NCBI RefSeq assembly: GCF_004364325.1 | Contig: NZ_SOCP01000003.1 | Span: 682,001 to 746,000, forward strand | Direction of reading: 5' to 3' | Length of the DNA stretch: 64,000 bases | Source: Actinophytocola oryzae | GTDB taxonomy: Bacteria; Actinomycetota; Actinomycetes; Mycobacteriales; Pseudonocardiaceae | Shown here: positions 1 to 64,000 of the stretch, piece by piece | Numbering within the stretch: position 1 is the stretch's first letter | Layout of the letters: each line of letters begins with the position of its first letter | Position numbers and translations under genes: made by a program | Notes under the pieces: generated by a model | What the model saw: only the letters and a program-made list of their open reading frames with translations | The model's database searches: none | What the model was told of the DNA's origin: nothing

Positions 1-272
1 AGCAGGAACACGTGATCACGCTCGTCCGGGGTCAGCCGCAGTCCTCTGGCGATGGCCGCCACCATCTGCTCCGACGGCTGTGGCCCGTCGCCGCGTTCCA
101 GGCGGGCGAAGTAGTCGGCCGACATGGCGCACAGCTCCGCGACCTCCTCGCGACGCAGCCCGGGAGCACGCCTGCGCTGTCCCCTGCGCAGGCCGACGTC
201 CTCCGGTTGCAGCGCGGCACGCCGAGTGCGCAGGAAGGCGCCGAGAGACGAGCGGTCGAACATGCGGTCCAT
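1..272 (-). CDS. XRE-family transcriptional regulator (MmyB-like), 3' part cut by window edge
   Basis: About 90 N-terminal residues are visible, reading off the left edge. The start is an ATG at 272 (an in-frame GTG lies at 278). The protein begins with MDRMFDRSSLGAFLRTRR and continues through a helix-turn-helix with RREEVAELCAMSADYFARLE and EQMVAAIARGL, the classic XRE DNA-binding fold. Actinobacterial proteins with this N-terminus usually carry a MmyB-type ligand-binding domain afterwards; that part is outside the window, so the subfamily is inferred. It is divergent from the SDR gene at 373, and regulators of this family are commonly paired with the SDR they control. A likely operator (inverted repeat 301-329) lies between them. 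Confidence 0.85.
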   Translation of the reverse strand, partial: MDRMFDRSSLGAFLRTRRAALQPEDVGLRRGQRRRAPGLRREEVAELCAMSADYFARLERGDGPQPSEQMVAAIARGLRLTPDERDHVFL

Positions 273-300
273 GACCACATCATTGGTCACCCGGCACGGC

Positions 301-329
301 GCAGCCACGGTCTGCCAGTCAGTGGCTGC
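301..329. promoter_or_regulatory. Inverted repeat between XRE regulator and SDR gene
   Basis: GCAGCCAC at 301-308 is matched by GTGGCTGC at 322-329 with a 13-nt spacer. It lies between the divergent regulator start (272) and the SDR start (373), which is where a shared operator would be expected. The binding protein is inferred from position only. Confidence 0.4.
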
Positions 330-372
330 GTGTGTCCTTCCTCCCCGACGGCACTCCCCGTTGACTTGCGTC

Positions 373-1233
373 ATGACCAAGTGGACAGCGAACGACATCC
401 CGGACCTGAGCGGCCGGACAGTGGTGATCACCGGCGCGGGCCGTGGCCTCGGGCTGGTCACGGCGAGCGAGCTCGCTCGCGCGGGCGCCCACGTCGTTCT
501 GGGTGTACGTGACACGGACAAGGCCCGCGACGCCGTGGCGGGCCTGCCAGGCGACTTCGACGTCCGGCCGCTCGACGTCGCGGACCTGACGTCGGTGCGT
601 GCCTTCGCGGGCTCGTGGTCGGGTGACCTCGACATCCTGGTCAACAACGCCGGGGTGATGGACATCCCCGCCGCGCGGACCGCCGACGGGCTCGACCTGC
701 AGACCGCGACCAACTACACCGGTCCGTTCGCGCTGACCAACCTGTTGCTCGAGCACGTCACCGACCGGGTCGTGCACGTCACCAGCCAGCTGCACCGCCA
801 GGGCAGGATCGACCTGGCCGACCTCGACTGGCGCACCCGCCAGTACAACGGGATGGGTGCCTACCAGGCGTCGAAGCTCGCCGTCGTCCTGTTCTCCCTC
901 CAGCTGCAGCACCGGCTGACCACCGCGGGGAGCCGGGTTCGCTCGGTGCTCGCCAGCCCGGGCATCGCCCGCACCAGCCTGGCCGCACACTCCCGTTCGA
1001 ACGTCGTCAACCGGTTCACGTTCCTCACCAACGCCCCCGAGCGCGGTGCGCTGTCGGTGCTCTACGCCGCCACACAGGACGTTCCCGGCAACTCCTACGT
1101 CGGGCCGGACGGGCTCGGTGGTCTGCGGGGCGACCCGGCCGTCCGCCGGCAGGGCAAGGCAGGCCTCGACCGGGCGATGGCCCGGCGGCTGTGGGACGCG
1201 ACCGCCGACCTCGTCGCGACGGCGGTCCGCTGA
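373..1233 (+). CDS. Short-chain dehydrogenase/reductase
   Basis: 286 residues. The Rossmann NAD(P)-binding motif TGAGRGLG is near residues 17-24, NNAG follows the fourth strand, and the catalytic Y-x3-K is seen as YQASK. The size and motifs fit a classical SDR that oxidises or reduces an alcohol/ketone with NAD(P)(H) in the cytosol. The substrate cannot be read from sequence; the retinol-dehydrogenase/WWOX-like SDR group is the closest impression. The ATG at 373 is chosen because homology begins right after it; the open frame extends further upstream but crosses the regulator. The divergent XRE gene probably represses it. Confidence 0.85.
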   Translation: MTKWTANDIPDLSGRTVVITGAGRGLGLVTASELARAGAHVVLGVRDTDKARDAVAGLPGDFDVRPLDVADLTSVRAFAGSWSGDLDILVNNAGVMDIPAARTADGLDLQTATNYTGPFALTNLLLEHVTDRVVHVTSQLHRQGRIDLADLDWRTRQYNGMGAYQASKLAVVLFSLQLQHRLTTAGSRVRSVLASPGIARTSLAAHSRSNVVNRFTFLTNAPERGALSVLYAATQDVPGNSYVGPDGLGGLRGDPAVRRQGKAGLDRAMARRLWDATADLVATAVR

Positions 1234-1304
1234 GCCGCCGACACCCGCGTGCCGCGTCGACCTCGGCGTGTCGGGCCGGTGTGCCGCCTGCGACGCGGGC
1301 GAAC

Positions 1305-1321
1305 TGGTCCACAGTGGACCA
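1305..1321. repeat. Palindrome TGGTCCAC-a-GTGGACCA
   Basis: Two 8-bp arms flank a single A. The core TCCACWGTGGA recurs exactly at 15968, 18063, 21379, 25167 and 26784, five times within genes and here between genes, which is far more often than base composition predicts. Function unknown. Confidence 0.6.
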
Positions 1322-1515
1322 CGACGGCCGGGGGCCACGCCCCGACGGAGGCCGGGGATGACCGCCGCTCGTTTCGTTCCGCGGACGTCCTGGCCGCTGA
1401 CATGCGTGACGACACGTCGCATGGTGTGCTGCCCGCCGGCCGGCGGGTGACGAGACTGGTACCAACCGGGACGAACACCCGGGCAGGTGACCCGGACCTC
1501 GTCACCTCACCCAGA

Positions 1516-1554
1516 GAACAGGCTCCTGGTGTCCCCCAGCACCGGAGCCTGTTC
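1516..1554 (-). terminator. Terminator hairpin after the AraC gene
   Basis: GAACAGGCTCC (1516-1526) pairs perfectly with GGAGCCTGTTC (1544-1554), and an inner GGTG/CACC continues the stem with a one-base bulge. It begins six bases after the AraC stop codon on the minus strand and may also stop transcription from the SDR side. Confidence 0.7.
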
Positions 1555-1559
1555 CTCGT

Positions 1560-2537
1560 TCACGGCGCGTCGCGCAGCATGGTCTGGTACGGCGCGCTGC
1601 CGTAGGTCGCGCGGTAGTACCTGGCGAAGCGGCCCGGGTGGTAGAAGCCCCAGCGTGCGGCGATCTCCGTGACCGTGACGCCCGTGGCCGGATCGGCGGC
1701 GAGCAGTTCCTGGTGCGCTCGCCGCAGCCGCACGCTGCGGACGTAACCCATCGGCGTCGTGTCGAGGTGACGGCGGAACGCGTGCTGCACGGCTCGGATG
1801 GTGACGTTCGCCGCCGAGGCCACGTCCGCGACGCTGATGTCCACGTGTGCGGCCTCCTCGACGAACGCGACCGCCCTGCGCAGCGTCGCCGGGTGGGAGT
1901 CCCGCCGGTCGGCTGGCGTGGGATCGGTGAGCGCGGTGCTGGGGAACGCCGCCAGTACCGCGGCGGCCAGCATCCGCCCGGCCGCGCCGTGCACGAGTGG
2001 CTCGCTCATCGCCTCGGGGCGGTCACGGATGGCGCCGGACACGAAGTCGATGGTCGCGTGCAGGTGCGCCACCTGTGCCGGGCCGACGGGCTGCCTGCTC
2101 GCGAACCGGAGCGGCTCCGCACCACGGGTCTGCGCGATCTCCGCCAGCACGGAGAACGGGAGGATCGCCGCCTCGACCGCGCCGTCCCGCAGGCGGGTGC
2201 GGAACGGCCTGCCGTGTTCGGTCAGGTTGCACAGGATCACGTCGCCGTGGCCGAGCCGGAACTCGACGTCCCCGCACCGGTAGCTGAGGTTCGAGTTCCT
2301 CGCCCGGGCGACGAACAACACCGGGGCGGAATCAATCATGAATGTGGTGTCCCGGTTCACGTCGCTGCGGTCGACGGAGAAGCTGTCACCCGCCAGCCGG
2401 GAGTGTCGGTAGAAGTATCCGTGTCTTTCCACGGCCAGCCGGAACCTGGTGCCGTACATGCAGGTGAGGTATTCTGCCGCGCGTTCTGTGTCGACGGTCT
2501 CGAATAGCAGGTGCCGGGGCGGCGATACCAGCGCCAT
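1560..2537 (-). CDS. AraC-family transcriptional regulator
   Basis: 325 residues. The C-terminal ~100 residues hold two helix-turn-helix units: the first includes ISVADVASAANVTIRAVQHAFRR as one helix pair, and the second has VTEIAARWGFYHPGRFARYYR followed by YGSAPYQTMLR, the AraC signature. The N-terminal ~200 residues resemble the AraC_binding_2 effector domain. The start is set at the ATG at 2537 because AAGGAGT (2543-2549) sits just upstream; the frame is open for 47 further codons with no better signal. It stands alone, convergent with the SDR gene, so its target is unknown. Regulation by a small molecule or acylated ligand is typical of the family but not shown here. Confidence 0.88.
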   Translation of the reverse strand: MALVSPPRHLLFETVDTERAAEYLTCMYGTRFRLAVERHGYFYRHSRLAGDSFSVDRSDVNRDTTFMIDSAPVLFVARARNSNLSYRCGDVEFRLGHGDVILCNLTEHGRPFRTRLRDGAVEAAILPFSVLAEIAQTRGAEPLRFASRQPVGPAQVAHLHATIDFVSGAIRDRPEAMSEPLVHGAAGRMLAAAVLAAFPSTALTDPTPADRRDSHPATLRRAVAFVEEAAHVDISVADVASAANVTIRAVQHAFRRHLDTTPMGYVRSVRLRRAHQELLAADPATGVTVTEIAARWGFYHPGRFARYYRATYGSAPYQTMLRDAP

Positions 2538-2812
2538 CGTCCACTCCTTCGCCACGGCAACGCGTTCCGCATGCAGCTTCCACCGGATCGACCAGAAAAA
2601 GGAGATCCGGCGGGAAACGCCACGCTTTTGGAGGACAATCCGCGGGCGACGGGCGGCGAAAACTTGACACCCAGGCACTGGAATGCCGCGACGACAGGAA
2701 GAGGACTACGGATTTCCGCGCCGGTCGGGCGAGAAGTTGCCATCGGCACTTTGCCCACGCGGTACTGCCGTCCTTTTCGGACACTCGATCCGGCAGGACG
2801 TGACGGAGAACC

Positions 2813-3166
2813 TCAGGCGGGACGCCCGCGTTCCGGCATCGAGGTGTAGTCGGTGAACCCGACCACGTTCCCCCACGGGTCGGCCACCTCCACCGTCCAG
2901 CCGGTGGCGACGCGGAACGGCTCGTCCGCAGTGGACAGTCGTCTCGCGTCGGGGACCTCGAGCCAGACGCGGCCGCCACCTGGCTCCGACTCACTGCGCA
3001 CGAGCAGGCCGGGTGCCTCGGCGCCGAGCCGGAACAACGCGATCTCGCCGTGGCGGAACACGAGCGGCAACCCGAGGCCGGTGTAGAAGTCGACGGCCGT
3101 GTCGAGGTCGCCGACGGCGAAGAGCACGTTGTCCACGCCGAGCACGGCGTCGCCGGGCCGGCTCAC
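2813..3166 (-). CDS. VOC-family (glyoxalase/bleomycin-resistance fold) protein
   Basis: 117 residues, one vicinal-oxygen-chelate module. It begins GVDNVLFAVGDLDTAVDFYTGLGLPLVF and ends with the typical WTVEVADPWGNVVGFTDY strand. Members include glyoxalases, dioxygenases and antibiotic-binding proteins; no substrate or clear metal-ligand set can be assigned here. Its ATG overlaps the stop of the upstream TfoX_C gene (ATGA at 3163-3166), so the two are translationally coupled, and both lie downstream of the MarR gene in one operon. Confidence 0.85.
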   Translation of the reverse strand: MSRPGDAVLGVDNVLFAVGDLDTAVDFYTGLGLPLVFRHGEIALFRLGAEAPGLLVRSESEPGGGRVWLEVPDARRLSTADEPFRVATGWTVEVADPWGNVVGFTDYTSMPERGRPA

Positions 3167-3369
3167 CGCGTGGTCCAGCGGACGCCCGCGAGCGCGCCGT
3201 GCAGTGCGCGGGTGGCGTGGACGCAGTCGCGCCTGCCCACCTCAGCCAGCCTGCGCGCCGCCTCCTCCGCTCCCACCTCCCGCAGGGTCTCGACGTCCGT
3301 GACGCCCACCGCGTCGAGGTCCGCCGCCAGTGCCGGGCCGATGTTCGGCAGGCTCCGCAAGTCGGTCAT
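3163..3369 (-). CDS. TfoX C-terminal-domain (helix-hairpin-helix-like) small protein
   Basis: 68 residues starting MTDLRSLPNIGPALAADLD, matching the TfoX_C pattern in which LPNIG-P opens a helical domain related to helix-hairpin-helix folds; GAEEAARRLAEVG is the second conserved block. Stand-alone TfoX_C proteins are common in actinomycetes and their function is not established. The ATG at 3369 is preceded by GAGGAG, a good ribosome site. The gene lies in the +1 frame relative to MarR, whose open frame overlaps its first 128 bases. Its stop overlaps the VOC start. Confidence 0.8.
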   Translation of the reverse strand: MTDLRSLPNIGPALAADLDAVGVTDVETLREVGAEEAARRLAEVGRRDCVHATRALHGALAGVRWTTR

Positions 3370-3802
3370 GGCTGTACTCCTCGAGTCCGAACAACTGGAT
3401 GGCGTCGTCGAAGGCATCCGCCAGACGACGTAGGCGCTCGGGGTCGGCGCCGGTGTGGCGCAGCCGGACCGGACCGGCGAGCGGCGCGTTCTCCGTGAGC
3501 GTGTGGCCGTCCCCGGTCAGCTCGACCACGCGACGTCGCCGGTCCGCCGGGTCGGGGACGAGCGTGACCAGGCCGCGAGCCGCGAGCCGGTCGAGCATCT
3601 GCCCGAGCGTGGCCGGGTGCATGACGAGCCGCTCCCGCAGGTCCGCCAGCCCGACGGCGGGTCCCCACTCCCGGACGAGCCGCAGTACGGCCAGCTGGGC
3701 GCCGGTCACTCCGTGCTCGCGCTCCAGGGCCCGGTTGAACCCGGAGATCGCCTGGTCGAGCCGGGTCCACGCCCGGACTGCGGCCACCGCCTCACTCACC
3801 AC
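3242..3802 (-). CDS. MarR-family transcriptional regulator with an overlapping C-terminal extension
   Basis: 186 residues from a GTG at 3802 (GTG GTG AGT). Residues ~1-143 form a complete MarR winged helix: VTGAQLAVLRLVREWG, recognition helix LVMHPATLGQMLDRLAARGL and the wing with DPADRRRRVVELT. A normal MarR protein would end about here. Instead the frame stays open for roughly 40 further Gly/Arg-rich residues that overlap the TfoX_C gene in another frame. This tail looks like out-of-frame translation, so it is either a true long overlap or the result of a small indel. A palindrome at 3811-3823, just upstream of the start, is a likely autoregulatory operator. Confidence 0.8.
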   Translation of the reverse strand: MVSEAVAAVRAWTRLDQAISGFNRALEREHGVTGAQLAVLRLVREWGPAVGLADLRERLVMHPATLGQMLDRLAARGLVTLVPDPADRRRRVVELTGDGHTLTENAPLAGPVRLRHTGADPERLRRLADAFDDAIQLFGLEEYSHDRLAEPAEHRPGTGGGPRRGGRHGRRDPAGGGSGGGGAQAG

Positions 3803-3810
3803 GCAGTTAT

Positions 3811-3823
3811 TATGTGGTACATA
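3811..3823. promoter_or_regulatory. Palindromic operator upstream of MarR
   Basis: TATGT-GGT-ACATA, a perfect 5-bp inverted repeat with a 3-bp centre, ends nine bases before the MarR start codon. MarR proteins typically bind such sites over their own promoters; the assignment rests on position and symmetry. Confidence 0.5.
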
Positions 3824-3838
3824 GCATCCGGGCGCCAG

Positions 3839-4201
3839 TTACCGGCGCGCGTCGTACTCCTCCCGCGCCGCCTCGACCGCGGGCAGGTTCACCGACCACG
3901 CCGACAGGCTCGCGAACAGCGGTCCGAGGCTGCGGCCAAGCTCGCTGATCTCGTACTCGACACGCGGCGGCACCTCGGCGTGGTAGGTCCGGACCACCAG
4001 CCCGTCCCGTTCCAGCTGACGCAGGCGCTGTGTCAGGACCTTCGGCGTGATCGTCGAGATGCGCCCGGCCAGCTCGACGAAGCGCTGGCGGCCGTACTCA
4101 CTGAGCGCCCACAGGATCGGCGTCGTCCAGCGGCTGAACACGATGTCCACCACCGGCGCGATCGGGCAGGCCTGCTCGGGAGTGGTCCCGGTCACCTTCA
4201 T
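3839..4201 (-). CDS. HxlR-family transcriptional regulator
   Basis: 120 residues, the full length of a one-domain HxlR protein. It shows CPIAPVVDIVFSRWTTPILWAL near the N-terminus (the conserved Cys at residue 12), FVELAGRISTITPKVLTQRLRQLERDGLVVR as the winged helix and VEYEISELGRSL after it. Many HxlR proteins sense redox or electrophilic stress through the N-terminal Cys. It is divergent from the NmrA-like gene at 4291, with overlapping palindromes at 4225-4251 between them. HxlR/NmrA-like pairs are frequent, so it probably represses that gene and itself. Confidence 0.9.
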   Translation of the reverse strand: MKVTGTTPEQACPIAPVVDIVFSRWTTPILWALSEYGRQRFVELAGRISTITPKVLTQRLRQLERDGLVVRTYHAEVPPRVEYEISELGRSLGPLFASLSAWSVNLPAVEAAREEYDARR

Positions 4202-4224
4202 GGCGTGAACCCATTACTTTCCTC

Positions 4225-4251
4225 TAGGTACCTACTATCCGCTCGATAGTA
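4225..4251. promoter_or_regulatory. Adjoining palindromes in the HxlR/NmrA-like divergent promoter
   Basis: TAGGTACCTA (4225-4234) is a perfect palindrome. It abuts TACTATC-cgctc-GATAGTA (4233-4251), a 7-bp inverted repeat. Both lie between the starts at 4201 and 4291, as expected for an HxlR operator controlling both directions. Confidence 0.6.
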
Positions 4252-4290
4252 ACGTCGCCGCGACTTCATCGGACAGAGAGCGAGCAGCAC

Positions 4291-5103
4291 ATGATCGTGG
4301 TGACCGGGGCGACCGGGAACGTCGGCCGTCCACTCGTACAGGCACTACTCGACGCCGGGTCGGACGTCACGGCGGTGTCGCGGCGGATCGACACCGCCCC
4401 CGAGGGTGCGCGGCACGTCCGCGCCGACCTGACCGACCCGGCGAGCCTCGTCCCCGTCCTCACCGGCGCGTCCGCCGTCTTCCTCCTCACCTCGGGCGAG
4501 TTCCTCGCGGCGGGCGACCCGGAGAAGGTCGTGGACGTCATCGCGGAGAGCGGGGTCCGGCGCGTCGTGCTGCTGTCGTCGCAGGGGGTGGGCACCGGCA
4601 GGCACGCACCGGCGACGGAACAGGCGGTCGCGCGGCTCGACGCGACGATCCTGCGGGCGGGCGGCTTCCACACCAACGCACTGCGGTGGGCGGAACAGGT
4701 CAGGACGGCACGCACGGTGGCGGCGCCCTTCGCGGACGTCGCGCTGCCGACCGTCGACCCTGCCGACATCGCAGCGGTGGCCGCCGCCACGCTCCGCGAG
4801 GACGGACATGCCGGGCAGACCTACGTGCTCACCGGTCCCGAGGCGGTCTCACCACGTGCGCAGGCGGACGCGATCGGCGACGCGATCGGCGAGCCCGTGC
4901 GATTCGTGGAGCTGACCGCCGGGCAGGCGAGGGAGGGGATGCTGCGCTTCATGCCGGCACCGGTCGTGGACGCGACACTCGACATCCTCGGCTCGCCACT
5001 GCCCGCCGAGCAGCGCGTGAGCGACGACGTGCCACGGACACTGGGCCGTTCGGCGGTGAGTTTCGGCGAATGGGCGAGGCGAAACGCCCTGCTCTTCAAG
5101 TAG
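4291..5103 (+). CDS. NmrA-like NAD(P)-binding protein (atypical SDR)
   Basis: 270 residues. It starts MIVVTGATGNVGRPLVQALL, the G-x-x-G-x-x-G Rossmann motif of atypical SDRs (NmrA/QOR2-like, SDR_a5). Further family marks are LLSSQGVG in the middle and ILRAGGFHTNAL. These proteins bind NAD(P) and act as quinone reductases, isomerases or redox sensors; the catalytic Tyr/Lys pair of classical SDRs is not evident. A weak GAGCGAGC lies before the ATG. It is the probable target of the divergent HxlR regulator. I would call it a possible NAD(P)H:quinone oxidoreductase with low certainty. Confidence 0.85.
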   Translation: MIVVTGATGNVGRPLVQALLDAGSDVTAVSRRIDTAPEGARHVRADLTDPASLVPVLTGASAVFLLTSGEFLAAGDPEKVVDVIAESGVRRVVLLSSQGVGTGRHAPATEQAVARLDATILRAGGFHTNALRWAEQVRTARTVAAPFADVALPTVDPADIAAVAAATLREDGHAGQTYVLTGPEAVSPRAQADAIGDAIGEPVRFVELTAGQAREGMLRFMPAPVVDATLDILGSPLPAEQRVSDDVPRTLGRSAVSFGEWARRNALLFK

Positions 5104-5115
5104 TTTCGAACGGCG

Positions 5116-5133
5116 GTCGGCCGGGTAGCCGAC
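5116..5133 (+). terminator. Weak hairpin after the NmrA-like gene
   Basis: GTCGGC (5116-5121) pairs with GCCGAC (5128-5133) around a six-base loop, 12 bases after the stop codon. There is no T tract, so termination is only likely. Confidence 0.35.
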
Positions 5134-5163
5134 TGCGTCCACGTTCGAGGGGAGCGTTCGACA

Positions 5164-5346
5164 ATGCCCACCAAGGAAGTCGACTACCAACTCACCAACT
5201 TCGACCTCAGCGGGGACCAGCGGCGGCGTGCGGTCGTCGCCGTCGCCTCCGCGGCCACCGACGCCCGCGACTGCGCGGAACTGCTCGACATGCTGGGCCT
5301 GGACCCTTCGGAAGCGGTGCCGACGGTCCCCGCACCACGCGGGTGA
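5164..5346 (+). CDS. Small conserved-looking protein of unknown function
   Basis: 60 residues, beginning MPTKEVDYQLTNFDLSG and continuing with a helix rich in Arg and Ala that contains DARDCAELLDMLGLDP. GAGGGG lies nine bases before the ATG and codon use is strongly GC3-biased, which supports a real gene. It is acidic overall, has no signal peptide or membrane segment and would be cytosolic. It sits alone between the NmrA-like gene and the kinase. I recognise no family. Confidence 0.65.
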   Translation: MPTKEVDYQLTNFDLSGDQRRRAVVAVASAATDARDCAELLDMLGLDPSEAVPTVPAPRG

Positions 5347-5401
5347 GGGTGGTCCCCCGCTCGCGTGCTATTCCTAGGGTGGAGCGGCGAAACGGGGGCC
5401 A

Positions 5402-6985
5402 ATGAGCGAGGAACGGATCATCGCGGGCAGGTACCGGTTGCGAGAGCGGCTGGGCAGCGGTGGCATGGGCACCGTGTGGCGTGCGTTCGACGAACGGTTG
5501 CGCCGCACGGTCGCCGTGAAACAGGTTGACGTGCCTGGTGGTCTGACCGGTGAACAGAACGAGGAGCTGGTCCGCCGCACGATGCGGGAGGGCCGCATCG
5601 CCGCCCGGCTGCAACATCCCCAGCTCATCACCGTGTTCGACGTGGTCGAGGACGGCGGCCGGCCGTACCTGATCATGGAGCACTTCCCGTCGAAGAGCCT
5701 GGACACCCTTGGCACGCTGTCGGTCACCGAGGCGGCCAGGATCGGCGCCGAGGCCGCCGACGCGCTGGCCGCCGCACACGAGTCCGGCGTGGTGCACCGG
5801 GACGTCAAGCCGGCCAACATCCTCGTCGGCGAGGACGGCGCGGTGAAGATCACCGACTTCGGCGTCTCCCGCGTCGTCGAGGACCTGACCGCGACGATGA
5901 CCGGCATGTTCGCCGGCACCCCCGCCTACCTGGCGCCCGAGGTCGCGAAGGGCGGGCAGGCGTCGTTCGCGTCGGACGTGTACTCGTTGGGCGCCACCAT
6001 CTACGCGGTGGTCGAGGGCAGCCCGCCCTCCGGCGAGAGCGCCAACCCGATGGGGCTGCTCTACCGCGTGGCCAACGGCGAGATCAACAAGCCGGTCCAC
6101 GCCGGGCCGCTCACGGTCACCCTGATGTGGCTGCTCAGCACCGATCCCGACGACCGCCCCACCATGGCGGAGGCGGGCAGGACCCTGGCCACCGCGGCGA
6201 CGGCGTCCGAGAAGAAGCCTGCCCCGGCAGCGGCGGCACCTGTGGTGGCGGAGGCACCCGAGGCTCCCGCCGAGCCCCCGAAGGCCGCCGAGGAGCCGAG
6301 CCCCGAACCCCTCGCCGAGCCCGTCGCCGAGCGCGAGCCGCTCATGACGCCTCCCCCGCCCGCCGCGCCGGCGCAGCCCGCCACCGGGACGTCGCCGACC
6401 ACACGCAGGCGCATCGCGATCGGTGCGGGGCTCGCGGCGGTGGCCGTGATCGCCGCGCTGGTCACCATGTTCCTGCGCCCCGACGACCAGGCGAAGGCAG
6501 GCGACCAGCCCGCGCGGCACACCGCCTCGGAGTCCTCCGCGGCTCCGGCGGGCACGCCGTCGTCGGACGCCGACACCCCGACGACGACCACCACGACGAC
6601 CACCACGAACCCGCCAGGGCAACAACAGGAGCAGCCCCAGCCGCCCGCGGGTGGCGGCCCGCAGGCAGCCACGCCCACGGCCGCGGTCACCGACTACTAC
6701 GCACTCATGCCGGGCGACCTGGACACCGCCTGGACACGTCTCTCGGCGAAGTTCCAGGTCTCGCCTGCCCGCAGCAGGAGCTACTACCAGCAGTTCTGGG
6801 GCGAGATAGCCTCGGTCCAGGTGTCCGAGGTGTCGCAGGTCGGCGCCAACGCCGTCGAGGTCACGGTCCTGTACGACTACAAGGACGGCCACCGGATCAG
6901 GGAGCGGCACCACTACACGCTCGTCAACCAGAACGGGACGTGGTTGCTCGACACCGTGAAGGTCCTCAGCAGCTCACCGGCCTAG
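5402..6985 (+). CDS. PknB-type membrane serine/threonine protein kinase
   Basis: 527 residues. Kinase domain ~9-265: glycine loop GSGGMG (18-23), ATP-anchoring Lys40 in VAVK, catalytic HRDVKPAN with Asp134 and Asn139, DFG Asp152 and APE at 178-180. An Ala/Pro/Glu-rich juxtamembrane stretch follows (~265-335), then one membrane segment (~338-358), a Thr-rich linker and a ~100-residue external domain (430-527) with [17 protein letters not shown], an NTF2/SnoaL-like look. The topology is that of actinobacterial PknB kinases, with a cytoplasmic kinase and an extracellular sensor, but there are no PASTA repeats, so the signal is unknown. It appears monocistronic; no cognate phosphatase is adjacent. 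Confidence 0.93.
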
Positions 6986-7049
6986 TCCGACCGGGTGACC
7001 GCGTGCGCTAGCCTCTCGATCTTGTCGAACCACGTGTGAGGATCCGCCG

Positions 7050-7895
7050 ATGACCGCAGGACCGACGTCGCCGAGCCAGGTGCCGGTCGGCGTGGACCCG
7101 AACCGCCCGAGCATCGCACGCGTGTACGGCGGTTTCCTCGGTGGCAAGGACCTGTACGAGGTCGATCGCCAGGTCATGACGAAGATCAGCGACGCGGTGC
7201 CGGAGGCGGTAGACATCGCCAGGGGCAACCGGGGTTTCCTCAACCGCGCCTGCCGCTTCCTCGTACAGACGCGGATCGACCAGTTCCTCGACTGCGGGTC
7301 CGGCCTGCCGACCGCGGAGAACACCCACCAGATCGTCCAGCGGTTCAACGACGAGGCCCGCGTGGTCTACGTCGACAACGACCCCGTGGTGCTCGCGCAC
7401 GGCAGGGCGCTGCTGGAGGACAACTTCCGCGTCCGCATGGTCGGCGCGGACATCTTCCAGCCTGCCACGGTGCTGGAGAACGACGTCGTCCGAGCGAACC
7501 TCGACTTCACGCGCCCGATGGTCTTGCTGCAGGTCGGCACGATGCACCACGTCGAGGGCGACCACGCGCCGGAGATCATGCGGGAGTACGTCGACGCGCT
7601 CCCGTCCGGCAGCTACGTGGTGTTCTCGCACTTCTTCGACCCGCAGACCCCCGAGCTGTCCGCCATCGCCAGGAAGATCGAGAACGTCCTGGTGAACGGG
7701 CCGATGGGTGCCGGCCGGTTCCGCACCCGCGACGAGATCATGGGCATGCTCGACGGGCTGGAGCTGATCAAGCCCAACGCCCAGGCCGATCCCGGCCTCG
7801 CCGTGTGCGACGAGTGGTGGCAGGACGGCCCGCGCCTGACCCCGCTCAGCGACGCGGCACGCTGCATCGTCGGCGGCGTCGGCCGCAAGCCCTAG
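7050..7895 (+). CDS. DUF574-type S-adenosylmethionine-dependent methyltransferase
   Basis: 281 residues of the actinobacteria-specific Methyltransf_19 (DUF574) family. The hallmark N-terminus PSIARVYGGFLGGKDLYEVDR is present, followed by RGNRGFLNRACRFLV, the SAM site FLDCGSGLPTAENTH and VVYVDNDPVVLAHGRALL. A Rossmann methyltransferase fold is certain; the acceptor substrate is not known for the family, which is highly expanded in Streptomyces and Pseudonocardiaceae. A GAGGATCC ribosome site lies before the ATG. It follows the kinase gene by 64 bases and is convergent with the PaaX gene. Confidence 0.92.
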   Translation: MTAGPTSPSQVPVGVDPNRPSIARVYGGFLGGKDLYEVDRQVMTKISDAVPEAVDIARGNRGFLNRACRFLVQTRIDQFLDCGSGLPTAENTHQIVQRFNDEARVVYVDNDPVVLAHGRALLEDNFRVRMVGADIFQPATVLENDVVRANLDFTRPMVLLQVGTMHHVEGDHAPEIMREYVDALPSGSYVVFSHFFDPQTPELSAIARKIENVLVNGPMGAGRFRTRDEIMGMLDGLELIKPNAQADPGLAVCDEWWQDGPRLTPLSDAARCIVGGVGRKP

Positions 7896-7935
7896 GCCGA
7901 GCCCCACCAGTGACCGCCCTCGAACGGAGGCGACG

Positions 7936-8799
7936 CTAGCTCTCCCGCGCGGAAGGCTCGTCCATCGGCACGGTGTCGAGCAGCTCGGCGGCGAGGGCCG
8001 CGGCAGGGCGGACGAGTTTCCCCTCGATGTCGTGGAACGCCTTCTGCGCCGGGATCGCGGGCCAGTACTCCGGCAGGTGGCGGACCGGGAGGCGCGGGTC
8101 CCTGCGGATGACGCGGAGCCACTCCGTGACGATCGACAGGTGCGCGGCCAGCGGGTCGTCGGGGAACGGCGGGGAGTCGGTCCAGCGGTCGAGGAACGCC
8201 CGGTACCCGGCAGCCAGCGTGTCCAGGTCGTACGCGTCCGCGACGAGCTGGCCCACGTCGGTCAGCTCGTCGACCGCGGCGCGGAAGATCCGGACGTGGG
8301 TCTCCAGCCCCAGCGACGCCACCAGCTCGTCGACCCGGACGTGGCCCGGGGCGATCCACAGCCCGCCCTGCAGCGGACCGAAGCCTGCCCACGCGAGCTT
8401 CGAACGCAGGTCGTGCCGCTGACGCTGCCACGCCTCCGGCAGCGAGAAACCCAGCAGTGTCCACGTGCCGTCCCAGTCGTCGTTGACGGCGCCCGTGCGC
8501 CAGACGCGGGTGTGGCCGTCGCGGAGGATCCTGGCCGTCAGCGGGGTCAGGCCGAAGTACATGCGGCGGCCCTGCCGCTGCCGCAGCAGCAGGCCGCGGT
8601 TGACCATCCGGGCGAGGGTGGAGCGGGTGGCGTGTTCGGACACGCCGAGCCTGCCGAGCACGTCGATCACGCTGCCCGAGAACACGCACTGACCTGTCTC
8701 GAACAGGTAGTCGCCCAGGAACGAGAGCATCAGCGACCGCGGCCGGGGGTCTTCCGTCACGGGGATGATGTTAGGCAGTTTCTTGACGGCTGCAAGCAT
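7936..8799 (-). CDS. PaaX-family transcriptional regulator
   Basis: 287 residues from the ATG at 8799. The N-terminal PaaX winged helix is seen (RPRSLMLSFLGDYLF, VIDVLGRLGVSEHATRSTLARMVNRGLL), followed by the PaaX central domain (WDGTWTLLGFSLPE, AGFGPLQGGLWIAPG) and the C-terminal domain. PaaX proteins are GntR-like repressors released by aryl- or acyl-CoA. It is divergent from the ten-gene importer/catabolic operon starting at 8847 and most likely controls it. An in-frame GTG at 8760 is an alternative start; it would free the 8770-8809 inverted repeat from coding sequence, which I find attractive. The paa phenylacetate genes themselves are absent. Confidence 0.9.
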   Translation of the reverse strand: MLAAVKKLPNIIPVTEDPRPRSLMLSFLGDYLFETGQCVFSGSVIDVLGRLGVSEHATRSTLARMVNRGLLLRQRQGRRMYFGLTPLTARILRDGHTRVWRTGAVNDDWDGTWTLLGFSLPEAWQRQRHDLRSKLAWAGFGPLQGGLWIAPGHVRVDELVASLGLETHVRIFRAAVDELTDVGQLVADAYDLDTLAAGYRAFLDRWTDSPPFPDDPLAAHLSIVTEWLRVIRRDPRLPVRHLPEYWPAIPAQKAFHDIEGKLVRPAAALAAELLDTVPMDEPSARES

Positions 8800-8809
8800 G
8801 ACGCCTAAC
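8770..8809. promoter_or_regulatory. Candidate PaaX operator
   Basis: GTTAGGC (8770-8776) is mirrored by GCCTAAC (8803-8809), centred between the PaaX start and the operon start at 8847. One arm lies inside the PaaX coding frame if the ATG at 8799 is used, but both arms are intergenic if the GTG at 8760 is used. Confidence 0.55.
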
Positions 8810-8846
8810 TTTGGGTGCGGCCTGGCAGCACGTACGAGGAGGTACG

Positions 8847-10022
8847 GTGCGTCGACTCGCTATGTCCCTTGCAGCTCTTTCCCTTGTCGCGGCGGGTTGT
8901 GGTGACGATTCCGCGACGTCGGCCGACCCCGTCCGCGTCGGCCAGATCGTGTCGCTGACCGGCAACTACTCCCCGCTCGGCAGTGAGAACAAGAAGTCGG
9001 TGGAGCTCGCCGTCGAGAAGGTCAACCGTGACGGCGGGGTGCTCGGCCGCAAGCTCGAGGTCGTGGTCAAGGACGACAAGAGCCAGCCGGACCAGTCGGT
9101 GCTGGCGTTCAACGACCTGCGCGGCGACGACGTCACGGCGGTCATCGGGTCGCCGTTCTCGAACTCCGCGCTGGCCACGATCCCGGCCGTCGACCGCGCG
9201 GAAATCCCTTACCTGTCACTGACTCCGGCCGACGAGCAGGTGCAACCCCCGCACCGGTACGTGTTCGTGGTGCCGGCCCTGGCGTCGCTCTACGCCGAGC
9301 GGATCCTGCAGTACCTCGAGGCAACCGGAGTGTCCACTGTGGCCGTCGCGCACGACACGCGCAGCTCGTACGCGGTCGCCGGCTTCAACGGCATGAAGGA
9401 CAAGGCGTCGAAGTACGGCGTGACGATCGCGGCGTCGGAGGAGTTCCAGACCGACGCGACCGAGTTCGGCGCGGTGTTCGGACACGTGCGGTCCTCCGGT
9501 GCGAAAGCCCTGGTGGTGTGGGCGACCGGCGCGCCGGCGGTGGCGCTGACCAAGCAGTACGCGTCCGCGGGGCTCGACCTTCCGCTGGTGCTCACGGGTG
9601 CGCAGGCCAGCAAGCTGTTCCTGGACCCAGTCGGCCCCGCCGCCGAGGGCGTGACGGTGGCCGGCTCGATCGGCGTGGTCGGCCCGGACCTCCCGGCGGG
9701 CAAACAGAAGGACGCCATCCAGGAGCTGACCACGTCGTTCGAGAAGAAGTACGGCTACCCGCCGCCACAGTTCGCGCAGGACGGCTACAGCGGGGTGAAG
9801 CTGCTGGTCGCGGCCATCGAGAAGGCGGGAAGCACCGACCCGGACAAGATCCGCGACGCCCTGGAGAGCCTGACGCTGGTCACGCCCAACGGCGAGTACA
9901 CCTACGGCAAGGACGACCACGCCGGGCTCGGCCCCGAGTTCATCGCGGTCACCACCGTCACCCAGGGCAGGTTCGAGCCGACCGACTGGACCAGCGAGCA
10001 GCTGGCCGAGCTGGCCGGATGA
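8847..10022 (+). CDS. ABC transporter substrate-binding lipoprotein (LivJ-like, Peripla_BP_6)
   Basis: 391 residues. The GTG at 8847 has AGGAGG five bases upstream and gives a signal peptide MRRLAMSLAALSLVAAGC with the lipobox Cys at residue 18. The mature protein is a type-I periplasmic-binding fold: VRVGQIVSLTGNYSPLGSE at the start, FNDLRGDDVTAVIGSPFSN and FAQDGYSGVKLLVAAIEKA towards the end. Such proteins capture branched-chain amino acids, amides, urea or aromatic/aliphatic acids outside the membrane. It is the first gene of the operon and overlaps the next by ATGA. The catabolic genes downstream suggest an organic acid or amide/ester-derived ligand rather than leucine. Confidence 0.93.
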   Translation: MRRLAMSLAALSLVAAGCGDDSATSADPVRVGQIVSLTGNYSPLGSENKKSVELAVEKVNRDGGVLGRKLEVVVKDDKSQPDQSVLAFNDLRGDDVTAVIGSPFSNSALATIPAVDRAEIPYLSLTPADEQVQPPHRYVFVVPALASLYAERILQYLEATGVSTVAVAHDTRSSYAVAGFNGMKDKASKYGVTIAASEEFQTDATEFGAVFGHVRSSGAKALVVWATGAPAVALTKQYASAGLDLPLVLTGAQASKLFLDPVGPAAEGVTVAGSIGVVGPDLPAGKQKDAIQELTTSFEKKYGYPPPQFAQDGYSGVKLLVAAIEKAGSTDPDKIRDALESLTLVTPNGEYTYGKDDHAGLGPEFIAVTTVTQGRFEPTDWTSEQLAELAG

Positions 10023-10804
10023 GCACAGCGAGCGGTTCGACGCTGCTCGAGGTGGCCGGGCTGTGCCGTTCGTTCGACGGGGTCTTCGCCGTGCGTGAGG
10101 TCGATCTGGCCGTCGCGCCCGGCGAGCTGCGGGCCGTCATCGGGCCCAACGGCGCCGGGAAGTCGACGCTGTTCGGCCTCATCGGCGGGCAGCTCCGCGC
10201 GGACGCGGGCACGGTCGTCTACGACGGCGACCGCATCGACCGCCTCCCTGCCCACCGCCGGGCCCGCACGGGGATCGCCGTGGTGTTCCAGGGCGCACGG
10301 GTGTTCGCGGGCATGACCGTGCTGGAGAACGTGATGGTCGGCGCGCACGCCGACACCCGTGCGGGGTTCTTCTCGGCCGTGACCCGCCTCGGCCGCCACC
10401 GCGCCGACGAGCGGGCCATAGCGCCGACGGCGCGGGAATGCCTGGCCAGGACGGGGCTCTCGGACTGGGCGGACCGGCCTGCCGAGGCACTGCCGCTCGG
10501 GCAGCAGCGGGTGGTCCAGGTGGCCAGGGCCCTGTGCGGGAACCCGAGGCTCCTGCTGCTCGACGAGCCCGCGTCCGGCCTGCGCGCGGCGGAACGCGAG
10601 GCCCTGGTGAACCTGATCGCCGAACTCAGGGCGGAGGGCCTCACGATGCTGCTGGTCGAGCACGACGTGGCGTTCGTGACCCGCCTCGCCGACCGGGTCA
10701 CCGTGCTGGACCTCGGCCGGGTCATCGCGGAGGGCACCCCCGCCGAGATCCGCGCCGACGAGAAGGTCGTGGCCGCCTACCTCGGTACGGAGGTCCCCGC
10801 ATGA
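10019..10804 (+). CDS. LivG-like ABC transporter ATPase
   Basis: 261 residues. Walker A GPNGAGKST, Walker B LLLLDEP and the LivG-type signature LPLGQQR in place of LSGGQ are all present, with the H-loop in LLVEHDV. The C-terminal EGTPAEIRADEKVVAAYLG is characteristic of the BCA_ABC_TP_C tail. It is one of two ATPases that drive import by the two permeases encoded downstream. It overlaps the binding-protein gene by four bases and the second ATPase by four bases. Confidence 0.93.
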   Translation: MSTASGSTLLEVAGLCRSFDGVFAVREVDLAVAPGELRAVIGPNGAGKSTLFGLIGGQLRADAGTVVYDGDRIDRLPAHRRARTGIAVVFQGARVFAGMTVLENVMVGAHADTRAGFFSAVTRLGRHRADERAIAPTARECLARTGLSDWADRPAEALPLGQQRVVQVARALCGNPRLLLLDEPASGLRAAEREALVNLIAELRAEGLTMLLVEHDVAFVTRLADRVTVLDLGRVIAEGTPAEIRADEKVVAAYLGTEVPA

Positions 10805-11478
10805 CCCCGGTGATCGAGGCGAGCGACCTCGTCGTGCGCTACGGGCCCGCCACCGCGCTGGACCACGTCAGCCTGCGGGTCGACGCCGGCGAGCTGGTCG
10901 CGCTCGTCGGCCCCAACGGCGCCGGCAAGTCCACGCTGGTCAACACGCTCTCGGGCATCCTCAGGCCTGCGGAGGGTTCCGTCTCGGTGCACGGTCGGCT
11001 CGCGCACGTCCCCGAGGGCAGGCAGCTGTTCGGCGACCTCACCGTCGAGGACAACCTGCGCCTCGGCGGCCGGCGCTACCGGGAGCGCGACACCGCACCC
11101 GTGCACGCCGTCCTCCCCCGGCTCGCCGACCTCAGGCACCGGCGGGCCGGCACGCTGTCCGGCGGCGAGCAGCAGATGGTCGCGGTCGGCAGGGCACTGA
11201 TGAGCCGCCCCGACGTGCTCGCCGTCGACGAGCTGTCGCTGGGCCTCGCGCCACTCGTGGTGGCCGACCTGGTCGAGCACCTCCGGGAGCTGAACGCGCG
11301 GCGCGGGCTGGCGGTCCTGCTCATCGAGCAGAACGCGCGGCTGGCGCTCGACCTGTGCTCCCGCGCGTATGTCCTGGAGGCGGGCCGCATCGTCGCAACC
11401 GGCCCCTCGGGGGAACTCGCCGCCGACGCACGGGTTTCCGCCGCGTACCTGGGTGGGGTGGTCGCCGATGCCGAGTGA
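10801..11478 (+). CDS. LivF-like ABC transporter ATPase
   Basis: 225 residues. Walker A GPNGAGKST near residues 38-46, signature LSGGEQQMVAVGRALM, Walker B VLAVDELSLGLAP (Glu catalytic) and H-loop region LLIEQNAR. The sequence HVPEGRQLFGDLTVEDNL is a LivF hallmark. It acts as a heterodimer with the preceding LivG-like ATPase on the cytoplasmic face. It starts at ATG 10801 within the stop of the upstream gene and overlaps the following permease by 11 bases, so all the importer subunits should be co-translated. Confidence 0.93.
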   Translation: MTPVIEASDLVVRYGPATALDHVSLRVDAGELVALVGPNGAGKSTLVNTLSGILRPAEGSVSVHGRLAHVPEGRQLFGDLTVEDNLRLGGRRYRERDTAPVHAVLPRLADLRHRRAGTLSGGEQQMVAVGRALMSRPDVLAVDELSLGLAPLVVADLVEHLRELNARRGLAVLLIEQNARLALDLCSRAYVLEAGRIVATGPSGELAADARVSAAYLGGVVADAE

Positions 11479-12319
11479 CCTCGCCGGCTACCTCGTCACC
11501 GGGCTGGGCACGGGCTGCGGGTACGCGCTCGTCGGCAGCGGGCTCGTGGCCGTGTACCGGGTGACGCGGGTGGTCAACTTCGCGCAGGGGGCGTTCGCGG
11601 TCGTCGGCGCCATGTGCGCGTCCTCGTTCCTCACCGTCCTGCCGCACGGACTCGGGGAGCCCGCGGCGGTGCTCGTCGCGGCGGTGGTGGGGTTGCTGGT
11701 CGGGCTCGTCGCGACCGGCACGACCCCGCAGGCGGCGCTGATCGTGACGCTCGGGCTCGCGGTCTTCGCCTACGCGGTCGAGGTGCTGGTGTGGGGTGAC
11801 CAGCCGAGGTCGTTCGCGGGGCTGCCGGGGGCGGTGTCCATCCTGGGCACCCGGGTGCAGACCCACTACCTGCTGATCATCGGCGTGACGCTGCCGGTGT
11901 TCGCGGGCATGGCGGCGTTCTTCTCCCGCACGGACACCGGCAAGGCGCTGACCGCCTGCGCGTCGAACCCCTACGCGGCACGGGTGATCGGCCTCGACGT
12001 GCGGCGGATGGGCCTGCTGGCGTTCGCCATCGGCGGCGCGCTCGGCGGTCTCGCCGGGGTCCTCGTGACGCCGGTGCAGCAGGTCACGTTCGACGCGGAC
12101 GTCACGCTGATCGTCAACGGCTTCGCCGCCGCCATCCTCGGGGGCCTGACCCGCCCGGCCGTCACCCTCGCAGGCGGTCTCCTGCTCGGTGTGACGCAGG
12201 CACTGGTCGCGGGCTACGGCAACGCCGCGCACCAGACCGACATCGCGCTCGGTCTCATGCTCGCCGTGATGATCTGGCGTGCGGTCCGCAACCCGGCGGG
12301 ACAGGAGGAACCCGCATGA
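11468..12319 (+). CDS. LivH-like ABC transporter permease
   Basis: 283 residues, almost wholly hydrophobic, with about eight membrane segments. LivH features are the N-terminal GYALVGSGLVAVYRVTRVVNFAQGAF, KALTACASNPYAARVIGLDVRRM (the ATPase-contact loop) and the closing GLTRPAVTLAGGLLLGVTQ. The start is the ATG at 11468, inside the end of the LivF gene; earlier codons belong to that gene. It forms the translocation channel with the LivM-like protein encoded next, which it overlaps by four bases. Confidence 0.93.
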   Translation: MPSDLAGYLVTGLGTGCGYALVGSGLVAVYRVTRVVNFAQGAFAVVGAMCASSFLTVLPHGLGEPAAVLVAAVVGLLVGLVATGTTPQAALIVTLGLAVFAYAVEVLVWGDQPRSFAGLPGAVSILGTRVQTHYLLIIGVTLPVFAGMAAFFSRTDTGKALTACASNPYAARVIGLDVRRMGLLAFAIGGALGGLAGVLVTPVQQVTFDADVTLIVNGFAAAILGGLTRPAVTLAGGLLLGVTQALVAGYGNAAHQTDIALGLMLAVMIWRAVRNPAGQEEPA

Positions 12320-13260
12320 GATCGGCACTCCTGGTGCTCGCCGGGGTGGGCACCCTTGTGCTGCCGGTGTTCCTCGACGGCGAACAGCTCGGCATCTACG
12401 TCCTCGCCGGGCTCGCCGCCATGGTCACCGTCGGTCTGTCGCTGCTCATGGGGCAGGCCGGGCAGATCTCGCTCGGACAGGCGTCGTTCTACGCGATCGG
12501 CGCCTACACCGCCGGGCTTCTCGCCGTGCACGACACGCCGCCGGTCCTCGGCCTGGTCGCCGCGCCGGTGGTCGCGGGCGCGTTCGCGACCGTCGTGGGC
12601 GTGGGTGTGCTGCGGCTGCGGGGCCACTACCTCGCGTTCGCCACGCTCGCCACGCAGCTCATCCTGCTCTCCGTGCTCTCGCAGTCCGCGTGGGCGGGCG
12701 GCGCCATCGGCCTGCAGGGCATCCCCCGCTTCTCGATCGGCTCGTACGAGTTCGAGGACGACGTCCAGTACGCCTACCTCACGTGGGCCGCGCTCGCGCT
12801 CGTCCTGCTCGTCGCCCACAACCTGGTGCGGTCGCGGCCGGGGCGGGGACTGCGCGCACTCGCGACCAGCGAGGTCGCGGCCGCCGCGAGTGGTGTGCCC
12901 GTAGGCCGGTACCGGCTCGCCGTGTTCGCCCTGTCGGCCGCGTTCGCGGGTCTCGCGGGCGGGATCTACGCCTACTACCTGGGCTACCTGGGCCCGGGGT
13001 CGTTCCCGGTGCTGCTGTCGGTCGAGTACGTCGTGATGGCGGTCGTCGGCGGGCTCGGCACGATCGCGGGCGGTGTGGTCGGCGCTGTCGCCATCACGCT
13101 GCTCGTCCAGGTGCTCAACGACGTCGGCACCCGACCGGGTATGCCCTCCTCCGCACCGACCGTCCTGGCCTACGGGGTCTACGGACTGCTGCTCGTGCTC
13201 GTCGTCCTGTTCCTACCGCGTGGCATCGTGCCCGCACTCCGGCGAAGGGAGCGATCGTGA
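12316..13260 (+). CDS. LivM-like ABC transporter permease
   Basis: 314 residues with about nine hydrophobic segments. Signature stretches are GLSLLMGQAGQISLGQASFYAIGAYT, RGHYLAFATLATQ and RALATSEVAAAASGVPVGRYRLAVFALSAAFAGLAG, the usual LivM elements. It pairs with the LivH-like protein. The gene ends four bases into the GTG start of the hydrolase at 13257, linking importer and enzymes in one operon. Confidence 0.93.
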   Translation: MRSALLVLAGVGTLVLPVFLDGEQLGIYVLAGLAAMVTVGLSLLMGQAGQISLGQASFYAIGAYTAGLLAVHDTPPVLGLVAAPVVAGAFATVVGVGVLRLRGHYLAFATLATQLILLSVLSQSAWAGGAIGLQGIPRFSIGSYEFEDDVQYAYLTWAALALVLLVAHNLVRSRPGRGLRALATSEVAAAASGVPVGRYRLAVFALSAAFAGLAGGIYAYYLGYLGPGSFPVLLSVEYVVMAVVGGLGTIAGGVVGAVAITLLVQVLNDVGTRPGMPSSAPTVLAYGVYGLLLVLVVLFLPRGIVPALRRRERS

Positions 13261-14591
13261 AAACCCTGCTCGCGGTCACCCTCGTGGCCGGCCTGCTCAC
13301 CCCGACCGCGGCTGAACCGTCCCATGTGGAGGGACAGCTGCCCAGTGGCGCGGCCTACGTCATGGACGTGCCCGCGGACTGGAACCACACGGTTCTGCTG
13401 TACAGCCACGGCTACGCCCCGGACGGCGTGCCGAACGTGGCCCAGAACGCGCCGAGCGACGCGACGAGGTCGACGCTGCTCGACCACGGCTACGCCCTGA
13501 TCGGCTCCTCCTACGCGGAGACCGGGTGGGCACTGGAGAAGGCGCTGCCCGACCAGATGTCCACACTGGACGAGTTCGTCCGCCGCTTCGGCAGCCCTCG
13601 GCAGGCGATCGCCTGGGGCACGTCGCTCGGCGGCATGATCACGACCGGCCTCGCCGAACGGCACGGCCGCCGGTTCGCGGGCGCGCTCGCCATGTGCGGC
13701 CTGGAACAGGGCGGCGTCGCCAACTGGAACAACACGCTCGACCCGGTGTTCGCGGTGAGGACCCTGCTGGCACCGGGTTCGACCGCGCCGCTGGTCGATC
13801 TTCCCGACCAGGCCACGGCTCTCGGGTCGGTCGGCGAGCTGAGCGCGGCGCTCACCGCGGCCCAGGCCACGCCGCAGGGCCGTGCCCGCACGGCACTCGC
13901 CGCCGCACTGCACAACATCCCGGCCTGGACCGACCCGTCGCTGCCGGAACCGGCACCGGACGACTACGACACCGCCCAACGCAACCAGTACCAGTCGCTG
14001 ATCGGCACCGTCTACGTCGGACTGTCCTGGCGGCAGGAGGCCGAGACGTGGGCGGGCGGCAACCCGTCCTGGAACACCGGCGTCGACTACACGGGCATGC
14101 TCGCCCGCTCGTCGGTCCGCACCGAGGTCGAGGTGCTCTACGCCCGCGCGGGCCTGTCCCTCGCCGCCGACCTCGCGACGCTCGCACACGCACCCCGACT
14201 CTCGGCCGACCCGGCCGCCGTGGGGTACGTGGTCCAGAACCTGACGTTCACCGGCAGGCCGGAGACCCCGCTGCTGACCATCCACACGACCGGCGACGCG
14301 CTCGTGCCGGTGCAGGCCGAGCACGCGTACGCCGACGCGGTGCACAGGTCGGGTCGGGACCCGTTGCTGCGTCAGGCCTTCGTGCGCCGAGGCGGCCACT
14401 GTTCGTTCACGGCCGGGGAGATGCTCGCGGCACTGGAGGCGGTCCAGCACCGGGCGAACACCGGGTTCTGGCCCGACACAGGCCCGAACGCGTTGAACGC
14501 CGCGGCACGACGGCTCGACCCGGACGCCACGCACGCCTACCTCGCCTACCGGCCCGCGCCCTACCCCAGGCCGTTCGACCTGGCCCGCTGA
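13257..14591 (+). CDS. Secreted alpha/beta hydrolase
   Basis: 444 residues from a GTG at 13257, with a cleavable signal (residues 1-20, ending TPTAAEP). The nucleophile elbow G-T-S-L-G lies in AIAWGTSLGGMITTGLAERH (Ser is the nucleophile), and the catalytic His is in RRGGHCSF near the C-terminus; an Asp in the HTTGDALVPV region completes a plausible triad. It resembles exported tannase/DUF6351-type or peptidase-like hydrolases. Because it is co-transcribed with an importer, I infer that it cleaves an extracellular ester or amide and the ABC system takes up the released product. The substrate is unknown. Confidence 0.85.
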   Translation: MKTLLAVTLVAGLLTPTAAEPSHVEGQLPSGAAYVMDVPADWNHTVLLYSHGYAPDGVPNVAQNAPSDATRSTLLDHGYALIGSSYAETGWALEKALPDQMSTLDEFVRRFGSPRQAIAWGTSLGGMITTGLAERHGRRFAGALAMCGLEQGGVANWNNTLDPVFAVRTLLAPGSTAPLVDLPDQATALGSVGELSAALTAAQATPQGRARTALAAALHNIPAWTDPSLPEPAPDDYDTAQRNQYQSLIGTVYVGLSWRQEAETWAGGNPSWNTGVDYTGMLARSSVRTEVEVLYARAGLSLAADLATLAHAPRLSADPAAVGYVVQNLTFTGRPETPLLTIHTTGDALVPVQAEHAYADAVHRSGRDPLLRQAFVRRGGHCSFTAGEMLAALEAVQHRANTGFWPDTGPNALNAAARRLDPDATHAYLAYRPAPYPRPFDLAR

Positions 14592-14602
14592 GAGGAGAGA
14601 CG

Positions 14603-15511
14603 GTGGATCTGACCGGACGGGTCGCGATCGTCACCGGGGCAGGCCGAGGACTCGGCTTCGCGTACGCGTCGGCACTCGCCGCGGCCGGTGCGGCCGTCGT
14701 GGTGAACGACGCCGACGCGGGTGCCGCAGCGGGTGCCGTCGCCCAGATCGCGGGCAGCGGCGGGAAGGCCGTCGCCGAGCCGGGTGCGGTCGGCCCGTCG
14801 GCCGTCGCGGACCGGCTGGTCGAGCGGGCCGTCGCGGAGTACGGCAGGCTCGACGCACTCGTCACCAACGCGGGCGTGCTGCGGGACCGTATGCTGTGGC
14901 GGATGTCCGACGACGAGTTCGACACCGTGGTCGACGTGCACCTGCGCGGCACGTTCACCTGCGTGCGCTCGGCCGTGCGCCACCTGCGTGACCAGGGCGA
15001 GGGCGGACGGATCGTCGTCGTCGGCTCGCCTGCCGGGCAACGCGGCAACGTCGGCCAGACCAACTACTCCGCGGCCAAGGCAGGCATAGTCGCCATGGCC
15101 CGTACGTGGTCGATGGAGTGCGCACGGGCGGGCATCACGGTGAACGCGGTGATCCCGGTCGCCGCCACCGCCATGACCGCGACCATGCCCGCGTTCGCAG
15201 AGCACGTCGAGGCGTGGCAGAAGGACCGAACACCGCTACCCGACTGGCTGCGTGCGGCCGAGGGCTTCGGTACACCGGAGGACGCGGCCGGGCTCGTGGT
15301 GTACCTGGCGTCGGCCGAGTCGGCGGCCGTGACCGGGCAGGCGATCGGCATCGGCGGCGACAGGCTTTCCCTGTGGGCACATCCGGAGGAGGTCACCGTG
15401 TCCTATCGAGACGGTGGGTGGAGCGCGGACGCCATCGCCGCGACCTGGGCGACGACACACGGCGGCAACCCGAGGTCGGTCGGCCTGCGAATGCCGGTGC
15501 CGCCGGCATGA
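14603..15511 (+). CDS. SDR-family oxidoreductase (FabG/hydroxyacyl-CoA dehydrogenase-like)
   Basis: 302 residues from a GTG at 14603 with AGGAGA upstream. NAD(P) motif TGAGRGLG (near 12-19), TNAGVLRD for NNAG, catalytic Ser in VVVGSPAG and Tyr/Lys in YSAAKAG. Residues ~225-302 extend beyond the normal SDR end with HPEEVTVSYRDGGWSADAIAATW, a segment typical of the SDR half of peroxisomal multifunctional-enzyme-type (3-hydroxyacyl-CoA) proteins. Together with the MaoC hydratase five genes on, this suggests the dehydrogenation step of a beta-oxidation-like sequence. Confidence 0.88.
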   Translation: MDLTGRVAIVTGAGRGLGFAYASALAAAGAAVVVNDADAGAAAGAVAQIAGSGGKAVAEPGAVGPSAVADRLVERAVAEYGRLDALVTNAGVLRDRMLWRMSDDEFDTVVDVHLRGTFTCVRSAVRHLRDQGEGGRIVVVGSPAGQRGNVGQTNYSAAKAGIVAMARTWSMECARAGITVNAVIPVAATAMTATMPAFAEHVEAWQKDRTPLPDWLRAAEGFGTPEDAAGLVVYLASAESAAVTGQAIGIGGDRLSLWAHPEEVTVSYRDGGWSADAIAATWATTHGGNPRSVGLRMPVPPA

Positions 15512-16383
15512 ACGTCGAGGAGCTGACCGCGATCGACGTGCACGTCCACGTCGAGGCCGACGCATATGGCCGTCTGTCGCTGCCGGAGGAGCTGATGAGC
15601 GGCTCCGCGAAGTACTTCAAGACCGACGAACGCACCTCGACCGTGCCGGAGATCGCCGCGTACTACCGGGAACGGCGGATGGCGGCCGTGGTGTTCACCG
15701 TCGACGCGCAGACCGCGACGGGCCACCCGGCCATCTCCAGCGAGGAGATCGCCGAGGCGTGCGCGGAGCACACGGACGTGCTGATCCCGTTCGGCAGCGT
15801 GGACCCGTGGCGTGGCAAGGCGGCGGTCAAACAGGCACGGACGCTGATCGAGCGGTACGGCGTGCGCGGTTTCAAGTTCCACCCGAGCCTGCAGGCGTTC
15901 CACCCCAACAACCCGTTCGTGTTCCCGCTGTACGAGCTGATGTCCGAGCACGGCGTGATCGCGTTGTTCCACAGTGGACAGACCGGTATCGGCGCCGGGC
16001 TACGCGGTGGCGGCGGGATCCGGCTCAAGTACGCCGACCCGATGGCCGTGGACGACGTGGCGGCGAGCTTCCCGGACCTGCCGATCATCCTCGCGCACCC
16101 CTCCTTCCCCTGGCAGGACGAGGCTCTGGCCGTGGCGACGCACAAACCGCTGGTGCACATCGACCTCTCCGGCTGGTCACCCAGGTACTTCCCCCCACAG
16201 CTGGTCCAGTACGCCAACACGTTGCTGAAGGACAAGGTGCTGTTCGGCTCGGACTTCCCCGTCATCAAACCGGACCGCTGGCTCGCGGACTTCGCGAGGC
16301 TGGACCTGAAGCCGGAGGTGCGCCCACTGATCCTCAGGGACAACGCGGCGCGCCTGTTCAAGCTGGGCGGAACCGTTGCGTAA
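15508..16383 (+). CDS. Amidohydrolase_2-family metal-dependent hydrolase/decarboxylase
   Basis: 291 residues of TIM-barrel amidohydrolase. Metal ligands are visible in order: HVH of DVHVHVEAD at the first strand, FKFHPS, ALFHSG and ILAHPS in the middle strands, and the terminal Asp in FGSDFPV. The family includes ACMSD-type decarboxylases and lactone or amide hydrolases that act on carboxylated aromatic or aliphatic rings. The ATG at 15508 overlaps the SDR stop by four bases. In this operon it could open a ring or remove a carboxylate before CoA activation; this is inference. Confidence 0.88.
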   Translation: MNVEELTAIDVHVHVEADAYGRLSLPEELMSGSAKYFKTDERTSTVPEIAAYYRERRMAAVVFTVDAQTATGHPAISSEEIAEACAEHTDVLIPFGSVDPWRGKAAVKQARTLIERYGVRGFKFHPSLQAFHPNNPFVFPLYELMSEHGVIALFHSGQTGIGAGLRGGGGIRLKYADPMAVDDVAASFPDLPIILAHPSFPWQDEALAVATHKPLVHIDLSGWSPRYFPPQLVQYANTLLKDKVLFGSDFPVIKPDRWLADFARLDLKPEVRPLILRDNAARLFKLGGTVA

Positions 16384-17857
16384 CAACGGCATCGGCTCGT
16401 GGACCGCCCGCAGGGCCAGGATGTCGCCCGACCGCGTCGCGGTCGTGCACGGCAACGAGACGCTGACCTACCGGATGCTGCACGAGCGGGCGACCCGCGT
16501 GGCGCACGCGCTGACCGCGCTGGGTGTGGGCGGCGGTGACCGGATCGCCTACCTCGGCCCGAACGAGCCCGCGTTCCTGGAGACCCTGTTCGGCACCGGG
16601 ATGATCGGCGGGATCTTCGTGCCGCTCAACACCCGCCTGGCGCCACCGGAACTGGCGTACATCCTCGCGGACAGCGGCACGAAGGTGCTCGTGCACGCCC
16701 CGAGCCACGCGGAACGGGCCGCGGCGCTCCAGGTGCCGCGCGTGCTCGACAGGGAGACCTACGAGCGGCTCCTGGCCGAGGCACCCACCACGCCGGTCGA
16801 CGAGCCGGTGGACGAGGACGACGTCGCGCTGGTCATGTACACCTCCGGCACCACGGGCCGGCCGAAGGGCGCGGCGCTCTCGCACGCCAACATCCACTGG
16901 AACACGGTGAACCTGCTGATCGACGTCGACCTCGCGGGCGACGAGGTGACGCTGGTGAACGCGCCGATGTTCCACGTGGCCGCGCTCAACCAGACAGTGC
17001 TGCCAACACTTCTCAAGGGCGGCAGGGTAGTCCTGGACTCGTTCGACCCGGTTCGCACGCTGGCCACGATCGCGCACCACCGCGTCACGTACCTGTTCGG
17101 CGTGCCTGCGATGTTCCAGGCGGTCGCGGCCACGCCGGAGTGGCGGGACGCGGACCTGTCCTCGGTCCGCACGATGATCTGCGGCGGCGCACCGGTGCCT
17201 GGCCGGGTGACCACGACGTACCAGGAACGCGGCATGGTGTTCCTGCAGGGCTACGGGCTGACGGAGTCGTCGCCGAGCGCGTTGTTCCTGCGTGCGGCGG
17301 AGAGCGACCGGGTCGGGTCGGCGGGCACGCCGTGCTTCTTCACCGACGTCCGGATCGTCGACGCGGACGGCGAGGACGTGCGCCCTGGCGAGCCGGGCGA
17401 GGTGATCCTGCGGGGTCCCAACGTGATGACGGGTTACTGGGGCAAGCCGGACGAGACGGCCGCGGTGCTGTCGCCGGACGGCTGGCTGCGCACCGGTGAC
17501 GTCGCGGTCGCCGACGAGGAGGGGTTCCTCTACATCCGTGACCGGATCAAGGACGTGATCATCTCCGGCGGCGAGAACATCTACCCGGCCGAGGTGGAGG
17601 ACGTGCTGCACCGGCACCCCGCCGTCACGGACTGCGCGGTGATCGGCGTCGCGGACGAGCGGTGGGGCGAGGTGGGCCGCGCGATCGTGGTGGCGAAGGA
17701 GAAAGTCACACCCGAGGAGTTGCTGACGTTCCTCGACGGGCAGATAGCCAGGTACAAGATCCCGAGGTCGGTGGTGTTCGCGGACACACTGCCGCGCACG
17801 GCGTCGGGCAAGCTGCGCAAGAGCACACTGCGCGAGGACTTCGGGGAGAACACGTGA
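16376..17857 (+). CDS. Acyl-CoA synthetase (AMP-forming, FadD-like)
   Basis: 493 residues. The frame starts at a TTG at 16376, eight bases inside the amidohydrolase gene; ATG 16422 is an internal alternative. ANL-superfamily motifs are complete: P-loop MYTSGTTGRPKGA, GYGLTESSP (A5), TGDVAVADEEGFLYIRDR (A7/A8 hinge), SGGENIYPAEVE and the catalytic Lys in PRTASGKLRK. It activates a carboxylate to its CoA thioester in the cytosol. Substrate choice cannot be read; short or medium branched or aryl acids are all possible. Confidence 0.92.
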   Translation: MRNNGIGSWTARRARMSPDRVAVVHGNETLTYRMLHERATRVAHALTALGVGGGDRIAYLGPNEPAFLETLFGTGMIGGIFVPLNTRLAPPELAYILADSGTKVLVHAPSHAERAAALQVPRVLDRETYERLLAEAPTTPVDEPVDEDDVALVMYTSGTTGRPKGAALSHANIHWNTVNLLIDVDLAGDEVTLVNAPMFHVAALNQTVLPTLLKGGRVVLDSFDPVRTLATIAHHRVTYLFGVPAMFQAVAATPEWRDADLSSVRTMICGGAPVPGRVTTTYQERGMVFLQGYGLTESSPSALFLRAAESDRVGSAGTPCFFTDVRIVDADGEDVRPGEPGEVILRGPNVMTGYWGKPDETAAVLSPDGWLRTGDVAVADEEGFLYIRDRIKDVIISGGENIYPAEVEDVLHRHPAVTDCAVIGVADERWGEVGRAIVVAKEKVTPEELLTFLDGQIARYKIPRSVVFADTLPRTASGKLRKSTLREDFGENT

Positions 17858-18306
17858 AGGTGCGGGGAATCGCGGAGCTGGGCGGACTGGCGGGCACGAC
17901 GCTCGGCCCGACCGAGTGGCACGAGGTGACACAGGAGCAGGTGAACCTGTTCGCCGCCGCGACGGGCGACCACCAGTGGATCCACACCGACCCGTCGCGC
18001 GCCGCGGAAGGCCCTTTCGGCGGCACCATCGCACACGGCTACCTGACGCTGGCACTGATCATTCCACTGTGGACCGAGATGCTGGTGATCGAGGACATCG
18101 GGATGGGCGTGAACTACGGCCTCAACAAGCTCCGCTTCCCCACCCCGGTCCCGGTGGACGGCAGGATCAGGCTCACCGCGCACATCGCGGAGGCCACCCG
18201 GCTCGACGAGAACAGCGTCCAACTGACCGTCGACTTCACGATGGGGTTGGAAGGCAGCGAGAAACCAGCCGTGGCAGCGCAGGCGCTGTACCGCTATCTG
18301 GCCTGA
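17854..18306 (+). CDS. MaoC-like (R)-specific enoyl-CoA hydratase
   Basis: 150 residues, a single hot-dog domain. The hydratase-2 motif is present as FAAATGDHQWIHTDPSRA, giving the catalytic Asp and His, with the following FGGTIAHGYLTL helix. It starts at GTG 17854, overlapping the ligase stop by four bases, and is the last gene of the importer/catabolic operon. It probably hydrates the enoyl-CoA made from the activated acid; no acyl-CoA dehydrogenase is in the operon, so the substrate may already be unsaturated. Confidence 0.9.
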   Translation: MKVRGIAELGGLAGTTLGPTEWHEVTQEQVNLFAAATGDHQWIHTDPSRAAEGPFGGTIAHGYLTLALIIPLWTEMLVIEDIGMGVNYGLNKLRFPTPVPVDGRIRLTAHIAEATRLDENSVQLTVDFTMGLEGSEKPAVAAQALYRYLA

Positions 18307-18362
18307 CCTTCAACGGAACCCTCCACTGCCCGGCGGTAGTCGTCGCACGGACCATCCTCGTC

Positions 18363-19337
18363 ATGTCCCGCTTGCGTACGATCCTGGTGTCCGCCACCGC
18401 GTTCGCGGTCGCACTGCCCGCGTTCATCGGCTGGGTCGGCGGCTACATGAAGACCGACGCGGGCGAGGTGGCCGTGGTGCGCAACGGCGGTCTGTTCGAC
18501 GACAACCAGATCCGGCAGATCATCGACCCGGGATCGTCACTGACGTGGACCGGCTTCTGGTCGACCTCGCACCGGTATCCCGCGCAGCAACGCTTCTACA
18601 CCATCGCCGCGAGCGGCGACACGCACAACGGCGAGCGCGCCGGGGTCGACGTGGTGACCGTGCCGTCCAGTGACGGGGTGAACATGGGCATGGAGGGCAC
18701 GTTCTACTTCACGCTCAACCTCGACCACCGCACGTTGCGGGACTTCGACAGCAAGTTCGGCACCAGGACGTTCCGCGGCGCCGACGGGGAGTTCCGCCAC
18801 GCGTGGGACGGCGACATCGGCTGGTCCAGCTTCCTCGACCAGATCGTGCGCCCGGTCATCGACAACGCCATCCGCGAACAGGTCAACAGCACGCGCTGCG
18901 TGGAACTGGTGTCCAGCTGCGCGCTGGTACAGAACCAGGTCGGTGCGGCGTCACCCCCGCCGGTGTCCGGTCAGCCGAACAACGCGAACATCGCCAAGGT
19001 GCAGAACGCGATCACCGGCTCGGTACGCGACGACCTGCGCCGCAACCTCGGCGCCGACTTCCTCGTCGACATCAAGTTCATCCTCGCCAAGGTGACGCTG
19101 CCGCAGCCGGTGCAGCAGGCGGTCGACAACGCCCAGGCCGCCTACGCCCAGGTCAGCGAGTCCCAGGCGAGGGCGACGCAGGCACAGGCTCAAGCGCAGG
19201 CCAACCGGGAACGGCAACGCGGCTACGACGTCTGCCCGGCGTGCGCACAGATCGACATCATGAAGGCGATCCCGACGAACGTCACGGTGTACGCACCGGG
19301 CGCGGGCGCGGCGGTACCGCTCACCCCGACCCGCTAG
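18363..19337 (+). CDS. SPFH/Band-7 domain membrane protein
   Basis: 324 residues. One N-terminal membrane anchor (~5-28), then an SPFH/prohibitin-like domain that includes TDAGEVAVVRNGG and LGADFLVDIKFILAKVTLPQPVQQAVDNAQAAYAQ, followed by an Ala/Gln-rich coiled-coil. The C-terminus holds a C-x-x-C-A motif (YDVCPACAQIDIMKAIP) that might bind metal or form a disulfide. SPFH proteins scaffold membrane microdomains or protease complexes. The gene is separated by 56 bases from the MaoC gene, so co-transcription is possible but not required. Confidence 0.85.
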   Translation: MSRLRTILVSATAFAVALPAFIGWVGGYMKTDAGEVAVVRNGGLFDDNQIRQIIDPGSSLTWTGFWSTSHRYPAQQRFYTIAASGDTHNGERAGVDVVTVPSSDGVNMGMEGTFYFTLNLDHRTLRDFDSKFGTRTFRGADGEFRHAWDGDIGWSSFLDQIVRPVIDNAIREQVNSTRCVELVSSCALVQNQVGAASPPPVSGQPNNANIAKVQNAITGSVRDDLRRNLGADFLVDIKFILAKVTLPQPVQQAVDNAQAAYAQVSESQARATQAQAQAQANRERQRGYDVCPACAQIDIMKAIPTNVTVYAPGAGAAVPLTPTR

Positions 19338-19367
19338 GTCCGCGTTCCCGGGCGTGCACTGCGTCCT

Positions 19368-21842
19368 TCAGCGCATCGCGAGGCCGTCGAACACGGCGCG
19401 GCCCAGTGTGGTCGAGTGTGCGCAGACCACGATGCCGACGTCCTGGGTGGCGCTGGCGGACGGGACGTCGGCCGCGCCCACCTGGCGCCACGTCGTGCCA
19501 CCGCCGAGGCTGACCGCGCCGGTGAAGCGGCTGCCTGCCTTGCCCAGCCGCAGCCGGGCGGGGTAGGTGGTCGGCTGCTCGAGTCGTGCGACCGAGTCCA
19601 GCGTGCCGTCCCGGTCCGCGTCCCACAGCAGCAGGAAACCGTTGCCCGGCTTCGCGACGAGCGCCACGTAACCCGTCCCGTCCGCGTTGCGGAAGACGAT
19701 GCCCGCTCGGGCGTTCGGGTCGGTCGCGTCCTGGGACACGAGCGTCATCTCGGCCGACGTGGACGTCACCGCCCGACGCAGGATCGCGCCGTACTCGTCG
19801 ATGCCCGTCCACAGGTCCCGGCCGCCCGCGAGGATCGCGAGCCGGGTGCCGCGCTGGCCGAAGTACGCCTCGGTCGTCTTCGCCGTGACCAGGGGCGCGC
19901 CGACCGGTTCGGCCACGGCCACCGTCCTGGTCGCGGTTGACCTCACCTCCGCGCCCGCGACCGTGTACGTGGCCGTCGCGGCCAGGGATGCCCTTGCCAG
20001 CAGGTCCGGCGGGAGGGCAGCGGTCACCATCCAGTTGCCGGCGAACGCCTCCCCCGCGCCGAGCGTCGGGGTGGTGCGTGGTCCGGGTGTCGCCGTCCAG
20101 TTCGTCGGGAGGGTCAACGCCAGGGACACGTTCGTGACCGGCACGCCCTCCCGGTTGGCCACCGTGGCCGTGACGGGGAAGGGCGTTCCCGGCGCGGGCG
20201 CGGCCGGTGCGTCCAGCGTCACGGGGCCGCTGCCCGGCGGCCAGGTCAGGACCATGCCGTCCGCGAGAAGGCCCCGCCGCAGCGCCGGGTAGTCGACATC
20301 CTGCACGGCCGCGCCGGACTCGAGCGCCAGGTGCGCCGCGCTCGCCGCCGCATGCCCGAGCAGCATGAACACCGGCTCCATCCGCACCGACCCGAAGGCG
20401 ATGTGCGACGCGGACAACGCCACCGGCACGACCAGGTTCGCGCACTCGCCACGTGCGGGCACGATGGCCCGGTAGGAGATGCCGTACGGACCGGCGGGCG
20501 CCACCTGCACGTCGCCCTCGTTGCGGGCCGCGCCGTTGACGACCACGCGGGCGCAGTTGTGCGAGTCCATGTTGTACGAGGCCAACCCGACCGGGTCCGA
20601 CGCGACGCGGGCGCCTCGGCAGTCGTGCTCGGTGACCACGTAGTCGCCGACCATCCGGCGGCCCTCGCGGATGTACAGCTCATGTGGCCAGCCGCCGGTC
20701 TCCGGGAACTCGTCCGCCGGCAGGCCCCACGCGCTCACCTCGGCACGGATCGCCTGCGGCACAGCGGGATCGTTGGCCAGGTAGTACAGCATGCCCTGCT
20801 GGTAGGTGACATGGTCCTGGAAGATCCGTTCCCGCGTCGCGTAGTCGCCCGCCGGCCAGTCGTAGTTGCGGCCGATGTTGTCCGTGCTCACCGCGCCGTT
20901 GTTGTTGAGGTCGGTCTTGCCGTTCGGCATGGGGGTGTTGAGCCGCATGGCATCCCACACCCCGGCCGCGAGGTAGCGGCGGAGCAGCTCGTAGCGGGCG
21001 GGGTCGTAGCCGGGCGGGCGCGGGAACGAGCGGCGGTCGGCCGCCTTCGTGAGGCACACGCGGAAGTTGAACGCCTGGATTCGGTGGTCGCCCTGTCCCG
21101 GCGTGCCGGGTGCGTCGGGTTGGACGCCGGGCAGCAGGCCGCTCGCCGGGTCGCCCGGTGTGCGGTAGGGGTCGATCACGCGCTGGAACTGGTGTCCGGT
21201 ACGGAACTGCGCGCCGTTGAGCGTCTCGCCGTAGGTCGCGTTGCCCTCGCGGCCTACCGTGTTGGTGACGCCCGCGGCTGCCATGAGGTCGCCCTCGTAG
21301 CTGGCGTCGACGTAGACGCCCGCGCGGAACACCGTGCCGTTCTCGGTGCGCAGGGCCGTGATGCGACCCCCTGTGATATCCACTGTGGACAGTGGGTGCT
21401 CGCGGTGGACGCCGACGCCCTCCTCGGCCACCCACGCGTCGAACACGGCCTCCGCGACGTGCGGCTCGAACGCGAACGACTCCGTGCTGCCGTAGTGCGC
21501 GCCCACCCGGCGGTAGAACTCCCGTGACAGGCCACCGATCGCGTCGGCGCGCCCGGCGTCGGTAGCACCGAGCCCGGAGGACGTCAGGCCGCCGAGGTGC
21601 CTGCCGAACGCCACGAGCACCACCGACCGACCGTGTCGCGCGGCCCGCACCGCGGCCGTCACACCGGCCGAAGTGCCGCCGTAGACACAGATGTCGCTGC
21701 GCACCTCACCCGGCGCGCGTGGCACCGGGTGGTGGTAGCGGAGTCCACCGGGCGCCGCGGCGGACGTGCCGCCGGTCGCCGACAACAGAGCGGAGACACC
21801 GGCGCCGACGAGCAGGACCCTGCGGGAGACCTCACTGTCCAC
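19368..21842 (-). CDS. Tat-exported FAD-dependent oxidoreductase with C-terminal beta domains
   Basis: 824 residues from a GTG at 21842. An N-terminal twin-Arg signal (VSRRVLLVGAG) leads to an FAD_oxidored domain of the PF12831 type: ICVYGGTSAGVTAAVRAARHG for FAD at ~51-71 and GRHLGGLTSSGLGATDAGR just after, with the fold running to ~540. Next comes an Ig-like NEW3-type module (VTNVSLALTLPTNWTATPG) and a final ~200-residue jelly-roll-like domain (DLWTGIDEYGAILRR, NARAGIVFRNADGTGYVAL) that probably binds carbohydrate. This suggests extracellular oxidation of a sugar or polysaccharide-linked substrate. It stands alone, convergent with the SPFH gene. Confidence 0.87.
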   Translation of the reverse strand: MDSEVSRRVLLVGAGVSALLSATGGTSAAAPGGLRYHHPVPRAPGEVRSDICVYGGTSAGVTAAVRAARHGRSVVLVAFGRHLGGLTSSGLGATDAGRADAIGGLSREFYRRVGAHYGSTESFAFEPHVAEAVFDAWVAEEGVGVHREHPLSTVDITGGRITALRTENGTVFRAGVYVDASYEGDLMAAAGVTNTVGREGNATYGETLNGAQFRTGHQFQRVIDPYRTPGDPASGLLPGVQPDAPGTPGQGDHRIQAFNFRVCLTKAADRRSFPRPPGYDPARYELLRRYLAAGVWDAMRLNTPMPNGKTDLNNNGAVSTDNIGRNYDWPAGDYATRERIFQDHVTYQQGMLYYLANDPAVPQAIRAEVSAWGLPADEFPETGGWPHELYIREGRRMVGDYVVTEHDCRGARVASDPVGLASYNMDSHNCARVVVNGAARNEGDVQVAPAGPYGISYRAIVPARGECANLVVPVALSASHIAFGSVRMEPVFMLLGHAAASAAHLALESGAAVQDVDYPALRRGLLADGMVLTWPPGSGPVTLDAPAAPAPGTPFPVTATVANREGVPVTNVSLALTLPTNWTATPGPRTTPTLGAGEAFAGNWMVTAALPPDLLARASLAATATYTVAGAEVRSTATRTVAVAEPVGAPLVTAKTTEAYFGQRGTRLAILAGGRDLWTGIDEYGAILRRAVTSTSAEMTLVSQDATDPNARAGIVFRNADGTGYVALVAKPGNGFLLLWDADRDGTLDSVARLEQPTTYPARLRLGKAGSRFTGAVSLGGGTTWRQVGAADVPSASATQDVGIVVCAHSTTLGRAVFDGLAMR

Positions 21843-21927
21843 CCGATCACGTTAACCCGCTGGACAAAACATGGACAACCGCTAACGGGACGCCGTCACG
21901 CACCGACGGCGGAACCGAAGGGGGATC

Positions 21928-24549
21928 ATGCCCAGAACCGGTGACCCGGCGTCCCACGCGAGCGCGGCGGTGCTGCCCAAGGCACGTCCGTGGTCGTGGT
22001 GGTTCGCCTTCCTGTTGTCCGTACTGGCCTGCGCCGGCCTGATCGGCGGCCCGTACGTGCTGGCGACCAGGGGACAGCCCGCACCGGCGACGGTGTCCAC
22101 GACGGTCACCTGGGTCGTGCTGCAACCCGCGCTGTTGGTGCTCTCACTGCTGCTCGCCATGTACTCCTACGGCCGCGCCCGCCTCGAGGGCAACGCGTTG
22201 CGTGGACTGCACGTCGACGTCGCCGAGTTCGCCGACGGACGCGCGGGCCCGACCCCGTCGGCCCGAGAGCTGACCGCGACGTTCACCCGCAAGCTGACCG
22301 ACTCCCGGATCTACAGCCCGACCGCGCTGCCGGGCGCCGCGGCCTCCTACGACTTCCTCCAGGTGGTGGAGAGTGCCGGTGAGGCGGCGCCGACCGGGTG
22401 GTGGCGGGTCATCATGCGAACGTTGCGGCTGCTGCGGGCACCCGCCGCGTACCGCGTCACCGGCACGGTGGTCGCGGCCGACCGGCCGAGGCTCGTCGTC
22501 GAGCTGACCCGCCTGCCCCGCTTCGCCGCCACACCACTGGTGATCGAGGACGACAGCTGGGACCGCGTGCTGGAACACGCCGCGAACTCGGTGGCGGCAC
22601 AGATCTTCCCACGCAGCAAGATCTGCAAGAAGCGTCCACAGTGGGCGGACTGGTGGGGTTACGCCTTCCCCACCGACCTGTTCGACGCCTACCAGCGCGC
22701 ACACCAGTTCCAGACCGCCCGCCGGTTCGACCAGGCACTAGCCGAGTTCTACCGTGCGCTGCGCCACGACCCCACGAACGTCTACATCAGGCTGGAGATC
22801 GCCCAGCTGCAGGAACGCCTGAGCATGCACCTGGACGCGCTGGTCACCTACGACGACGTCATCACGATCTGCAGCCGGGGCGACGAGGCACTGGCGGGCT
22901 GGTGGAACGGTCCCGACTTCGGCGAGGAGCGGTCACGCGCCCAGCGGCACCGCAACGTCGCCCTGATGGTCGCGAGGTACCGCCACGCCATGATGCTCGG
23001 CCACGGCGACCTCATCGCCCAGCAGTGGTGGCTGCGGCACAACGAGTGCGGGCACGACCAGCACTGGGACGCCCGGCAGCGCCAACGGGGCTACCTCCGC
23101 GCACTGGCCGCGCGCAGGCTGGACCGGTACGCCCGCGACGTCACCGCCATCCGGGAGGGTCACGTGCCCCGTCCGGACAGCGGGATCCTGTCCGGCGAGT
23201 GGGCAGGCGACCTGCCGAGGAAGGAGGCGGAGGCCAGGGCGGCGGCGCTGCGCCTGTTCCTGTGCACGCTCGGGCAGTACGAGTTCGAGCGCCTGATCGA
23301 CGACTACCCCGGTCTCTCCTGGCGGATCCGCCGTCTGGCAAGGACGAGTTCCGTCGAGCTGGTCACCATGCGCGGCCTGCGGACGTCACTGATCTGGGCC
23401 GTGCTACGCAGGGCCATGGCGCAGGCGGAGGCAGGCGAGCCCGTCGGATACCAGCCGGTCTGGCAGCACGCACGCGAACCCCGCTCGCTCACCGGGCTGC
23501 TCGCCGAGTGGCCGGTGTCGGAGAAGCGGCTGCGGCAGTCGATCAGCACGGTGGTCCCCCGGCTCGGCCGCGCGATCTGGCACGAGCACTACAACGTGGC
23601 CTGCATCTGCGCGGTCGCCCTCCTGTCGGCACGGCAGCACGCGGGTGAGTCCGAGACCGGCATGCGCAAGCTCGCCATCAGCCACCTGTACCGCGCGGCG
23701 GCAGGCAGCCACAGCGGCTACCTCGCGCTACGCCGGCCGTGGCTGCTGTACGAGGACCCGGATCTCGTCGCCATCCGGGGCACCCCGGAGTTCCAGAACT
23801 TCGAGATGATCACGTTCTCACCGGCACGGCAGGTGCCGTTGCGCCCTCGGCGAACGCACGTGTGGGAGCTGGTCTCCTACCAGATGCAGCTGATCTCCGG
23901 CATCGCACGCGAGATGCGCGCGACCTGGTTCGCCAGGGGCCGGTGCGCCGAGGCACCGGCGGCCGGACCTGGCCCGACACCCTGGTACACCCTCGAGGAA
24001 CGGGCCTGGCGGCAGATCGTGCGGCTGGCCGTGAGCCATCGCGACTGGCGGACGCGCCAGAAGGCGGCACGGTTCCTCGCCGTGGAGTTCGGCCTGCCGG
24101 CCTTCACGCAGGAACGGCTGTACTCCACCTACGCCAACGCGCTCGGCGAGGACGCACTGCGGCTGCGGCGCGCGGGCTGGACCAACCCCAGCCACACGAT
24201 CAACGAGATCGCGGAGGAGTACATCGCCTTCTGCAACTCGCGGATGACCCATCTCGCCCGCACGCTGCACCAGCTCGACCGGCACGGCGGGACCGACAGG
24301 TGCGCCAACGCCCACGGTGCGGTCGGGGGCATGAGGATCACCGGTTCGGCGCTTCTCGCGGGCCTGGACGGGGACCTCGGGTCGCCTCGCGCGGTGCGCA
24401 GGCTCTGTGCGCACCGCGCGGCGCTGTGGGGTGCGCTGGCGGACCTGTTCGACGACGACCTCGAAGGCGCCTCCGCCGACGAACGCCGCGCCGCGTTCCA
24501 GTCCGCGCTGCGCCGTCCGGGAGTCATCACGCGACTCACGAACGGGTGA
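21928..24549 (+). CDS. Large membrane protein with TPR-like region, function unknown
   Basis: 873 residues. AGGGGG precedes the ATG. Two hydrophobic segments near the N-terminus (~24-46 and ~63-82) anchor it, and the remainder is cytoplasmic or external and helical. Residues ~253-310 contain a tetratricopeptide-like helix pair (RRFDQALAEFYRALRHDPTNVYIRLEIAQLQ). The later part is rich in Trp, Arg and His with no recognised enzyme motif. Proteins of this look occur as solitary genes in actinomycetes; I cannot assign a role. It is convergent with DUF4230, whose stop lies only seven bases away. Confidence 0.8.
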   Translation: MPRTGDPASHASAAVLPKARPWSWWFAFLLSVLACAGLIGGPYVLATRGQPAPATVSTTVTWVVLQPALLVLSLLLAMYSYGRARLEGNALRGLHVDVAEFADGRAGPTPSARELTATFTRKLTDSRIYSPTALPGAAASYDFLQVVESAGEAAPTGWWRVIMRTLRLLRAPAAYRVTGTVVAADRPRLVVELTRLPRFAATPLVIEDDSWDRVLEHAANSVAAQIFPRSKICKKRPQWADWWGYAFPTDLFDAYQRAHQFQTARRFDQALAEFYRALRHDPTNVYIRLEIAQLQERLSMHLDALVTYDDVITICSRGDEALAGWWNGPDFGEERSRAQRHRNVALMVARYRHAMMLGHGDLIAQQWWLRHNECGHDQHWDARQRQRGYLRALAARRLDRYARDVTAIREGHVPRPDSGILSGEWAGDLPRKEAEARAAALRLFLCTLGQYEFERLIDDYPGLSWRIRRLARTSSVELVTMRGLRTSLIWAVLRRAMAQAEAGEPVGYQPVWQHAREPRSLTGLLAEWPVSEKRLRQSISTVVPRLGRAIWHEHYNVACICAVALLSARQHAGESETGMRKLAISHLYRAAAGSHSGYLALRRPWLLYEDPDLVAIRGTPEFQNFEMITFSPARQVPLRPRRTHVWELVSYQMQLISGIAREMRATWFARGRCAEAPAAGPGPTPWYTLEERAWRQIVRLAVSHRDWRTRQKAARFLAVEFGLPAFTQERLYSTYANALGEDALRLRRAGWTNPSHTINEIAEEYIAFCNSRMTHLARTLHQLDRHGGTDRCANAHGAVGGMRITGSALLAGLDGDLGSPRAVRRLCAHRAALWGALADLFDDDLEGASADERRAAFQSALRRPGVITRLTNG

Positions 24550-24555
24550 GACGCA

Positions 24556-25197
24556 CTACGCCGTGTCCGCCTCCGGGAACTCCGCCTTGTAGCCCAGCGA
24601 CGTGAACATGCCGGTCAGCATCTGCTGGAGGTTGCGCTCCGCCCGCTTGGTCAGACCGGCCTCCTTCGCGGCGTCGCCGATCTTCTTCTCCGCCAGGACG
24701 TACAGTTCGCGCTGGTCGGGCGGGTTGAACAACGAGGAGACCGCATCCCACACGCCGCGGTCCTGCGCGTACACGTACGTGTGCTCCTGGTCGAGGTTCG
24801 TCTTCGCCAGCTTTGGCTCGGGGAGCCTGACCTGCACGGTCTTCTTCTCCTCGTCGACCGTCAGCGCCTTGTCGGACAGCGTCCCGAGGTCGATGTAGGC
24901 GCTCACCGTGCCGCGCGCCACGAACAACGTGTGACTACCGGCGATGGAGTCCGGCACCCAGGCGACGTCGTGTTCCAGGTCCACGATCACCTGGAAGTCG
25001 CCCTCCGCGCCGTGGTACTGGCTCAGGTCGCGCACCGACTGCAGCAGCGCGGGGCCGCTGCGGTCCTTGGTCTCCGTGGAGAACGGATTCAGGTTGGGCA
25101 CCTTGCTGACCAGCCACAGCAACGCCACGATGACCACCAGCACGACCGCCACCACGCGGCCGATCCTCCACAGTGGACTGAGCGTCCGATCGGACAT
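24556..25197 (-). CDS. DUF4230-domain membrane protein
   Basis: 213 residues from the ATG at 25197, preceded by GGGAGGTA. One membrane segment (~18-38: GRVVAVVLVVIVALLWLV) is followed by an exported domain with SVRDLSQYHGAEGDFQVIVDLEHDV, then GTVSAYIDLGTL and LTKRAERNLQQMLTGMFTSLGY, the DUF4230 pattern. The function of the family is unknown; it sits in the membrane facing outwards. It is downstream of DUF427 on the same strand but separated by a strong hairpin (25215-25253). Confidence 0.85.
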   Translation of the reverse strand: MSDRTLSPLWRIGRVVAVVLVVIVALLWLVSKVPNLNPFSTETKDRSGPALLQSVRDLSQYHGAEGDFQVIVDLEHDVAWVPDSIAGSHTLFVARGTVSAYIDLGTLSDKALTVDEEKKTVQVRLPEPKLAKTNLDQEHTYVYAQDRGVWDAVSSLFNPPDQRELYVLAEKKIGDAAKEAGLTKRAERNLQQMLTGMFTSLGYKAEFPEADTA

Positions 25198-25214
25198 GAC
25201 TACCTCCCACCGCC

Positions 25215-25253
25215 GAGTTCGCACTTTCGGATTACCCCCGAAGGTGCGAACTC
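25215..25253 (-). terminator. Long hairpin between DUF427 and DUF4230 genes
   Basis: Sixteen-base arms (25215-25230 and 25238-25253; GAGTTCGCAC outside, TTCGG inside) pair with one G-T position and a 7-base loop. It lies 22 bases after the DUF427 stop on the minus strand and 18 bases upstream of the DUF4230 start, so it could terminate the first transcript or structure the leader of the second. Confidence 0.65.
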
Positions 25254-25275
25254 AACCGCGATGGGAGGTTCGTCG

Positions 25276-25644
25276 TCACTCCTCGCCGATGGTCACCTTG
25301 TTGGCGTAGAAGGCGACGTGACCTGCGATGTCGGCCACCGCCGGGTACGGCTCGCGGTAGGTCCAGATCGCGTCCGTGACCTCACCCGCGCCCGTGACCA
25401 GCGAGTAGTACGAAGCGTCACCCTTGAAGGGACAGTACGTGGTCGTGTCGGAGTCCTTCAGCAGCGCCTGGTCGACATCGGCGAGCGGGATGTAGGGCAC
25501 GACCGGGTAGTCCGCCTCACGCAGCGCCAGCGCGGCGGTGGTGTCGGCGACGACCTGGTCACCCACCCGGACCACGACCCGCGCCGGGTGCTTCTCGACG
25601 GTGATCGGGTGGTCGGGGCCAGGCGTCTTGATCTCGCGGGACAT
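25276..25644 (-). CDS. DUF427-family protein
   Basis: 122 residues. The family core is clear: VVPYIPLADVDQALLKDSDTTTYCPFKGDASYYSL, then WTYREPYPAVADIAGHVAFYANKV. DUF427 is a small soluble beta fold found across actinobacteria and proteobacteria with no proven reaction. It is a single-gene unit with the promoter in the ~100 bases shared with the divergent DnaJ-like gene. Confidence 0.9.
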   Translation of the reverse strand: MSREIKTPGPDHPITVEKHPARVVVRVGDQVVADTTAALALREADYPVVPYIPLADVDQALLKDSDTTTYCPFKGDASYYSLVTGAGEVTDAIWTYREPYPAVADIAGHVAFYANKVTIGEE

Positions 25645-25751
25645 TTGTGCACCTCTCGTGAACGGTCCTACACCAGTGTCAAGTCGCGGGCAGCGCGCGA
25701 TGTTCCCGACCGACGCCCTAACCTGTCACGGCGCGGCATGGGAGAACGGCG

Positions 25752-26843
25752 GTGTTGGTGCGCGGGATCGACTACTACGAGCTACTGGGTGTGACACGCG
25801 AGGCGTCTCCTGACGAGATCAGATCCGCCTACCGCGCGCTCGCCAAGGCCATGCACCCGGACACGGGCGGCACCGCGGGCGCGTTCCGGCTCCTCCGCGA
25901 GGCCTACGAGACCCTCACCGACCCCGAACGCCGCGGGCAGTACGACCGGGCCGAAACTTCCGAAGCCCGTGACCGTCACCGAAACCACCGCGACACGGAC
26001 CGCGACTTCCCGGCACGGCCGAGGAAGGCCCGCCCGAGCACACCGCACGAGCCGACGGTGCCGGTGCTCCGGCCGGACACCATCCCGTGGTGGGACGAGG
26101 TTCGCGAGGAGCGCCGGGTCACGTTGGTGCCGGTCACCGGGCCGGGCCAGGCCGTCGCGCTCGGGACGGCCGGCTGCGCGGCAGCGCTCGTGCTGCTGCT
26201 CGCGCTCGTCGGCGCACCGCCGTTGGTCGTCATCCTCGTATTGCTGTCCGGAGTGGCCGCCACCGTCGGGGTCGGCCGGCGACACCTTGCGGCACAACGG
26301 ATCGACCGGGCGTTCACCGAGGAGTTCGGTGACCGCACGGTGTTCGGCCGACCGGGCACCGAGGACGACGAACTGGCCGAGCGGCTCACCGCCGACCTGG
26401 TCAAACGTTACCTGGCACGGATTCCCGGCCTCCGCGTCTGCCACGGGCTCGCCACCGAGGAGGGCTCGGTGTTCGCCGACCTGGACCACGCGGTGCTGTG
26501 CGGGCGCAGGCTCGTGCTGGTCCAGTCCGAGCTCTGGCTACCCGGCCACTACGAGGTCGACGAGGACGGCGAGATCCTCCGCAACGGGCACCGTTTCCGG
26601 GGCGGGACGCTTCGCCTCCCGGAGCATCTCGCCGCGTATCGGGCACTTCTCCCGGACGTCGAGCTCCGCGGCGTGCTGCTGATCTACCCGAGCCGAGCAG
26701 GGGAGATCACCGTGGGCGACGGGATCGCTCACACACCGGAGCGGTTCGTGGTGGAGGTCGGCGGTTGGCTCGCCGCCGAATCGTCCACTGTGGACCGTGA
26801 AATCTTCCGGATTCTGTTGCGGCAGGTCACGGCGCCGCGCTGA
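25752..26843 (+). CDS. J-domain membrane protein with NERD-like C-terminal domain
   Basis: 363 residues from a GTG at 25752. Residues ~5-65 are a J domain (YYELLGVTREASPDEIRSAYRALAKAMHPDTGG), including the HPD tripeptide needed to stimulate DnaK. A charged linker, two membrane segments (~138-180: VALGTAGCAAALVLLLALVG) and a soluble domain follow. The latter contains FADLDHAVLCGRRLVLVQSELW and LRGVLLIYPS, which resembles a nuclease-related NERD domain, although the catalytic Lys is not obvious. It may recruit Hsp70 to the membrane; this is inferred from architecture only. Confidence 0.85.
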   Translation: MLVRGIDYYELLGVTREASPDEIRSAYRALAKAMHPDTGGTAGAFRLLREAYETLTDPERRGQYDRAETSEARDRHRNHRDTDRDFPARPRKARPSTPHEPTVPVLRPDTIPWWDEVREERRVTLVPVTGPGQAVALGTAGCAAALVLLLALVGAPPLVVILVLLSGVAATVGVGRRHLAAQRIDRAFTEEFGDRTVFGRPGTEDDELAERLTADLVKRYLARIPGLRVCHGLATEEGSVFADLDHAVLCGRRLVLVQSELWLPGHYEVDEDGEILRNGHRFRGGTLRLPEHLAAYRALLPDVELRGVLLIYPSRAGEITVGDGIAHTPERFVVEVGGWLAAESSTVDREIFRILLRQVTAPR

Positions 26844-26965
26844 GCTGCCAAGATCATTTCGAGCCCTCATGTGCAAGTCGCACTAGGACGTTTGCGGTAG
26901 CATCCTCTCCGCCATCCGGACGGTGACGTCGTTCCCTGCCGTCCTCACTCCACCGGAAGGACGCG

Positions 26966-28903
26966 ATGTCTGATGCGCCAACCCCACCCTGGGGAGTCAG
27001 GGTGGAGCACGACGTACGGAACGAATACGCGGACGGCATAGAGCGCCTCCAGACAAGACTTCTGCACATCGGCCTGTTCCTGCTCACCGTGGTCATGATC
27101 GGTGGCGGGGCCGGTGTGCTGATGGTGGTCACCCGGGACTCGAACGCCGTCGGCGTCTCGATCGCCGTGGTGGCGGGCTGTGCTGTCGCGGTGCTCGTGG
27201 CGTTCCTGGCGGCCATGTCGGCCACCCGGCGGCTCACGCCGCTGGCCAGGGCCGCACAGCGGCCACTCGCCCCGCCGAGACCGGCACCCGTGCCGCGGCC
27301 GGAGTACGTGGCACCGCAACCCGAGGTGCTCCAACAGGAGCCGCCCCGGCAGGAGCCACCGCGCCCGGAACCGCCGAGGCCGGAAGGGTCGCGGATCGAG
27401 GCGTCACCGTTGTGGGCGCGGCCGGGCGAGTCGCAGGTCACCCTCACCGACGACCCCGGGCAGCGGCGCGAGGTGTTCGTCAAGCTGGCGCGACGCCTGC
27501 AGTCGCTCATCAACCGTGCCATCAAACGGATCGACGAGCTGGAGCAGGAGAACGAGGACCCCGAGCTCCTCGACGGTCTCTACGAGATCGACCACCTCTT
27601 CACCCTCGCGCGGCGACAGGGCGAGAACCTCGCGGTCCTTGGCGGCGAGTCGCCACAGCGCCGGTCGAACAAGCCGGTCAGCGTGTACGCCGTGCTGCTC
27701 GCCGCGGTGTCCGAGGCAGAGCACTACCGCCAGATCGCGATCGTGCCGGTCGAGGAGGTGGAGATCCACGGCCACGCGGTCGCGGAGATCATCCACCTGC
27801 TGGCCGAGCTGCTGGAGAACGCGACCCGCTTCACCTCACCGGACGGCCCCAAGGTCGAGGTGCGTGCGCACAAGGTCACCGCGGGCCTCGCGATCGAGGT
27901 GCAGGACCGGGGGCTCGGCATGAGCCACGAGGACCTGGAGCGCATCAACCAGCTGCTCGACGGCTCGACCCGCATCGACCTGTCCGAGCTGCTCGAGGAC
28001 GGCCGCATCGGCCTCGCCGTCGTGCGGGAGCTGGCGCGGCGGCACAACATCCGGGTTCGCCTGCAGTCCAACATCTTCGGGGGCATCGCGGCGGCCGTCG
28101 TCATCCCGCCGCCGCTGCTCAGCACGCCGGAGCGGGAGCCACGCCACCGCACGACCGGCGAGTACCAGCGCCAGACGACGCTCCCGAAGCGCGGCGTGGA
28201 CGAGACCTCCAGGCGCGGCACGGAATCGGCCGCACGGGCACGGGGCACGGACACGTCTGGACGGCTCACCCCCGCCGTCGCCGAGAACGGGCACCAGGCC
28301 GAACGGACCCGTGTGACAACGGAACCGGCCATCGCGGCCCCGTCGGCCACGAGGCAAGCGGTTGCCCCGACCCGCGCGGCCACCGACTCGGCCGCGGAAT
28401 CCGGCAGGGCATCCGTATCGGGATCCGGAGCCGAGCGGTCGTCGGTCTCCGCCAACCCGCAGGCACCCGGCGACTACTCCGGTCCCATCCAGGTGCCCGC
28501 GCCACTGCCGATTCCCACGGCCTCCGTGCAGGCACCGCCGTCGGTGCCCGGCCTCGGCCCGATCCGCCCGGCACAGCCCGCCCGTCGCGCCGAGAGCGAG
28601 GACGAGCTCCCGGCTCTGCCGGTTCGCGCGCCCGGCCGCTCCTACGACGAACTGCGCGGCGGCAAGGGGGGTGCGATCAGCGAGGCGATGTCCCCGGAGC
28701 CGGAAACCGAGGGGCCGCCGCCACTTCCGCAGCGGCGAGGCAGCCACCTGCGTGAGGAGCTGCTCGAGCCGCCCGCACCGACCCGGCCGGTACCCGGCCA
28801 CAACACCAGCCTCATGAAGACCTTCCAGGCGGGCCGGGAAACCTGGTTCGCCGACCGGGACAACGCGAAGAAGAGCAGAGGAGACTCATGGCCGACGACC
28901 TGA
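26966..28903 (+). CDS. cvnA: Conservon sensor histidine kinase-like ATPase (CvnA type)
   Basis: 645 residues. Two membrane helices (~33-55 and ~62-84), a Pro-rich linker (~96-150), a coiled-coil (LARRLQSLINRAIKRIDELEQENED), then a HATPase_c domain: N-box ENATRFTSPDG near 283, G1 DRGLGMS near 313 and G2 region ~349. The remaining ~250 residues are Pro/Ala/Thr-rich and low-complexity. This is the CvnA architecture of Streptomyces conservons, which lack a cognate response regulator and signal through CvnB-D at the membrane. The stop overlaps the roadblock gene by 16 bases. Confidence 0.92.
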   Translation: MSDAPTPPWGVRVEHDVRNEYADGIERLQTRLLHIGLFLLTVVMIGGGAGVLMVVTRDSNAVGVSIAVVAGCAVAVLVAFLAAMSATRRLTPLARAAQRPLAPPRPAPVPRPEYVAPQPEVLQQEPPRQEPPRPEPPRPEGSRIEASPLWARPGESQVTLTDDPGQRREVFVKLARRLQSLINRAIKRIDELEQENEDPELLDGLYEIDHLFTLARRQGENLAVLGGESPQRRSNKPVSVYAVLLAAVSEAEHYRQIAIVPVEEVEIHGHAVAEIIHLLAELLENATRFTSPDGPKVEVRAHKVTAGLAIEVQDRGLGMSHEDLERINQLLDGSTRIDLSELLEDGRIGLAVVRELARRHNIRVRLQSNIFGGIAAAVVIPPPLLSTPEREPRHRTTGEYQRQTTLPKRGVDETSRRGTESAARARGTDTSGRLTPAVAENGHQAERTRVTTEPAIAAPSATRQAVAPTRAATDSAAESGRASVSGSGAERSSVSANPQAPGDYSGPIQVPAPLPIPTASVQAPPSVPGLGPIRPAQPARRAESEDELPALPVRAPGRSYDELRGGKGGAISEAMSPEPETEGPPPLPQRRGSHLREELLEPPAPTRPVPGHNTSLMKTFQAGRETWFADRDNAKKSRGDSWPTT

Positions 28904-29298
28904 ACTGGCTGCTGCGCAGGCTGGTTGAGGCCGTACCCGACACGCACAGCGCGTTGCTGTTGTCGGTCGACGGCATTCCGAAGTACTGGTACGGCCTCGA
29001 TATCGACAACGCCGACCGGCTCGCGGCACTCGCCTCGAGCATGTGCTCGCTCGCCAACCAAGTCGGCAAGAAGTTCTCCGCCGACGGCTCCGACGGCGTG
29101 CGGCAGGTGATCACCGAGCTCAACGAGATCATCCTGTTCGTCACGGCCGCCAGTGCGGGCAGTGTGCTCGCCGTCCTCGCCGCCCGCGAGGTCGACGCCG
29201 GGATCCTGAGCTACGAGATGCAGCGGTTGTGCACGCAGGTGCCCGCCGTCCTGGTGACACCGACCCGATATGCACACCAGGGCAATGGAACTCGGTGA
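28888..29298 (+). CDS. cvnB: Roadblock/LC7 protein (CvnB type)
   Basis: 136 residues, one roadblock/LC7 domain: LNWLLRRLVEAVPDTHSALLLSVDGIP at the start and VRQVITELNEIILFVTAASAGSVLAVLAAREVDAG later. In conservons and Mgl systems roadblock proteins act as GAP or scaffold for the Ras-like GTPase encoded two genes on. GAGGAG lies before the ATG. The stop overlaps the next start (GTGA). Confidence 0.92.
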   Translation: MADDLNWLLRRLVEAVPDTHSALLLSVDGIPKYWYGLDIDNADRLAALASSMCSLANQVGKKFSADGSDGVRQVITELNEIILFVTAASAGSVLAVLAAREVDAGILSYEMQRLCTQVPAVLVTPTRYAHQGNGTR

Positions 29299-29672
29299 CG
29301 ATGACTGGTCCGGGCGAGAACACTGGCGAGGACCACGACATGTTCGGCGTACGGCCGTACGCCATGACCAGCGGACGGACACAGCCCAGCACACCGCTCG
29401 ACCTGCTGTCGCTGGTACGCGCGTCCGGGAAGGGCATGATCACGTCGAACCAGCTGGGGTTCGAACACGCGAAGGCGTTGGCGCTGTGCCAGACACCCAC
29501 GTCGGTCGCGGAGATGGCCGGTCGGCTTCGCAGACCGGTCACCGTCACCAAGGTCGTGCTCTCCGACCTGATCGAGCTCGGCGTCGTGATCGCGAAGCTC
29601 ACCCCGACCGAGTACTCGAACGATCCCGCCGTGCTGGAGGCGGTGATTGATGGTCTCCGAAAGTATGTCTGA
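29295..29672 (+). CDS. cvnC: DUF742 protein (CvnC type)
   Basis: 125 residues if the GTG at 29295 is used, which overlaps the cvnB stop by four bases; ATG 29301 is an equally possible start. The DUF742 pattern is seen as FGVRPYAMTSGRTQPSTPLDLLSLV, then CQTPTSVAEMAGRLRRPVTVTKVVLSDLIELGVV, a winged-helix-like fold, and a short conserved C-terminus LEAVIDGLRKYV. CvnC joins the membrane complex of the conservon. Confidence 0.92.
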   Translation: MTMTGPGENTGEDHDMFGVRPYAMTSGRTQPSTPLDLLSLVRASGKGMITSNQLGFEHAKALALCQTPTSVAEMAGRLRRPVTVTKVVLSDLIELGVVIAKLTPTEYSNDPAVLEAVIDGLRKYV

Positions 29673-30252
29673 GCTCTTCCCCATCCAGGTCAAGATCCTC
29701 GTCGCGGGTGGCTTCGGGGTCGGCAAGACGACGTTCGTCGCCTCGGTCAGCGAGATCGAGCCGCTGACCACCGAGGAGACGCTCACCACCGCGAGCGTGG
29801 ACACCGACAGCGTGGCCGGTGTCGAGGCGAAGTCGACCACCACGGTGGCGATGGACTTCGGCAGGCTTTCCTTCCGCGAGAAGAACCTCGTGCTCTACCT
29901 GTTCGGCACGCCCGGCCAGGACCGGTTCTGGTTCATGTGGGACGAGCTGTCGCGCGGTGCCATCGGCGCGGTGGTGCTCGCGGACACGCGACGCCTCGCC
30001 GACTGCTTCGGCGCCGTCGAGTTCTTCGAGCGCCGCGGCATCCGGTTCCTGGTGGCGCTCAACGAGTTCGACGACGGCTACCACTACGACGACGCCGCGG
30101 TGCGGCAGGCGCTCGCGCTGAAGCCGCACGTGCCGCTCGTGCGTTGCGACGCCCGCAAGTCCCAGTCCTCGAGCCGGGTGCTGATCACCCTGCTCGAGTC
30201 CGTGCTGGCCTCATCGCGAGCAGCCAGCCAGATGATTCGGAGTGCACTGTGA
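29650..30252 (+). CDS. cvnD: Ras/MglA-like GTPase (CvnD type)
   Basis: 200 residues from ATG 29650, with GGAGG about ten bases upstream and the start inside cvnC. G1 loop GGFGVGKTTF (~20-29), Thr-rich switch I region, G3 FGTPGQDRFW (DxxG replaced by T-P-G-Q), and G4 written ALNEFDD in place of NKxD. These changes are usual in the CvnD/ATP-GTP-binding family. It is the molecular switch of the conservon. The last codons overlap the GAF gene by four bases. Confidence 0.93.
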   Translation: MVSESMSELFPIQVKILVAGGFGVGKTTFVASVSEIEPLTTEETLTTASVDTDSVAGVEAKSTTTVAMDFGRLSFREKNLVLYLFGTPGQDRFWFMWDELSRGAIGAVVLADTRRLADCFGAVEFFERRGIRFLVALNEFDDGYHYDDAAVRQALALKPHVPLVRCDARKSQSSSRVLITLLESVLASSRAASQMIRSAL

Positions 30253-30833
30253 ACGGTGACATCCTCGACCAGCGGCTGTTGGCCGCCCCGCACGACCCGG
30301 ACATCCCAGCACGGTTGGCACGCCTTGCCGAGCTCGCGCAGCTCGGGGTGGGCGACCGGCCGGACCCGGCGTTCGACGAGTTCGCCGCACGGCTCGCCGC
30401 GGCGGCCAACGCGCCGTACGCGATGGTCAACTTCATCGGCGACGAGGAGCAGTTCTTCGCCGGCCTGTACGGCCCGAACAGCGCCAAGGCCGACGCACTG
30501 GAGGCGGCGTCGTCGGCGTCGCACGCCGCGCCGGGCAGGACGATGTCGCGTGAGCACGGCTACTGCCCGCACGTCGTGGTGCGGCGCAAGGCACTGGTGC
30601 TCGACGACGTGTGCGCCTACCCGCGCTTCGCGGTCAACCCCGTGGTGAACTCGATCGGCGTGCGGGCCTACATGGGCGCGCCGCTGATCGACCGCACGGG
30701 CACCGCGATCGGCACGATCTGCGTGGTGAACACCGAGGAGAGCAACTGGGGGCGCTCCGGCCTCGGGATGATCAAGTCGATGGCCGAGGAGGTCATGGAC
30801 CTCATCCACCGCCGCGAGCAGGGCCTCGGCTGA
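30249..30833 (+). CDS. GAF-domain protein appended to the conservon
   Basis: 194 residues from GTG 30249, coupled to cvnD by a GTGA overlap. Nearly all of it is one GAF domain: FDEFAARLAAAANAPYAMVNFIGDEEQFF, CPHVVVRRKALVLDDVCAYPRF and AYMGAPLIDRTGTAIGTICVVN are typical. A single Cys in the EHGYCPH block aligns with the Cys of phytochrome-like GAF modules, though bilin binding is not suggested strongly. Many Streptomyces conservons carry a cytochrome P450 in this position; here a GAF sensor takes its place, which hints at small-molecule input or output. Confidence 0.88.
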   Translation: MNGDILDQRLLAAPHDPDIPARLARLAELAQLGVGDRPDPAFDEFAARLAAAANAPYAMVNFIGDEEQFFAGLYGPNSAKADALEAASSASHAAPGRTMSREHGYCPHVVVRRKALVLDDVCAYPRFAVNPVVNSIGVRAYMGAPLIDRTGTAIGTICVVNTEESNWGRSGLGMIKSMAEEVMDLIHRREQGLG

Positions 30834-30860
30834 CCGCACTGTTCGCACACCGGCCGAAAC

Positions 30861-30903
30861 GAAGGACTCCTTCCTGACGCTCGGCGTCAGGAAGGAGTCC
30901 TTC
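30861..30903. repeat. Long palindromic repeat, bidirectional terminator-like
   Basis: A perfect 20-bp stem (30861-30880 with 30884-30903) closes on a 3-base loop. Each arm contains GAAGGACTCCTTC, itself a palindrome. It lies between the convergent GAF and acyl-CoA dehydrogenase stop codons. A degenerate copy occurs at 55816-55868, also at a gene end. Confidence 0.8.
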
Positions 30904-30916
30904 AGTGCGATGGGAG

Positions 30917-32149
30917 CTAGCGTCGCCACCAGCGCGGCGAGTCCTGCTCCACGCGCAGCTGGTCGGCGAACCGTGCCGACCACTGTTCGCGGTAGGTGCC
31001 GAGCGCGACCTCCGCGAGCCGAAGCCGCTGGACGTCGGACGTGCCTGCCGGGGCGTAGATGTGGTTGGCGTCGCGGAGGAAGCGTTCGATGTGGTTGCCT
31101 GGGTGGAGCCCGTACGCGGCGTGTACCTCCATCGCGGTGCGTGCCGCGTCCAAAGAGGACTCCACGTTGGTCAGCTTCGCGCTGATCAGGTCCGCGTCAC
31201 ACGGCATGCCCTCGTCGAGCAGGTGCGCGGCGTGGTACGCGGTGAGCCGCGCGGTCATGAGCTGGGACTGCAGCTGCCCCAGTTTCTGCTTGACGGTGGG
31301 GAGTTCCGAGAGGGGCTCCCCGTACCGGGTGTGCGTCTGCGCGAAGTCGACGGTGTGCTCGACGATGGCCTGGTGGATGCCGAGCGCCACGGCCGTCAGG
31401 TTCGGTCTGCCGTAGAGGATGCTCGACGAGTACGCGACGGCGAGCCCGTCACCCTCGGCACCCAGCAGGTTGTCCGCCGGGACGAAACAGTTCTCGAAGA
31501 TCAGCTCGCCGAAGCTGAAGCCGTGCAGGCCCATCGCGGGCTGGTGCGGTCCGAGCGACAGTCCCGGCGCGTGCGACTCGACCAGGAACGCCGACAGGCC
31601 ACGGGAACCGGGGCCGGTCCGGACCACGACGCCGTGCAGGTCGCCGACGTGGCTGTTGCCGACGAACACTTTCCGGCCGTTGAGCACATATCCGCCTGCC
31701 ACCCGTTCGGCGGTTGCGGACATTCCCAGTACGTGTCCACCGGACTCCGGCTCGGTAACCGCGATCGTCGGCATGCACCTGCCGTCGCAGACCGCGGGTA
31801 ACCAGTGTCTTTTCTGTTCCGTGCTACCGAAGTGGACTATCTTGGCGACGCCGAGCTGGGATGCCTGCACCATCGCGCCCATCGCGCCGCTGACCCGCGA
31901 CAGCTCCTCGATGATCACGGTCTTCGCGAGGTGCCCCAGGCCCATACCGCCGTATCTCGGGTCCACGGTGACCCCGAGCCAGCCCTGTTGTGCGATGAGT
32001 CGGGAAAGCTCCAGGTGGACGGACTTGCTCTCCTCCATCTCGGTGACGCGGGGCGCCACCTTGGACTCGGCGAAGTCGCGCACCTGAGCTCTCAGGCGGT
32101 CGTGCTGCGAAGTGGTGAAATAGCTCGTAGTCCCGGTTGCGATGCTCAC
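30917..32149 (-). CDS. Acyl-CoA dehydrogenase-family protein lacking the usual catalytic Glu
   Basis: 410 residues from a GTG at 32149. The three ACAD parts are present: N-terminal helices, the FAD-binding beta domain (TIAVTEPESGGHV, YVLNGRKVFVGNSH) and the C-terminal helical domain (LSELPTVKQKLGQLQSQLMTARL, AHAAYGLHPGNHIERFLRDANHIY). In medium-chain enzymes the base is a Glu two residues before the P-V-E-K turn; here that position reads Gly in GLHPGNHIER. The alternative site used by isovaleryl-CoA enzymes is also Gly (LYGRPN). It may act on acyl-carrier-protein substrates, hydroxylate, or be inactive. No partner genes are adjacent. Confidence 0.88.
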   Translation of the reverse strand: MSIATGTTSYFTTSQHDRLRAQVRDFAESKVAPRVTEMEESKSVHLELSRLIAQQGWLGVTVDPRYGGMGLGHLAKTVIIEELSRVSGAMGAMVQASQLGVAKIVHFGSTEQKRHWLPAVCDGRCMPTIAVTEPESGGHVLGMSATAERVAGGYVLNGRKVFVGNSHVGDLHGVVVRTGPGSRGLSAFLVESHAPGLSLGPHQPAMGLHGFSFGELIFENCFVPADNLLGAEGDGLAVAYSSSILYGRPNLTAVALGIHQAIVEHTVDFAQTHTRYGEPLSELPTVKQKLGQLQSQLMTARLTAYHAAHLLDEGMPCDADLISAKLTNVESSLDAARTAMEVHAAYGLHPGNHIERFLRDANHIYAPAGTSDVQRLRLAEVALGTYREQWSARFADQLRVEQDSPRWWRR

Positions 32150-32332
32150 TGGACGGCCCTCGATTTTTCGTCACAGACCAACGCGAACTCCCGGTTTGTT
32201 GTGTGCAGTGTGCAACTTTGCCACTGATCACCTCGTTAGCGGTACCTCCCAAATGGTGACGAGAATGACGCGCAGTAACAGATCGTAGTCATGATCGACG
32301 CCGGTTCACCCATCCGGAAAGTCCACACGAGA

Positions 32333-32378
32333 ACGGCCGCGCGCCTGACCACAGAGGATGGGTCAGACACGCGGCCGT
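32333..32378 (-). terminator. Terminator of the redox-island flavoprotein gene
   Basis: Eighteen-base arms (32333-32350 and 32361-32378) with a 10-base loop. The two non-Watson-Crick positions become G-U pairs on the minus-strand RNA, which makes this a terminator for the gene ending at 32405. Confidence 0.75.
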
Positions 32379-32404
32379 GTCGCTTGTTCTTTCGGCCTAA
32401 CGGG

Positions 32405-35400
32405 TCAGGCGCGGGCGCGCCTGCGGCCTCCGGCGGCTCGGGGACGCTCGACCGCCGGGATCTGGTCGTAGGAGTCCTCGGGGCCACCTCGCGCCGAGGG
32501 GACGCCGTAGTCCTCGGGCCTGCCGTGCTTGGGCATGCGGACCGGGGGCATCTCGAGCGAGTCGTCCACGCTGGACATCGCGGGCACGAGCCGGACACTG
32601 CTCAGGGCGGGGTCCGCGTCGCGGCGCCGCCGTGCCGGCGGGCGGCCGAACTCGGGCGTGAGGTCCTCGGCGCGGTGCGCCGCACGGCGGTCGTCGGAGA
32701 CGGGCTTCACCACGGTGTCGAACGAGTCGTCCGCGGCACGCCGCGACCGGCCGTTCGTGGCGGCGCCGTTCGTGCGGCTCACCGCGGGCAGGTTCGAGAA
32801 CGAGTCCGACGCACCGAGACCGGGCTCGGAGATCATCGTCGCGAACGAGTCCTCCGAGACGAGGCTCGGCTCGGAGATCATCGTGTCGAACGAGTCCTCG
32901 GACGGCCTCGACGGCGGCAACGCGGGGAACGGGTCCTTGGGACCGCGTGCGCCGTTGGTGCGACGAGCGGGCGGCATGCCGCCAGACGACGCCTCGGGAC
33001 GCACGGCGGGCAACCGGCTGAAGGAGTCCTGCGGCGCGCCGTTGGTGCGACGCGCTGGCGGCATGGCAGGCGACGACGCCTCGGCACGACGAGCAGGGGG
33101 CATGCCCGCGGACGACGCCTCGGCGCGACGGGCAGGCGGCATCCCGGCCGACGAGGCCTCGGCGCGGCGAGCCGGGGGCATCCCGGCCGACGACGCCTCC
33201 GCACGACGGGCAGGCGGCATCCCGCCGGAGGACAGCTCGGGACCGCGTGCGGGCGGCAGCGCACGGAACGACGCCTCTGCCGCGCCACGAGCGGGTGGCA
33301 TGCCCGCGGACGACGCCTCAGCGCGGCGCGCGGGCGGCATACCCGAGGAGGAAGCCTCGGCACGACGCGCCGGGGGCATCCCGGCCGACGACGCCTCCGC
33401 ACGACGGGCGGGCGGCATGCCCGGGGAGGAAGCCTCCGGCCCACGAACCGCTGGCAGCGCGCGGAACGAGTCCTGCGGTCCGCGTGCGGCGGGCATGCGG
33501 CCGAACGAGTCCTCGGGACCACGCGCGACCGGCGTGCCGTTCGCGCCCCGCCGGATCGGCGGCATGCTGCTGAAGGAGTCGGCAGGGCCGCGGGTCACCG
33601 GCGGCATCGCGCCGAAGGAGTCGGCGGGACCGCGTGGCGGCACGTCGGAGAAGTCCGGCGTCCGCACGTGCCCGTTGGCGTCGAGCAACGCCATCTGGCC
33701 GGTAATGTCGATGGCCATCCCGGAGTCCTTGCCGACACGCCCGGCGAGCGGCTCGGGGATGCCACGCACGTCGGTCATCTCGGCGGCTGTGAACTCCGGC
33801 ATCCGGGGTAGGGGGTCGTGGGCGGGCGGCGTGTGGCCGGTGGCCGGGCCGAGCGCGGGACGGCCGTTCGGGGGCGGGGCGCCGAACGAGGTCGCGGGTG
33901 CGCCGTTGTGGGCCCTGCCGTTAGGGGTGTGGCCGTTGACGGCGGGGAAGGTGCCGCTGCCGGACACGCCCTCGCCGAACGCGTTGATCGGGGTACGCGG
34001 CACGGCAGGCGGGATGGGGAACGGGCCGCTGGTCGACGGGCGGCTCAGCGGGCCGGACACGTGGACCGGGGTGCCACCGGCGACGGGAAGCGTGCGCCCG
34101 CCGATGGGCACGGGGCCGCGCCCGTTCGGCGGCGGGGTCGCGTTCGGGGGGCGGACCGCGACGGGGAGCATGCGGCTGAACGAGTCGACGACGGTCTTCG
34201 GTCGGCCGCCGCCGGGCACGTACCCGGCACCGACGCCGATCGGACCGCTGATCTCGACGGGCACCGGGGGCGGGGGCTGCTCGACGAAGCCGATCTCGTG
34301 CTCCTGGCGCTCCTCGCGCTGGAACTGCTTGCCCTGCGGCGGTGCGGAGTGCTTGCCCGGCAGCTTCTTCTTCGAGAAGGACCCGCTCGTGGCGCCGGAA
34401 CTGGCGGTGACGAGCGGACGGGCCGGTGCCTCGGCGTCCACGCTGCGGCGCGGCTCGGGGTTCTGCCTGCTGACGCTCTCGGCCCACGCGATCATCGCCG
34501 AGGGGCAGTCGACGCCGACCACGCCCATGAGCCGGCCCTCCTGCGAGAAGCCGTAGACGGTGCCGGTGCCCTCGTCGGGGGTGCCGAGCTTGACGATGTC
34601 CTTGCCCAGCTTGAGCATGCCCGCGGCCTGGATGCGGAAGCTGTACTGGTCGGTCCAGAAGCGCGGCATCGGCGTGAACGGCTGCGCGGCGGCTCGGCCT
34701 GCCAGCAGGTTCTCGGCGGCGGCGCGGCCCATCTCGACCGCGTTGAGCCAGTGCTCGACGCGGCGGGGGACGTTGTCGAAACGCAGGTTCGGCCACTGGG
34801 CTACGTCACCGGCGGCCACGACGTCCTCGGCGCCGACCACGTGACAGGTCGGCTCGCACACGACGCCGTTGTCCAGGGGCAGCCCGGAGCCGCGTAACCA
34901 GTGGGTCATCGGCTTGGTGCCCGCGGCGAGGATCACGCAGGACACGAGCAGGCTGCTGCCGTCGGTGAGCTTGAGGGTGATGCCCTCGGCGCCCGGCGAC
35001 CACTGCTCGACCGAGTTGCCGAGCGCCAGGTCGACGCCGTGCTCGCGGTGGGTGTTGGTCAGCCACTCGCCGAGGTCGGGGCCGAGCACGTTGCCGAGGA
35101 GGTTCTTGCCCCGGCCGATGAGGGTCACCTCGCGGGACAGGTGCCGCAGGCTCGCCGCCAGCTCGCAGCCGGTGAACCCACCACCGATCACCGCGACGCG
35201 GCCCTTGGTCGAGCCGATGACCCGCTCGAGGTCCTTGCCGTCGGACATCGTCCGCAGCACGAGCACGCGCGGGTCGTGGTAGGGCACCCCGCTCTGGCGG
35301 GTCGCCTCGACACCGGTGGCGATGATCAGACCGTCGTAGGTCATCTCCTCGCCACCGGGCAGTACCAGGGTCTTCTTGTTCGGGATCAGCTGGCGGACCT

Positions 35401-35635
35401 GGGTGCCGAACCGCCAGCGTGCGTTGAGGTCCTCGTAGGCGGGAAGCGTCAGATCGCTGGATCTCAGCTCACCTTTGAGAAGCTGCTTCGACAGTGCTGG
35501 TCGATGGTAGGGCGGCAGCTTCTCGTCGCCGAGGATGGTGATGTCCCCCTCGAACTTGAGCTCGCGGAGCCGTTCCGCCGCCCGCAGGCCCGTGAGCCCG
35601 CCGCCGACGACAACGATCCGTTCGTCCCGGTTCAT
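32405..35635 (-). CDS. Ferredoxin-reductase-like FAD oxidoreductase with a ~680-residue repetitive tail
   Basis: 1076 residues. Residues 1-395 are a pyridine-nucleotide-disulfide-type reductase: FAD site VVVGGGLTGLRAAERL, LIIATGVEA, NAD(P)H site VAVIGGGFTGCELAASL (149-165), and AGDVAQWPN (FAD, ~275). No redox-active CxxxxC is present, as in ferredoxin/rubredoxin reductases. Residues ~396-660 are Pro/Gly-rich, and 668-1060 carry about 23 copies of a short unit of form (E/A)-(D/A)-S-(F/S)-x-x-(M/L)-P spaced by Arg-rich linkers (PPARRAEASSAGMPP and relatives). The tail has no signal, Cys or membrane helix and should be disordered and basic. The start overlaps the cytochrome/ferredoxin gene stop by four bases, so electrons probably flow NAD(P)H to FAD to that ferredoxin. 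Fusion length is far above the ~400 usual for the family. Confidence 0.88.
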   Translation of the reverse strand: MNRDERIVVVGGGLTGLRAAERLRELKFEGDITILGDEKLPPYHRPALSKQLLKGELRSSDLTLPAYEDLNARWRFGTQVRQLIPNKKTLVLPGGEEMTYDGLIIATGVEATRQSGVPYHDPRVLVLRTMSDGKDLERVIGSTKGRVAVIGGGFTGCELAASLRHLSREVTLIGRGKNLLGNVLGPDLGEWLTNTHREHGVDLALGNSVEQWSPGAEGITLKLTDGSSLLVSCVILAAGTKPMTHWLRGSGLPLDNGVVCEPTCHVVGAEDVVAAGDVAQWPNLRFDNVPRRVEHWLNAVEMGRAAAENLLAGRAAAQPFTPMPRFWTDQYSFRIQAAGMLKLGKDIVKLGTPDEGTGTVYGFSQEGRLMGVVGVDCPSAMIAWAESVSRQNPEPRRSVDAEAPARPLVTASSGATSGSFSKKKLPGKHSAPPQGKQFQREERQEHEIGFVEQPPPPVPVEISGPIGVGAGYVPGGGRPKTVVDSFSRMLPVAVRPPNATPPPNGRGPVPIGGRTLPVAGGTPVHVSGPLSRPSTSGPFPIPPAVPRTPINAFGEGVSGSGTFPAVNGHTPNGRAHNGAPATSFGAPPPNGRPALGPATGHTPPAHDPLPRMPEFTAAEMTDVRGIPEPLAGRVGKDSGMAIDITGQMALLDANGHVRTPDFSDVPPRGPADSFGAMPPVTRGPADSFSSMPPIRRGANGTPVARGPEDSFGRMPAARGPQDSFRALPAVRGPEASSPGMPPARRAEASSAGMPPARRAEASSSGMPPARRAEASSAGMPPARGAAEASFRALPPARGPELSSGGMPPARRAEASSAGMPPARRAEASSAGMPPARRAEASSAGMPPARRAEASSPAMPPARRTNGAPQDSFSRLPAVRPEASSGGMPPARRTNGARGPKDPFPALPPSRPSEDSFDTMISEPSLVSEDSFATMISEPGLGASDSFSNLPAVSRTNGAATNGRSRRAADDSFDTVVKPVSDDRRAAHRAEDLTPEFGRPPARRRRDADPALSSVRLVPAMSSVDDSLEMPPVRMPKHGRPEDYGVPSARGGPEDSYDQIPAVERPRAAGGRRRARA
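32756..33634 (-). repeat. In-gene tandem repeat array (codons ~668-960)
   Basis: The DNA encodes repeated 12-15 residue units; the tightest block (codons ~733-865) is a 39-base unit for AEASSAGMPPARR with small variations. Reading frame is kept throughout, so copy-number change by recombination would alter tail length without frameshift. Confidence 0.85.
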
Positions 35636-36477
35636 CGGGCACGTACCTCCTGCAACTGGATTGCCTGCATCGGGCAGGACCGGGCTGCCGCCTGCGCCTG
35701 TGCGCGGCTCGCCGTGTCGGGGTCACGGACGTAGCGCAGCCGTCCGTCTTCCATGAGTTGGAACAGTTGTGGCGACTCTGCCTGGCAGATCCCGTACCGC
35801 TTGCACCGCTGGTTGTCCACGCTGACCTGCACCTTCCGGCCCATCCGCGGACCGGGTGGCGGCGGTGTGGCTACCGCCAGCTGGGTCTCGGCCGCGGCAG
35901 GCGCACCAGCGAGCAGGCCGGCGCGAGTCAGGATCCTCGGCGGTAGGAACCGAAGGATAGTCAGTGTGACCGCCGGTGTCAGCACCGTGATTCCGCCGAG
36001 CCACAACAGACCGAGGTGTCCGTTGTGGATGGCGCCGAACCACGAGTGCACGACCGTCATGCCGACCGCGGGGTAGGCGAACTGGTGGAACCGCAGCCAG
36101 CGCCGGTAGCGGATGAAACGCCGCAGGCCGGTCGAGATGAGGATCGCGGTCATCAGCTCGAGGCCGAGGATGCCCATGGTGTGACGAAGCTGACCGCCGA
36201 AGGGCACCGTGATGCCGAAGAGGTCGAGCCCCTGCTCGCGGAGCAGGAGGAACACGATCGCGTGGGTGAAGCCGGTCGCGATGGTGAACGTCGCCAGGAT
36301 CATGTGGCCCGAGCGGATGGCCTGGTGGCCGGTCAGCCTGCGGATCCAGCCGGTGTAGGTGAACACGCCCCAGCAGAGCGTCAGGCACATGAAGACGTAC
36401 GACAGGCGCGCTGAGAGGGCCGCGACCTCACGAATGCCGATGTCGTGCTGTGGCAGTGCGACGACAACGTCGATCAT
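35632..36477 (-). CDS. Membrane cytochrome-b/ferric-reductase-like protein fused to a 3Fe-4S-type ferredoxin
   Basis: 281 residues. Five membrane helices lie at ~22-42, 59-79, 100-120, 129-151 and 156-178, with His 58, 72, 99, 131, 144 and 151 as possible haem ligands; the arrangement resembles ferric-reductase-like/YedZ-type domains. A linker (190-212) leads to a ferredoxin module: Cys225-x5-Cys231 and Cys268-Pro in RCKRYGICQAESPQLFQL and ARSCPMQAI, the three-Cys pattern of P450-associated 3Fe-4S ferredoxins. The fusion ties a soluble ferredoxin to a membrane electron carrier. Its stop and start overlap both neighbours by ATGA, so it forms one unit with DUF4142 (upstream) and the flavoprotein (downstream). 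Confidence 0.88.
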   Translation of the reverse strand: MIDVVVALPQHDIGIREVAALSARLSYVFMCLTLCWGVFTYTGWIRRLTGHQAIRSGHMILATFTIATGFTHAIVFLLLREQGLDLFGITVPFGGQLRHTMGILGLELMTAILISTGLRRFIRYRRWLRFHQFAYPAVGMTVVHSWFGAIHNGHLGLLWLGGITVLTPAVTLTILRFLPPRILTRAGLLAGAPAAAETQLAVATPPPPGPRMGRKVQVSVDNQRCKRYGICQAESPQLFQLMEDGRLRYVRDPDTASRAQAQAAARSCPMQAIQLQEVRAR

Positions 36478-37199
36478 TCCGCCGTCCCGTGTGCGCTGAA
36501 GGTGCGGACGATGGCGATCGTGGCCGCCATCATCAGGGCCGCCACCACGGCGGCGAGCATCAGGTCTCCACCTGACAAGTGGTTCTCCGGGGTGTTGTAG
36601 GTCCGTGCGCCGGCCTCGGCGAACATGCCGTGCTGTGCGTCCACGTCACCCGTGGCCTCCAGCAGGGTCATGTGCCGCATGACGATCGTGTTGGCCTGCG
36701 TCGCGAAGTCGCGGATGACCGTGTTGCGGGTCCCGGCGCGTACCTCGGCGATCAGCCCGAAGACCGTGCCGTGTGCGGCACGCAGGCGGTCGGCGAAGAC
36801 CTTGTCGAAGTCGTCGTCGGAGGCGGCCCGGATCTCGTCCATCCACTTCGCCGTCGACGAGGAGGGCTTGTCCGGCAGCTGCGCGCCGAACTGGCCGGCC
36901 AGCTGCTTGATGGCCACGTCGAGCTTCGTGTGGTCGGCGTTGATCGTCTTGCCGGCCGCGCGGACCTTGTCGGTCTGTCCGCGTTCGACGGCGAGCTTGC
37001 CCATCGGGATTTCCCAGAGGTTGGCGAACCGAATCACCCTGAGGAACTCGCGGTCGAGGCTGGACAGTGGTTGTTGTGCGCTCTGTTGGACCACCTGGGG
37101 CTGCGCCTGGCTGGCCACGGCGAAGCCCACTGCTGGGCACGCCGCACCGAGGATCACCAGGAACGAGGCCGCGATCCATCGAACAAATCTGCGTCGCAT
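36474..37199 (-). CDS. Exported DUF4142 protein with C-terminal membrane anchor
   Basis: 241 residues. An N-terminal signal (residues 1-30, RRRFVRWIAASFLVILGAAC) is followed by a ferritin-like helical DUF4142 domain (LSSLDREFLRVIRFANLWEIPMGKLAVERG; TINADHTKLDVAIKQLAGQFG) and a final membrane segment (~210-232). DUF4142 proteins are outer-surface four-helix bundles of unknown role, often with conserved His/Glu suggestive of metal binding. First gene of the three-gene DUF4142/cytochrome-ferredoxin/flavoprotein operon. Its promoter should lie in the 435-base region that carries the CRP-type and GAACC palindromes. Confidence 0.88.
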   Translation of the reverse strand: MRRRFVRWIAASFLVILGAACPAVGFAVASQAQPQVVQQSAQQPLSSLDREFLRVIRFANLWEIPMGKLAVERGQTDKVRAAGKTINADHTKLDVAIKQLAGQFGAQLPDKPSSSTAKWMDEIRAASDDDFDKVFADRLRAAHGTVFGLIAEVRAGTRNTVIRDFATQANTIVMRHMTLLEATGDVDAQHGMFAEAGARTYNTPENHLSGGDLMLAAVVAALMMAATIAIVRTFSAHGTAE

Positions 37200-37518
37200 G
37201 ATTTGTTACCGCCCGCGTTTCAGTTCTTTTCCGTCCCTATATGTGACGTTAATGTTTTCGCGGGCATGGAGTCGCTGTACTCACTGCTCGGACCTTCGCG
37301 CAGCTGGCAGCCACCGAGGAGGAGCCCGAAGACAGTTACCAGTACAGCGAACCCGGCAACTCTAGAGCCACGCATCCTCATGGATGAACTCCTCTGCAGT
37401 AGATATCAGAACGATTACGCTACGTCAAGCGTTTTGTTGCAGGCACGCGTCGTTGCAGGTGCTACCGGTATATACGTTTGATAACGACACACGCGTTCAG
37501 TTCACTCAGCGGTAGATA

Positions 37519-37534
37519 TGTGACGTGGGTCACA
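37519..37534. promoter_or_regulatory. CRP/GlxR-type binding site
   Basis: TGTGA-CGTGGG-TCACA is a perfect match to the TGTGA-N6-TCACA consensus of CRP/GlxR-family regulators. It lies 320 bases before the DUF4142 start and 101 before the small gene at 37635. Binding is inferred. Confidence 0.65.
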
Positions 37535-37619
37535 TCACCCGGTCGGGCGATCAAGTTCGTCAGGGGTCCAGCCGATAAAGCGCAGGTCCCGGGCTGTTCA
37601 GTAGCGTTCAGTAGCGGAT

Positions 37620-37634
37620 GCGAACCAGGTTCGC
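37620..37634. promoter_or_regulatory. Palindrome GCGAAC-cag-GTTCGC
   Basis: Perfect 6-3-6 inverted repeat ending directly at the ATG of the 37635 gene. Its core GAACCAGGTTC matches GAACCGGGTTC at 39277-39287 upstream of the sigma factor gene, so both probably bind the same regulator. Confidence 0.5.
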
Positions 37635-37880
37635 ATGACGGAGAGCCTCGGCGGCCCCCGTCGGGCAGGCGGCTCCGTACAGTACCTCCGCGTCGAACGC
37701 ACCGACGAAGGCCCATATCCCCTGGTCGTAATGTCCCGATACGGGCTGAAAGTGACCATCGTCTGCCCGCCCGCACACGCGAAGGCCGAACGGGACGCGC
37801 TCCACGGTCAGACGGACCGGAGCGCACGGCAGCGGGACCACGCCACGCTGCTGGGACCGGCCTCGAAGACCGGTCGCTGA
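37635..37880 (+). CDS. Small hypothetical protein on the opposite strand inside the redox island
   Basis: 81 residues, beginning MTESLGGPRRAGGSVQYLR, with a central beta-like stretch YPLVVMSRYGLKVTIVCPPAH and a basic tail. GC3 in this frame is high and higher than in the competing minus-strand frame over the same bases, which is my reason for choosing it. No ribosome site is clear; the palindrome at 37620-37634 abuts the start, so a leaderless or repressed transcript is possible. No family recognised. Confidence 0.4.
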   Translation: MTESLGGPRRAGGSVQYLRVERTDEGPYPLVVMSRYGLKVTIVCPPAHAKAERDALHGQTDRSARQRDHATLLGPASKTGR

Positions 37881-37925
37881 GGAGAGAGAGCCTGACGCGG
37901 TGGGCACACGGCCCACCGCGAACGG

Positions 37926-38639
37926 CTAGATCGGAACGCTTACTACCTCTTCGGCGTTCGCACCCATGGTCTCGATGGTGATGGCCTTGACGTCGTCGGG
38001 CGAGACGAGCGCCATGCCGGCCAGGCGGCTGCGCTTCGCACCCTCCGCCGAGACCTGCCAGGTGCCTGCCAGCACCTTGTCACCCTCTTTGGAGATGACG
38101 TACAGCGCACACGGCTTTCCCTCCGGCAGGCCGGTTGCCGTGGCGTCCACCCACACCCAGCCCTTCTTCGGCTCCAGCGCGACGTTCATGGTCGCGCCGG
38201 TCTCCGAGTCGGTGGCGTCGGCGATGCGGGCGTTGGACGGGGTCGTCGCGACGGTGAACGTCGGTCCGGCCACGTTGTCCGTCGGCGCCGTCTGCCTGCC
38301 GAGCACGATGCCACCGCCGAGTGCCACGACCACCGCCGCGGCAGCCGCGACGTACACGCCGGTCATGCGCCTGCGTGGTGGTGCCGCGGCCTCGGTCTCG
38401 GTGGCGACCCTGCGCAGCGTGCGCCGCAACAGCAGGTCGCCGTGCTCGGGTGGTCCGTCGAGGAACGCCTCCGGCGGCACCTGGTCGAGTGCCCGCCGGA
38501 TCATCATGAGCTCCTGCACCTCACGCTGACACTCACGGCAGCCGTTGAGGTGGTCGTGCACCATCCGCGCCTCGGCCGGATCAAGTGCGCCGATCGCGTA
38601 CGCGCCGAGCTGTGCCCGGTCGTGCGCTGGTCCGCTCAT
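37926..38639 (-). CDS. Zinc-finger anti-sigma factor with RskA/RslA-like exported domain
   Basis: 237 residues. The anti-sigma zinc motif H-x3-C-x2-C is at His30, Cys34 and Cys37 (VHDHLNGCRECQREV), then a membrane helix (~93-114, VYVAAAAAVVVALGGGIVLG) and an extracytoplasmic domain of RskA/RslA type (GWVWVDATATGLPEGKPCALYVISKEGDKVLAGTW split over two strands). It should hold the ECF sigma factor encoded just upstream inactive until a redox or envelope signal causes release or proteolysis. Its start overlaps the sigma stop (ATGA at 38636-38639). Confidence 0.92.
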   Translation of the reverse strand: MSGPAHDRAQLGAYAIGALDPAEARMVHDHLNGCRECQREVQELMMIRRALDQVPPEAFLDGPPEHGDLLLRRTLRRVATETEAAAPPRRRMTGVYVAAAAAVVVALGGGIVLGRQTAPTDNVAGPTFTVATTPSNARIADATDSETGATMNVALEPKKGWVWVDATATGLPEGKPCALYVISKEGDKVLAGTWQVSAEGAKRSRLAGMALVSPDDVKAITIETMGANAEEVVSVPI

Positions 38640-39205
38640 CGCCGCACCTCCCCCGACTGACCCAAGGACTGCGCCAGCTGTGCCCGCAGCGCGCGGACCG
38701 CGTGGTATGTCCTCGATTTCACGGTGCCGGGGGCGATGCCCAGCACAGCGGCTGTCTCGTTGACAGTCCTGCCACGGTAGTAGAGCTCGACGAGCACCGC
38801 CCGGTGCTCGGCTGACAGGCCGTCGAGAGCGCCCATCACGGTCATCGTGTCGACCACCGTGTCCGCGTGGTCACGCTGTGCGGCTGGGACGTCGACCGGC
38901 TGGTTGACCTCCATCGGCCGCACCGCACGGGCCCTGGCCCGGTCGGTGACGAGGTTGCGGGCCACCGTCAGCAGCCACCCGCGAACCGAGCCGACACCTG
39001 AGCGCAGCGCGTCCGCGTGTTTCCACGCCCGCAGCAAGGTCTCCTGCACGACGTCCTCTGCCGCCGCACGGTCGCCGGTCAACCTGGTCGCGTAGTCCAG
39101 GAGGCTCCGGCCGTGCTCGGCGTAGAGGGACTTGATCAGGTCTTCGGCCGGGTTCCCAGCGGCTACGCGCCGAGAACGTCGTCCGATCATTGCCACGGCC
39201 GCCAT
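38636..39205 (-). CDS. ECF sigma factor (SigL/SigK-like)
   Basis: 189 residues from ATG 39205, with GGGCAGGT close upstream; ATG 39190 is an alternative. Region 2 is seen as LIKSLYAEHGRSLLDYATRLTGDRAAAEDVVQETLLRAWKH and the -10 recognition helix SVRGWLLTVARNLVTDRAR; region 4 is LSAEHRAVLVELYYRGRTVNETAAVLGIAPGTVKSR. It belongs with SigK/SigL-like ECF factors that pair with RskA/RslA-type anti-sigmas, as here. It is the likely regulator of the redox island. A GAACC palindrome (39275-39294) precedes it. Confidence 0.92.
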   Translation of the reverse strand: MAAVAMIGRRSRRVAAGNPAEDLIKSLYAEHGRSLLDYATRLTGDRAAAEDVVQETLLRAWKHADALRSGVGSVRGWLLTVARNLVTDRARARAVRPMEVNQPVDVPAAQRDHADTVVDTMTVMGALDGLSAEHRAVLVELYYRGRTVNETAAVLGIAPGTVKSRTYHAVRALRAQLAQSLGQSGEVRR

Positions 39206-39274
39206 CACCTGCCCGATTGGCCGGTCGATGAGCAGGGTACTTGAAGCAACTTCGCTCACGACAGGAACACGAGT

Positions 39275-39294
39275 GTGAACCGGGTTCGGTTCAC
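39275..39294. promoter_or_regulatory. Palindrome GTGAACC-gggttc-GGTTCAC upstream of sigma factor
   Basis: Seven-base perfect arms; the left part GAACCGGGTTC also reads as a GAAC-N3-GTTC palindrome like the one at 37620. It overlaps the stop codon of the double-Rieske gene and lies about 70 bases before the sigma start. Confidence 0.5.
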
Positions 39295-40106
39295 GCCAAC
39301 GAGATCTGATTCCCGGACACCTTAACGGCACGCGCCGACAGTGGTGCAGTGGCGGGTCCCTGCGAGACCGACCCGTCCAGCTTGAACTTGCTGCCGTGGC
39401 ACGGACAGTTGATGGTGCCCCCGGAAACCTGGTCGACAATACAGCCCTGGTGGGTGCAGACGGCCGAGAACGCCATGAACTTGCCCGCGCTGGGCTGTGT
39501 CACGACGATCTCCTGGTCGGCCAGGATCTTGCCGCCCCCGACGGGTACCTCCGCCGTGGACGTGAGGGCCTTCCCGCCGCCGCCCGGTGGCGCGGTGGTG
39601 TCCGGGGCCGTCGTCTCCGGCGCGGTCGTCTCCGGCGCCGTGGTCTCCGGCGCGGTCGTCTCCGCGGGAGGTGCCGCACCGCCGGTGACCAGCTCGCCGT
39701 ACTCGTTGACGCTCACCGCGGCAGCGGGCAGCGGCTGTGTGGCGGGGCCGGTGTCGACCGCGCCGTCCAGCTTGAACTTGCTGCCGTGGCACGGACAGTT
39801 GATGGTGCCGTCGACGATCTCGTTCACCACGCAGCCCTGGTGCGTGCACACCGCCGAGAAGCCCTTGAACTGCCCGGCTTCCGGCTGTGTGACGACGAGC
39901 TTCTGCGCCTCGAAGATCTTGCCGCCGCCGACCGGGACGTCCGCGGCCTTGCCGAGGACCTCCCCGTCCTGCTGCGTCGTGGTCTTCTCACTGCCCGCCG
40001 CCCCCTCGTCGGGGAACTGTGGACCGCCGTAGCGGGCACAGGCGGCACATGCGGCGCCCACGGCTACGAACCCCACCGCGGCGCGGCGGGGGATCTGCTG
40101 TGTCAT
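39291..40106 (-). CDS. Exported protein with two tandem Rieske [2Fe-2S] domains
   Basis: 271 residues. A Tat-like signal (PRRAAVGFVAVGAACAACA, 6-24) precedes two nearly identical Rieske modules. The first has C-T-H at 87-89, Cys92, Cys104 and Cys106-His107 (CTHQGC and CPCHGS); the second repeats this at 217-219, 222, 234 and 236-237. Both therefore keep all four cluster ligands and the disulfide pair of high-potential Rieske proteins. A five-fold ETTAP-type linker (149-173) joins them. It should carry two clusters on the outer face of the membrane, next to the DUF6529 membrane protein encoded just upstream (one-base spacing). Two-cluster Rieske proteins of this kind are unusual. Confidence 0.92.
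   Translation of the reverse strand: MTQQIPRRAAVGFVAVGAACAACARYGGPQFPDEGAAGSEKTTTQQDGEVLGKAADVPVGGGKIFEAQKLVVTQPEAGQFKGFSAVCTHQGCVVNEIVDGTINCPCHGSKFKLDGAVDTGPATQPLPAAAVSVNEYGELVTGGAAPPAETTAPETTAPETTAPETTAPDTTAPPGGGGKALTSTAEVPVGGGKILADQEIVVTQPSAGKFMAFSAVCTHQGCIVDQVSGGTINCPCHGSKFKLDGSVSQGPATAPLSARAVKVSGNQISLA
39588..39662 (-). repeat. 15-bp repeats encoding the ETTAP linker
   Basis: Five consecutive 15-base units encode E/D-T-T-A-P between the two Rieske domains. Multiples of three keep frame, so the linker can change length. Confidence 0.8.
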
Positions 40107-40107
40107 G

Positions 40108-40836
40108 TTAGAAACTCACCCCGTACTCGGAGAAGAACCACAGGGAGGACGTCACCCACAGGCCGACGAGCCCGGTGAACACCGCGGAGCCGACGACGGG
40201 CAGCACCCAGCCGGGCGTGCGCGAGCGGGTCAGGACGACCATCTTGCAGACGAACAGGCCGTAGAAGAAACAGCCGAAGAGCGAGTGCAGCAGCACCCGG
40301 GTGTCGAAGGTCTGGAAGCCGAGCGCGTAGAGACAGTGTGCGGCGACCGGCAGCGAGACGATGACCGCGATGCGGCCCGACCAGCGGTGCATGACGGCGG
40401 TGCCGTGGCCCGCGGTCCAGCCGGGGAGCCTGCCCCACATGGCCATCGCGGACAGCACCTGGACGATCGCGAGCACGACGGCCACCGAACCGAGCCACGC
40501 CTTGGCGGCGATGCCACTGGAGAAGCCCGCCAGGTTGAGTGCCTCACCCGTCGGCTCGTGCATCTTGCCGTACGCACCGAGTGCGATGGCCACGAGCGCG
40601 CCGATCGCCAACGCCGCGATGACGCCACCGATGCCGCGTTGTTCGTGGTCCGGCTCCTCGTCGTCGAAGGACAGCGCGGGCACGTTCGTCGCGGTGACCC
40701 ACTGCTGGCCCTCGTGCGTCGGGAAGCCGGTCTGCGAACCCGGGACGGGCTGGGTCAGGTCGGGAAACTCGTTCAGGTCGGTCAGGTCGTGGTCCGGGGG
40801 TCGCCCGCTCGGCCCGAAATCAGGCGGCAAGGTCAT
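40108..40836 (-). CDS. DUF6529-type multi-pass membrane protein
   Basis: 242 residues. An acidic cytoplasmic N-terminus (~1-68) is followed by about five membrane helices (IAALAIGALVAIALGAYG; SVAVVLAIVQVLSAMAMWG; IAVIVSLPVAAHCLYALG and two more). Conserved His in HGTAVMHRWSG and AAHCLYALGF and the H-S-L-F-G of helix four resemble a cytochrome-b561-like haem site. The gene is one base from the Rieske gene and probably passes electrons to or from it. DUF6529 itself has no proven role; this link is inferred from operon and His pattern. Confidence 0.82.
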   Translation of the reverse strand: MTLPPDFGPSGRPPDHDLTDLNEFPDLTQPVPGSQTGFPTHEGQQWVTATNVPALSFDDEEPDHEQRGIGGVIAALAIGALVAIALGAYGKMHEPTGEALNLAGFSSGIAAKAWLGSVAVVLAIVQVLSAMAMWGRLPGWTAGHGTAVMHRWSGRIAVIVSLPVAAHCLYALGFQTFDTRVLLHSLFGCFFYGLFVCKMVVLTRSRTPGWVLPVVGSAVFTGLVGLWVTSSLWFFSEYGVSF

Positions 40837-40923
40837 CGGAAGTCTCCTGTCGTGCTACCGGAACGGACCGCCCCGGCACCCTCTTTCGCATGGCGTCGAA
40901 GTGGGTTCCCCCGCGGAACCCGC

Positions 40924-41652
40924 TCAGCCGAAACTGGTCTCGCCCGTGACCTTCTGCGCAGGCACGAACTTGCCGCCGACGGTAGCCCCACCCTTTGCCG
41001 GGTCGAGCGCGGGTGCGGCCGCCTCACGGTTGCCCGTGCGCGTGATGCCGACCTGCTTGCCGCTCGGCAGGATGATCCAGCCGGTGGTGGTCTCGCCGTT
41101 CTCGCCTCGGTAGAGGCCGGCGGGCGGCGGTGCGACGACGATGCTGAACTCGTGCGGCACGCCGCCGATCATCAAGGCGCCCTTGAGCGCGTTGTCGGCG
41201 TCGAGCCGGCCGGTCAGCGTGTTCGCGCCGTCCTTGGACGAGAGCTCCATCGTGCCGTTCTCGGCGGAGCCCTTGAGCCACGACTCGACCGCGGCGCCGT
41301 CGCACAGGTACGCGGAGGCGTCCGTGCCCTTCACGGCGACCGCGATGTAGAGCGGGCTGTCGACGGTCTTGCCCGCGTAGACGGCCTCGGCCGGGAAGGC
41401 CGGACCGGGCGGCGGCGCCTTCGTGGTCGGGACGTCACTCGTCTCGACCGGCGGCGGTGCCGTCGTCGTGGGAGCCGGCACGCCGTTGTTGGCCGGCGGC
41501 GGCGGTGGTGTCTCGGTCTGTGTAGCCCCTGCCGGTGACGGTGTCGGCGATGGACCAGCCGCGACGAGTCCTCCCGCCGCGTTGGCCGTCATCAGGCCGA
41601 CGAGGCCACCGACCACCACAACCGCGGTGACCAGGGGACCGCGCTGCGCCAT
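40924..41652 (-). CDS. Exported Pro-rich protein of unknown function at the head of the Rieske operon
   Basis: 242 residues from ATG 41652 (AGGAGA five bases upstream). A signal or membrane anchor (~7-30) is followed by a Pro/Thr-rich spacer (41-90) and a ~150-residue soluble domain with AVYAGKTVDSPLYIAVAVKGTDASAYLCDG, WLKGSAENGTMELSSKDG and TTTGWIILPSGKQVG, which reads as a beta-rich fold. One Cys remains in the mature part. No family recognised. It is the first gene of the Rieske/DUF6529 block and may be its surface partner. Confidence 0.78.
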   Translation of the reverse strand: MAQRGPLVTAVVVVGGLVGLMTANAAGGLVAAGPSPTPSPAGATQTETPPPPPANNGVPAPTTTAPPPVETSDVPTTKAPPPGPAFPAEAVYAGKTVDSPLYIAVAVKGTDASAYLCDGAAVESWLKGSAENGTMELSSKDGANTLTGRLDADNALKGALMIGGVPHEFSIVVAPPPAGLYRGENGETTTGWIILPSGKQVGITRTGNREAAAPALDPAKGGATVGGKFVPAQKVTGETSFG

Positions 41653-41806
41653 GTGCTTCTCCTGTTCGTACGTCAGCAACGAGAATGAGCCACCCGCCCG
41701 CTTGCGAGATACACGTACCGACGCCTGGCGCGGTTCATTGCCCGAAGGTCCGTCCTTCGGGTCGGCCCGGCGTGACCAGGGCGCACACGTCCCCGCGGGG
41801 TCGGTG

Positions 41807-42688
41807 TCAGCCGGCCGCGCCGAGCTGGGTCACCTGCGTCAGCGCGACGTCGACCGTCCTGACCGGGTCGGTGATCGGGAACTGGACCGCCCGGATCGTC
41901 CGGTCCGGGTCGACGATCATGGTCAGGCGCTTGAGGCGGTCGACGCCGGAGGCGCGGAACGTCGGCAGCCGCAGTGCGGCGGTCAGCGTCAGCTCGTCGT
42001 CCGACAGCAGCGGGAACGGCAGGTCCACGTGCTCGGCGAACGCACCCAGCTCGTCGGTGCGCTGGGTGCTCAGCCCGTGCACCGTCGCGCCGAGCGCCCT
42101 GAACTCGTCGTAGCGGTCGCGGTAGGTGGTCGACTCCAGCGTGCAGCCCGCGGCGCCCGGGATGTCCCCCCAGTCCGGCGGGAGCGGGTTCCCGACCGGG
42201 ACGAACGCGCCGGGGAACGCGTACAGCACGGTCCACGACCGGCCGACCGGGTCGAGGAGCTCGCCGTCGTCCGCTGCCACGCGCAGTTCGGGGACGCGTC
42301 TGCCGACAAGGCCCCGCACCCGCCGCGCCTCGGCCGAGGACGGGGCGGTGGTGGCGGACAGCGAGCCGTCGCCGGACACGTGGCGGGTGCCCCAGTCCTG
42401 TAACGCGATGAGCACCGGCAGCAGGCCGTGGCCCTTGTCCGTCAGGCGGTACTCGAACCTCGGCGGGCGCGCCGAGTAGTCCACCTTCTCGACGATCCCG
42501 TTGGCCACCAACGCCTTCAGCCGCTCGGTCAGCGTCTTGCGGCTGACGGCGAGCGCCCGCTGCAGGTCGTCGAACCTGACGGTCCCGCCCGCGATGTCCC
42601 GCACGACCAGCAGCGTCCACCAGTCGCCGACGACGCCGAGGGCCTGCGCGATGGCGCAGTCGGCGTCGACCAGTTCGCTGTGCTTCAC
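41807..42688 (-). CDS. Fusion of HxlR regulator and peroxiredoxin
   Basis: 293 residues from a GTG at 42688. Residues ~1-110 are an HxlR winged helix (CAIAQALGVVGDWWTLLVVRDIAGG; FDDLQRALAVSRKTLTERLKALVANGIV); residues ~135-293 are an AhpC/TSA peroxiredoxin (VLYAFPGAFVPVG, then GAAGCTLESTTYRDRYDEFRALGATVHGLS). The C-T-L-E-S-T-x-x-R-D motif keeps the peroxidatic Cys; the usual resolving Cys five residues later is Thr, so it is 1-Cys. It may be a transcription factor that senses peroxide through its own Prx domain, or a Prx recruited to DNA. It is divergent from the MFS gene, with an inverted repeat between. Confidence 0.87.
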   Translation of the reverse strand: MKHSELVDADCAIAQALGVVGDWWTLLVVRDIAGGTVRFDDLQRALAVSRKTLTERLKALVANGIVEKVDYSARPPRFEYRLTDKGHGLLPVLIALQDWGTRHVSGDGSLSATTAPSSAEARRVRGLVGRRVPELRVAADDGELLDPVGRSWTVLYAFPGAFVPVGNPLPPDWGDIPGAAGCTLESTTYRDRYDEFRALGATVHGLSTQRTDELGAFAEHVDLPFPLLSDDELTLTAALRLPTFRASGVDRLKRLTMIVDPDRTIRAVQFPITDPVRTVDVALTQVTQLGAAG

Positions 42689-42731
42689 GTCCGTAACCCT
42701 CTCGCTTCGGGGCCCTCGTGCCAATAGAGTG

Positions 42732-42748
42732 AGTTCCCATTGTGAACT
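42732..42748. promoter_or_regulatory. Inverted repeat in the HxlR-Prx/MFS divergent promoter
   Basis: AGTTC-ccattgt-GAACT between the starts at 42688 and 42767. Position suggests an operator of the HxlR-peroxiredoxin protein. Confidence 0.45.
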
Positions 42749-42766
42749 TACTACTGGGGAGGGTGC

Positions 42767-43993
42767 ATGTTCTGGCGCTACTGGTCGGCGGCGGCGGTCA
42801 GCCAGTCCGGCACGGCGGTCACCGCGGTCGCGCTGCCGCTGGTCGCGGTCACGACGCTGGACGCGTCGGCGTTCGAGGTGAGCCTGCTGACGGTCGCGAC
42901 CTACCTCGCGTGGGCGGTGATCGGGCTGCCCGCGGGGGTGTTCGTCCAACGCCTGCCGCTGCGGGCGACGCAGATCGTGATGGACGTGCTGCGTGCGGTC
43001 GCCATCGGTTCGGTGCCGGTGGCGTGGTGGCTGGGCGGGCTCACGATGACGCACCTGGTCGCGGCGGCCCTGGTCATCAGCTTCGCGAACGTCGTGTTCG
43101 ACGTCGGCAGCCAGACGTTCCTGCCCTCGATCGTCAGCCGTGAGGAGCTGACCAGGCGCAACAGCCTCGTGTCGGCGACGCACTCCGCGACCATGCTCGG
43201 CGGCCCCAGCATCGGCGGCGTGGTCGTGCAGGTGCTCGGTGCCGTGCCGACGCTCCTGGTGGACGCGGTGAGCTTCGTCGTGTCGGCAGTGCTGCTGCGC
43301 GGCCTGCCCAGGGGGTCGGCACCCGCGGAGCCGGACCGCCCACCGATGGGCGTGATGATCCGCGAGGGCTGGCATTTCGTCACCCGGCACCCGGTGATGG
43401 GGCCGTGCATGTGGGGCGCGACCGCCGACAACTTCGCGAACGGCGCGCTCATGGCGATCATCCCGGTGTTCCTGGTGCGTGACCTGCACGCCTCCCCCGC
43501 GCTGGTCGGGGTCCTGATCGCCGCGGACGGGGTCGGCAGCCTCATCGGCGCCACCCTCGCGCCGTGGCTGACCGCCAGACTCGGCAGCGCGCGGGCACTG
43601 CTGGTCGGCGCGGTCGGCGGCGCGGCCGTGGCGCTGCTGATGCCGTCTGGCCACGGGGTGTGGGGCATGGTGGCGTTCGCCGTGGCCAACGTCGGGTTCG
43701 GCATCGGGGTCGTGGTGTTCAGCATCAACGCGCGGACACACCGCCAGGTGGCGAGCCCGCCGGAGCTGCTGTCCCGCGTGATCGCGACGGTCCGCATCGT
43801 GTCCTGGGGCGCGATCCCGTTCGGCGCCCTGCTCGGCGGCACTGTCGCGACGGTGCTGGGACCGCGAGGCGGCCTGTGGGTGGCATGCCTGCTGACACTG
43901 GTCGGCCCCGCGGTGGTGTGGTTCAGCCCGATCCGCCGACTGCGGGACCTGGTCGACGCACCAGCGCCAGTTGCTCCGGCACCAAGCAGATAG
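42767..43993 (+). CDS. MFS transporter (MFS_3-like)
   Basis: 408 residues with twelve hydrophobic segments. MFS_3/enterobactin-exporter style features are FWRYWSAAAVSQSGTAVTAVALPLVAV at the start, FLPSIVSREELTRRNSLVSATHSATMLGGPSIGG and PPELLSRVIATVRIVSWGAIPFGALLGG. Drug or siderophore export by proton antiport is typical. It is divergent from the HxlR-peroxiredoxin fusion and so may be switched on by oxidative or electrophile stress. Confidence 0.9.
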   Translation: MFWRYWSAAAVSQSGTAVTAVALPLVAVTTLDASAFEVSLLTVATYLAWAVIGLPAGVFVQRLPLRATQIVMDVLRAVAIGSVPVAWWLGGLTMTHLVAAALVISFANVVFDVGSQTFLPSIVSREELTRRNSLVSATHSATMLGGPSIGGVVVQVLGAVPTLLVDAVSFVVSAVLLRGLPRGSAPAEPDRPPMGVMIREGWHFVTRHPVMGPCMWGATADNFANGALMAIIPVFLVRDLHASPALVGVLIAADGVGSLIGATLAPWLTARLGSARALLVGAVGGAAVALLMPSGHGVWGMVAFAVANVGFGIGVVVFSINARTHRQVASPPELLSRVIATVRIVSWGAIPFGALLGGTVATVLGPRGGLWVACLLTLVGPAVVWFSPIRRLRDLVDAPAPVAPAPSR

Positions 43994-44067
43994 TGGCCGC
44001 CCCCGCCAGCACCCACGCTGACCGCGAACCGCGGAGATCGCCATGGCACGACGGGAGAGACTTGCTC

Positions 44068-44089
44068 TGTAACCCCTTATAGGGTTACA
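44068..44089. promoter_or_regulatory. Palindrome TGTAACCC-cttata-GGGTTACA
   Basis: Eight-base perfect arms, AT-rich centre. It sits 10 bases before a tiny ORF (44099) and between the MFS stop and the pobA stop. It could be an operator or a terminator; there is no T tract. Confidence 0.5.
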
Positions 44090-44098
44090 TATGGGGTC

Positions 44099-44155
44099 AT
44101 GCGGATCGTTCTGGCGGTGACGGTGTTCCTCCTGCTCGTGATCGCGTTCGTCTAG
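44099..44155 (+). CDS. Possible 18-residue membrane microprotein
   Basis: MRIVLAVTVFLLLVIAFV, a single hydrophobic helix, ending in a TAG that overlaps the pobA stop codon on the opposite strand. Only a weak GGGG precedes the ATG. The palindrome at 44068-44089 lies immediately upstream. Could be a real microprotein or chance. Confidence 0.3.
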   Translation: MRIVLAVTVFLLLVIAFV

Positions 44156-45309
44156 AAGCCGATCGGCAGGCCCGCGTAGTTCTCGGCGAGGCCGGTGGAC
44201 CCCGCGACGCTGCTCGCCACCCACCGCAGCTGCGACAGCTGGAGCTGCGCGTCGAACTCGTCGCCGCTCGCGTGCAGCATCGTGGTCATCCACCACGAGA
44301 AGTGCGTGCAGCGCCAGACCCGCCGCAGCGCACGGTCGGAGTACTCGTCGGCGAGCCGGGAGTCCTTCTCCCGCACCAGGGCCACGAGTGCGGGCGCCAG
44401 CAGCGCGACGTCGGACACCGCCAGGTTCAGGCCCTTCGCGCCGGTCGGCGGGACGATGTGGGCGGCATCGCCTGCCAGGAAGACCCGGCTGTGCCGCATC
44501 GGCGCCTGCACGAGGCTGCGCATCGGCAGCACGCTCTTCTCCGTGATCGGCCCCCGCGTCAGCTTCCAGCCGTCCTGCCCGTGCCCGAGGCGCGTGGCGA
44601 GGGCGTCCCAGATCCGCTCGTCGGACCACTCCCCGATGTCCGTGTCCGCGGGCACCTGCAGGTAGAGGCGGGTGACCGTGGGCGATCGCATGGAGTTGAG
44701 TGCGAACCCGTCCGGGTGCCAGGCGTAGATCAGCTCATCGGTGGAGGGCGCCACCGACGCGAGCACGCCGAGCCACGAGTACCCGTACGTTCGCTCCCAC
44801 GTGCGCCCCGGCACCACCGACCGGGTGGGCCCGAACGAGCCGTCGCACCCCACGACGACGTCCGCGTCGAGCCGGGTCTCGACGCCGTCGACGGTGAACG
44901 TCACGTACGGGTCGTCCGGGTCGTGGACCTGGGTGTCCCGCACGTCGTAGCGCACTTCCTGACCCGCCGCGTCCCGTGCCCTGCCGAGGTCCTTCTGCAC
45001 CTCCGTCTGCCCGTAGACCCACACACCGCGCCCGACGAGGTCGTGGAAGTCGATGTGGTGCCGCTCGGCGGGCCACTGCAGGTAGATCCCCCGGTGCTCG
45101 TCGCCCTCCCGCGTCAGCCGGTCGCCCAGCCCGACGGACTTCAGCAGCTCTACGCTCGAGTGCTCGAGGATGCCCGCCCGGATGCGGGACTCGACGTAGT
45201 CACGCGTCCGTGTCTCGACCACGACCGACTCGACGCCACCCGCCGCGAGCAGGTGTGACAGCAACAGACCGGCAGGCCCCGCGCCGATGATGGCCACCTG
45301 GGTACGCAT
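44152..45309 (-). CDS. pobA: 4-hydroxybenzoate 3-monooxygenase
   Basis: 385 residues from the ATG at 45309 (Pseudomonas enzyme ~394). FAD-binding GAGPAG (residues 9-14), the second FAD motif GCDGSFGPTRS, and GDAAHIVPPTGAKGLNLA near 280 are intact; RIRAGILEHSSVELL is the substrate-side loop typical of PobA. It hydroxylates 4-hydroxybenzoate to protocatechuate with NADPH or NADH and oxygen, feeding PcaHG encoded 2 kb away. It has its own promoter overlapping the end of the IclR gene, where a site like that before pcaH is found (45353-45369). Confidence 0.95.
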   Translation of the reverse strand: MRTQVAIIGAGPAGLLLSHLLAAGGVESVVVETRTRDYVESRIRAGILEHSSVELLKSVGLGDRLTREGDEHRGIYLQWPAERHHIDFHDLVGRGVWVYGQTEVQKDLGRARDAAGQEVRYDVRDTQVHDPDDPYVTFTVDGVETRLDADVVVGCDGSFGPTRSVVPGRTWERTYGYSWLGVLASVAPSTDELIYAWHPDGFALNSMRSPTVTRLYLQVPADTDIGEWSDERIWDALATRLGHGQDGWKLTRGPITEKSVLPMRSLVQAPMRHSRVFLAGDAAHIVPPTGAKGLNLAVSDVALLAPALVALVREKDSRLADEYSDRALRRVWRCTHFSWWMTTMLHASGDEFDAQLQLSQLRWVASSVAGSTGLAENYAGLPIGF

Positions 45310-45345
45310 GGCACCAGTCAAGACCGGCACCCCGGTCCGCGCCAA

Positions 45346-46110
45346 TCAGTCGCTTTCACCCAGTGGAAGGCTGCGGCCGATCCCCTGTGCCGCGACCTGG
45401 AGCGCGGCCACCAGTCGCGGCCGTGACCGGCCGAGGCTCGGCACGACCATGCCCAGCGCGGCGACCACGGGACCGCCCGCCACCCGGATGGGCACCGCCA
45501 CCGAGCACGCGCCGAGGCTCATCTCCTCACTGGTCTGCGCGAACCCGTCGCGGAGCACCCGGCGCAGCTCGGCACGCAGTCGACCCGGTTGGGTGATGGT
45601 GTACGGGGTGATGCGGTTCAGGTTCGTGAACACCCAGGCCCGCACGTCGTCCGGGGCGTGCGCGAGCAGCACCTTGCCGACGCCGGTCGCGTACAGCGGC
45701 AGCCGGGAGCCGACGTCGCTCACCACCGGCACCGAGACGTGCCCGGCGAGCCGGTCTACGTAGAGCGCCGAGGTGCCGTCGCGCACGGCGAGGTGGACGG
45801 TCGCGAGCGTGGCACCGTAGAGGTCGTGGAGGAAGGGCGAGGCCACCTGCCGCAGTCCTGACTGGACGGGCGAGAGCAGCCCGAGGTCCCACAACCGCCT
45901 GCCGACGACGTACTCCCCTGTGGTGCGCCTGGTCAGCGCTCCCCACTCGACCAGCTCGTTGACCAGCCGGAACGCCGTCGCGAGCGGCAGGTCGGCCCGC
46001 TTGGCGAGGACAGTCAGCGTCATGCTCCGGTGCTCGCCGTCGAACGCGCCGAGCAGCGCGAGCACCCGGGACGCCACGCTCGCCCCCGGGCTCCGGCCGT
46101 TCCCCGCCAC
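45346..46110 (-). CDS. IclR-family regulator of the pob/pca genes
   Basis: 254 residues. N-terminal winged helix (SVASRVLALLGAFDGEHRSMTLTVLAKRADLPLATAFRLVNELVEWG) and the IclR effector domain (LYATGVGKVLLAHAPDDVRAWV; ACSVAVPIRVAGGPVVAALGMV). PcaR/PcaU/PobR-type IclR proteins bind protocatechuate or 4-hydroxybenzoate, and its position between pobA and pcaH fits that role. It is divergent from pcaH with a 17-bp inverted-repeat site at 46122-46138. Confidence 0.9.
   Translation of the reverse strand: MAGNGRSPGASVASRVLALLGAFDGEHRSMTLTVLAKRADLPLATAFRLVNELVEWGALTRRTTGEYVVGRRLWDLGLLSPVQSGLRQVASPFLHDLYGATLATVHLAVRDGTSALYVDRLAGHVSVPVVSDVGSRLPLYATGVGKVLLAHAPDDVRAWVFTNLNRITPYTITQPGRLRAELRRVLRDGFAQTSEEMSLGACSVAVPIRVAGGPVVAALGMVVPSLGRSRPRLVAALQVAAQGIGRSLPLGESD
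45353..45369. promoter_or_regulatory. IclR-type site before pobA
   Basis: CTTTCACCCAGTGGAAG, 44 bases before the pobA start and within the end of the IclR coding region. It matches the 46122-46138 site at 13 of 17 positions. Confidence 0.55.
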
Positions 46111-46121
46111 CCCGATCGATC

Positions 46122-46138
46122 CTTCCGCTGAGTGGAAG
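46122..46138. promoter_or_regulatory. IclR-type site between IclR gene and pcaH
   Basis: CTTCC-gctgagt-GGAAG, a perfect 5-bp inverted repeat 12 bases upstream of the IclR start and 44 bases before pcaH. The match to the site before pobA supports one regulator for both units. Confidence 0.65.
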
Positions 46139-46181
46139 CCAAGTCTCGCACCCGCAGGCCGTCCGGCCTAGTTTCCAGGAT

Positions 46182-46973
46182 GTGACCGAAGCCCCGCCTC
46201 GCGGCGTCACGCCGCCGGCCGCGTCGTCCGACGCAGCGGCCGCCACCCAGGACGAGATCAACGCCGAGATCGCCGCCATCGCAGCCACCCGAACGGGCGA
46301 CGAGCCACAGCCCCGGCTCGACTACGCGCCGTATCGCAGCAGCATCCTGCGGCACCCGACCAAGGCGCTCCACCAGGCCGACCCCGAACTGGTCGAGCTG
46401 GTCGCGCCGGTGTTCGGCCACCAGGACGTCGACGCGCTCGAGTCGAACCTGACCATCCAGCACCGGGGCGAGCCACTCGGCGAGCGGATCGTCGTGACCG
46501 GCCGGATCATCGACGGCGACGGCAGGCCGGTCGCGAACCAGCTGGTGGAGATCTGGCAGGCCAACGCGTCCGGCCGCTACGCCCACCAGCGGGACCAGCA
46601 CCCGGCGCCGCTCGACCCGAACTTCACCGGCACCGGCCGCTGCCTCACCGGGCCGGACGGCTCCTACCGGTTCACGACGATCAAGCCGGGCCCGTACCCG
46701 TGGCGCAACCACGACAACGCGTGGCGGCCCGCGCACATCCACTTCTCGCTGTTCGGCACCGACTTCACCCAGCGGATGATCACCCAGATGTACTTCCCCG
46801 GCGACCCGCTGTTCGCGATCGACCCGATCTTCCAGTCGATCGTGGACCCGAAAGCCCGCGAACGGCTGATCGCGACCTACGACCACGGCGTGACCGTGCC
46901 CGAGACCTCGACCGGCTACCGCTGGGACATCGTGCTCACCGGCGGTCACCGCACCTGGACGGAGCCCTCATGA
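46182..46973 (+). CDS. pcaH: Protocatechuate 3,4-dioxygenase beta subunit
   Basis: 263 residues from a GTG at 46182. The Fe(III) ligands of intradiol dioxygenases are visible: Tyr133 in SGRYAHQ, Tyr172 in GPYPWRNH, and His185 and His187 in RPAHIHFS. With PcaG it cleaves protocatechuate to 3-carboxy-cis,cis-muconate. First gene of pcaHGFIJ; its stop overlaps pcaG by four bases. An Ala-rich N-terminus of ~25 residues is longer than in proteobacterial enzymes. Confidence 0.96.
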   Translation: MTEAPPRGVTPPAASSDAAAATQDEINAEIAAIAATRTGDEPQPRLDYAPYRSSILRHPTKALHQADPELVELVAPVFGHQDVDALESNLTIQHRGEPLGERIVVTGRIIDGDGRPVANQLVEIWQANASGRYAHQRDQHPAPLDPNFTGTGRCLTGPDGSYRFTTIKPGPYPWRNHDNAWRPAHIHFSLFGTDFTQRMITQMYFPGDPLFAIDPIFQSIVDPKARERLIATYDHGVTVPETSTGYRWDIVLTGGHRTWTEPS

Positions 46974-47488
46974 CCGCGACCCCCGGCCAGACGATCGGTC
47001 CGTTCTTCGGCTACTCGCTCCCGTACGAGGGTGGCCCGGACCTGGTCCCGCACAACCACCCCGACGCGATCCGCCTGCACGGCTCCGTGCGTGACGGCGC
47101 CGGTGCCCCCGTGCCGGACGCGTTGCTGGAGATCTGGCAGGCCGACGGCGCCGGGAACGTGCCCGCGGTGGGTGGGTCGCTGCACCGCGACGGCTACACG
47201 TTCACCGGCTGGGGCCGCGCGGCGACCGACAACACCGGCCACTACACGTTCACGACCGTCGAGCCGGGTGCGCCGTTCATCGCTCTGACGGTGTTCGCGC
47301 GGGGTCTGATGAACCGGCTCTTCACCCGGATCTACCTGCCGGACGCGACCGACCCGTTCCTGGAGACGGTGCCGGCCGGGCGGCGTGAGACGTTGGTCGC
47401 ACATCGCGAGCCGGAAGGGCTCCGGTTCGACGTCGTGTTGCAGGGTGAGGGGGAGACGGTCTTCCTCACCTACCCGGGGCACTCATGA
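46970..47488 (+). CDS. pcaG: Protocatechuate 3,4-dioxygenase alpha subunit
   Basis: 172 residues. MTATPGQTIGPFFGYSLPYEGG is the usual N-terminus and IALTVFARGLMNRLFTRIYLPD the core strand; the iron Tyr/His ligands are lacking, as is normal for the alpha subunit. Forms the alpha/beta protomer with PcaH. Overlaps both neighbours by four bases. Confidence 0.95.
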   Translation: MTATPGQTIGPFFGYSLPYEGGPDLVPHNHPDAIRLHGSVRDGAGAPVPDALLEIWQADGAGNVPAVGGSLHRDGYTFTGWGRAATDNTGHYTFTTVEPGAPFIALTVFARGLMNRLFTRIYLPDATDPFLETVPAGRRETLVAHREPEGLRFDVVLQGEGETVFLTYPGHS

Positions 47489-48654
47489 GCAACGCATTCG
47501 TGTACGACGCGGTACGCACCCCCTTCGGCCGCTTCGACGGCGCGCTGTCGAAGGAGCGCCCGGACGATCTCGCCGCCGCGGTCCTGAGCGCGCTGGCCGA
47601 GCGGACTCCCGGACTGGACACCGGCCAGGTCGACGAGGTGGTGCTCGGGCTCGCGAACGGCGCGGGTGAGGACAACCGCAACGTCGGCAGGATGGCCGTG
47701 CTGCTGGCCGGCTACCCGGTGACCGTGCCGGGTTCGACGATCAACCGGCTGTGCGGGTCCGGGCTGGACGCCGTGATGTCGGCGTCGAGGCAGATCGAGA
47801 CGGGCGACGCGTCGATCGTGGTGGCGGGCGGCGTCGAGTCGATGACCAGGGCGCCGTGGGTGCTGCCGAAGCCGGACCGCGCGTTCCCGGCCCGGGACGT
47901 GACCGCGGTGTCCACGACCCTGGGCTGGCGCCTGGTGAACCCACGCATGCCGAAGGAGTGGACGGTGTCGCTCGGCGAGGCCAACGAGCAGCTCCAGGAG
48001 GAGTTCGGCATCTCCCGGGAGCGCCAGGACGCCTTCGCCGAGCGGTCTCACCGGCTCGCGCACGCCGCCTGGGAAGCGGGTTTCTACGACGACCTCACCG
48101 TCCCGGTCGGGGACCTGACCCGCGACGAGAGCATCCGCGCGGACACGTCGCCCGAGAAGCTGGCCAAGCTCAAGCCGTCGTTCCGGCCGGACGGGACGAT
48201 CACCGCGGGCAACGCGTCGCCGCTGAACGACGGCGCGTCCGCGGTGCTGGTGGCAGGCGAGTCCGCGGGCCTCGGCCAGGACCCGGTGGCGCGGATCGCC
48301 GGGCGGGCCGCTGCCGCGCTGGAGCCGCAGCGGTTCGGGTACGCGCCGGTCGAGGCCGCGAACCGAGCGCTGGAGCGGGCGGGCATCACCTGGTCGGACG
48401 TGGGCGCGGTCGAGCTGAACGAGGCGTTCGCCGTCCAGTCGGTGGCGTGTGTCGACGCGTGGAAGATCGACCAGGAGATCGTCAACACCCGGGGCGGCGC
48501 CATCGCGATCGGGCACCCGCTCGGCGCGTCCGGCGGCCGCATCCTCGGCACGCTGGCGAAGGTGCTGCGCGAGGACGGACACCGCTGGGGCGTGGCGGCG
48601 ATCTGCATCGGCGTCGGCCAGGGGCTCGCGGTGGTGCTGGAGAACGTCTCGTGA
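47485..48654 (+). CDS. pcaF: Beta-ketoadipyl-CoA thiolase
   Basis: 389 residues. Thiolase catalytic residues are Cys90 (NRLCGSG), His344 (AIGHPLGASG) and Cys374 (ICIGVGQG). In the pathway it splits beta-ketoadipyl-CoA to succinyl-CoA and acetyl-CoA. Context (pcaHG before, pcaIJ after, four-base overlaps) separates it from ordinary acetyl-CoA acetyltransferases. Confidence 0.94.
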   Translation: MSNAFVYDAVRTPFGRFDGALSKERPDDLAAAVLSALAERTPGLDTGQVDEVVLGLANGAGEDNRNVGRMAVLLAGYPVTVPGSTINRLCGSGLDAVMSASRQIETGDASIVVAGGVESMTRAPWVLPKPDRAFPARDVTAVSTTLGWRLVNPRMPKEWTVSLGEANEQLQEEFGISRERQDAFAERSHRLAHAAWEAGFYDDLTVPVGDLTRDESIRADTSPEKLAKLKPSFRPDGTITAGNASPLNDGASAVLVAGESAGLGQDPVARIAGRAAAALEPQRFGYAPVEAANRALERAGITWSDVGAVELNEAFAVQSVACVDAWKIDQEIVNTRGGAIAIGHPLGASGGRILGTLAKVLREDGHRWGVAAICIGVGQGLAVVLENVS

Positions 48655-49346
48655 CGTCGCTGTGCGAGTCCGCCGACGAGGCCGTGGCCGGGATCTCCGA
48701 CGGTGCCACGGTCCTCATCGGCGGGTTCGGCACGGCGGGCCAGCCGGTGGAGCTGATCGACGCGTTGTTGCGGTCGGGTCCGAGGGAGCTGACCGTGGTG
48801 TCGAACAACGCGGGCAACGGCGAGCACGGGCTCGCGGCACTGCTGAAGGCGGGCCAGGTGCGGCGGATCCTGTGCTCGTTCCCGCGTCAGAAGGACTCGT
48901 ACGTGTTCGACGAGCTGTACCGGTCGGGCCGCATCGAGCTGGAGGTGGTTCCCCAGGGGAACCTGGCGGAACGGCTGCGTGCCGCCGGCGCGGGAATCGG
49001 CGCGTTCTACTGCCCGACCGGCGTCGGCACGCCGCTCGCCGACGGCAAGGAGACCCGCACCATCGACGGGCGGGACTACGTGCTGGAGTACCCGATCCAC
49101 GGCGACGCCGCGTTGATCAAGGCACACCGGGCGGACACCCTCGGCAACCTCGTCTACCGCAAGACGGCGCGGAACTTCGGGCCCGTGATGGCCACGGCGG
49201 CGAAAGTGACCGTGGCACAGGTGCTTTCCGTGTCCGAACCGGGCACGCTGGACCCGGAGGCGGTGGTGACGCCCGGCATCTTCGTCGACCGCGTCGTCGC
49301 CTGCCCGTCACCGGCGGTGCTCGCGGAGGAAGGGGCGGCAGGGTGA
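48651..49346 (+). CDS. pcaI: 3-oxoadipate CoA-transferase subunit A
   Basis: 231 residues from GTG 48651. CoA-transferase family I alpha: ISDGATVLIGGFGTAGQPVELIDALL and VSNNAGNGEHGLAALLKAGQVRR. It transfers CoA from succinyl-CoA to beta-ketoadipate with PcaJ. Overlaps pcaF and pcaJ by four bases each. Confidence 0.94.
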   Translation: MTSLCESADEAVAGISDGATVLIGGFGTAGQPVELIDALLRSGPRELTVVSNNAGNGEHGLAALLKAGQVRRILCSFPRQKDSYVFDELYRSGRIELEVVPQGNLAERLRAAGAGIGAFYCPTGVGTPLADGKETRTIDGRDYVLEYPIHGDAALIKAHRADTLGNLVYRKTARNFGPVMATAAKVTVAQVLSVSEPGTLDPEAVVTPGIFVDRVVACPSPAVLAEEGAAG

Positions 49347-49972
49347 GCCGAGGAGACCGGCTGGATCGCGCGGGTATCGCACGCCTCGTGGCACAGGACA
49401 TCCCGCCGGGGTCGTACGTGAACCTCGGCATCGGCCAGCCGACACTGGTGGCCGACCACCTCGCCGAGGACTCGGGGGTCGTCCTCCACACGGAGAACGG
49501 CATGCTCGGCATGGGCCGCGCTGCCAAGGGGTCGGAGATCGACCCCGACCTGCTCAACGCGGGCAAGATCCCCGTGACGGAGACTCCTGGCGCGTCGTAC
49601 TTCCACCACGCGGACTCGTTCGCGATGATGCGCGGCGGCCACCTGGACGTGTGCGTGCTCGGGGCGTTCCAGGTGTCGTTCACCGGCGACCTCGCCAACT
49701 GGCACACCGGCGAGCCGGACGCGATCCCCGCGGTCGGTGGCGCCATGGACCTGGCGATCGGCGCGAAGTCGGTGTTCGTGATGATGACGCTCTTCACCGA
49801 TGCCGGCGCGCCGAAGCTGGTGCCGTCGTGCGACTACCCGCTGACCGGGCTGCGGTGCGTGAGCCGCGTGTACACGGACTACGGCGTTTTCCTGTTGGAT
49901 CAGGACGGGGTGACGATTCGCGAAACTTTCGGAATCGAGGAACCCGACCTACGGGCCAAGCTGGGACTTTGA
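49343..49972 (+). CDS. pcaJ: 3-oxoadipate CoA-transferase subunit B
   Basis: 209 residues from GTG 49343. NLGIGQPTLVADHL and the catalytic Glu in HTENGMLGMG identify the beta subunit. Last gene of this pca unit; pcaB, pcaC and pcaD (or a pcaL fusion) are not present in the window, so part of the route must be encoded elsewhere. Confidence 0.94.
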   Translation: MSRGDRLDRAGIARLVAQDIPPGSYVNLGIGQPTLVADHLAEDSGVVLHTENGMLGMGRAAKGSEIDPDLLNAGKIPVTETPGASYFHHADSFAMMRGGHLDVCVLGAFQVSFTGDLANWHTGEPDAIPAVGGAMDLAIGAKSVFVMMTLFTDAGAPKLVPSCDYPLTGLRCVSRVYTDYGVFLLDQDGVTIRETFGIEEPDLRAKLGL

Positions 49973-50074
49973 CCTGACCACGAAGTTATCCGGTCGAGAT
50001 TGAACCGTGATCGTCTACGTTCCGTATTCAGCTGTGTAAGCCGGCGTGTCCCTTTCCCCACATGAGGTGTGAAG

Positions 50075-50866
50075 ATGTCGCCTGCCCACACGCAGCAAAA
50101 ACACAGAAAACGTATCGCGATCCTGGTAGCCGGTCTCGTCACCGCCGGTGGCGTGGCCTGGGCGACGAGCGCGTTCGCGGCCACCGGCGACGAGGCCGCC
50201 ACGCAGACCATCGTGTGCCCGACCCCGGTGATCGGCGACGTCCCCGCCGCCGCACAGGCCGAGGTCGACCGCGAACTCGCCAACCTCGACAAGCAACTCG
50301 CCGAAGCCAACACCCGCCTGCAGAACACCGTCGGGCAGGGCGGCGCCAACTTCGTCCAGAACGCGATCCTCGGCCCACTCGCCGACAAACGAGCATCCAC
50401 CCTCGACCGCATCGCCATAGCCATCGGCCGCGTGGCCGACCGCCCGCAGGGCCTCGACCAGTTCGCGACCTGCGCACTTTCCGGCGGTGATGCCCAACCG
50501 GCCCCGACCACGACGACAACCGAGGTAACCGACGCCCCGCCCGCCACCGAGACAGCAGAGGAGCCCCCACCAGCCGCCGTCGGCCAGATCGTGTGCCCGA
50601 CCCCGGTGATCGGCGACGTCCCCGCCGCCGCACAGGCCGAGGTCGACCGCGAACTCGCCAACCTCGACAAGCAACTCGCCGAAGCCAACACCCGTCTCCA
50701 GAACACGGTCGGGCAGGGCGGCGCGAACTTCGTCCAGAACGCGATCCTGGGACCACTGGCTGACAAACGAGCAGCCGCCCTCGACCGCATCGCCATAGCC
50801 ATCGGCCGCGTGGCGGACCGCCCGCAGGGGCTCGACCAGTTCGCCACCTGTCAACTGACCAACTGA
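50075..50866 (+). CDS. Secreted protein built of two nearly identical 88-residue repeats
   Basis: 263 residues; ATG 50075 has GAGG seven bases upstream. A Sec signal (KRIAILVAGLVTAGGVAWATSAFA) is followed by repeat 1 (codons for IVCPTPVIGDVP to FATC), a Thr/Pro/Glu linker and repeat 2, which differs from repeat 1 at only two residues (Ser/Thr to Ala/Ala). Each repeat begins and ends with a Cys (one internal disulfide likely) and has an Ala/Glu/Leu-rich helical centre (AAAQAEVDRELANLDKQLAEANTRL). No family recognised. Monocistronic, with a strong terminator at 50881-50925. Confidence 0.8.
   Translation: MSPAHTQQKHRKRIAILVAGLVTAGGVAWATSAFAATGDEAATQTIVCPTPVIGDVPAAAQAEVDRELANLDKQLAEANTRLQNTVGQGGANFVQNAILGPLADKRASTLDRIAIAIGRVADRPQGLDQFATCALSGGDAQPAPTTTTTEVTDAPPATETAEEPPPAAVGQIVCPTPVIGDVPAAAQAEVDRELANLDKQLAEANTRLQNTVGQGGANFVQNAILGPLADKRAAALDRIAIAIGRVADRPQGLDQFATCQLTN
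50210..50851 (+). repeat. Direct repeat, 264 bp x 2
   Basis: Copies at 50210-50473 and 50588-50851 (each 88 codons), differing at few bases including synonymous ones, separated by a 114-base linker. Near identity at third positions suggests recent duplication or gene conversion. Confidence 0.9.
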
Positions 50867-50880
50867 CCACGAAATCCACG

Positions 50881-50925
50881 CGGTGCCGTCTCGAGCAATT
50901 CCCCGGCTCGAGGCGGCACCGTTTT
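50881..50925 (+). terminator. Intrinsic terminator after the repeat protein
   Basis: CGGTGCCG-t-CTCGAG pairs with CTCGAG-g-CGGCACCG (50881-50895 with 50907-50921; the odd pair is T-G) around an 11-base loop, followed by TTTT at 50922-50925. Confidence 0.9.
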
Positions 50926-50970
50926 ACGTGCCCGGCCTCGTCACACCGGGAATCATCCCGTTATCAGTGG

Positions 50971-51306
50971 TCACAACGCCTTACCGGCCGTCCTCGGCCG
51001 AGGATTGCCGTCGACGGCGACACAGATTCCGTAGACCCGTGCGTGGTTAGTCCACCCGTTGACCCGACCGCGGTTGTTGCTGATCCGCACCCGCCCGCGA
51101 GCGTGGTCGACGGCCGACACGAGGTGCAGGTAGACAGCACCCGCGACACGGGCCAGCACGATGTCCCCCACCTCGACGGCGGCAGGGTCACACGGGGCGA
51201 CGGTGACGAGCTGGCGGCTCCTGATGAGCGGGACCATGGAGGATCCGGTGGGGCGGAAGGAAACGGTCTCCCCGGCGGCGAGCCGTTCGGCAATCACTTT
51301 CATCAT
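50971..51306 (-). CDS. S24/S26-like peptidase-fold protein
   Basis: 111 residues from ATG 51306. RPTGSSMVPLIRSRQLVTVAP holds the Ser of S24/S26 peptidases and AVEVGDIVLARVAGAVYLHLVSA the following strand; the general-base Lys normally in that strand is His, a change seen in many actinobacterial members. Proteolytic activity is therefore doubtful. It may be a substrate-binding or maturation partner. No target gene adjacent. Confidence 0.75.
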   Translation of the reverse strand: MMKVIAERLAAGETVSFRPTGSSMVPLIRSRQLVTVAPCDPAAVEVGDIVLARVAGAVYLHLVSAVDHARGRVRISNNRGRVNGWTNHARVYGICVAVDGNPRPRTAGKAL

Positions 51307-51453
51307 CGTGCCGCCAGTGTCGCGGCCCGGAGACCACACCCGCCACACAATTCCGCGAACGGTCCATTCACGCGCATCGGGCACCCGTCGCTGTCGGTGC
51401 CGCCGACTACGCTGGATCTCGGGGGGCCGACGGCCGCCATCGACCATGAACGG

Positions 51454-52119
51454 TCAGGAAGCGCGCCCGCCTCGGCTCAGGTGCCGGTCCAGCGCACTGG
51501 CCGACCTGCGCACGTGCCGCCGCGCCAGCCGCTCCGCCTGGTGCTGCTGCCCGGCCGCGATGGCGGCGACGATCTCGCCGTGCTCCGCGAGCGCCGCGTT
51601 CGGTCGCCCCGGCACCCGCGCCGACGTCGACCGCCCCAGGCGCAGCTGCCCGATCATGTTCTCCGCGACGTACTGCAACCGCCCGTTACCCGCCGCGGTC
51701 AGGATCTCCTGGTGGAACTGGACGTCGAGGTCGCTGTAGCCGGACAGGTTGTGCGCGGCGACCTCCTCGGTCTGCGCGTCCACCAGTGCCGCGAGCCGCG
51801 CGACCAGGTCGTCGCGGGTCGGCAGGGCCGCGACGCGTCGCGCGGCGATGCCGTCGAGCACCTCGCGCAGCTCGTACAGCTCCTGCATGTCCGCCCGGTT
51901 CACCTCGGGAACGAAGAAGCCCCGGTGCGGGTGCAGCACGAGGAACCCCTCGCGCTCCAACGCCGTCAGCGCCGCCTTCACGGGCGTGGCGGACAGCCCG
52001 AACTCCTCACACAGCGGCCGCACGCTCACGTGCGAGCCCTGCGCCAGACGACCGCTCAGTATCGCCTGGCGTAACTCTCCGTAAGCCATGCTGCTCAGCG
52101 TGCTTCTCGGCAGCGACAC
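51454..52119 (-). CDS. GntR-family regulator (FCD type)
   Basis: 221 residues from GTG 52119, AAGGA five bases before; the start gives SLPRSTLSSMAYGELRQAIL, the normal GntR beginning. Winged helix: VRPLCEEFGLSATPVKAALTALEREGFL. FCD effector domain: MQELYELREVLDGIAARRVA, DVQFHQEILTAAGN (metal-binding Asp/His) and EHGEIVAAI. Lone regulator upstream of the aminotransferase end; its target is uncertain. Confidence 0.9.
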   Translation of the reverse strand: MSLPRSTLSSMAYGELRQAILSGRLAQGSHVSVRPLCEEFGLSATPVKAALTALEREGFLVLHPHRGFFVPEVNRADMQELYELREVLDGIAARRVAALPTRDDLVARLAALVDAQTEEVAAHNLSGYSDLDVQFHQEILTAAGNGRLQYVAENMIGQLRLGRSTSARVPGRPNAALAEHGEIVAAIAAGQQHQAERLARRHVRRSASALDRHLSRGGRAS

Positions 52120-52257
52120 AGCCGTCCTTCCCGATGGTGGTGATCGGAAACACACTACCCACCACTCATCGGGTCCACGACAGCAGATCGTCTCAGTTCA
52201 GCGCATATTGAATCCAAAACTTCCTTTGCGCTTGCGAAATGCCTCGCGCCGCCCTGC

Positions 52258-53418
52258 TCAGGCCGTGCGGGCCCCTCGGCGTTCTGCCAGCTCGTCGTCG
52301 AACCGTGGCTGCAGGTAGTCGTCCAGCCCCTCCATCAGGCGGGCGACGTCCTGCTGCGGTCGCACGACCAGCCGCAGGAACTGGTTGCTCATGCCGAGCT
52401 TGTTGCCGCACTCGCGGATGAACACCTGGTGCCGCCCGATGAGGTGGTCACGCAGCTGTGTGCCGTCGATGCCCTGCCCCAGCTTCACGAGCAGGAAGTT
52501 CGCCTGCGACGAGTACACCGACAGCTCCGGCACGCGGGCGAGCTGCATGCCCATGCCGTAGCGGTCCCTGGCCAGCAGGCGCAGGCTCTCCCGGTACTCC
52601 GCACCGTGCGCGCCGAGCATGAACACGACCATCTCGGCCAGGGAGTTGAGGTTCCACTTGGGCAGGATCTTGCGCATCTTGCCCGCGAGACCGGGGTTCG
52701 CGACGAGGTAACCGAAGCGGATGCCGTGCAGGCCGAAGTTCTTGCCGAGGCTCTTCAGCACCACCACGTTCGGCCGGATCGCGGCCTCCATCGCGACCGA
52801 CGGCGCGGGCTCGGCCTCCACGAAGTCGATGAACGACTCGTCGATCACCACGAGGTCCAGGTCGGACAGCTCGTCCATCAGCCGGATGACCTCGCGACGC
52901 GGCAGGTAGCCGCCGTCGGGGTTGTTGGGGTTGCACAGCACCGCGACGCGTGAACGGCGCTGGCGGATGAACCGCACGTACTCGTCGACGTTGAGCTGGA
53001 AGTAGTCGATCTCCCGCAGGGGGAACATGTCGACGCGCTTGCCCGTCTCCATCGGCTGGTCGGTCCAGCGGCCGAACGTGGGGATCGGGATCGCGAGGCT
53101 CTCGTGGACCCACATGTGGTCCATCCAGGTGATCAGCTCGGTGGAGCCGTTGGCCATGGCGAGGGTGGCGGGGTTGAGTCCGAGGACCCTCGCCAGCTGC
53201 CCGGTGATCGTCTCCGCGCTGCTCGGGTAGAACTTGAGCATCATCGTGAGGTTCCTGGCGAGCTCGTCGAACATCTCCGGCGTGGGGAAGTACGGGTTGC
53301 AGGGGATGCAGAAGTCCACCAGCTGCCGACCGTTCTCACCCATCTGTCTGGACAGCTCGAAGAACGACGGGCTGTGCGCGGTGTGCTGGAAGAGCCCCGC
53401 GTCCACGCTGTGGCGCAT
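52258..53418 (-). CDS. PLP-dependent aminotransferase class I/II (HisC/CobD-like)
   Basis: 386 residues. Fold-type I landmarks: Asn/Pro in CNPNNPDGG (162-170), Asp193 in VIDESF, the Schiff-base Lys226 in LKSLGKNFGLHG, and Arg234 in GIRFGY. Closest in style to histidinol-phosphate aminotransferase/threonine-phosphate decarboxylase-like proteins, but the strongly conserved FCIPCNPYFPTPEMF beginning is not a standard HisC. His or cobalamin biosynthesis genes are absent, so a specialised amino-acid transaminase is as likely. Confidence 0.88.
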   Translation of the reverse strand: MRHSVDAGLFQHTAHSPSFFELSRQMGENGRQLVDFCIPCNPYFPTPEMFDELARNLTMMLKFYPSSAETITGQLARVLGLNPATLAMANGSTELITWMDHMWVHESLAIPIPTFGRWTDQPMETGKRVDMFPLREIDYFQLNVDEYVRFIRQRRSRVAVLCNPNNPDGGYLPRREVIRLMDELSDLDLVVIDESFIDFVEAEPAPSVAMEAAIRPNVVVLKSLGKNFGLHGIRFGYLVANPGLAGKMRKILPKWNLNSLAEMVVFMLGAHGAEYRESLRLLARDRYGMGMQLARVPELSVYSSQANFLLVKLGQGIDGTQLRDHLIGRHQVFIRECGNKLGMSNQFLRLVVRPQQDVARLMEGLDDYLQPRFDDELAERRGARTA

Positions 53419-53520
53419 CGATCAGGTCCGTTCGCTCGTGCCGGTGGGTCACAGCAAGATACGTATGGGCGGAACGACCAGTTCACGGAATGGTCTCGCG
53501 TGCATCTCGCCGGGGTAACG

Positions 53521-55386
53521 TCAGACCCTCCTGACCACGTGCAACAGGTATTCCTTGCGGTTGAGCGGATTGTGGTCAGACCGGGGCCGGGTGGGCACCT
53601 CGCCGGTCACCTCGCGGTAGTGGTCGAAGCCGCTCTCCAGCACCCCCTCGCCACGGGTGAGCGGCGGCAGCCGCTGCGACAGCGCGTGTACTCGCTCGGC
53701 CGGGATGTCGCCCTCCACCACGGCGGTGGTGTCGCCGACGGTCGTGCCCAACGGCACCGCACGGTGGCGGACCAGCACCGGGAGCACCGCCGGGTACACG
53801 TCGTCCGGCATCTCCAGCCGGAACCGGTGCATCGGCTCGAACACGAGCGTGCCCGCCTGCGCGAGCGCCGACATCAGGACCAGCGGGGTCAGGTTGCGGA
53901 AGTCGCCCGCGGTGCTCGACATGGTCTTGTCGAACGTGCCGTGCGAGTGGCTCTGCCTGGCCCAGTAGCCGGAGTGCGTCATGGTGACGACGACGTCGGT
54001 CACCGACCAGCCGTGGAGGCCCTGCGCGAGCGCCGCGTGCACGCTCTCCTCGACGGCGGTGAAGAACGCGTAGGGCATCGACCCCAGCTCCACCCCCAGC
54101 TCGAACCGCACGCCGGACCCGACGGGCCCCGGCTCGACCCGCAGGCCGACCGTGGCCAGGAACGGCCCGGTGCCGATGAGTTCGACGTCGGAACCCACTC
54201 CGGCGGGTCGCTCGACGTGGATGGTCGTCGTCTGACGGAAGGCGACCTCGATGTCGTACTCCTCGCGCAGCGTCGCCTCGATGACCTCCTTCTGCACCTC
54301 GCCGTAGAGGGACACGGAGATCACCTGGTCGTCCTGCCGCAGGTTGATCAGCGGGTCCTGCTCGGCCAGCTGGGTGAGCGCGGCGTGCAGCGCGCCCCTG
54401 TCGGACTGGCATGCCGGCGTCACGACGGTCTCCAGCGTCGGCGGCGCGAAGTGGCGCCTGGTGTCGGCGGCGGGCTCGCCGATCGTGTCGCCGACGCGGA
54501 TCCCGCCGAGGCCCCACAGCTTCGCGATGCGCCCGGCGCCGACCTCGTCCGAGGTGCCCGTGCCGAACACGCTGATCGCCGTGACCTTGCCCGAGGGCAG
54601 CCGGTCCCGCACGCGCAGGGTGCCGTCGAACATCCGCACGTAGGCGATCTTCTCCCCCGCCGGGCCGCGCTCGACCTTGAACACGGCACCGGCGGGGGGA
54701 CCGTCATGTGTGGACACCGTGGGCAGCAGGCTGGTCAGTCCGGCCATCAGCTCCTCGACACCCGCGCCGGTGATCGCGGAGCCGAAGTAGACCGGATGGA
54801 CGTCCCTGGTGTGGGTGGCAAGCGTTTGCCTCAGGCGTTCCTCACTCACCTTCGCACCGTTGACGTACGCGGCGAGCAGGGCGTCGTCGTGCTCGGCGAG
54901 CGTCTCGAACGCGTCGGTCAGGTCGGCCCGGACCGCAGGCGCGAGACGCGTGGTGATCTCGCGGAACACGCGGTCCGGGTCGGCGCCGCGGCGGTCGGTC
55001 TTGTTGACGAAGACCAGCGTAGGGATACGCAGCCGACGCAAAGTCCGCATGAGCACACGCGTCTGCGCCTGCACCCCCTCGACGGCCGAGACCACGAGCA
55101 CGGCACCGTCGAGCACACTCAGCACCCGCTCCACCTCGGCGATGAAGTCCGGATGACCGGGAGTGTCGATGATGTTGACGGTCGTGTCGTCAACGCGGAA
55201 CGACACCACGGCCGAACGAATCGTGATGCCACGACGACGTTCGAGCGCCATCGAGTCGGTCTGCGTCGAGCCGGCGTCGACGCTCCCCAACTCGTCGATC
55301 ACGCCCGCGTCGAGCAGGAGCCGCTCCGTCAGGCTGGTCTTACCGGCGTCGACATGCGCGAGAATCCCGAGGTTCAACGAATGCAC
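53521..55386 (-). CDS. OtrA/TetM-like ribosomal protection GTPase
   Basis: 621 residues, the size of TetM/OtrA proteins and shorter than EF-G. G1 AHVDAGKTSL (10-19), RRGITIRSAVVSF (switch I), G3 IIDTPGHPDF, G4 VNKTD and EF-G-like domains II-V with SLYGEVQKEVIEATL; the C-terminus has the SGYWARQSHSHGTFDKTMSS loop region of tetracycline-protection proteins. It removes tetracycline-like drugs from the ribosome or has an allied role. A leader ORF and hairpin precede it (55340-55447), suggesting translational control. A poor ribosome site at the ATG fits that idea. Confidence 0.9.
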   Translation of the reverse strand: MHSLNLGILAHVDAGKTSLTERLLLDAGVIDELGSVDAGSTQTDSMALERRRGITIRSAVVSFRVDDTTVNIIDTPGHPDFIAEVERVLSVLDGAVLVVSAVEGVQAQTRVLMRTLRRLRIPTLVFVNKTDRRGADPDRVFREITTRLAPAVRADLTDAFETLAEHDDALLAAYVNGAKVSEERLRQTLATHTRDVHPVYFGSAITGAGVEELMAGLTSLLPTVSTHDGPPAGAVFKVERGPAGEKIAYVRMFDGTLRVRDRLPSGKVTAISVFGTGTSDEVGAGRIAKLWGLGGIRVGDTIGEPAADTRRHFAPPTLETVVTPACQSDRGALHAALTQLAEQDPLINLRQDDQVISVSLYGEVQKEVIEATLREEYDIEVAFRQTTTIHVERPAGVGSDVELIGTGPFLATVGLRVEPGPVGSGVRFELGVELGSMPYAFFTAVEESVHAALAQGLHGWSVTDVVVTMTHSGYWARQSHSHGTFDKTMSSTAGDFRNLTPLVLMSALAQAGTLVFEPMHRFRLEMPDDVYPAVLPVLVRHRAVPLGTTVGDTTAVVEGDIPAERVHALSQRLPPLTRGEGVLESGFDHYREVTGEVPTRPRSDHNPLNRKEYLLHVVRRV

Positions 55387-55447
55387 GAAGGTTCATGTCC
55401 TCTGCGTGGGTGGCAGTTGGCTGGGTGGACATGAACGCTCGCCGCAT
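55340..55447 (-). CDS. Putative leader peptide overlapping the ribosomal-protection gene start
   Basis: 35 codons from ATG 55447 (GGGGG upstream), MRRAFMSTQPTATHAEDMNL at the start, ending 47 bases inside the GTPase gene in another frame. A second in-frame ATG is at 55432. Both arms of the 10-bp inverted repeat (55391-55400, 55427-55436) lie within it. The arrangement is that of a regulatory upstream ORF. Confidence 0.5.
   Translation of the reverse strand: MRRAFMSTQPTATHAEDMNLRAFVEPRDSRACRRR
55391..55436 (-). promoter_or_regulatory. Leader hairpin of the ribosomal-protection gene
   Basis: On the minus strand GTTCATGTCC and GGACATGAAC form a perfect 10-bp stem with a 26-base loop, just upstream of the GTPase ATG (55386). 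The GAGGACATG arm could hide the ribosome site until a stalled ribosome opens it. Confidence 0.55.
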
Positions 55448-55470
55448 GGCGGAACCCCCTGGTCTCGGGC

Positions 55471-55815
55471 TTACCGGTCCACGAAAGCAGACCCACCGGT
55501 CGCCGACAACCGAATATCCGGTCGCCGCCAGGCGCCGCTCTGGGTGGCGAGGCGCCACGGCGTCATCCTGAGCACGATGATGTTCGGGTCGCGGTGGTCG
55601 TCGGCGCCGAGGATGCGCGGGTCGTACCCCAGGGGTGGCTCGGCGGCCTCGAAGAGGTCCCAGACCTTTCGCCGGGTGGGCTCGTCGTCGAGGAACTCGG
55701 CGTCGCACTCGGCGACGGCGGTGTCCTGTGTCGGGCTCCAGTACGAGCAGGAGACGTGCGGCCGACGAGGCCATCCGCAACCGACGGGTGCGCCCGCCAA
55801 CCTGAGCGCCCCCAT
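55471..55815 (-). pseudogene. Truncated pyridoxamine-5'-phosphate-oxidase-fold protein
   Basis: 114 codons from an ATG at 55815. The C-terminal two-thirds resembles a PPOX/FMN-binding split barrel (PHVSCSYWSPTQDTAVAECDAEFLDD, then KVWDLFEAAEPPLGYDPRIL, WRLATQSGAWR); the normal first ~40 residues are missing and the frame opens directly at the palindromic repeat (55816-55868). This suggests a 5'-truncated remnant. No ribosome site is seen. It could still be expressed, but I favour decay. Confidence 0.55.
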
Positions 55816-55868
55816 GCACTGAAGGACGCCTTCCTAACGCTGGACGTTACGAAGGACGCCTTCAGTGC
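55816..55868. repeat. Second copy of the GAAGG-CCTTC palindromic repeat
   Basis: Arms 55816-55839 and 55845-55868, 20 of 24 positions matching, five-base loop; each arm contains GAAGG-acg-CCTTC. It covers the stop codon of the MBL gene (55862-55864) and lies at the 5' edge of the PPOX remnant. Same family as 30861-30903. Confidence 0.8.
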
Positions 55869-56698
55869 AGCTGGTGGGCCGCGTACCGGTGTAGCTCGAC
55901 CGGGTCGTGGGCGCTGATCGTCTCGATCTCCGTGCCGTGGTCGGCCACCAGTGTGCGCAGTCGGTCCTGGTTGGACAGGCGGGTCGTGCGGTCGGTCTCC
56001 ACGAGACGCTGGAACACCCGCAGACCGCGGGGGCACGCGTCGGCCGAACCGGTCTCGCCGTGGAAGAAGTACGCGTCGCCGCAGTGGAGGAGCCACCTGT
56101 CGCCCGTGCGCACCGCCACCCCCGCGTGGCCCAGCGTGTGGCCGCCGAGCGGGACGATCAGGAACTCGTCCGCCGGCAGTCCGTTCAGCTCGTGCACCGC
56201 CTCGAAGCCGAACCACGGCTCGCCGCCCGTCTCGTAGGTCTGCCAGTCCGGGTCGTGCGACCACTGGGCCGGCCGGAACCGGTGACGGTCACGCGTGTTC
56301 GCCTGCGCGAAGGCGTTGCCCCGCTCCGCGGCGTACACGTGCACCTTGGCGTTCGGGAAGTCGCGCAGGCCACCGGCGTGGTCCAGATCGAGGTGCGTGA
56401 GCACCACGTGCCGCACGTCCTCCGGCCGGAAGCCCAGGCCGACCACCTGCCGCACGGCCGTTTCCCCGACGTCGAGCACCGGCCGGGCCACCTGCCTGAA
56501 CCAGCCGGCCAGCGAGCCCTTCGGGTTGGTCACGTCGTCGACGCCCAGCCCGGAGTCGACCAGCACCAGACCGTCGTCCGCCTCGACCAGCAGGCAGTGG
56601 CACACCATCGTCGACCTGCGCAGCAGGCCCGGCCCTCCGTCGATCAGGCCGCCGCCGAGCGGCCGCATGGTGCCACAGTTCAGGTGGTGAACTCGCAT
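55862..56698 (-). CDS. MBL-fold metallo-hydrolase (AiiA-like)
   Basis: 278 residues. Begins MRVHHLNCGTMRPLGGGL; metal motif THLDLDHAGG (His102, Asp104, Asp106, His107, so HxDxDH rather than HxHxDH, a variant seen in part of the family), then GGHTLGHAGV and LLHCGDAYFFHG. Lactonase-like members open homoserine- or other lactones; the exact substrate is unknown. ATG 56698 overlaps the TetR stop by one base, so both form one operon under TetR. The stop codon lies in the palindromic repeat. Confidence 0.88.
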   Translation of the reverse strand: MRVHHLNCGTMRPLGGGLIDGGPGLLRRSTMVCHCLLVEADDGLVLVDSGLGVDDVTNPKGSLAGWFRQVARPVLDVGETAVRQVVGLGFRPEDVRHVVLTHLDLDHAGGLRDFPNAKVHVYAAERGNAFAQANTRDRHRFRPAQWSHDPDWQTYETGGEPWFGFEAVHELNGLPADEFLIVPLGGHTLGHAGVAVRTGDRWLLHCGDAYFFHGETGSADACPRGLRVFQRLVETDRTTRLSNQDRLRTLVADHGTEIETISAHDPVELHRYAAHQLH

Positions 56699-57249
56699 TA
56701 CCTCGCCCCTTCGATGAGTACGCGCAGGTCGGCGCCGACCTGACGCAGTGGCGCCACGTCGCGCCGGGTCCTGGCCAGCAGCAGCGCACCCTCGACCGCC
56801 GCGAGCACCGTCGTCGCGAGGCCGGCCGCGCGGTCGGCGGGAATCCCCTGTCGGACAAGGAAATCCGCGACCACCTCCAGCCACGACGCGTACGCGGCCG
56901 TACACGCCTCGCGGACCTGCTCGCTGTCGGCCGCGACATCCAACGCGACCGTCGCGACCGGGCAGCCGTTCCTGAAGTCCGACGCCACCAAGTGCTCGGC
57001 GAACATCGCGAGTGCGCCCTCCAGGTCGTCCGCGGCACGCAGGCCGGTGCGGATCTCGTCGGCCGACAGAGCCACCGACTCGGCGGCGAGCTGCTCCTTG
57101 CCCCCGGGGAAGTGGAAGTACAGTGAGCCCTTGGGCGCCTGCCCCTCCGCGATCACCTGGTTGAGCCCCGTCGCGTGGTAGCCCTGCGTGCGGAACAGGG
57201 CAGCCGCGGTCCTGAGCAGACGCTCGCGCGTCTCGCCGTGCTTTGCCAT
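56698..57249 (-). CDS. TetR-family regulator (YxaF/LmrA-like)
   Basis: 183 residues from ATG 57249. HTH: TRERLLRTAAALFRTQGYHATGLNQVIAEGQAPKGSLYFHFPGGKEQL, the YxaF/LmrA subgroup sequence, with C-terminal TetR_C_33-like helices. A perfect TAGACCGGTCTA palindrome lies 14 bases upstream of the start and matches the TAGACC core of LmrA/YxaF boxes. It should repress itself and the MBL gene. No Shine-Dalgarno is evident, so the message may be leaderless. Confidence 0.92.
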   Translation of the reverse strand: MAKHGETRERLLRTAAALFRTQGYHATGLNQVIAEGQAPKGSLYFHFPGGKEQLAAESVALSADEIRTGLRAADDLEGALAMFAEHLVASDFRNGCPVATVALDVAADSEQVREACTAAYASWLEVVADFLVRQGIPADRAAGLATTVLAAVEGALLLARTRRDVAPLRQVGADLRVLIEGAR

Positions 57250-57262
57250 GACCAAAACTATA

Positions 57263-57274
57263 TAGACCGGTCTA
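57263..57274. promoter_or_regulatory. TetR operator TAGACCGGTCTA
   Basis: Perfect 12-bp palindrome 14 bases before the TetR start, flanked by a TATA-rich stretch. Core agrees with known YxaF/LmrA-type boxes. Confidence 0.75.
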
Positions 57275-57287
57275 GTTCAGGACAAGC

Positions 57288-58757
57288 TCAGTAGTACCTG
57301 CGCAGGTCGGGCCACAGCCGCGACCACGGCCGGGCCGGACCGTCACACAACCACACGTCGGTGCCGACCTCGTCGTTGTCCCAGTCGTAGCCGATGTCGA
57401 TCTCGGTGACCCGCTCGCAGCCGGTGAAGTCGCGGCCGGGGTCGACGCCGACCAGCACCACCGGGCCGGACATCGAGTCGGCGGGCGGCCCCCAGTCCGC
57501 GTAGGACATGTGGCCCGAGTACGGAACAGGCACACCGAGTTCCGCATGGAAACGCTCTATCGCGCCCGCCTCGCCGAAGTTGCCCGCGAAGATCACCGCA
57601 CGGTCGCGGTCGGCGGCCGGGATCCGGTCCCACACGTCCGCGACGGTCGTCGCGAACTCGTGCCAGCCGACCTGCTCACCCTGCTCGGCGTTCATCGCGA
57701 CGACCGGGCCGAGCGCGGCGGCCGGCAGCAGCGGGAGGCCGACCACCGTCGACACCAGCGCGCCGACGACCGCGGCCACGCCTGCCCCCACCCGGCGACC
57801 ACGACCGCCTCGGGCGAGCCAGCGCGACGTGGGCTCCGCACCCGCCGCCGTCATCAGCACCAGCAGCGGGATCGAGTAGTACGGCTTGCCGCCCAGCACC
57901 AGCAACACCACGCACAGCACGGGATAGGCCAGCGCGAGCGCCCGTGCGTCCGGATCGCGGAACAACCGCACGATGCCCGCCACCCACACCGGCACGAGCA
58001 CCGGCGAGACGTAGACCAGCTGCATGGGCACGAACAGGATCCGGCTCTCCGCACCGTCGTCCTGGCTGATGCCGGACGCGACGGTGAGCAACGGGAAGTC
58101 GTGCGCCGCCTGCCACACCAGGACCGGCGCGGCCACCACGAGCGCGACCCCGACACCGGCGGCGAGCCACCAGGTCCGCAGCACCGAACGGGGACCGAGG
58201 ACCAACAGCGACACGCCGATCGCCAGTACCAGCACCAGGATCAGCCACTTGTTGGCCATCCCGACGCCGACGGCCGCGCCGACCGCGAGCCACCACCGGC
58301 CGTCGCCCGTGCGGAACAGCCGCAACGCGAACAGGCCGACGAGCGCCCACAGCAGCATGTCGACGGAGTTGGTCGTGAGCATGTGCGACACGACCACGGC
58401 GTAGGCCGACAGCGCGGTCGCCACGGCGGCGAACACCTGCGCGTCACGCCCGCCACCCAGCTCACGGGCCACGAGCGCGACCACCACGACCGTCGCGGCG
58501 CCGAGCAGGGTCGCGACGACGCGCAGGCCCGTCGGGGTGTCGCCGAACACGGCGGTGGACAGCCGCGCGAGCAGCGGTGTGATCGGCGGCTGGTCGACGT
58601 ACCCCCAGTCCGGCCGGTCGCCGGCCGCGAGGAAGTACAGCTCGTCGCGGTGGAAGCCGTAGCGGCCGGACAGCGCGGTCAGCACCACGGCCTGCACCGC
58701 CACGACCACGCCGACCGCGCGAGCCGCGAACGGCGGCAGGTCCCGTGTCTCGCCCAA
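57288..58757 (-). CDS. GT39/ArnT-like membrane glycosyltransferase
   Basis: 489 residues with about 11 hydrophobic segments. The first external loop carries [25 protein letters not shown], with the Asp-Glu pair essential in protein-mannosyltransferase and ArnT families; [21 protein letters not shown] and [12 protein letters not shown] follow. The C-terminal ~100 residues are soluble ([27 protein letters not shown]). It transfers a sugar from a polyprenyl carrier outside the membrane. It sits upstream of TetR on the same strand without known partner genes. Confidence 0.88.
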
Positions 58758-58806
58758 GTCAAACCCCCAAGACCCCGGCCTGGTAGGCGAGAGCGTACCG
58801 AGCGGA

Positions 58807-59139
58807 CTACCGCCTGCGGCGAATCTTGATCAGGTCCATGTCGGTCGCGGACGCACGCATGTCCCGGAAGTCCACACCCAGTTCGTCGACGGAACTCGCG
58901 GCAAGGGCGAGGGCTCTGTCACACACCGCGCGGTCCGTGGCCTCGACCTCGGCACGCAGCTCCACGCGGTAGGAGAAGAAGTCGAGCGTGCGGTCGTAGG
59001 TCAGCGCGCCACCCGGGGAGAAGCCGGTCGTGAGCATGTCGTGCTCGTCGGCCGCGGTCAGCAGCCGGGTCCGGCCCGCGTCGTCGAGGTCGGTGAACCG
59101 GCCACGCACGATCACGCGGTAGGTGTGCTCGTCAGTCAT
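58807..59139 (-). CDS. DUF6204-like small protein
   Basis: 110 residues from ATG 59139 (GGGAGAG upstream). Begins [20 protein letters not shown] and has [26 protein letters not shown], a pattern I recall from DUF6204 proteins of actinomycetes. Cytosolic, no known role. Single-gene unit following the GT39 gene's start. Confidence 0.7.
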
Positions 59140-59205
59140 GCGCTCTCCCACGGGACAGGAACGTCCCGCCACGATAGGCCGTGGCGGGACGTCGCTGAAA
59201 CGCAA

Positions 59206-59856
59206 TTACAGGCAGCTGCTCGGGTCGCCGTAGAAGATGATCTGGGGCCCGGAGAGCGCGAAGGCGTTGGTCACCGTCGCGATGCCGTTCACGATGTCGT
59301 AGGTGACGCGGTGACCCGTGTACATCAGGGTGTTCGGGTCGGCCAGCTGGGCGGTGTAGGTGACCAGCTGACGCCGGCCGCTTGGCGTGTAGTCGTTGCA
59401 GTTGTAGCGAGCGAGCTCGCCGACGGACTCGCCCTCCAGCAGCTGCAGCTTGGTGACCTGGTCGGCCAGGCGCACCGGCCGCAGGCCGCCGAACATGCCC
59501 CAGACGCTGTACCAGTAGGTGTGGGCACCGATGTCCTCGGTGACGATCAGCTCCTGCTTCCCGTCGAGGTTGATGTCCACGACCTTCGGCGCCTGCACGC
59601 CGAAGTAGGGCATCGCCGTGTGGGCGACGTAGTTCGTCCGCCCGATGGTGACGGTGAGGATCTGCTGGTTCGCCGCGTCGGTGGCGGGTGAGACGACGAC
59701 CCTGTCGGGCACGCCGTCACCGTTCACGTCGGCCTGCACTGTGACGCTCGCGGGCGCCGGGGTGGCCGCCGAGGCGACCGGGGCACCGAGCGCGAGAAGA
59801 CCGGTGACGAGTGCGAGCACGGGCACGGGCACGGGCACGGGCACGACTGATCTCAT
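59206..59856 (-). CDS. Secreted VCBS/EF-hand-type protein
   Basis: 216 residues; GGGGAG before the ATG. Signal peptide with a (Val-Pro)4 run encoded by a hexanucleotide repeat. The mature domain carries two calcium-loop-like motifs (DVNGDGVPDR and DINLDGKQE), as in FG-GAP/VCBS repeats, and one Cys pair (YNCNDY and the final SSCL). Probably an extracellular calcium-dependent protein of unknown binding target. It follows the glucanase on the same strand but after a strong terminator. Confidence 0.78.
   Translation of the reverse strand: MRSVVPVPVPVPVLALVTGLLALGAPVASAATPAPASVTVQADVNGDGVPDRVVVSPATDAANQQILTVTIGRTNYVAHTAMPYFGVQAPKVVDINLDGKQELIVTEDIGAHTYWYSVWGMFGGLRPVRLADQVTKLQLLEGESVGELARYNCNDYTPSGRRQLVTYTAQLADPNTLMYTGHRVTYDIVNGIATVTNAFALSGPQIIFYGDPSSCL
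59821..59844 (-). repeat. Hexanucleotide repeat GGGCAC x4 in a signal peptide
   Basis: Four tandem GGGCAC units encode Val-Pro pairs at residues ~5-12 of the secreted protein. Unit length is a multiple of three, so slippage would lengthen the signal without frameshift. Confidence 0.85.
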
Positions 59857-59985
59857 GATTTTCTTTCTCCCCAGAAAGACGATGGCACTCCCCGAAGCGC
59901 CATCCGAATTTGTCGGACGCCATTCGCGTCACCAAGGAGGACGCCGGTTGCCGGACCCGGTTGGCCACTATGAGCCAGATCACAG

Positions 59986-60029
59986 CAAAGGTCGCCGGGG
60001 CTCTCCGTGGAGAACCCCGGCGACCTTTG
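59986..60029 (-). terminator. Terminator of the glucanase gene
   Basis: CAAAGGTCGCCGGGG (59986-60000) pairs perfectly with its complement at 60015-60029 around a 14-base loop, eight bases after the glucanase stop at 60037. Confidence 0.85.
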
Positions 60030-60036
60030 TCGTGCC

Positions 60037-63000
60037 TCAGTTCCTGATGATCGTGAACGTGGTCGTCGTGTTCCTGATGTCGACCGCGTTGTTGCTCAGC
60101 ACCAGGTTGTTGAAGGTGACCGAACCCCTTGCCGGGCCTTCGCCCGGTTCGGGCAGCTCGTTCGCCCAGATGCCGAAGCCGGACTTGGCGTCGTAGGCGT
60201 CACCGCTCTTGCGTGCCCCGGAGATCGACACGTTGGTGAAGATCGTGTCGGCCACCGGGAAGAGCGGCTGACCACCAACGTAGTCGGTCTGGAACATGAT
60301 CCCGGAGTACGTCGGATCCACGATGTCCACATCGGACACCCGAATGCCCTGGAATATCTTGGTCGCCGAGTAGATCCAGATACCGGGGAACGTCTGGGCG
60401 CCCCAGAAATGGCCACCAGCGCGAACCACGGACACGTTCTGGAACTGCGTCGGCGGCGAGGCGCCGAAACCGTTCATCGGGATGCCGAAGTCCAGCGAGC
60501 TGATCGTGATGCCGGAGTACACCAGCGTGTCCGCGACATAGAGGTTGCGGAACACGTTGTTGTAGCCGCCGTACACCGCGAAGCCCGCGGCCCGCCACGT
60601 CAGCAGCGACGTGAGGTTCTCGAACGTGTTGCCCGTGACCTCGCCGCCACCGCCGTCCTGGGCGTTGAACAACGCGAAGCTGTCGTCACCCGTGGCCCTG
60701 GACTCGTTGTTGGACACCAGGTTCCCGGAGCTGCCGTTGGTCATGTTGATGCCGTCGGCGAACGTGTCGCGGATCCGGTTGTTCCGCAACGTCATGTTGT
60801 CGGTGTTCGCGCCCCAGTAGAGGCACACCATGTGCTCGACCCAGATGTTCTCGATCGTGGTGTTCGCGGTGCCGTTGAAGTCGAACACCTTGCCGGGGCC
60901 GTCGTTGCGTTCGACGTAGTTGCCGAACACGGCGAACCCGGAGAACACCGAACCGTTGGCCGAGGACTCCGCCCGGAACCCGATGTCGGAGTTCTGCTGG
61001 CCGGACGGGGCGAAGAACTTCGTGTACCACGGACCGGCGCCGATGACGCGGACCGGCTTGCCGTACACCTGGAACTTCCCGGACGTCTGGTAGTCACCGG
61101 GCGGCAGGTACACCCCGACGAGGTTGCCGGTGGTGTCCATCCGCACCCGGTCCAGCGCGTTCTGCACGTCCTGCTGCCCGAACCCGGTCGGTACCGCGTA
61201 CCGCGCGGGGTCGGGGTTCGCGATGGCCGACACCTGTTCGAGGTTCACGAAGTCGATCGCGAACGTCCCCGAGTTGGCTGCGTCCTTCTGCAGCCGGATC
61301 CTGCTGCCCTGCGGGATCGTCGAGTCCAGCATGACGTTGGCCTCGTCGTAGATGTGCCGTGCGGGACCGGCGCCTGGCGAGTTGCTCGGCCCGGCCTCCG
61401 CGCCGTAGAGCCACGCGTACTTCGAGGTCAGGTTGATCGCCTTGTGGAACTGGCCGTTGACGTAGATGTTCAGCGTCGAGTTGGTGCCGCCGCCACCCGA
61501 GGAGTCCGGGATCGAGAACCGGGTGACGAGGGTGTTGGTCGGCGCCCTGGTCGTCCACTCGACGTAGGAGCCGTTCGAGTTCAGCGTGACCGCACGCCGC
61601 CCGGACGCCTCACCCGCGAGGTCGCCGATCGTCCTGTTGGGACCGATCACGGACGCGCCGCCGCCGGTGGCGCCGTCCTCCGCCTCGTAGTAGTCGTACG
61701 GCATGTTGGCGCCGCGACCGACGAAGAGGTTCTGCGTCGAGGTGTTGTTGGGCTGCTTGGCGGGCAGTTCGTTGGCGTCGTTGGCGAGCACGGTCTTGAT
61801 CGTGTAGCGGCCGTTGGCGGCCGTCCAGGAGCCGAGTGCGACCGGGCTCGTCGTGGCACCCGGTGCGATCACCCCGCTCGCGGAGCCGGTCAGCGTCCTG
61901 ACCACCGCGCCGGTCGTGGCGTTGGTGACCGTCAGCGTGATGCCGTGGGCGCCGCTCGCCGAGGCGACCGTGCCCTGGTTGCGGATGGCCACCGAGAAGT
62001 TCACCGTCGCGCCGTTCTGCGGCGTGTTCGGCGACCAGCTGACCGACGCGACCAGGTCCGAGGTCGGCACCGCGCTCACCACGAGCGCGTTCGGGCTGGT
62101 GAAGGTGTTGTTGGTCTCCACCTTCTCGACGATCGTGTTGTCCTCGTCGACGACGGCCTTCGGGGTGTAGCTGCCCGCGTCCCGTGCGCCGATGTTCGCC
62201 GTCACCGTGGCGGTCGCGCCTGCGGCGAGTGCGCCGACCGACGCCGTGCCGACGGCCGAGTCGCCGAGGTAGAACTTGACGTTCGTCGCGCCGGACTGGC
62301 GGTCACCCGCGTTGCGGACGGTGGCCGACAGGGTCACCGCGCTGCTCTCCGACGGCGACACCGGCGTCCAGCTCAGCGCCGAGACCTGCAGGTCCGGGTT
62401 CGCGGCGGGCACGCCGATCACCTGGAGCTCCGCGACCTGACCGGCCGGTGCGCCCGTGTTCGCGGTGAACTGCAGGCGCACCTCCGCCGCCGTCGCGGAA
62501 ACCGGGATGGTGACGAGGTTCCCCGACGATGGGCTGAAGTTGTACTGCTGCGAGCCCACGATCGAGTTGAACGTGGTGCTGTCCTGGTCGCGGCCGAGCA
62601 CCTGGAAGGTCTGCGTGCGCGGACCCCAGGCCGAGTCCGGGTTCAGCTTGACCACGATCGACGTGATCGCCGCGTTCGCGCCGAGGCTCACCGTGAGGCT
62701 GGCCGGGTTGGCGTTGCCCTCCCAGTACGTCGCCACGTTGTCGTCGTTGGCGTTGGTGGGGATGAAGGTGAACACCGACCCGGAGGCCGTGATCGGCTTG
62801 CCCACCGCGAGGTTCACGCCCGCGCTGGTGCCGGTGCGGGTCACCGTGTTGCTGTTCGGCGACTGGTTGCCTGCCGCGTCCCGTGCACGCACGTAGTACG
62901 CCACGGTCGCGCTCGCGGGCTGGTTGTCCGTGTAGGACCGCACGTTCGCGGCCACGCTCGCCCGCAGCACGCCGTTGGCGTAGATGTCGTAGCCGGTCAC

Positions 63001-64000
63001 GCCGACGTTGTCGGTCGAGGCCTGCCACGACAGCGCGATCTGACCGGATGCCGGCTGGGTGTAGGCGAGGCTGCCCGGCGCGGTCGGCGCCTGGGTGTCC
63101 CCTGTGGACGGTCCGTAGACCTCGAGCTCCGAGAGCTGCCCCGCGGGCCAGCCGGTGTTCGCCGTGATGAAAAGCCGCACGTACCGGGTGGTCACGGAGT
63201 TGAAGCTGATCGTCACCGTGTTGCCGGACGCCGGGTCGAACCGGTAGGCGGCCGACGCGACGAGGTCGGCGAAGGAGCTGCCGTTCGTGCTCTGCTGGAC
63301 CGTGATCGTCTGCGTGCGCGCCTCCCAGCCGGTGGGGAGCTTCAGCACGAGCCGGTTGGTCGCGAGCGACGCGCCGAGGTCGGCCTGGACCCACTGCGGG
63401 AACGCGTTGTTCGCGCTCTCCCAGTAGGTGCCCTGGTTGCCGTCGATGACGTTGGACGCGTTGTACGGCGCGTTGGCGGAGCTGGCCGACGCGGACTGGG
63501 CCGCGGCGACGAGGTTCCTGGTGGAGACCGGTGCGGCGTACGCCTCGAGCGAGGACAGCTGGGCCTTGCCGGTGAACGCGACCCTGACGAACCGCGCACG
63601 CACCTCGCCGAGCGGGATCGTGACCGAGTTGTCCTTCTCGGGGGTGAAGGACCTCGGCATGGCGGCGGCCGCGGTCTCGTAGGCCCCGCCGTCGACGCTG
63701 GTCTGGATGCTCAGCTGCTGGGTGCGGGCCTCCCAGGAGTCGGGGAGCCGGAGCACCGTCCGGTCGAGCCGGGTGACCTCACCGAGGTCGACCTGTGCCC
63801 ACTGGGCGCCTGACGGGGCGCTCTCCCAGTAGGTGTCCTGGTCGCCGTCGACGACGGCGGTGGCCTTGGTCTGGTTGGAGGACGTGACGACCGGTCTGCC
63901 ATACGCGAGATCGGCCTTGTCCGCCAGAGCGGCGGGCCCGGTCGCGACGACAAGCCCGGTGACGAGTGCCGTGGCCGTGACCCACGACAGTAAGCGCTTC
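60037..64000 (-). CDS. Secreted multidomain GH87 alpha-1,3-glucanase (mycodextranase type), 5' end off the window
   Basis: About 1321 codons are visible from 63999; the first visible residues are KRLLSWVTATALVTG, i.e. mid signal peptide ending PAALA, so only a few codons are missing. Order: two discoidin/F5-8-type-C domains (ATAVVDGDQDTYWES and NVIDGNQGTYWES), a fibronectin-III module, a third discoidin-like domain, two CARDB-like Ig domains, a CBM35-like domain (YEAEDGATGGG), then a parallel beta-helix. In the helix Asp (codon 60754-60756, ADGIN) and Asp-Asp (60682-60687, GDDS) are spaced 23 and 24 residues, as I recall for the catalytic Asp trio of GH87 glucanases. It should degrade fungal wall or dental-type alpha-1,3-glucan outside the cell. 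A rare TTA Leu codon lies at 63991-63993, implying bldA-like control. Confidence 0.9.
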   Translation of the reverse strand, partial: KRLLSWVTATALVTGLVVATGPAALADKADLAYGRPVVTSSNQTKATAVVDGDQDTYWESAPSGAQWAQVDLGEVTRLDRTVLRLPDSWEARTQQLSIQTSVDGGAYETAAAAMPRSFTPEKDNSVTIPLGEVRARFVRVAFTGKAQLSSLEAYAAPVSTRNLVAAAQSASASSANAPYNASNVIDGNQGTYWESANNAFPQWVQADLGASLATNRLVLKLPTGWEARTQTITVQQSTNGSSFADLVASAAYRFDPASGNTVTISFNSVTTRYVRLFITANTGWPAGQLSELEVYGPSTGDTQAPTAPGSLAYTQPASGQIALSWQASTDNVGVTGYDIYANGVLRASVAANVRSYTDNQPASATVAYYVRARDAAGNQSPNSNTVTRTGTSAGVNLAVGKPITASGSVFTFIPTNANDDNVATYWEGNANPASLTVSLGANAAITSIVVKLNPDSAWGPRTQTFQVLGRDQDSTTFNSIVGSQQYNFSPSSGNLVTIPVSATAAEVRLQFTANTGAPAGQVAELQVIGVPAANPDLQVSALSWTPVSPSESSAVTLSATVRNAGDRQSGATNVKFYLGDSAVGTASVGALAAGATATVTANIGARDAGSYTPKAVVDEDNTIVEKVETNNTFTSPNALVVSAVPTSDLVASVSWSPNTPQNGATVNFSVAIRNQGTVASASGAHGITLTVTNATTGAVVRTLTGSASGVIAPGATTSPVALGSWTAANGRYTIKTVLANDANELPAKQPNNTSTQNLFVGRGANMPYDYYEAEDGATGGGASVIGPNRTIGDLAGEASGRRAVTLNSNGSYVEWTTRAPTNTLVTRFSIPDSSGGGGTNSTLNIYVNGQFHKAINLTSKYAWLYGAEAGPSNSPGAGPARHIYDEANVMLDSTIPQGSRIRLQKDAANSGTFAIDFVNLEQVSAIANPDPARYAVPTGFGQQDVQNALDRVRMDTTGNLVGVYLPPGDYQTSGKFQVYGKPVRVIGAGPWYTKFFAPSGQQNSDIGFRAESSANGSVFSGFAVFGNYVERNDGPGKVFDFNGTANTTIENIWVEHMVCLYWGANTDNMTLRNNRIRDTFADGINMTNGSSGNLVSNNESRATGDDSFALFNAQDGGGGEVTGNTFENLTSLLTWRAAGFAVYGGYNNVFRNLYVADTLVYSGITISSLDFGIPMNGFGASPPTQFQNVSVVRAGGHFWGAQTFPGIWIYSATKIFQGIRVSDVDIVDPTYSGIMFQTDYVGGQPLFPVADTIFTNVSISGARKSGDAYDAKSGFGIWANELPEPGEGPARGSVTFNNLVLSNNAVDIRNTTTTFTIIRN

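Follow-up and report, generated by a model that had tools for sequence, protein, structure and literature searches.

Nine adjacent genes of Actinophytocola oryzae bring together a predicted NAD(P)H reductase, a membrane haem/ferredoxin fusion, a Rieske lipoprotein and an ECF sigma/anti-sigma pair, and the question that this locus raises is whether they encode one trans-membrane electron-transfer system or several. The genes lie in a window of 64,000 nucleotides, the whole stretch of DNA that was analysed. A sequence-only reading had described them as a redox island of nine genes with cofactor motifs and a single electron path. All nine are present on the minus strand (32405-41652) with the domains assigned to them, and the cofactor motifs are conserved in homologues of the membrane domain, the ferredoxin part and both Rieske domains; genes and motifs were thus borne out, but the single system was not. 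To the reading that we prefer, a SigL/RslA-type ECF switch placed between two independent membrane redox modules, belonging to a SigL-type regulon that deploys cell-surface electron transfer, we give about an even chance.

Two modules and their conservation

Gene neighbourhoods were compared in two samples, one of 37 neighbourhoods drawn from 150 genomes of the order, the other of 80 named actinobacterial loci, and in both the region separates into two halves (Table 1). Module A, consisting of an exported beta-barrel protein, the DUF6529 membrane protein and a Rieske lipoprotein, is kept in 77 of the 80 named loci, and module B, in which a DUF4142 protein accompanies a fusion of a bis-haem membrane domain to a ferredoxin and a TodA-like NAD(P)H reductase, shows a conservation of its own, independent of module A. 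A stands without B in 79 of the 80 named loci, while contiguous A and B were found in one only, that of Actinophytocola algeriensis (L087). Conversely, many genomes in the family to which the window belongs have the reductase, ferredoxin and haem genes of B but no DUF6529. A conserved neighbourhood in related genomes had been proposed as the check on the redox island, and the comparison establishes such conservation for A and for B, not for the whole set.

These distributions bear directly on the proposal of one integrated chain, running from NAD(P)H through FAD, a 3Fe-4S cluster and membrane haem to an external Rieske protein and controlled by a sigma pair dedicated to it. The common strand of all genes, their close spacing inside A and inside B and a gene order across the region common to the window and A. 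algeriensis would suit such a chain, but each module regularly stands without the other and the window's sigma clade occurs with A, with B or with neither. The Rieske protein, moreover, belongs to module A, which is mostly found without the reductase, ferredoxin and haem genes, and we consider the single chain quite improbable. Within genomes, A and B co-occur in 7 of 150 compared to about 2 expected, and in the class sample each of the 8 B-type genomes carries DUF6529; this co-occurrence was not used as evidence because such genomes cluster in few families.

By sequence comparison, A and B are two separately conserved, predicted membrane electron-transfer modules that happen to be neighbours. 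Neither seems to have been described before: in agreement with the earlier reading, which knew of no named system with this set, no published description was found in the literature searched, nor anything relevant on ECF19 with Rieske, DUF4142 with Rieske or COG4315. An HxlR-peroxiredoxin fusion encoded upstream was considered as a further member and rejected, since it is not conserved next to module A. Scans for sigma-70 promoters and terminators gave matches at about the chance level.

Table 1. Genes and predicted promoters of the region, in window coordinates
Feature	Position	Strand	Basis
Reductase tail, 666 aa, repetitive, Pro/Ala/Arg/Ser-rich	32405..34405	-	39-bp tandem repeats
TodA/putidaredoxin-reductase-type NAD(P)H:FAD reductase, module B	34406..35635	-	Pyr_redox_2 and Reductase_C
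Bis-haem-type membrane domain fused to [3Fe-4S]-type ferredoxin, module B	35632..36477	-	motifs, profile matches
DUF4142 exported protein, C-terminal membrane anchor, module B	36474..37199	-	PF13628 E 1.5e-22; conserved neighbour
Ninth gene, 53-aa lipoprotein, lipobox LGGC	37220..37381	-	kept in A. algeriensis (L087), E 2e-9
Possible weak ECF-like promoter of module B, TGAACG-N17-CGTATA	37474..37499	-	kept in A. algeriensis only
RslA-like zinc-type anti-sigma factor, HxxxCxxC, one membrane segment	37926..38639	-	zf-HC2 over cut-off
SigL-like ECF sigma factor	38636..39259	-	NCBIfam PRK09645 over cut-off; M. tuberculosis SigL E 1e-36
SigL-type promoter of sigma gene	39268..39293	-	TGAACC with CGTG; TGA is the Rieske stop codon
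Lipoprotein, Tat-type, two Rieske domains, module A gene 3	39291..40106	-	PF00355, two stretches
DUF6529 membrane protein, putative b-type cytochrome, module A gene 2	40108..40836	-	PF20139 E 5e-72
Exported protein, module A gene 1	40924..41652	-	signal/anchor, Pro/Thr-rich linker, conserved beta domain
SigL-type promoter of module A, TGAACC-N16-CGTGT	41712..41737	-	shared element upstream of orthologues

Module B and its likely acceptor

In the membrane domain of the fusion, His58/72 and His131/144 are present in all 21 homologues, giving two pairs of membrane histidines spaced 14 and 13 as in the NOX/ferric reductase SpNOX, to which a weak profile match was also obtained; against Pfam Ferric_reduct the domain scores 19.9 bits, below the gathering cut-off of 28. 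The ferredoxin part likewise gave a profile match. It carries the motif C-x5-C...C-P without the second cluster cysteine (CKRYGIC and SCP, cysteines invariant in 12 of 12), with Cys225, Cys231 and Cys268-Pro in all full-length fusions, and is predicted from this motif to be of the [3Fe-4S] type. Unlike in NOX/ferric reductases, this C-terminal ferredoxin replaces the fused FAD/NAD(P)H domain, and the reductase is a separate, TodA-type protein. Because the fused domain is absent, we describe the fusion as one that may work like a NOX/ferric reductase and do not file it as a member.

The reductase exceeds the cut-offs of both its Pfam domains and matches TodA with an E-value of 5e-50. As in the TodA, BphA4 and putidaredoxin reductase systems, a reductase of this family is paired with a small iron-sulfur protein; unlike in those systems, electron flow is predicted towards a membrane haem domain and not an oxygenase or P450, and the window's reductase carries a long repetitive tail, similar tails being found in A. 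algeriensis only. A NOX-like haem core that receives its electrons from a TodA-type reductase via a ferredoxin would be an unusual wiring. Electrons would pass from NAD(P)H to FAD, the ferredoxin cluster and two stacked membrane haems and then outwards; ferric or cupric metal, oxygen or an exported redox protein would be the most likely acceptor, and DUF4142 might serve as a metal-binding partner. The NOX-type histidine spacing and the weak SpNOX similarity would also suit a split NADPH oxidase, with the ferredoxin again replacing the fused flavin domain, whose product is superoxide outside the cell and not reduced metal. The sequence cannot tell the acceptor, but the ferritin-like DUF4142 protein and the link of SigL to low iron (PMC10449499) suggest metal, and we regard such an oxidase as unlikely.

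The SigL/RslA-like pair and its predicted promoters

The ECF sigma/anti-sigma pair reported in the middle of the region is present, and a more precise name for it is SigL/RslA-like. Comparison with solved ECF factors establishes the sigma factor as SigL-like (129.6 bits compared to 54.6 for the next full-length factor, SigE), and the anti-sigma factor matches RslA (3hug_B) with an E-value of 8e-4, its His30, Cys34 and Cys37 being present in the window and in 7 of 7 aligned sequences. The pair shares with M. tuberculosis SigL-RslA, which provides the best solved relatives of both proteins, the adjacent arrangement, the HxxxCxxC motif and a TGAACC promoter with CGTG at -10. RslA is redox-sensitive, and oxidation was shown to release its sigma factor (PMC2877774). 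Zinc-based sensing is not universal, since the anti-sigma factor of Hoyosella is without the zinc cysteines. The window's sigma clade adjoins module A in Labedaea, Hoyosella and eight Pseudonocardia loci, and elsewhere B-type, Lipoprotein_15 or DUF1996 genes; on this comparative evidence the pair is the predicted bridge between A and B.

The motif TGAACC-N16-CGT lies upstream of 23 of 32 SigL-like genes (permuted-motif mean 0.13) and upstream of module A in 40 of 93 loci (permuted-motif mean 0.37), the loci in both counts not being phylogenetically independent. Among the loci that bear the motif, its CGTGT form, which fits the measured -10 element of SigL (PMC6372665), precedes module A in all 11 where a SigL-like gene adjoins and in 5 of the 29 where none does, and four of these five are Actinophytocola loci with the sigma gene elsewhere. 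Kribbella possesses a SigL-like gene, yet the -10 element before its module A takes another form. These comparisons establish SigL-type promoters, as predicted elements, before the sigma gene and before module A. A SigL promoter for module B was rejected, its candidate being weak and outside the enriched pattern. Apparently the SigL-like switch turns on at least one module, and the promoter evidence ties it to A; control of B by SigL would be a further step.

Pattern search, the sole basis of the regulon predicted for the window's genome, found 17 TGAACC-N16/17-CGTGT sites there compared to 1 for the reversed pattern, and the predicted members are secreted proteins. MsrQ carries a related haem membrane domain. 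Together with the secreted proteins, this might point to modules that mend or fold exported proteins in an MsrPQ-like manner, the membrane haem part feeding a periplasmic reductase for oxidised residues, but no MsrP-like or thioredoxin-like partner was found among the scanned conserved neighbours, which leaves this explanation very improbable. In the preferred reading of a SigL/RslA-type switch, an oxidative or metal-linked signal would cause the anti-sigma factor to lose zinc or to be cleaved at the membrane, and the freed sigma factor would transcribe module A as well as its own operon and further genes for surface proteins. Known targets of M. tuberculosis SigL include its own operon, pks10-pks7 and Rv1138c-Rv1139c, whereas those predicted for the window are the DUF6529/Rieske module and surface proteins, which would extend SigL-type regulons to membrane redox modules. 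SigL is required by M. tuberculosis in low iron, and the target behind the low-iron growth defect of sigL mutants has not been identified (PMC10449499); a surface redox system linked to SigL in related bacteria suggests a testable kind of answer.

Module A as a putative haem/Rieske relay

The exported protein, found at 79 of 80 DUF6529 loci, matches no Pfam family, and its beta domain is modelled by AF2 with a pLDDT of 95.8. The first half of the model resembles the TbpB/NHBA/haemophilin barrel (Z 11.9 for NHBA, 9.9 for haemophilin, 9.3 for TbpB), a likeness of fold alone for which the Foldseek E-values are not significant. Both domains of the Rieske lipoprotein carry CTHQGC and CPCHGS boxes of the bc1/b6f type (CTHxGC/CPCHGS), including the disulfide cysteines, and its best solved relatives are b6f-type. 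Unlike the Rieske subunit of b6f/bc1 complexes it is a lipoprotein, has two domains in Actinophytocola, to which the double Rieske is specific, and is partnered by DUF6529, which in the conserved neighbourhoods fills the place of cytochrome b.

DUF6529 had been called cytochrome-b561-like, a label that the searches did not confirm. Its profile matched no solved structure, and a fold search with a model of five predicted helices (pLDDT 72) returned generic helical bundles, with cytochrome b561, b6 and STEAP1 among the matches and none standing out, so that neither sequence profile nor fold search detected a relation to a known cytochrome. This result, and the invariant C168 and C189 beside the histidines, would be in keeping with a protein other than a cytochrome, one in which the conserved His and Cys residues hold a metal or quinone while the Rieske protein works with a different partner. 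The conserved operon with the Rieske protein and the set of invariant histidines (His93, His150 and His184) in a five-helix membrane protein argue against this possibility, which we hold to be rather unlikely, though less so than the superoxide-forming oxidase. Tentatively, and at somewhat less than even odds, we propose DUF6529 as a new family of membrane b-type cytochromes that, with the Rieske lipoprotein and the TbpB-like surface barrel, could form a minimal trans-membrane electron carrier, whose induction by oxidant or iron stress would go through ECF sigma factors of the SigL and related types. Module A would then be a second carrier next to B, a putative relay in which DUF6529, if haem-bearing, exchanges electrons with the surface Rieske lipoprotein. 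No published account of DUF6529 was found in the literature searched, and this unstudied family can now be placed in a conserved operon for which both a promoter and a regulator are predicted.

A high-potential Rieske protein next to a low-potential reductase chain does not require that both belong to the same path. Putative carriers of the module A type occur in about a fifth of the sampled genomes of the class.

Gene layout and neighbourhood comparison

The whole region is encoded on the minus strand, and the nine genes named by the sequence-only reading were correct, the small lipoprotein being the ninth; a gap of ~545 bp lies between the anti-sigma gene and this lipoprotein gene. Directly upstream, an HxlR-type regulator is fused to an AhpC/TSA peroxiredoxin domain, an unusual redox-regulator fusion whose position beside the genes described below as module A was not conserved in other loci.

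Features of the region, with domain assignments from Pfam and NCBIfam
Feature	Position	Strand	Remark
HxlR-AhpC/TSA fusion	41807-42697	-	
Exported Pro/Thr-rich protein	41652-40924	-	most upstream gene of the set
DUF6529	40836-40108	-	Pfam/NCBIfam
Double Rieske	40106-39291	-	Pfam/NCBIfam
ECF sigma	39259-38636	-	Pfam/NCBIfam
Anti-sigma	38639-37926	-	Pfam/NCBIfam
53-aa lipoprotein	37381-37220	-	common to A. algeriensis
DUF4142	37199-36474	-	Pfam/NCBIfam
Membrane domain plus ferredoxin	36477-35632	-	Pfam/NCBIfam
Reductase with long tail	35635-32405	-	Pfam/NCBIfam
Reductase tail	32405-34405	-	666 aa, Pro/Ala/Arg/Ser-rich, 39-bp tandem repeats

The claim that these genes form one redox system did not hold. 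Using the membrane domain/ferredoxin fusion protein and DUF6529 as queries against 150 genomes of the order, 37 neighbourhoods were retrieved and the window proteins mapped onto each. DUF6529 loci contained the exported protein, DUF6529 and Rieske protein (module A) without the other genes of the set, and fusion loci mostly contained DUF4142, the membrane domain/ferredoxin and the reductase (module B) without DUF6529, often together with an ECF gene and with DUF1996 and Lipoprotein_15 genes. A scan of named genomes yielded 80 DUF6529 loci, with the exported protein present in 79, Rieske in 77 and the complete window arrangement in one, Actinophytocola algeriensis; four further Actinophytocola species carry module A without the rest at the corresponding place. 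Because of this single occurrence and the separate occurrence elsewhere, the juxtaposition of both modules is restricted to this lineage. In a class sample of 297 genomes, DUF6529 was found in 60 and a fusion-type protein in 8.

The window's genome contains a second module B copy (L063, G000:C3:348807-349689), with membrane and ferredoxin parts in separate frames; a DUF1996 gene and a further ECF gene lie beside it. Three other loci (L068, L069, L203) appear to encode a single protein of about 830 aa in which the ferredoxin and reductase parts are joined to the membrane haem part; its neighbours are a SigL-like pair, a CAP-domain protein and DUF1996, DUF4142 and Lipoprotein_15 genes.

Components of the two modules

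In module A, the domain of the exported protein gave a confident model (pLDDT 95.8), the first half of which resembles, in fold only, the barrels of NHBA, haemophilin and TbpB (Z 9 to 12), parts of surface proteins for iron and haem capture. DUF6529 is a predicted five-helix membrane protein (model pLDDT 72) with three His invariant across all sets aligned, and a fourth His, two Cys and one Met also invariant in the closer set; it is plausible as a putative haem protein. The Rieske protein possesses a twin-arginine-type signal, a lipobox and high-potential type boxes, its nearest solved relatives being b6f-type. It is double in 5/5 named Actinophytocola loci and single in all other homologues examined; in another family (L237, L238, L239) DUF6529 has two separate Rieske genes nearby; there, paired Rieske proteins arose by a route of their own.

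In module B, the reductase is similar to both TodA and putidaredoxin reductase, and its repetitive tail was found only in the window and A. algeriensis. The ferredoxin domain matches P450-type ferredoxins and contains C-x5-C ... C-P with Tyr at the position of the second cluster Cys, a pattern shared by [3Fe-4S] ferredoxins, in which this Cys is replaced. The membrane part carries His58/72 and His131/144, invariant in 21/21, with the 14/13 spacing of NOX enzymes and a weak profile match to SpNOX (E 0.015). Some relatives encode membrane and ferredoxin parts as separate genes still beside the reductase, which supports a functional unit. DUF4142 has been called ferritin-like (PMC11317620). The natural reading of these parts would be a putative outward electron flow.

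The SigL-like pair and SigL-type promoters

M. tuberculosis SigL (E 1e-36) and RslA are the top solved relatives of the window sigma and anti-sigma factors. HxxxCxxC is kept in 7/7 aligned anti-sigma relatives and is not intact in the Hoyosella anti-sigma factor; oxidation of RslA leads to zinc release and disulfide formation (PMC2877774). At eight Pseudonocardia loci, and also in Labedaea and Hoyosella, module A adjoins a sigma gene of the window's clade (54-68% identity); elsewhere genes of this clade adjoin module B or Lipoprotein_15/DUF1996 genes, so that, judged by gene order, the pair appears as the bridge between both modules. The sequence-only observation was real and partly as described; a SigL-type switch situated between two separately conserved redox modules would explain it better. 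The domain kinds are known, the arrangement is new, and the regulatory link is new and testable. Given the barrel likeness and the reported need for M. tuberculosis SigL in low iron (PMC10449499), we favour iron or metal redox chemistry on the cell surface as the putative function.

The motif TGAAC-N15..18-CGT, chosen from the SigL element, preceded the exported-protein gene in 48/92 regions versus 2.2 expected (order-1 resampling). TGAACC-N16/17-CGT, predominantly with spacer 16, occurred upstream of module A in 40/93, versus a mean of 0.37 and a next best of 10 in a set of 1080 permuted pairs that contains the real motif; promoter counts across loci are not phylogenetically independent. This motif also lay ahead of 23/32 SigL-like genes (permuted mean 0.13), 11/23 Lipoprotein_15 genes and 2/22 other ECF genes. 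Among motif-bearing loci, the CGTGT form at module A, with which the measured SigL -10 element agrees (PMC6372665), was present in 11/11 that have a SigL-like gene next to it and in 5/29 that have none there. Four of these five are Actinophytocola, in which a 79-81% identical sigma gene is located elsewhere, itself preceded by TGAACC-N16-CGTGT. Kribbella is an exception, having a SigL-like gene and module A without CGTGT. The -10 form at module A is CGTACC in Micromonospora and CGTTG in Mycobacterium and Nocardia, which argues that other sigma factors are likely at loci with these forms. A convincing SigL-type promoter for module B was not found.

Pattern search of the window's genome gave 17 TGAACC-N16/17-CGTGT sites versus 1 for the reversed control. 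Among the sites followed shortly by a gene start are those of the sigma gene, of module A and of a Lipoprotein_15 gene and, judged by eye, of cutinase-like, protease-like and secreted repeat protein genes; several other sites, located within genes, are probably due to chance. Lipoprotein_15 (COG4315) genes that directly adjoin SigL-like genes or have the CGTGT form were also seen at L264, L265 and L284, one of them in the window's own genome; they are likely members of the same SigL-type regulon.

Follow-up and report, generated by a model that had tools for sequence, protein, structure and literature searches.

The flavoprotein gene described here comes from Actinophytocola oryzae and lies in a window of 64,000 nucleotides, by which we mean the whole stretch of DNA that was analysed. 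Its product joins a ferredoxin-reductase-type head to a 672-residue tail, predicted to be disordered, in which one short motif recurs about twenty times. The units of the main repeat array are under purifying selection at the protein level, and in each of six Actinophytocola species exactly one motif-bearing tail is present, either on this gene (gene A) or on a paralogue (gene B), but never on both.

The reductase head and its neighbouring genes

The flavoprotein gene and its neighbours show the following features:

32405-35635, minus strand: flavoprotein gene, 1076 aa, ATG start
34424..35635, minus strand: FAD/NAD(P)H ferredoxin-reductase head, residues 1-404 (Pfam Pyr_redox_2 and Reductase_C)
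32405..34423, minus strand: disordered C-terminal tail, residues 405-1076 plus stop (AF2, composition, periodicity, no Pfam domain)
35632..36477, minus strand: partner gene, a 281-aa membrane protein with a ferric-reductase-like bis-heme domain and a C-terminal single-cluster ferredoxin
36474..37199, minus strand: DUF4142 protein with an N-terminal signal-like and a C-terminal membrane segment (Pfam), usually conserved upstream of the module
37926..38639, minus strand: anti-sigma factor, zf-HC2/RskA-like (Pfam)
38636..39439, minus strand: ECF sigma factor (Pfam, NCBIfam), N-terminal limit uncertain, overlapping a Rieske ORF

Pfam places Pyr_redox_2 at residues 6-303 (175.4 bits against a gathering score of 26.1) and Reductase_C at residues 326-404 (31.7 against 25), and matched no family beyond residue 404. 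The closest PDB match of the head is TodA (3ef6, E 4e-50), with putidaredoxin reductase (1q1r) also among the best, and the AF2 pLDDT is mostly 80-95 over residues 1-398. As judged from its sequence, the head is a TodA/putidaredoxin-reductase-type ferredoxin reductase of normal domain make-up. It shares its fold, FAD/NAD domains and Reductase_C with the TodA/putidaredoxin reductase/BphA4 class. The chains of that class, however, have 408-436 residues and serve dioxygenases or P450s, whereas the flavoprotein has a membrane heme-ferredoxin protein as its partner and bears the long tail. At 1076 aa it exceeds the usual TodA-type length of about 400 residues, a value that is typical rather than mechanistically defining. 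The initial annotation, which had the family normally ending near 400 residues, was partly right in this respect, but the sampled Pseudonocardiaceae relatives span 408 to 1387 aa.

The partner gene overlaps the start of the flavoprotein gene, and a membrane-ferredoxin gene lies directly upstream of the flavoprotein in every locus with a detected head; this constant neighbour supports a role of the flavoprotein in electron transfer from NAD(P)H to ferredoxin. Pfam finds Fer4_13/Fer4_15 in the partner, but Ferric_reduct scores 19.9 bits against a gathering score of 28, and we therefore call the protein only NOX-like. Two histidine pairs, H58-x13-H72 and H131-x12-H144, are invariant in 12 sequences, and C225, C231 and C268 are conserved. 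The x13 and x12 spacings equal those of the heme-ligand histidines of NOX2, at positions 101/115 and 209/222 (PMC3591440). The partner thus retains both heme-ligand pairs of the NOX/ferric reductase superfamily (PMC3591440); NOX and FRE proteins, however, fuse an FAD/NADPH domain to the membrane domain, whereas the partner fuses a single-cluster ferredoxin, the FAD function being left to a protein of its own, of the TodA type. The AF2 model of the partner is of low confidence (pLDDT 58), and a comparison of the membrane partners revealed no obvious feature that tracks the presence of a tail.

An ECF sigma gene is found near the module in most relatives. The split NOX-like module with its separate TodA-type reductase and DUF4142 protein (35632-37199, minus strand) is kept across the sampled Pseudonocardiaceae. 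Beside the ECF sigma gene, a secreted or lipoprotein-like protein (39291-40106, minus strand) has two tandem Rieske domains connected through a TAPETTAPETT linker, and a tandem-Rieske gene is near the module in A. algeriensis too. Convergent with the flavoprotein operon is a conservon-like cluster (26966-30833, plus strand; histidine-kinase-like ATPase, DUF742, small GTPase and GAF protein), the gene order of which is retained in A. algeriensis. Farther along the window, a large protein of the alpha-1,3-glucanase type that also has F5/8 type C and CARDB domains (60037-63756, minus strand) faces an opposite strand that is open for 1268 codons.

Composition, repeats and selection in the tail

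The tail is rich in P, A, G, R and S, has a net charge of +19 and is predicted to be disordered, with an AF2 pLDDT of about 35 throughout. It is truly coding: its GC3 is 0.89, and within the main array the differences between units at codon positions 1, 2 and 3 are 0.16, 0.10 and 0.54. An antisense ORF (32529-34556, plus strand) was considered as a real gene and ruled out, since the codon-position pattern fits the minus strand. Plasmid records contained nothing resembling the tail DNA. From the head towards the C-terminus, these parts can be distinguished:

34160..34207, minus strand: conserved non-repeat anchor GRPKTVVDSFSRMLPV, residues 477-492, the first full motif copy
33662..33763, minus strand: conserved block GIPEPLAGR...AIDITGQMALLDANGHVR, residues 625-658
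33557..33634, minus strand: GPADSFxxMPP units, residues 668-693, upstream of the main array
33047..33445, minus strand: main 10-unit array (R/G)x(P/A)EASSxGMPPAR, period 13-14 aa, residues 731-863 (TRF)
32822..32902, minus strand: two SEDSF(D/A)TMISEP units, a 45-bp repeat, residues 912-938 (TRF)
32408..32617, minus strand: conserved C-terminal block ADPALSSVRLVPA...GPEDSYDQIPAVERP...GRRRARA, residues 1007-1076

The fullest form of the unit is G-P-E-D-S-[FY]-x-x-[ML]-P-[PA]-[VA], and the main contiguous array is built of the simplified unit RAEASSAGMPPAR. How many copies are counted depends on the pattern: S-x-x-x-[MLI]-x-[PA]-[VA] occurs 19 times in the tail, S...[ML]P 18 times (shuffled mean 0.75) and the literal pattern of the initial annotation 13 times (shuffled mean 0.00). 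With degenerate copies included the total is about 23-24, so that lenient counting bears out the earlier figure of about 23, against 19 on the stricter pattern. Motif counts far exceed those of shuffles in all three gene-A tails known, although residue shuffling makes a repeatedly duplicated unit look more significant than it is. Tandem Repeats Finder, which uses no protein input, independently reports a 39-bp array (33048-33423) and a 45-bp array (32794-32897). The serine is near-invariant, being present in at least 90% of the A units; an acidic residue at -1/-2 accompanies most A units, but the acidic -1 is absent from most units of the main array.

Pairwise comparison of the ten contiguous units gives a pS of 0.606, which is near saturation, and a pN of 0.123 (pN/pS 0.20). 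Recent duplication or gene conversion would leave silent sites alike; the units are therefore old and held by constraint at the protein level. Unit sets picked by the motif pattern show the same direction of constraint, but such sets are partly circular and it is the contiguous array on which we rely. Between the window species and A. algeriensis, the anchors that lie outside the repeats, at either end of the tail, have a dN/dS of 0.22-0.43, and the repeat region 0.51. In the A. algeriensis orthologue the anchor GRPKTVVDSFSRMLPV is near-identical (dN/dS 0.22), the block of residues 625-658 is kept (0.31) and the C-terminal block aligns (0.43). The middle block also contains the sole, possible, AF2 hairpin of the tail (strands 640-642 and 648-651; block pLDDT 52).

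Distribution of the tail among paralogues and genera

Genome searches for relatives employed the flavoprotein head only as query, and it was matched at E 1e-100 or better in 113 of 297 Pseudonocardiaceae genomes. In the sampled relatives the C-terminal extension is 5 to 983 residues long. The comparison within Actinophytocola covered six genomes: the window species, A. algeriensis, A. xinjiangensis, A. gossypii, A. xanthii and one MAG. Gene A is tailed in three of them, with 1076 aa in the window species, 971 aa in A. algeriensis and 914 aa in the MAG; the two shorter orthologues retain the motif with a different copy number and spacing, a comparison that the initial annotation had suggested as a check. 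In the other three species gene A has no tail (445, 447 and 456 aa). In the window species and in A. algeriensis, gene B, about 50% identical to gene A, has 422-435 aa. In the three species with a short gene A, it reaches 1387, 1289 and at least 1144 aa (the last ending at a contig end), with tails of 740-983 residues that carry GPEDSWPSMPA, MDSWLSMPAV, ASSPGMPPA and SSGLRPVG units. The view that paralogues have no tail, taken from the tail-less paralogue of genome G000, was thus wrong for these three sister species. The earlier note had regarded homologues without any motif conservation as the mark of neutral expansion. In this comparison the motif persists in the orthologues that are tailed, and in the three species where a close orthologue lacks any tail, the paralogue is tailed.

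HMMER domain counting on the tails gave no matches, probably as repeats are filtered out by its bias correction, and a simple position-specific matrix was used instead, with the tail's own composition as background and 15 positions in the full A model. Built from A units only, it matches the B tails of the three sister species in 7, 4 and 12 windows, compared with a shuffled mean of about 0.05. In the head tree, the tailed A genes, the tailed B genes and those of genus g36 form separate supported clades, implying repeated gain or transfer of the tail. Perhaps recombination between the two paralogues within Actinophytocola carried the tail from one gene to the other, so that the motif shared by A and B reflects common descent and not convergence. 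The matches of the A-only model, which include the GPEDSW-type units, and the fact that the A and B motif tails never co-occur both favour such a transfer. We nevertheless regard it as somewhat doubtful, since no resemblance between the A and B tails is visible outside the motif, and since the six species make up only two clades, so that one or two events may be all that lies behind the complementary pattern.

In the B gene of the MAG (G005, L132) the tail is shorter and carries other units, of the form RSGYxxP. An unrelated DUF6779 protein of the same MAG (L214) likewise has SGYxxP-type repeats, hinting that tail units are perhaps shared within a genome.

Outside Actinophytocola, the tails of genus g36 contain PSMRGMPPVEP and EHPSFPSMQPV arrays, and the 8-residue core of the A model matches four g36 tails (0 of 1000 shuffles). 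The same core matches a short array with the anchor residues in genus g26. The full 15-position model finds no match in the g36, g26 or DUF6779 tails; since g36 and g26 are matched by the core only, and DUF6779 by anchor residues only, this is weaker evidence. Moreover, as residue shuffles exaggerate duplicated units, about two independent unit types stand behind the g36 case and one behind that of g26. Genera g25, g30 and g31 also have tails, repetitive or rich in Pro, but their units are unrelated. Extension is therefore common, whereas not every genus has the motif. Tail-less orthologues are found among the other Actinophytocola A genes and in Amycolatopsis, Kutzneria and Longimycelium; as many orthologues work without a tail, the core enzyme does not depend on it.

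When 24 whole genomes were searched, the arrays were confined to the flavoprotein gene with one exception, and a six-frame scan of all collected loci gave no further arrays. Weak unit matches at G000:C3:391561 and G005:C182 were attributed to chance or to antisense frames. The exception is a DUF6779 membrane protein (PF20570; Rv3604c-like) of the window's own genome (L210:6792-8636, C22), with 13 PSM(R/Q)N(L/F)PPVERQ units. Its array resembles the g36 flavoprotein tail, but the protein is unrelated to the flavoprotein, has a membrane segment and a coiled coil, and its orthologues have differing, genus-specific repeats followed by a conserved RSVSELLAxHG...RRRRRRED end. As this array surfaced from a genome-wide search, it is weak evidence alone and the similarity could be chance.

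Possible roles of the tail

We consider it reasonably probable that the flavoprotein is the soluble, cytosolic NAD(P)H-ferredoxin reductase of a conserved actinobacterial module for transmembrane electron export and that its tail is a disordered multivalent docking scaffold. From the gene pairing, the heme and cluster ligands and the DUF4142/ECF context we infer that electrons would pass from NAD(P)H to the FAD head, on to the ferredoxin domain of the membrane protein and its two b hemes, and then to the outside of the membrane, where the DUF4142 protein is possibly a downstream component. The unit S-[FYWS]-x-x-[ML]-x-[PA]-[VA] would act as a short linear motif and would probably form one helical turn, N-capped and terminated by Pro. 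Each unit may bind a common putative partner weakly, the avidity coming from the roughly 20 copies, and the tail could thereby bring the enzyme into clusters or hold it in place, comparable to the way in which partners assemble on the disordered tail of RNase E. Of the multivalent docking platform that had been proposed, a selected, repeated motif in a disordered region is borne out, and docking is a candidate function.

The same observations bear on three other explanations. Slippage in GC-rich DNA at a tolerant C-terminus might have produced a neutral or weakly selected repeat expansion with no specific function. This could account for the high variability of tail presence and length in the family (5 to 983 residues), for the unrelated repeats of g25, g30 and g31 and for the genus-specific repeats of several DUF6779 orthologues, yet saturated silent sites together with a kept protein sequence (pN/pS 0.20) argue against it, as do the anchors conserved between species at both ends of the tail, the same motif on two paralogues in complementary species and the near-limitation of arrays to one gene per genome. 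We think it improbable; and the earlier judgement that the tail is not simple low complexity is upheld by the varying copy number of a kept motif, the purifying selection, the motif on the paralogue's tail and the predicted disorder. Equally improbable is a purely electrostatic tether, in which the Arg-rich, positive tail keeps the reductase on the anionic membrane, close to its ferredoxin partner, and the motif arises incidentally. All long motif-type tails do have a net charge of +13 to +25, and the partner is a membrane protein in every case; the conserved spacing of Ser, Met/Leu and Pro-Val is left unexplained, however, and the charge is -2 to +11 for the tails of g30 and about 0 for those of g31. 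Electrostatic tethering could still supplement docking.

A phosphorylation platform deserves more weight, even if we find it unlikely: a Ser/Thr kinase would act on the serine of each unit, so that the tail would serve the redox module either as a multi-site switch with a graded response or as an array for phospho-dependent docking. The near-invariant serine and its usual acidic neighbours fit this idea, and a Pkinase-domain gene is present in the window (5402-6985, plus strand), although at 25 kb it is not linked to the module. The tail of Rv3604c from Mycobacterium tuberculosis is phosphorylated, including at DDS*GGLHAR (PMC4322841), its phosphopeptide DPLTGGQSVADLMAR matches the C-terminus of DUF6779 relatives, and the DUF6779 protein of the window's genome bears a similar array. 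Against this, the logo of mycobacterial PknA is centred on Thr with a hydrophobic residue at +3 (PMC7164672), whereas the unit is hydrophobic at +4, so there is no clear match, and most main-array units have no acidic -1. We found no phosphoproteome of Actinophytocola in the literature.

Returning to the docking scaffold, one of the nearest known parallels is the C-terminal non-catalytic region of RNase E in gamma-proteobacteria, an enzyme that likewise combines a head with a long disordered tail containing short conserved microdomains (PMC4435900). There is no homology between the two, and the RNase E microdomains bind RhlB, enolase and PNPase, whereas the flavoprotein repeats a single motif about 20 times. 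The protein is best filed as a union of known elements, a ferredoxin reductase and an RNase E-like disordered scaffold tail.

To our knowledge, few bacterial enzymes have a long tail in which a linear motif is repeated and under selection. Since in sister species either of two paralogous redox enzymes can carry this motif, it seems to be the tail and not its carrier that is kept. The cluster itself appears to be a split, NADPH-oxidase-like system of membrane electron transfer, in which a ferredoxin and a TodA-type reductase replace the fused dehydrogenase domain. More speculatively, S-aromatic-x-x-Met-x-Pro-Val might be a dedicated Pseudonocardiaceae code on flavoprotein tails, handed between paralogues or re-evolved because a conserved putative receptor reads it; the bacteria would then possess a multivalent scaffold for organising transmembrane electron export. 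Such a receptor, if it exists, would be a new peptide-recognition module.
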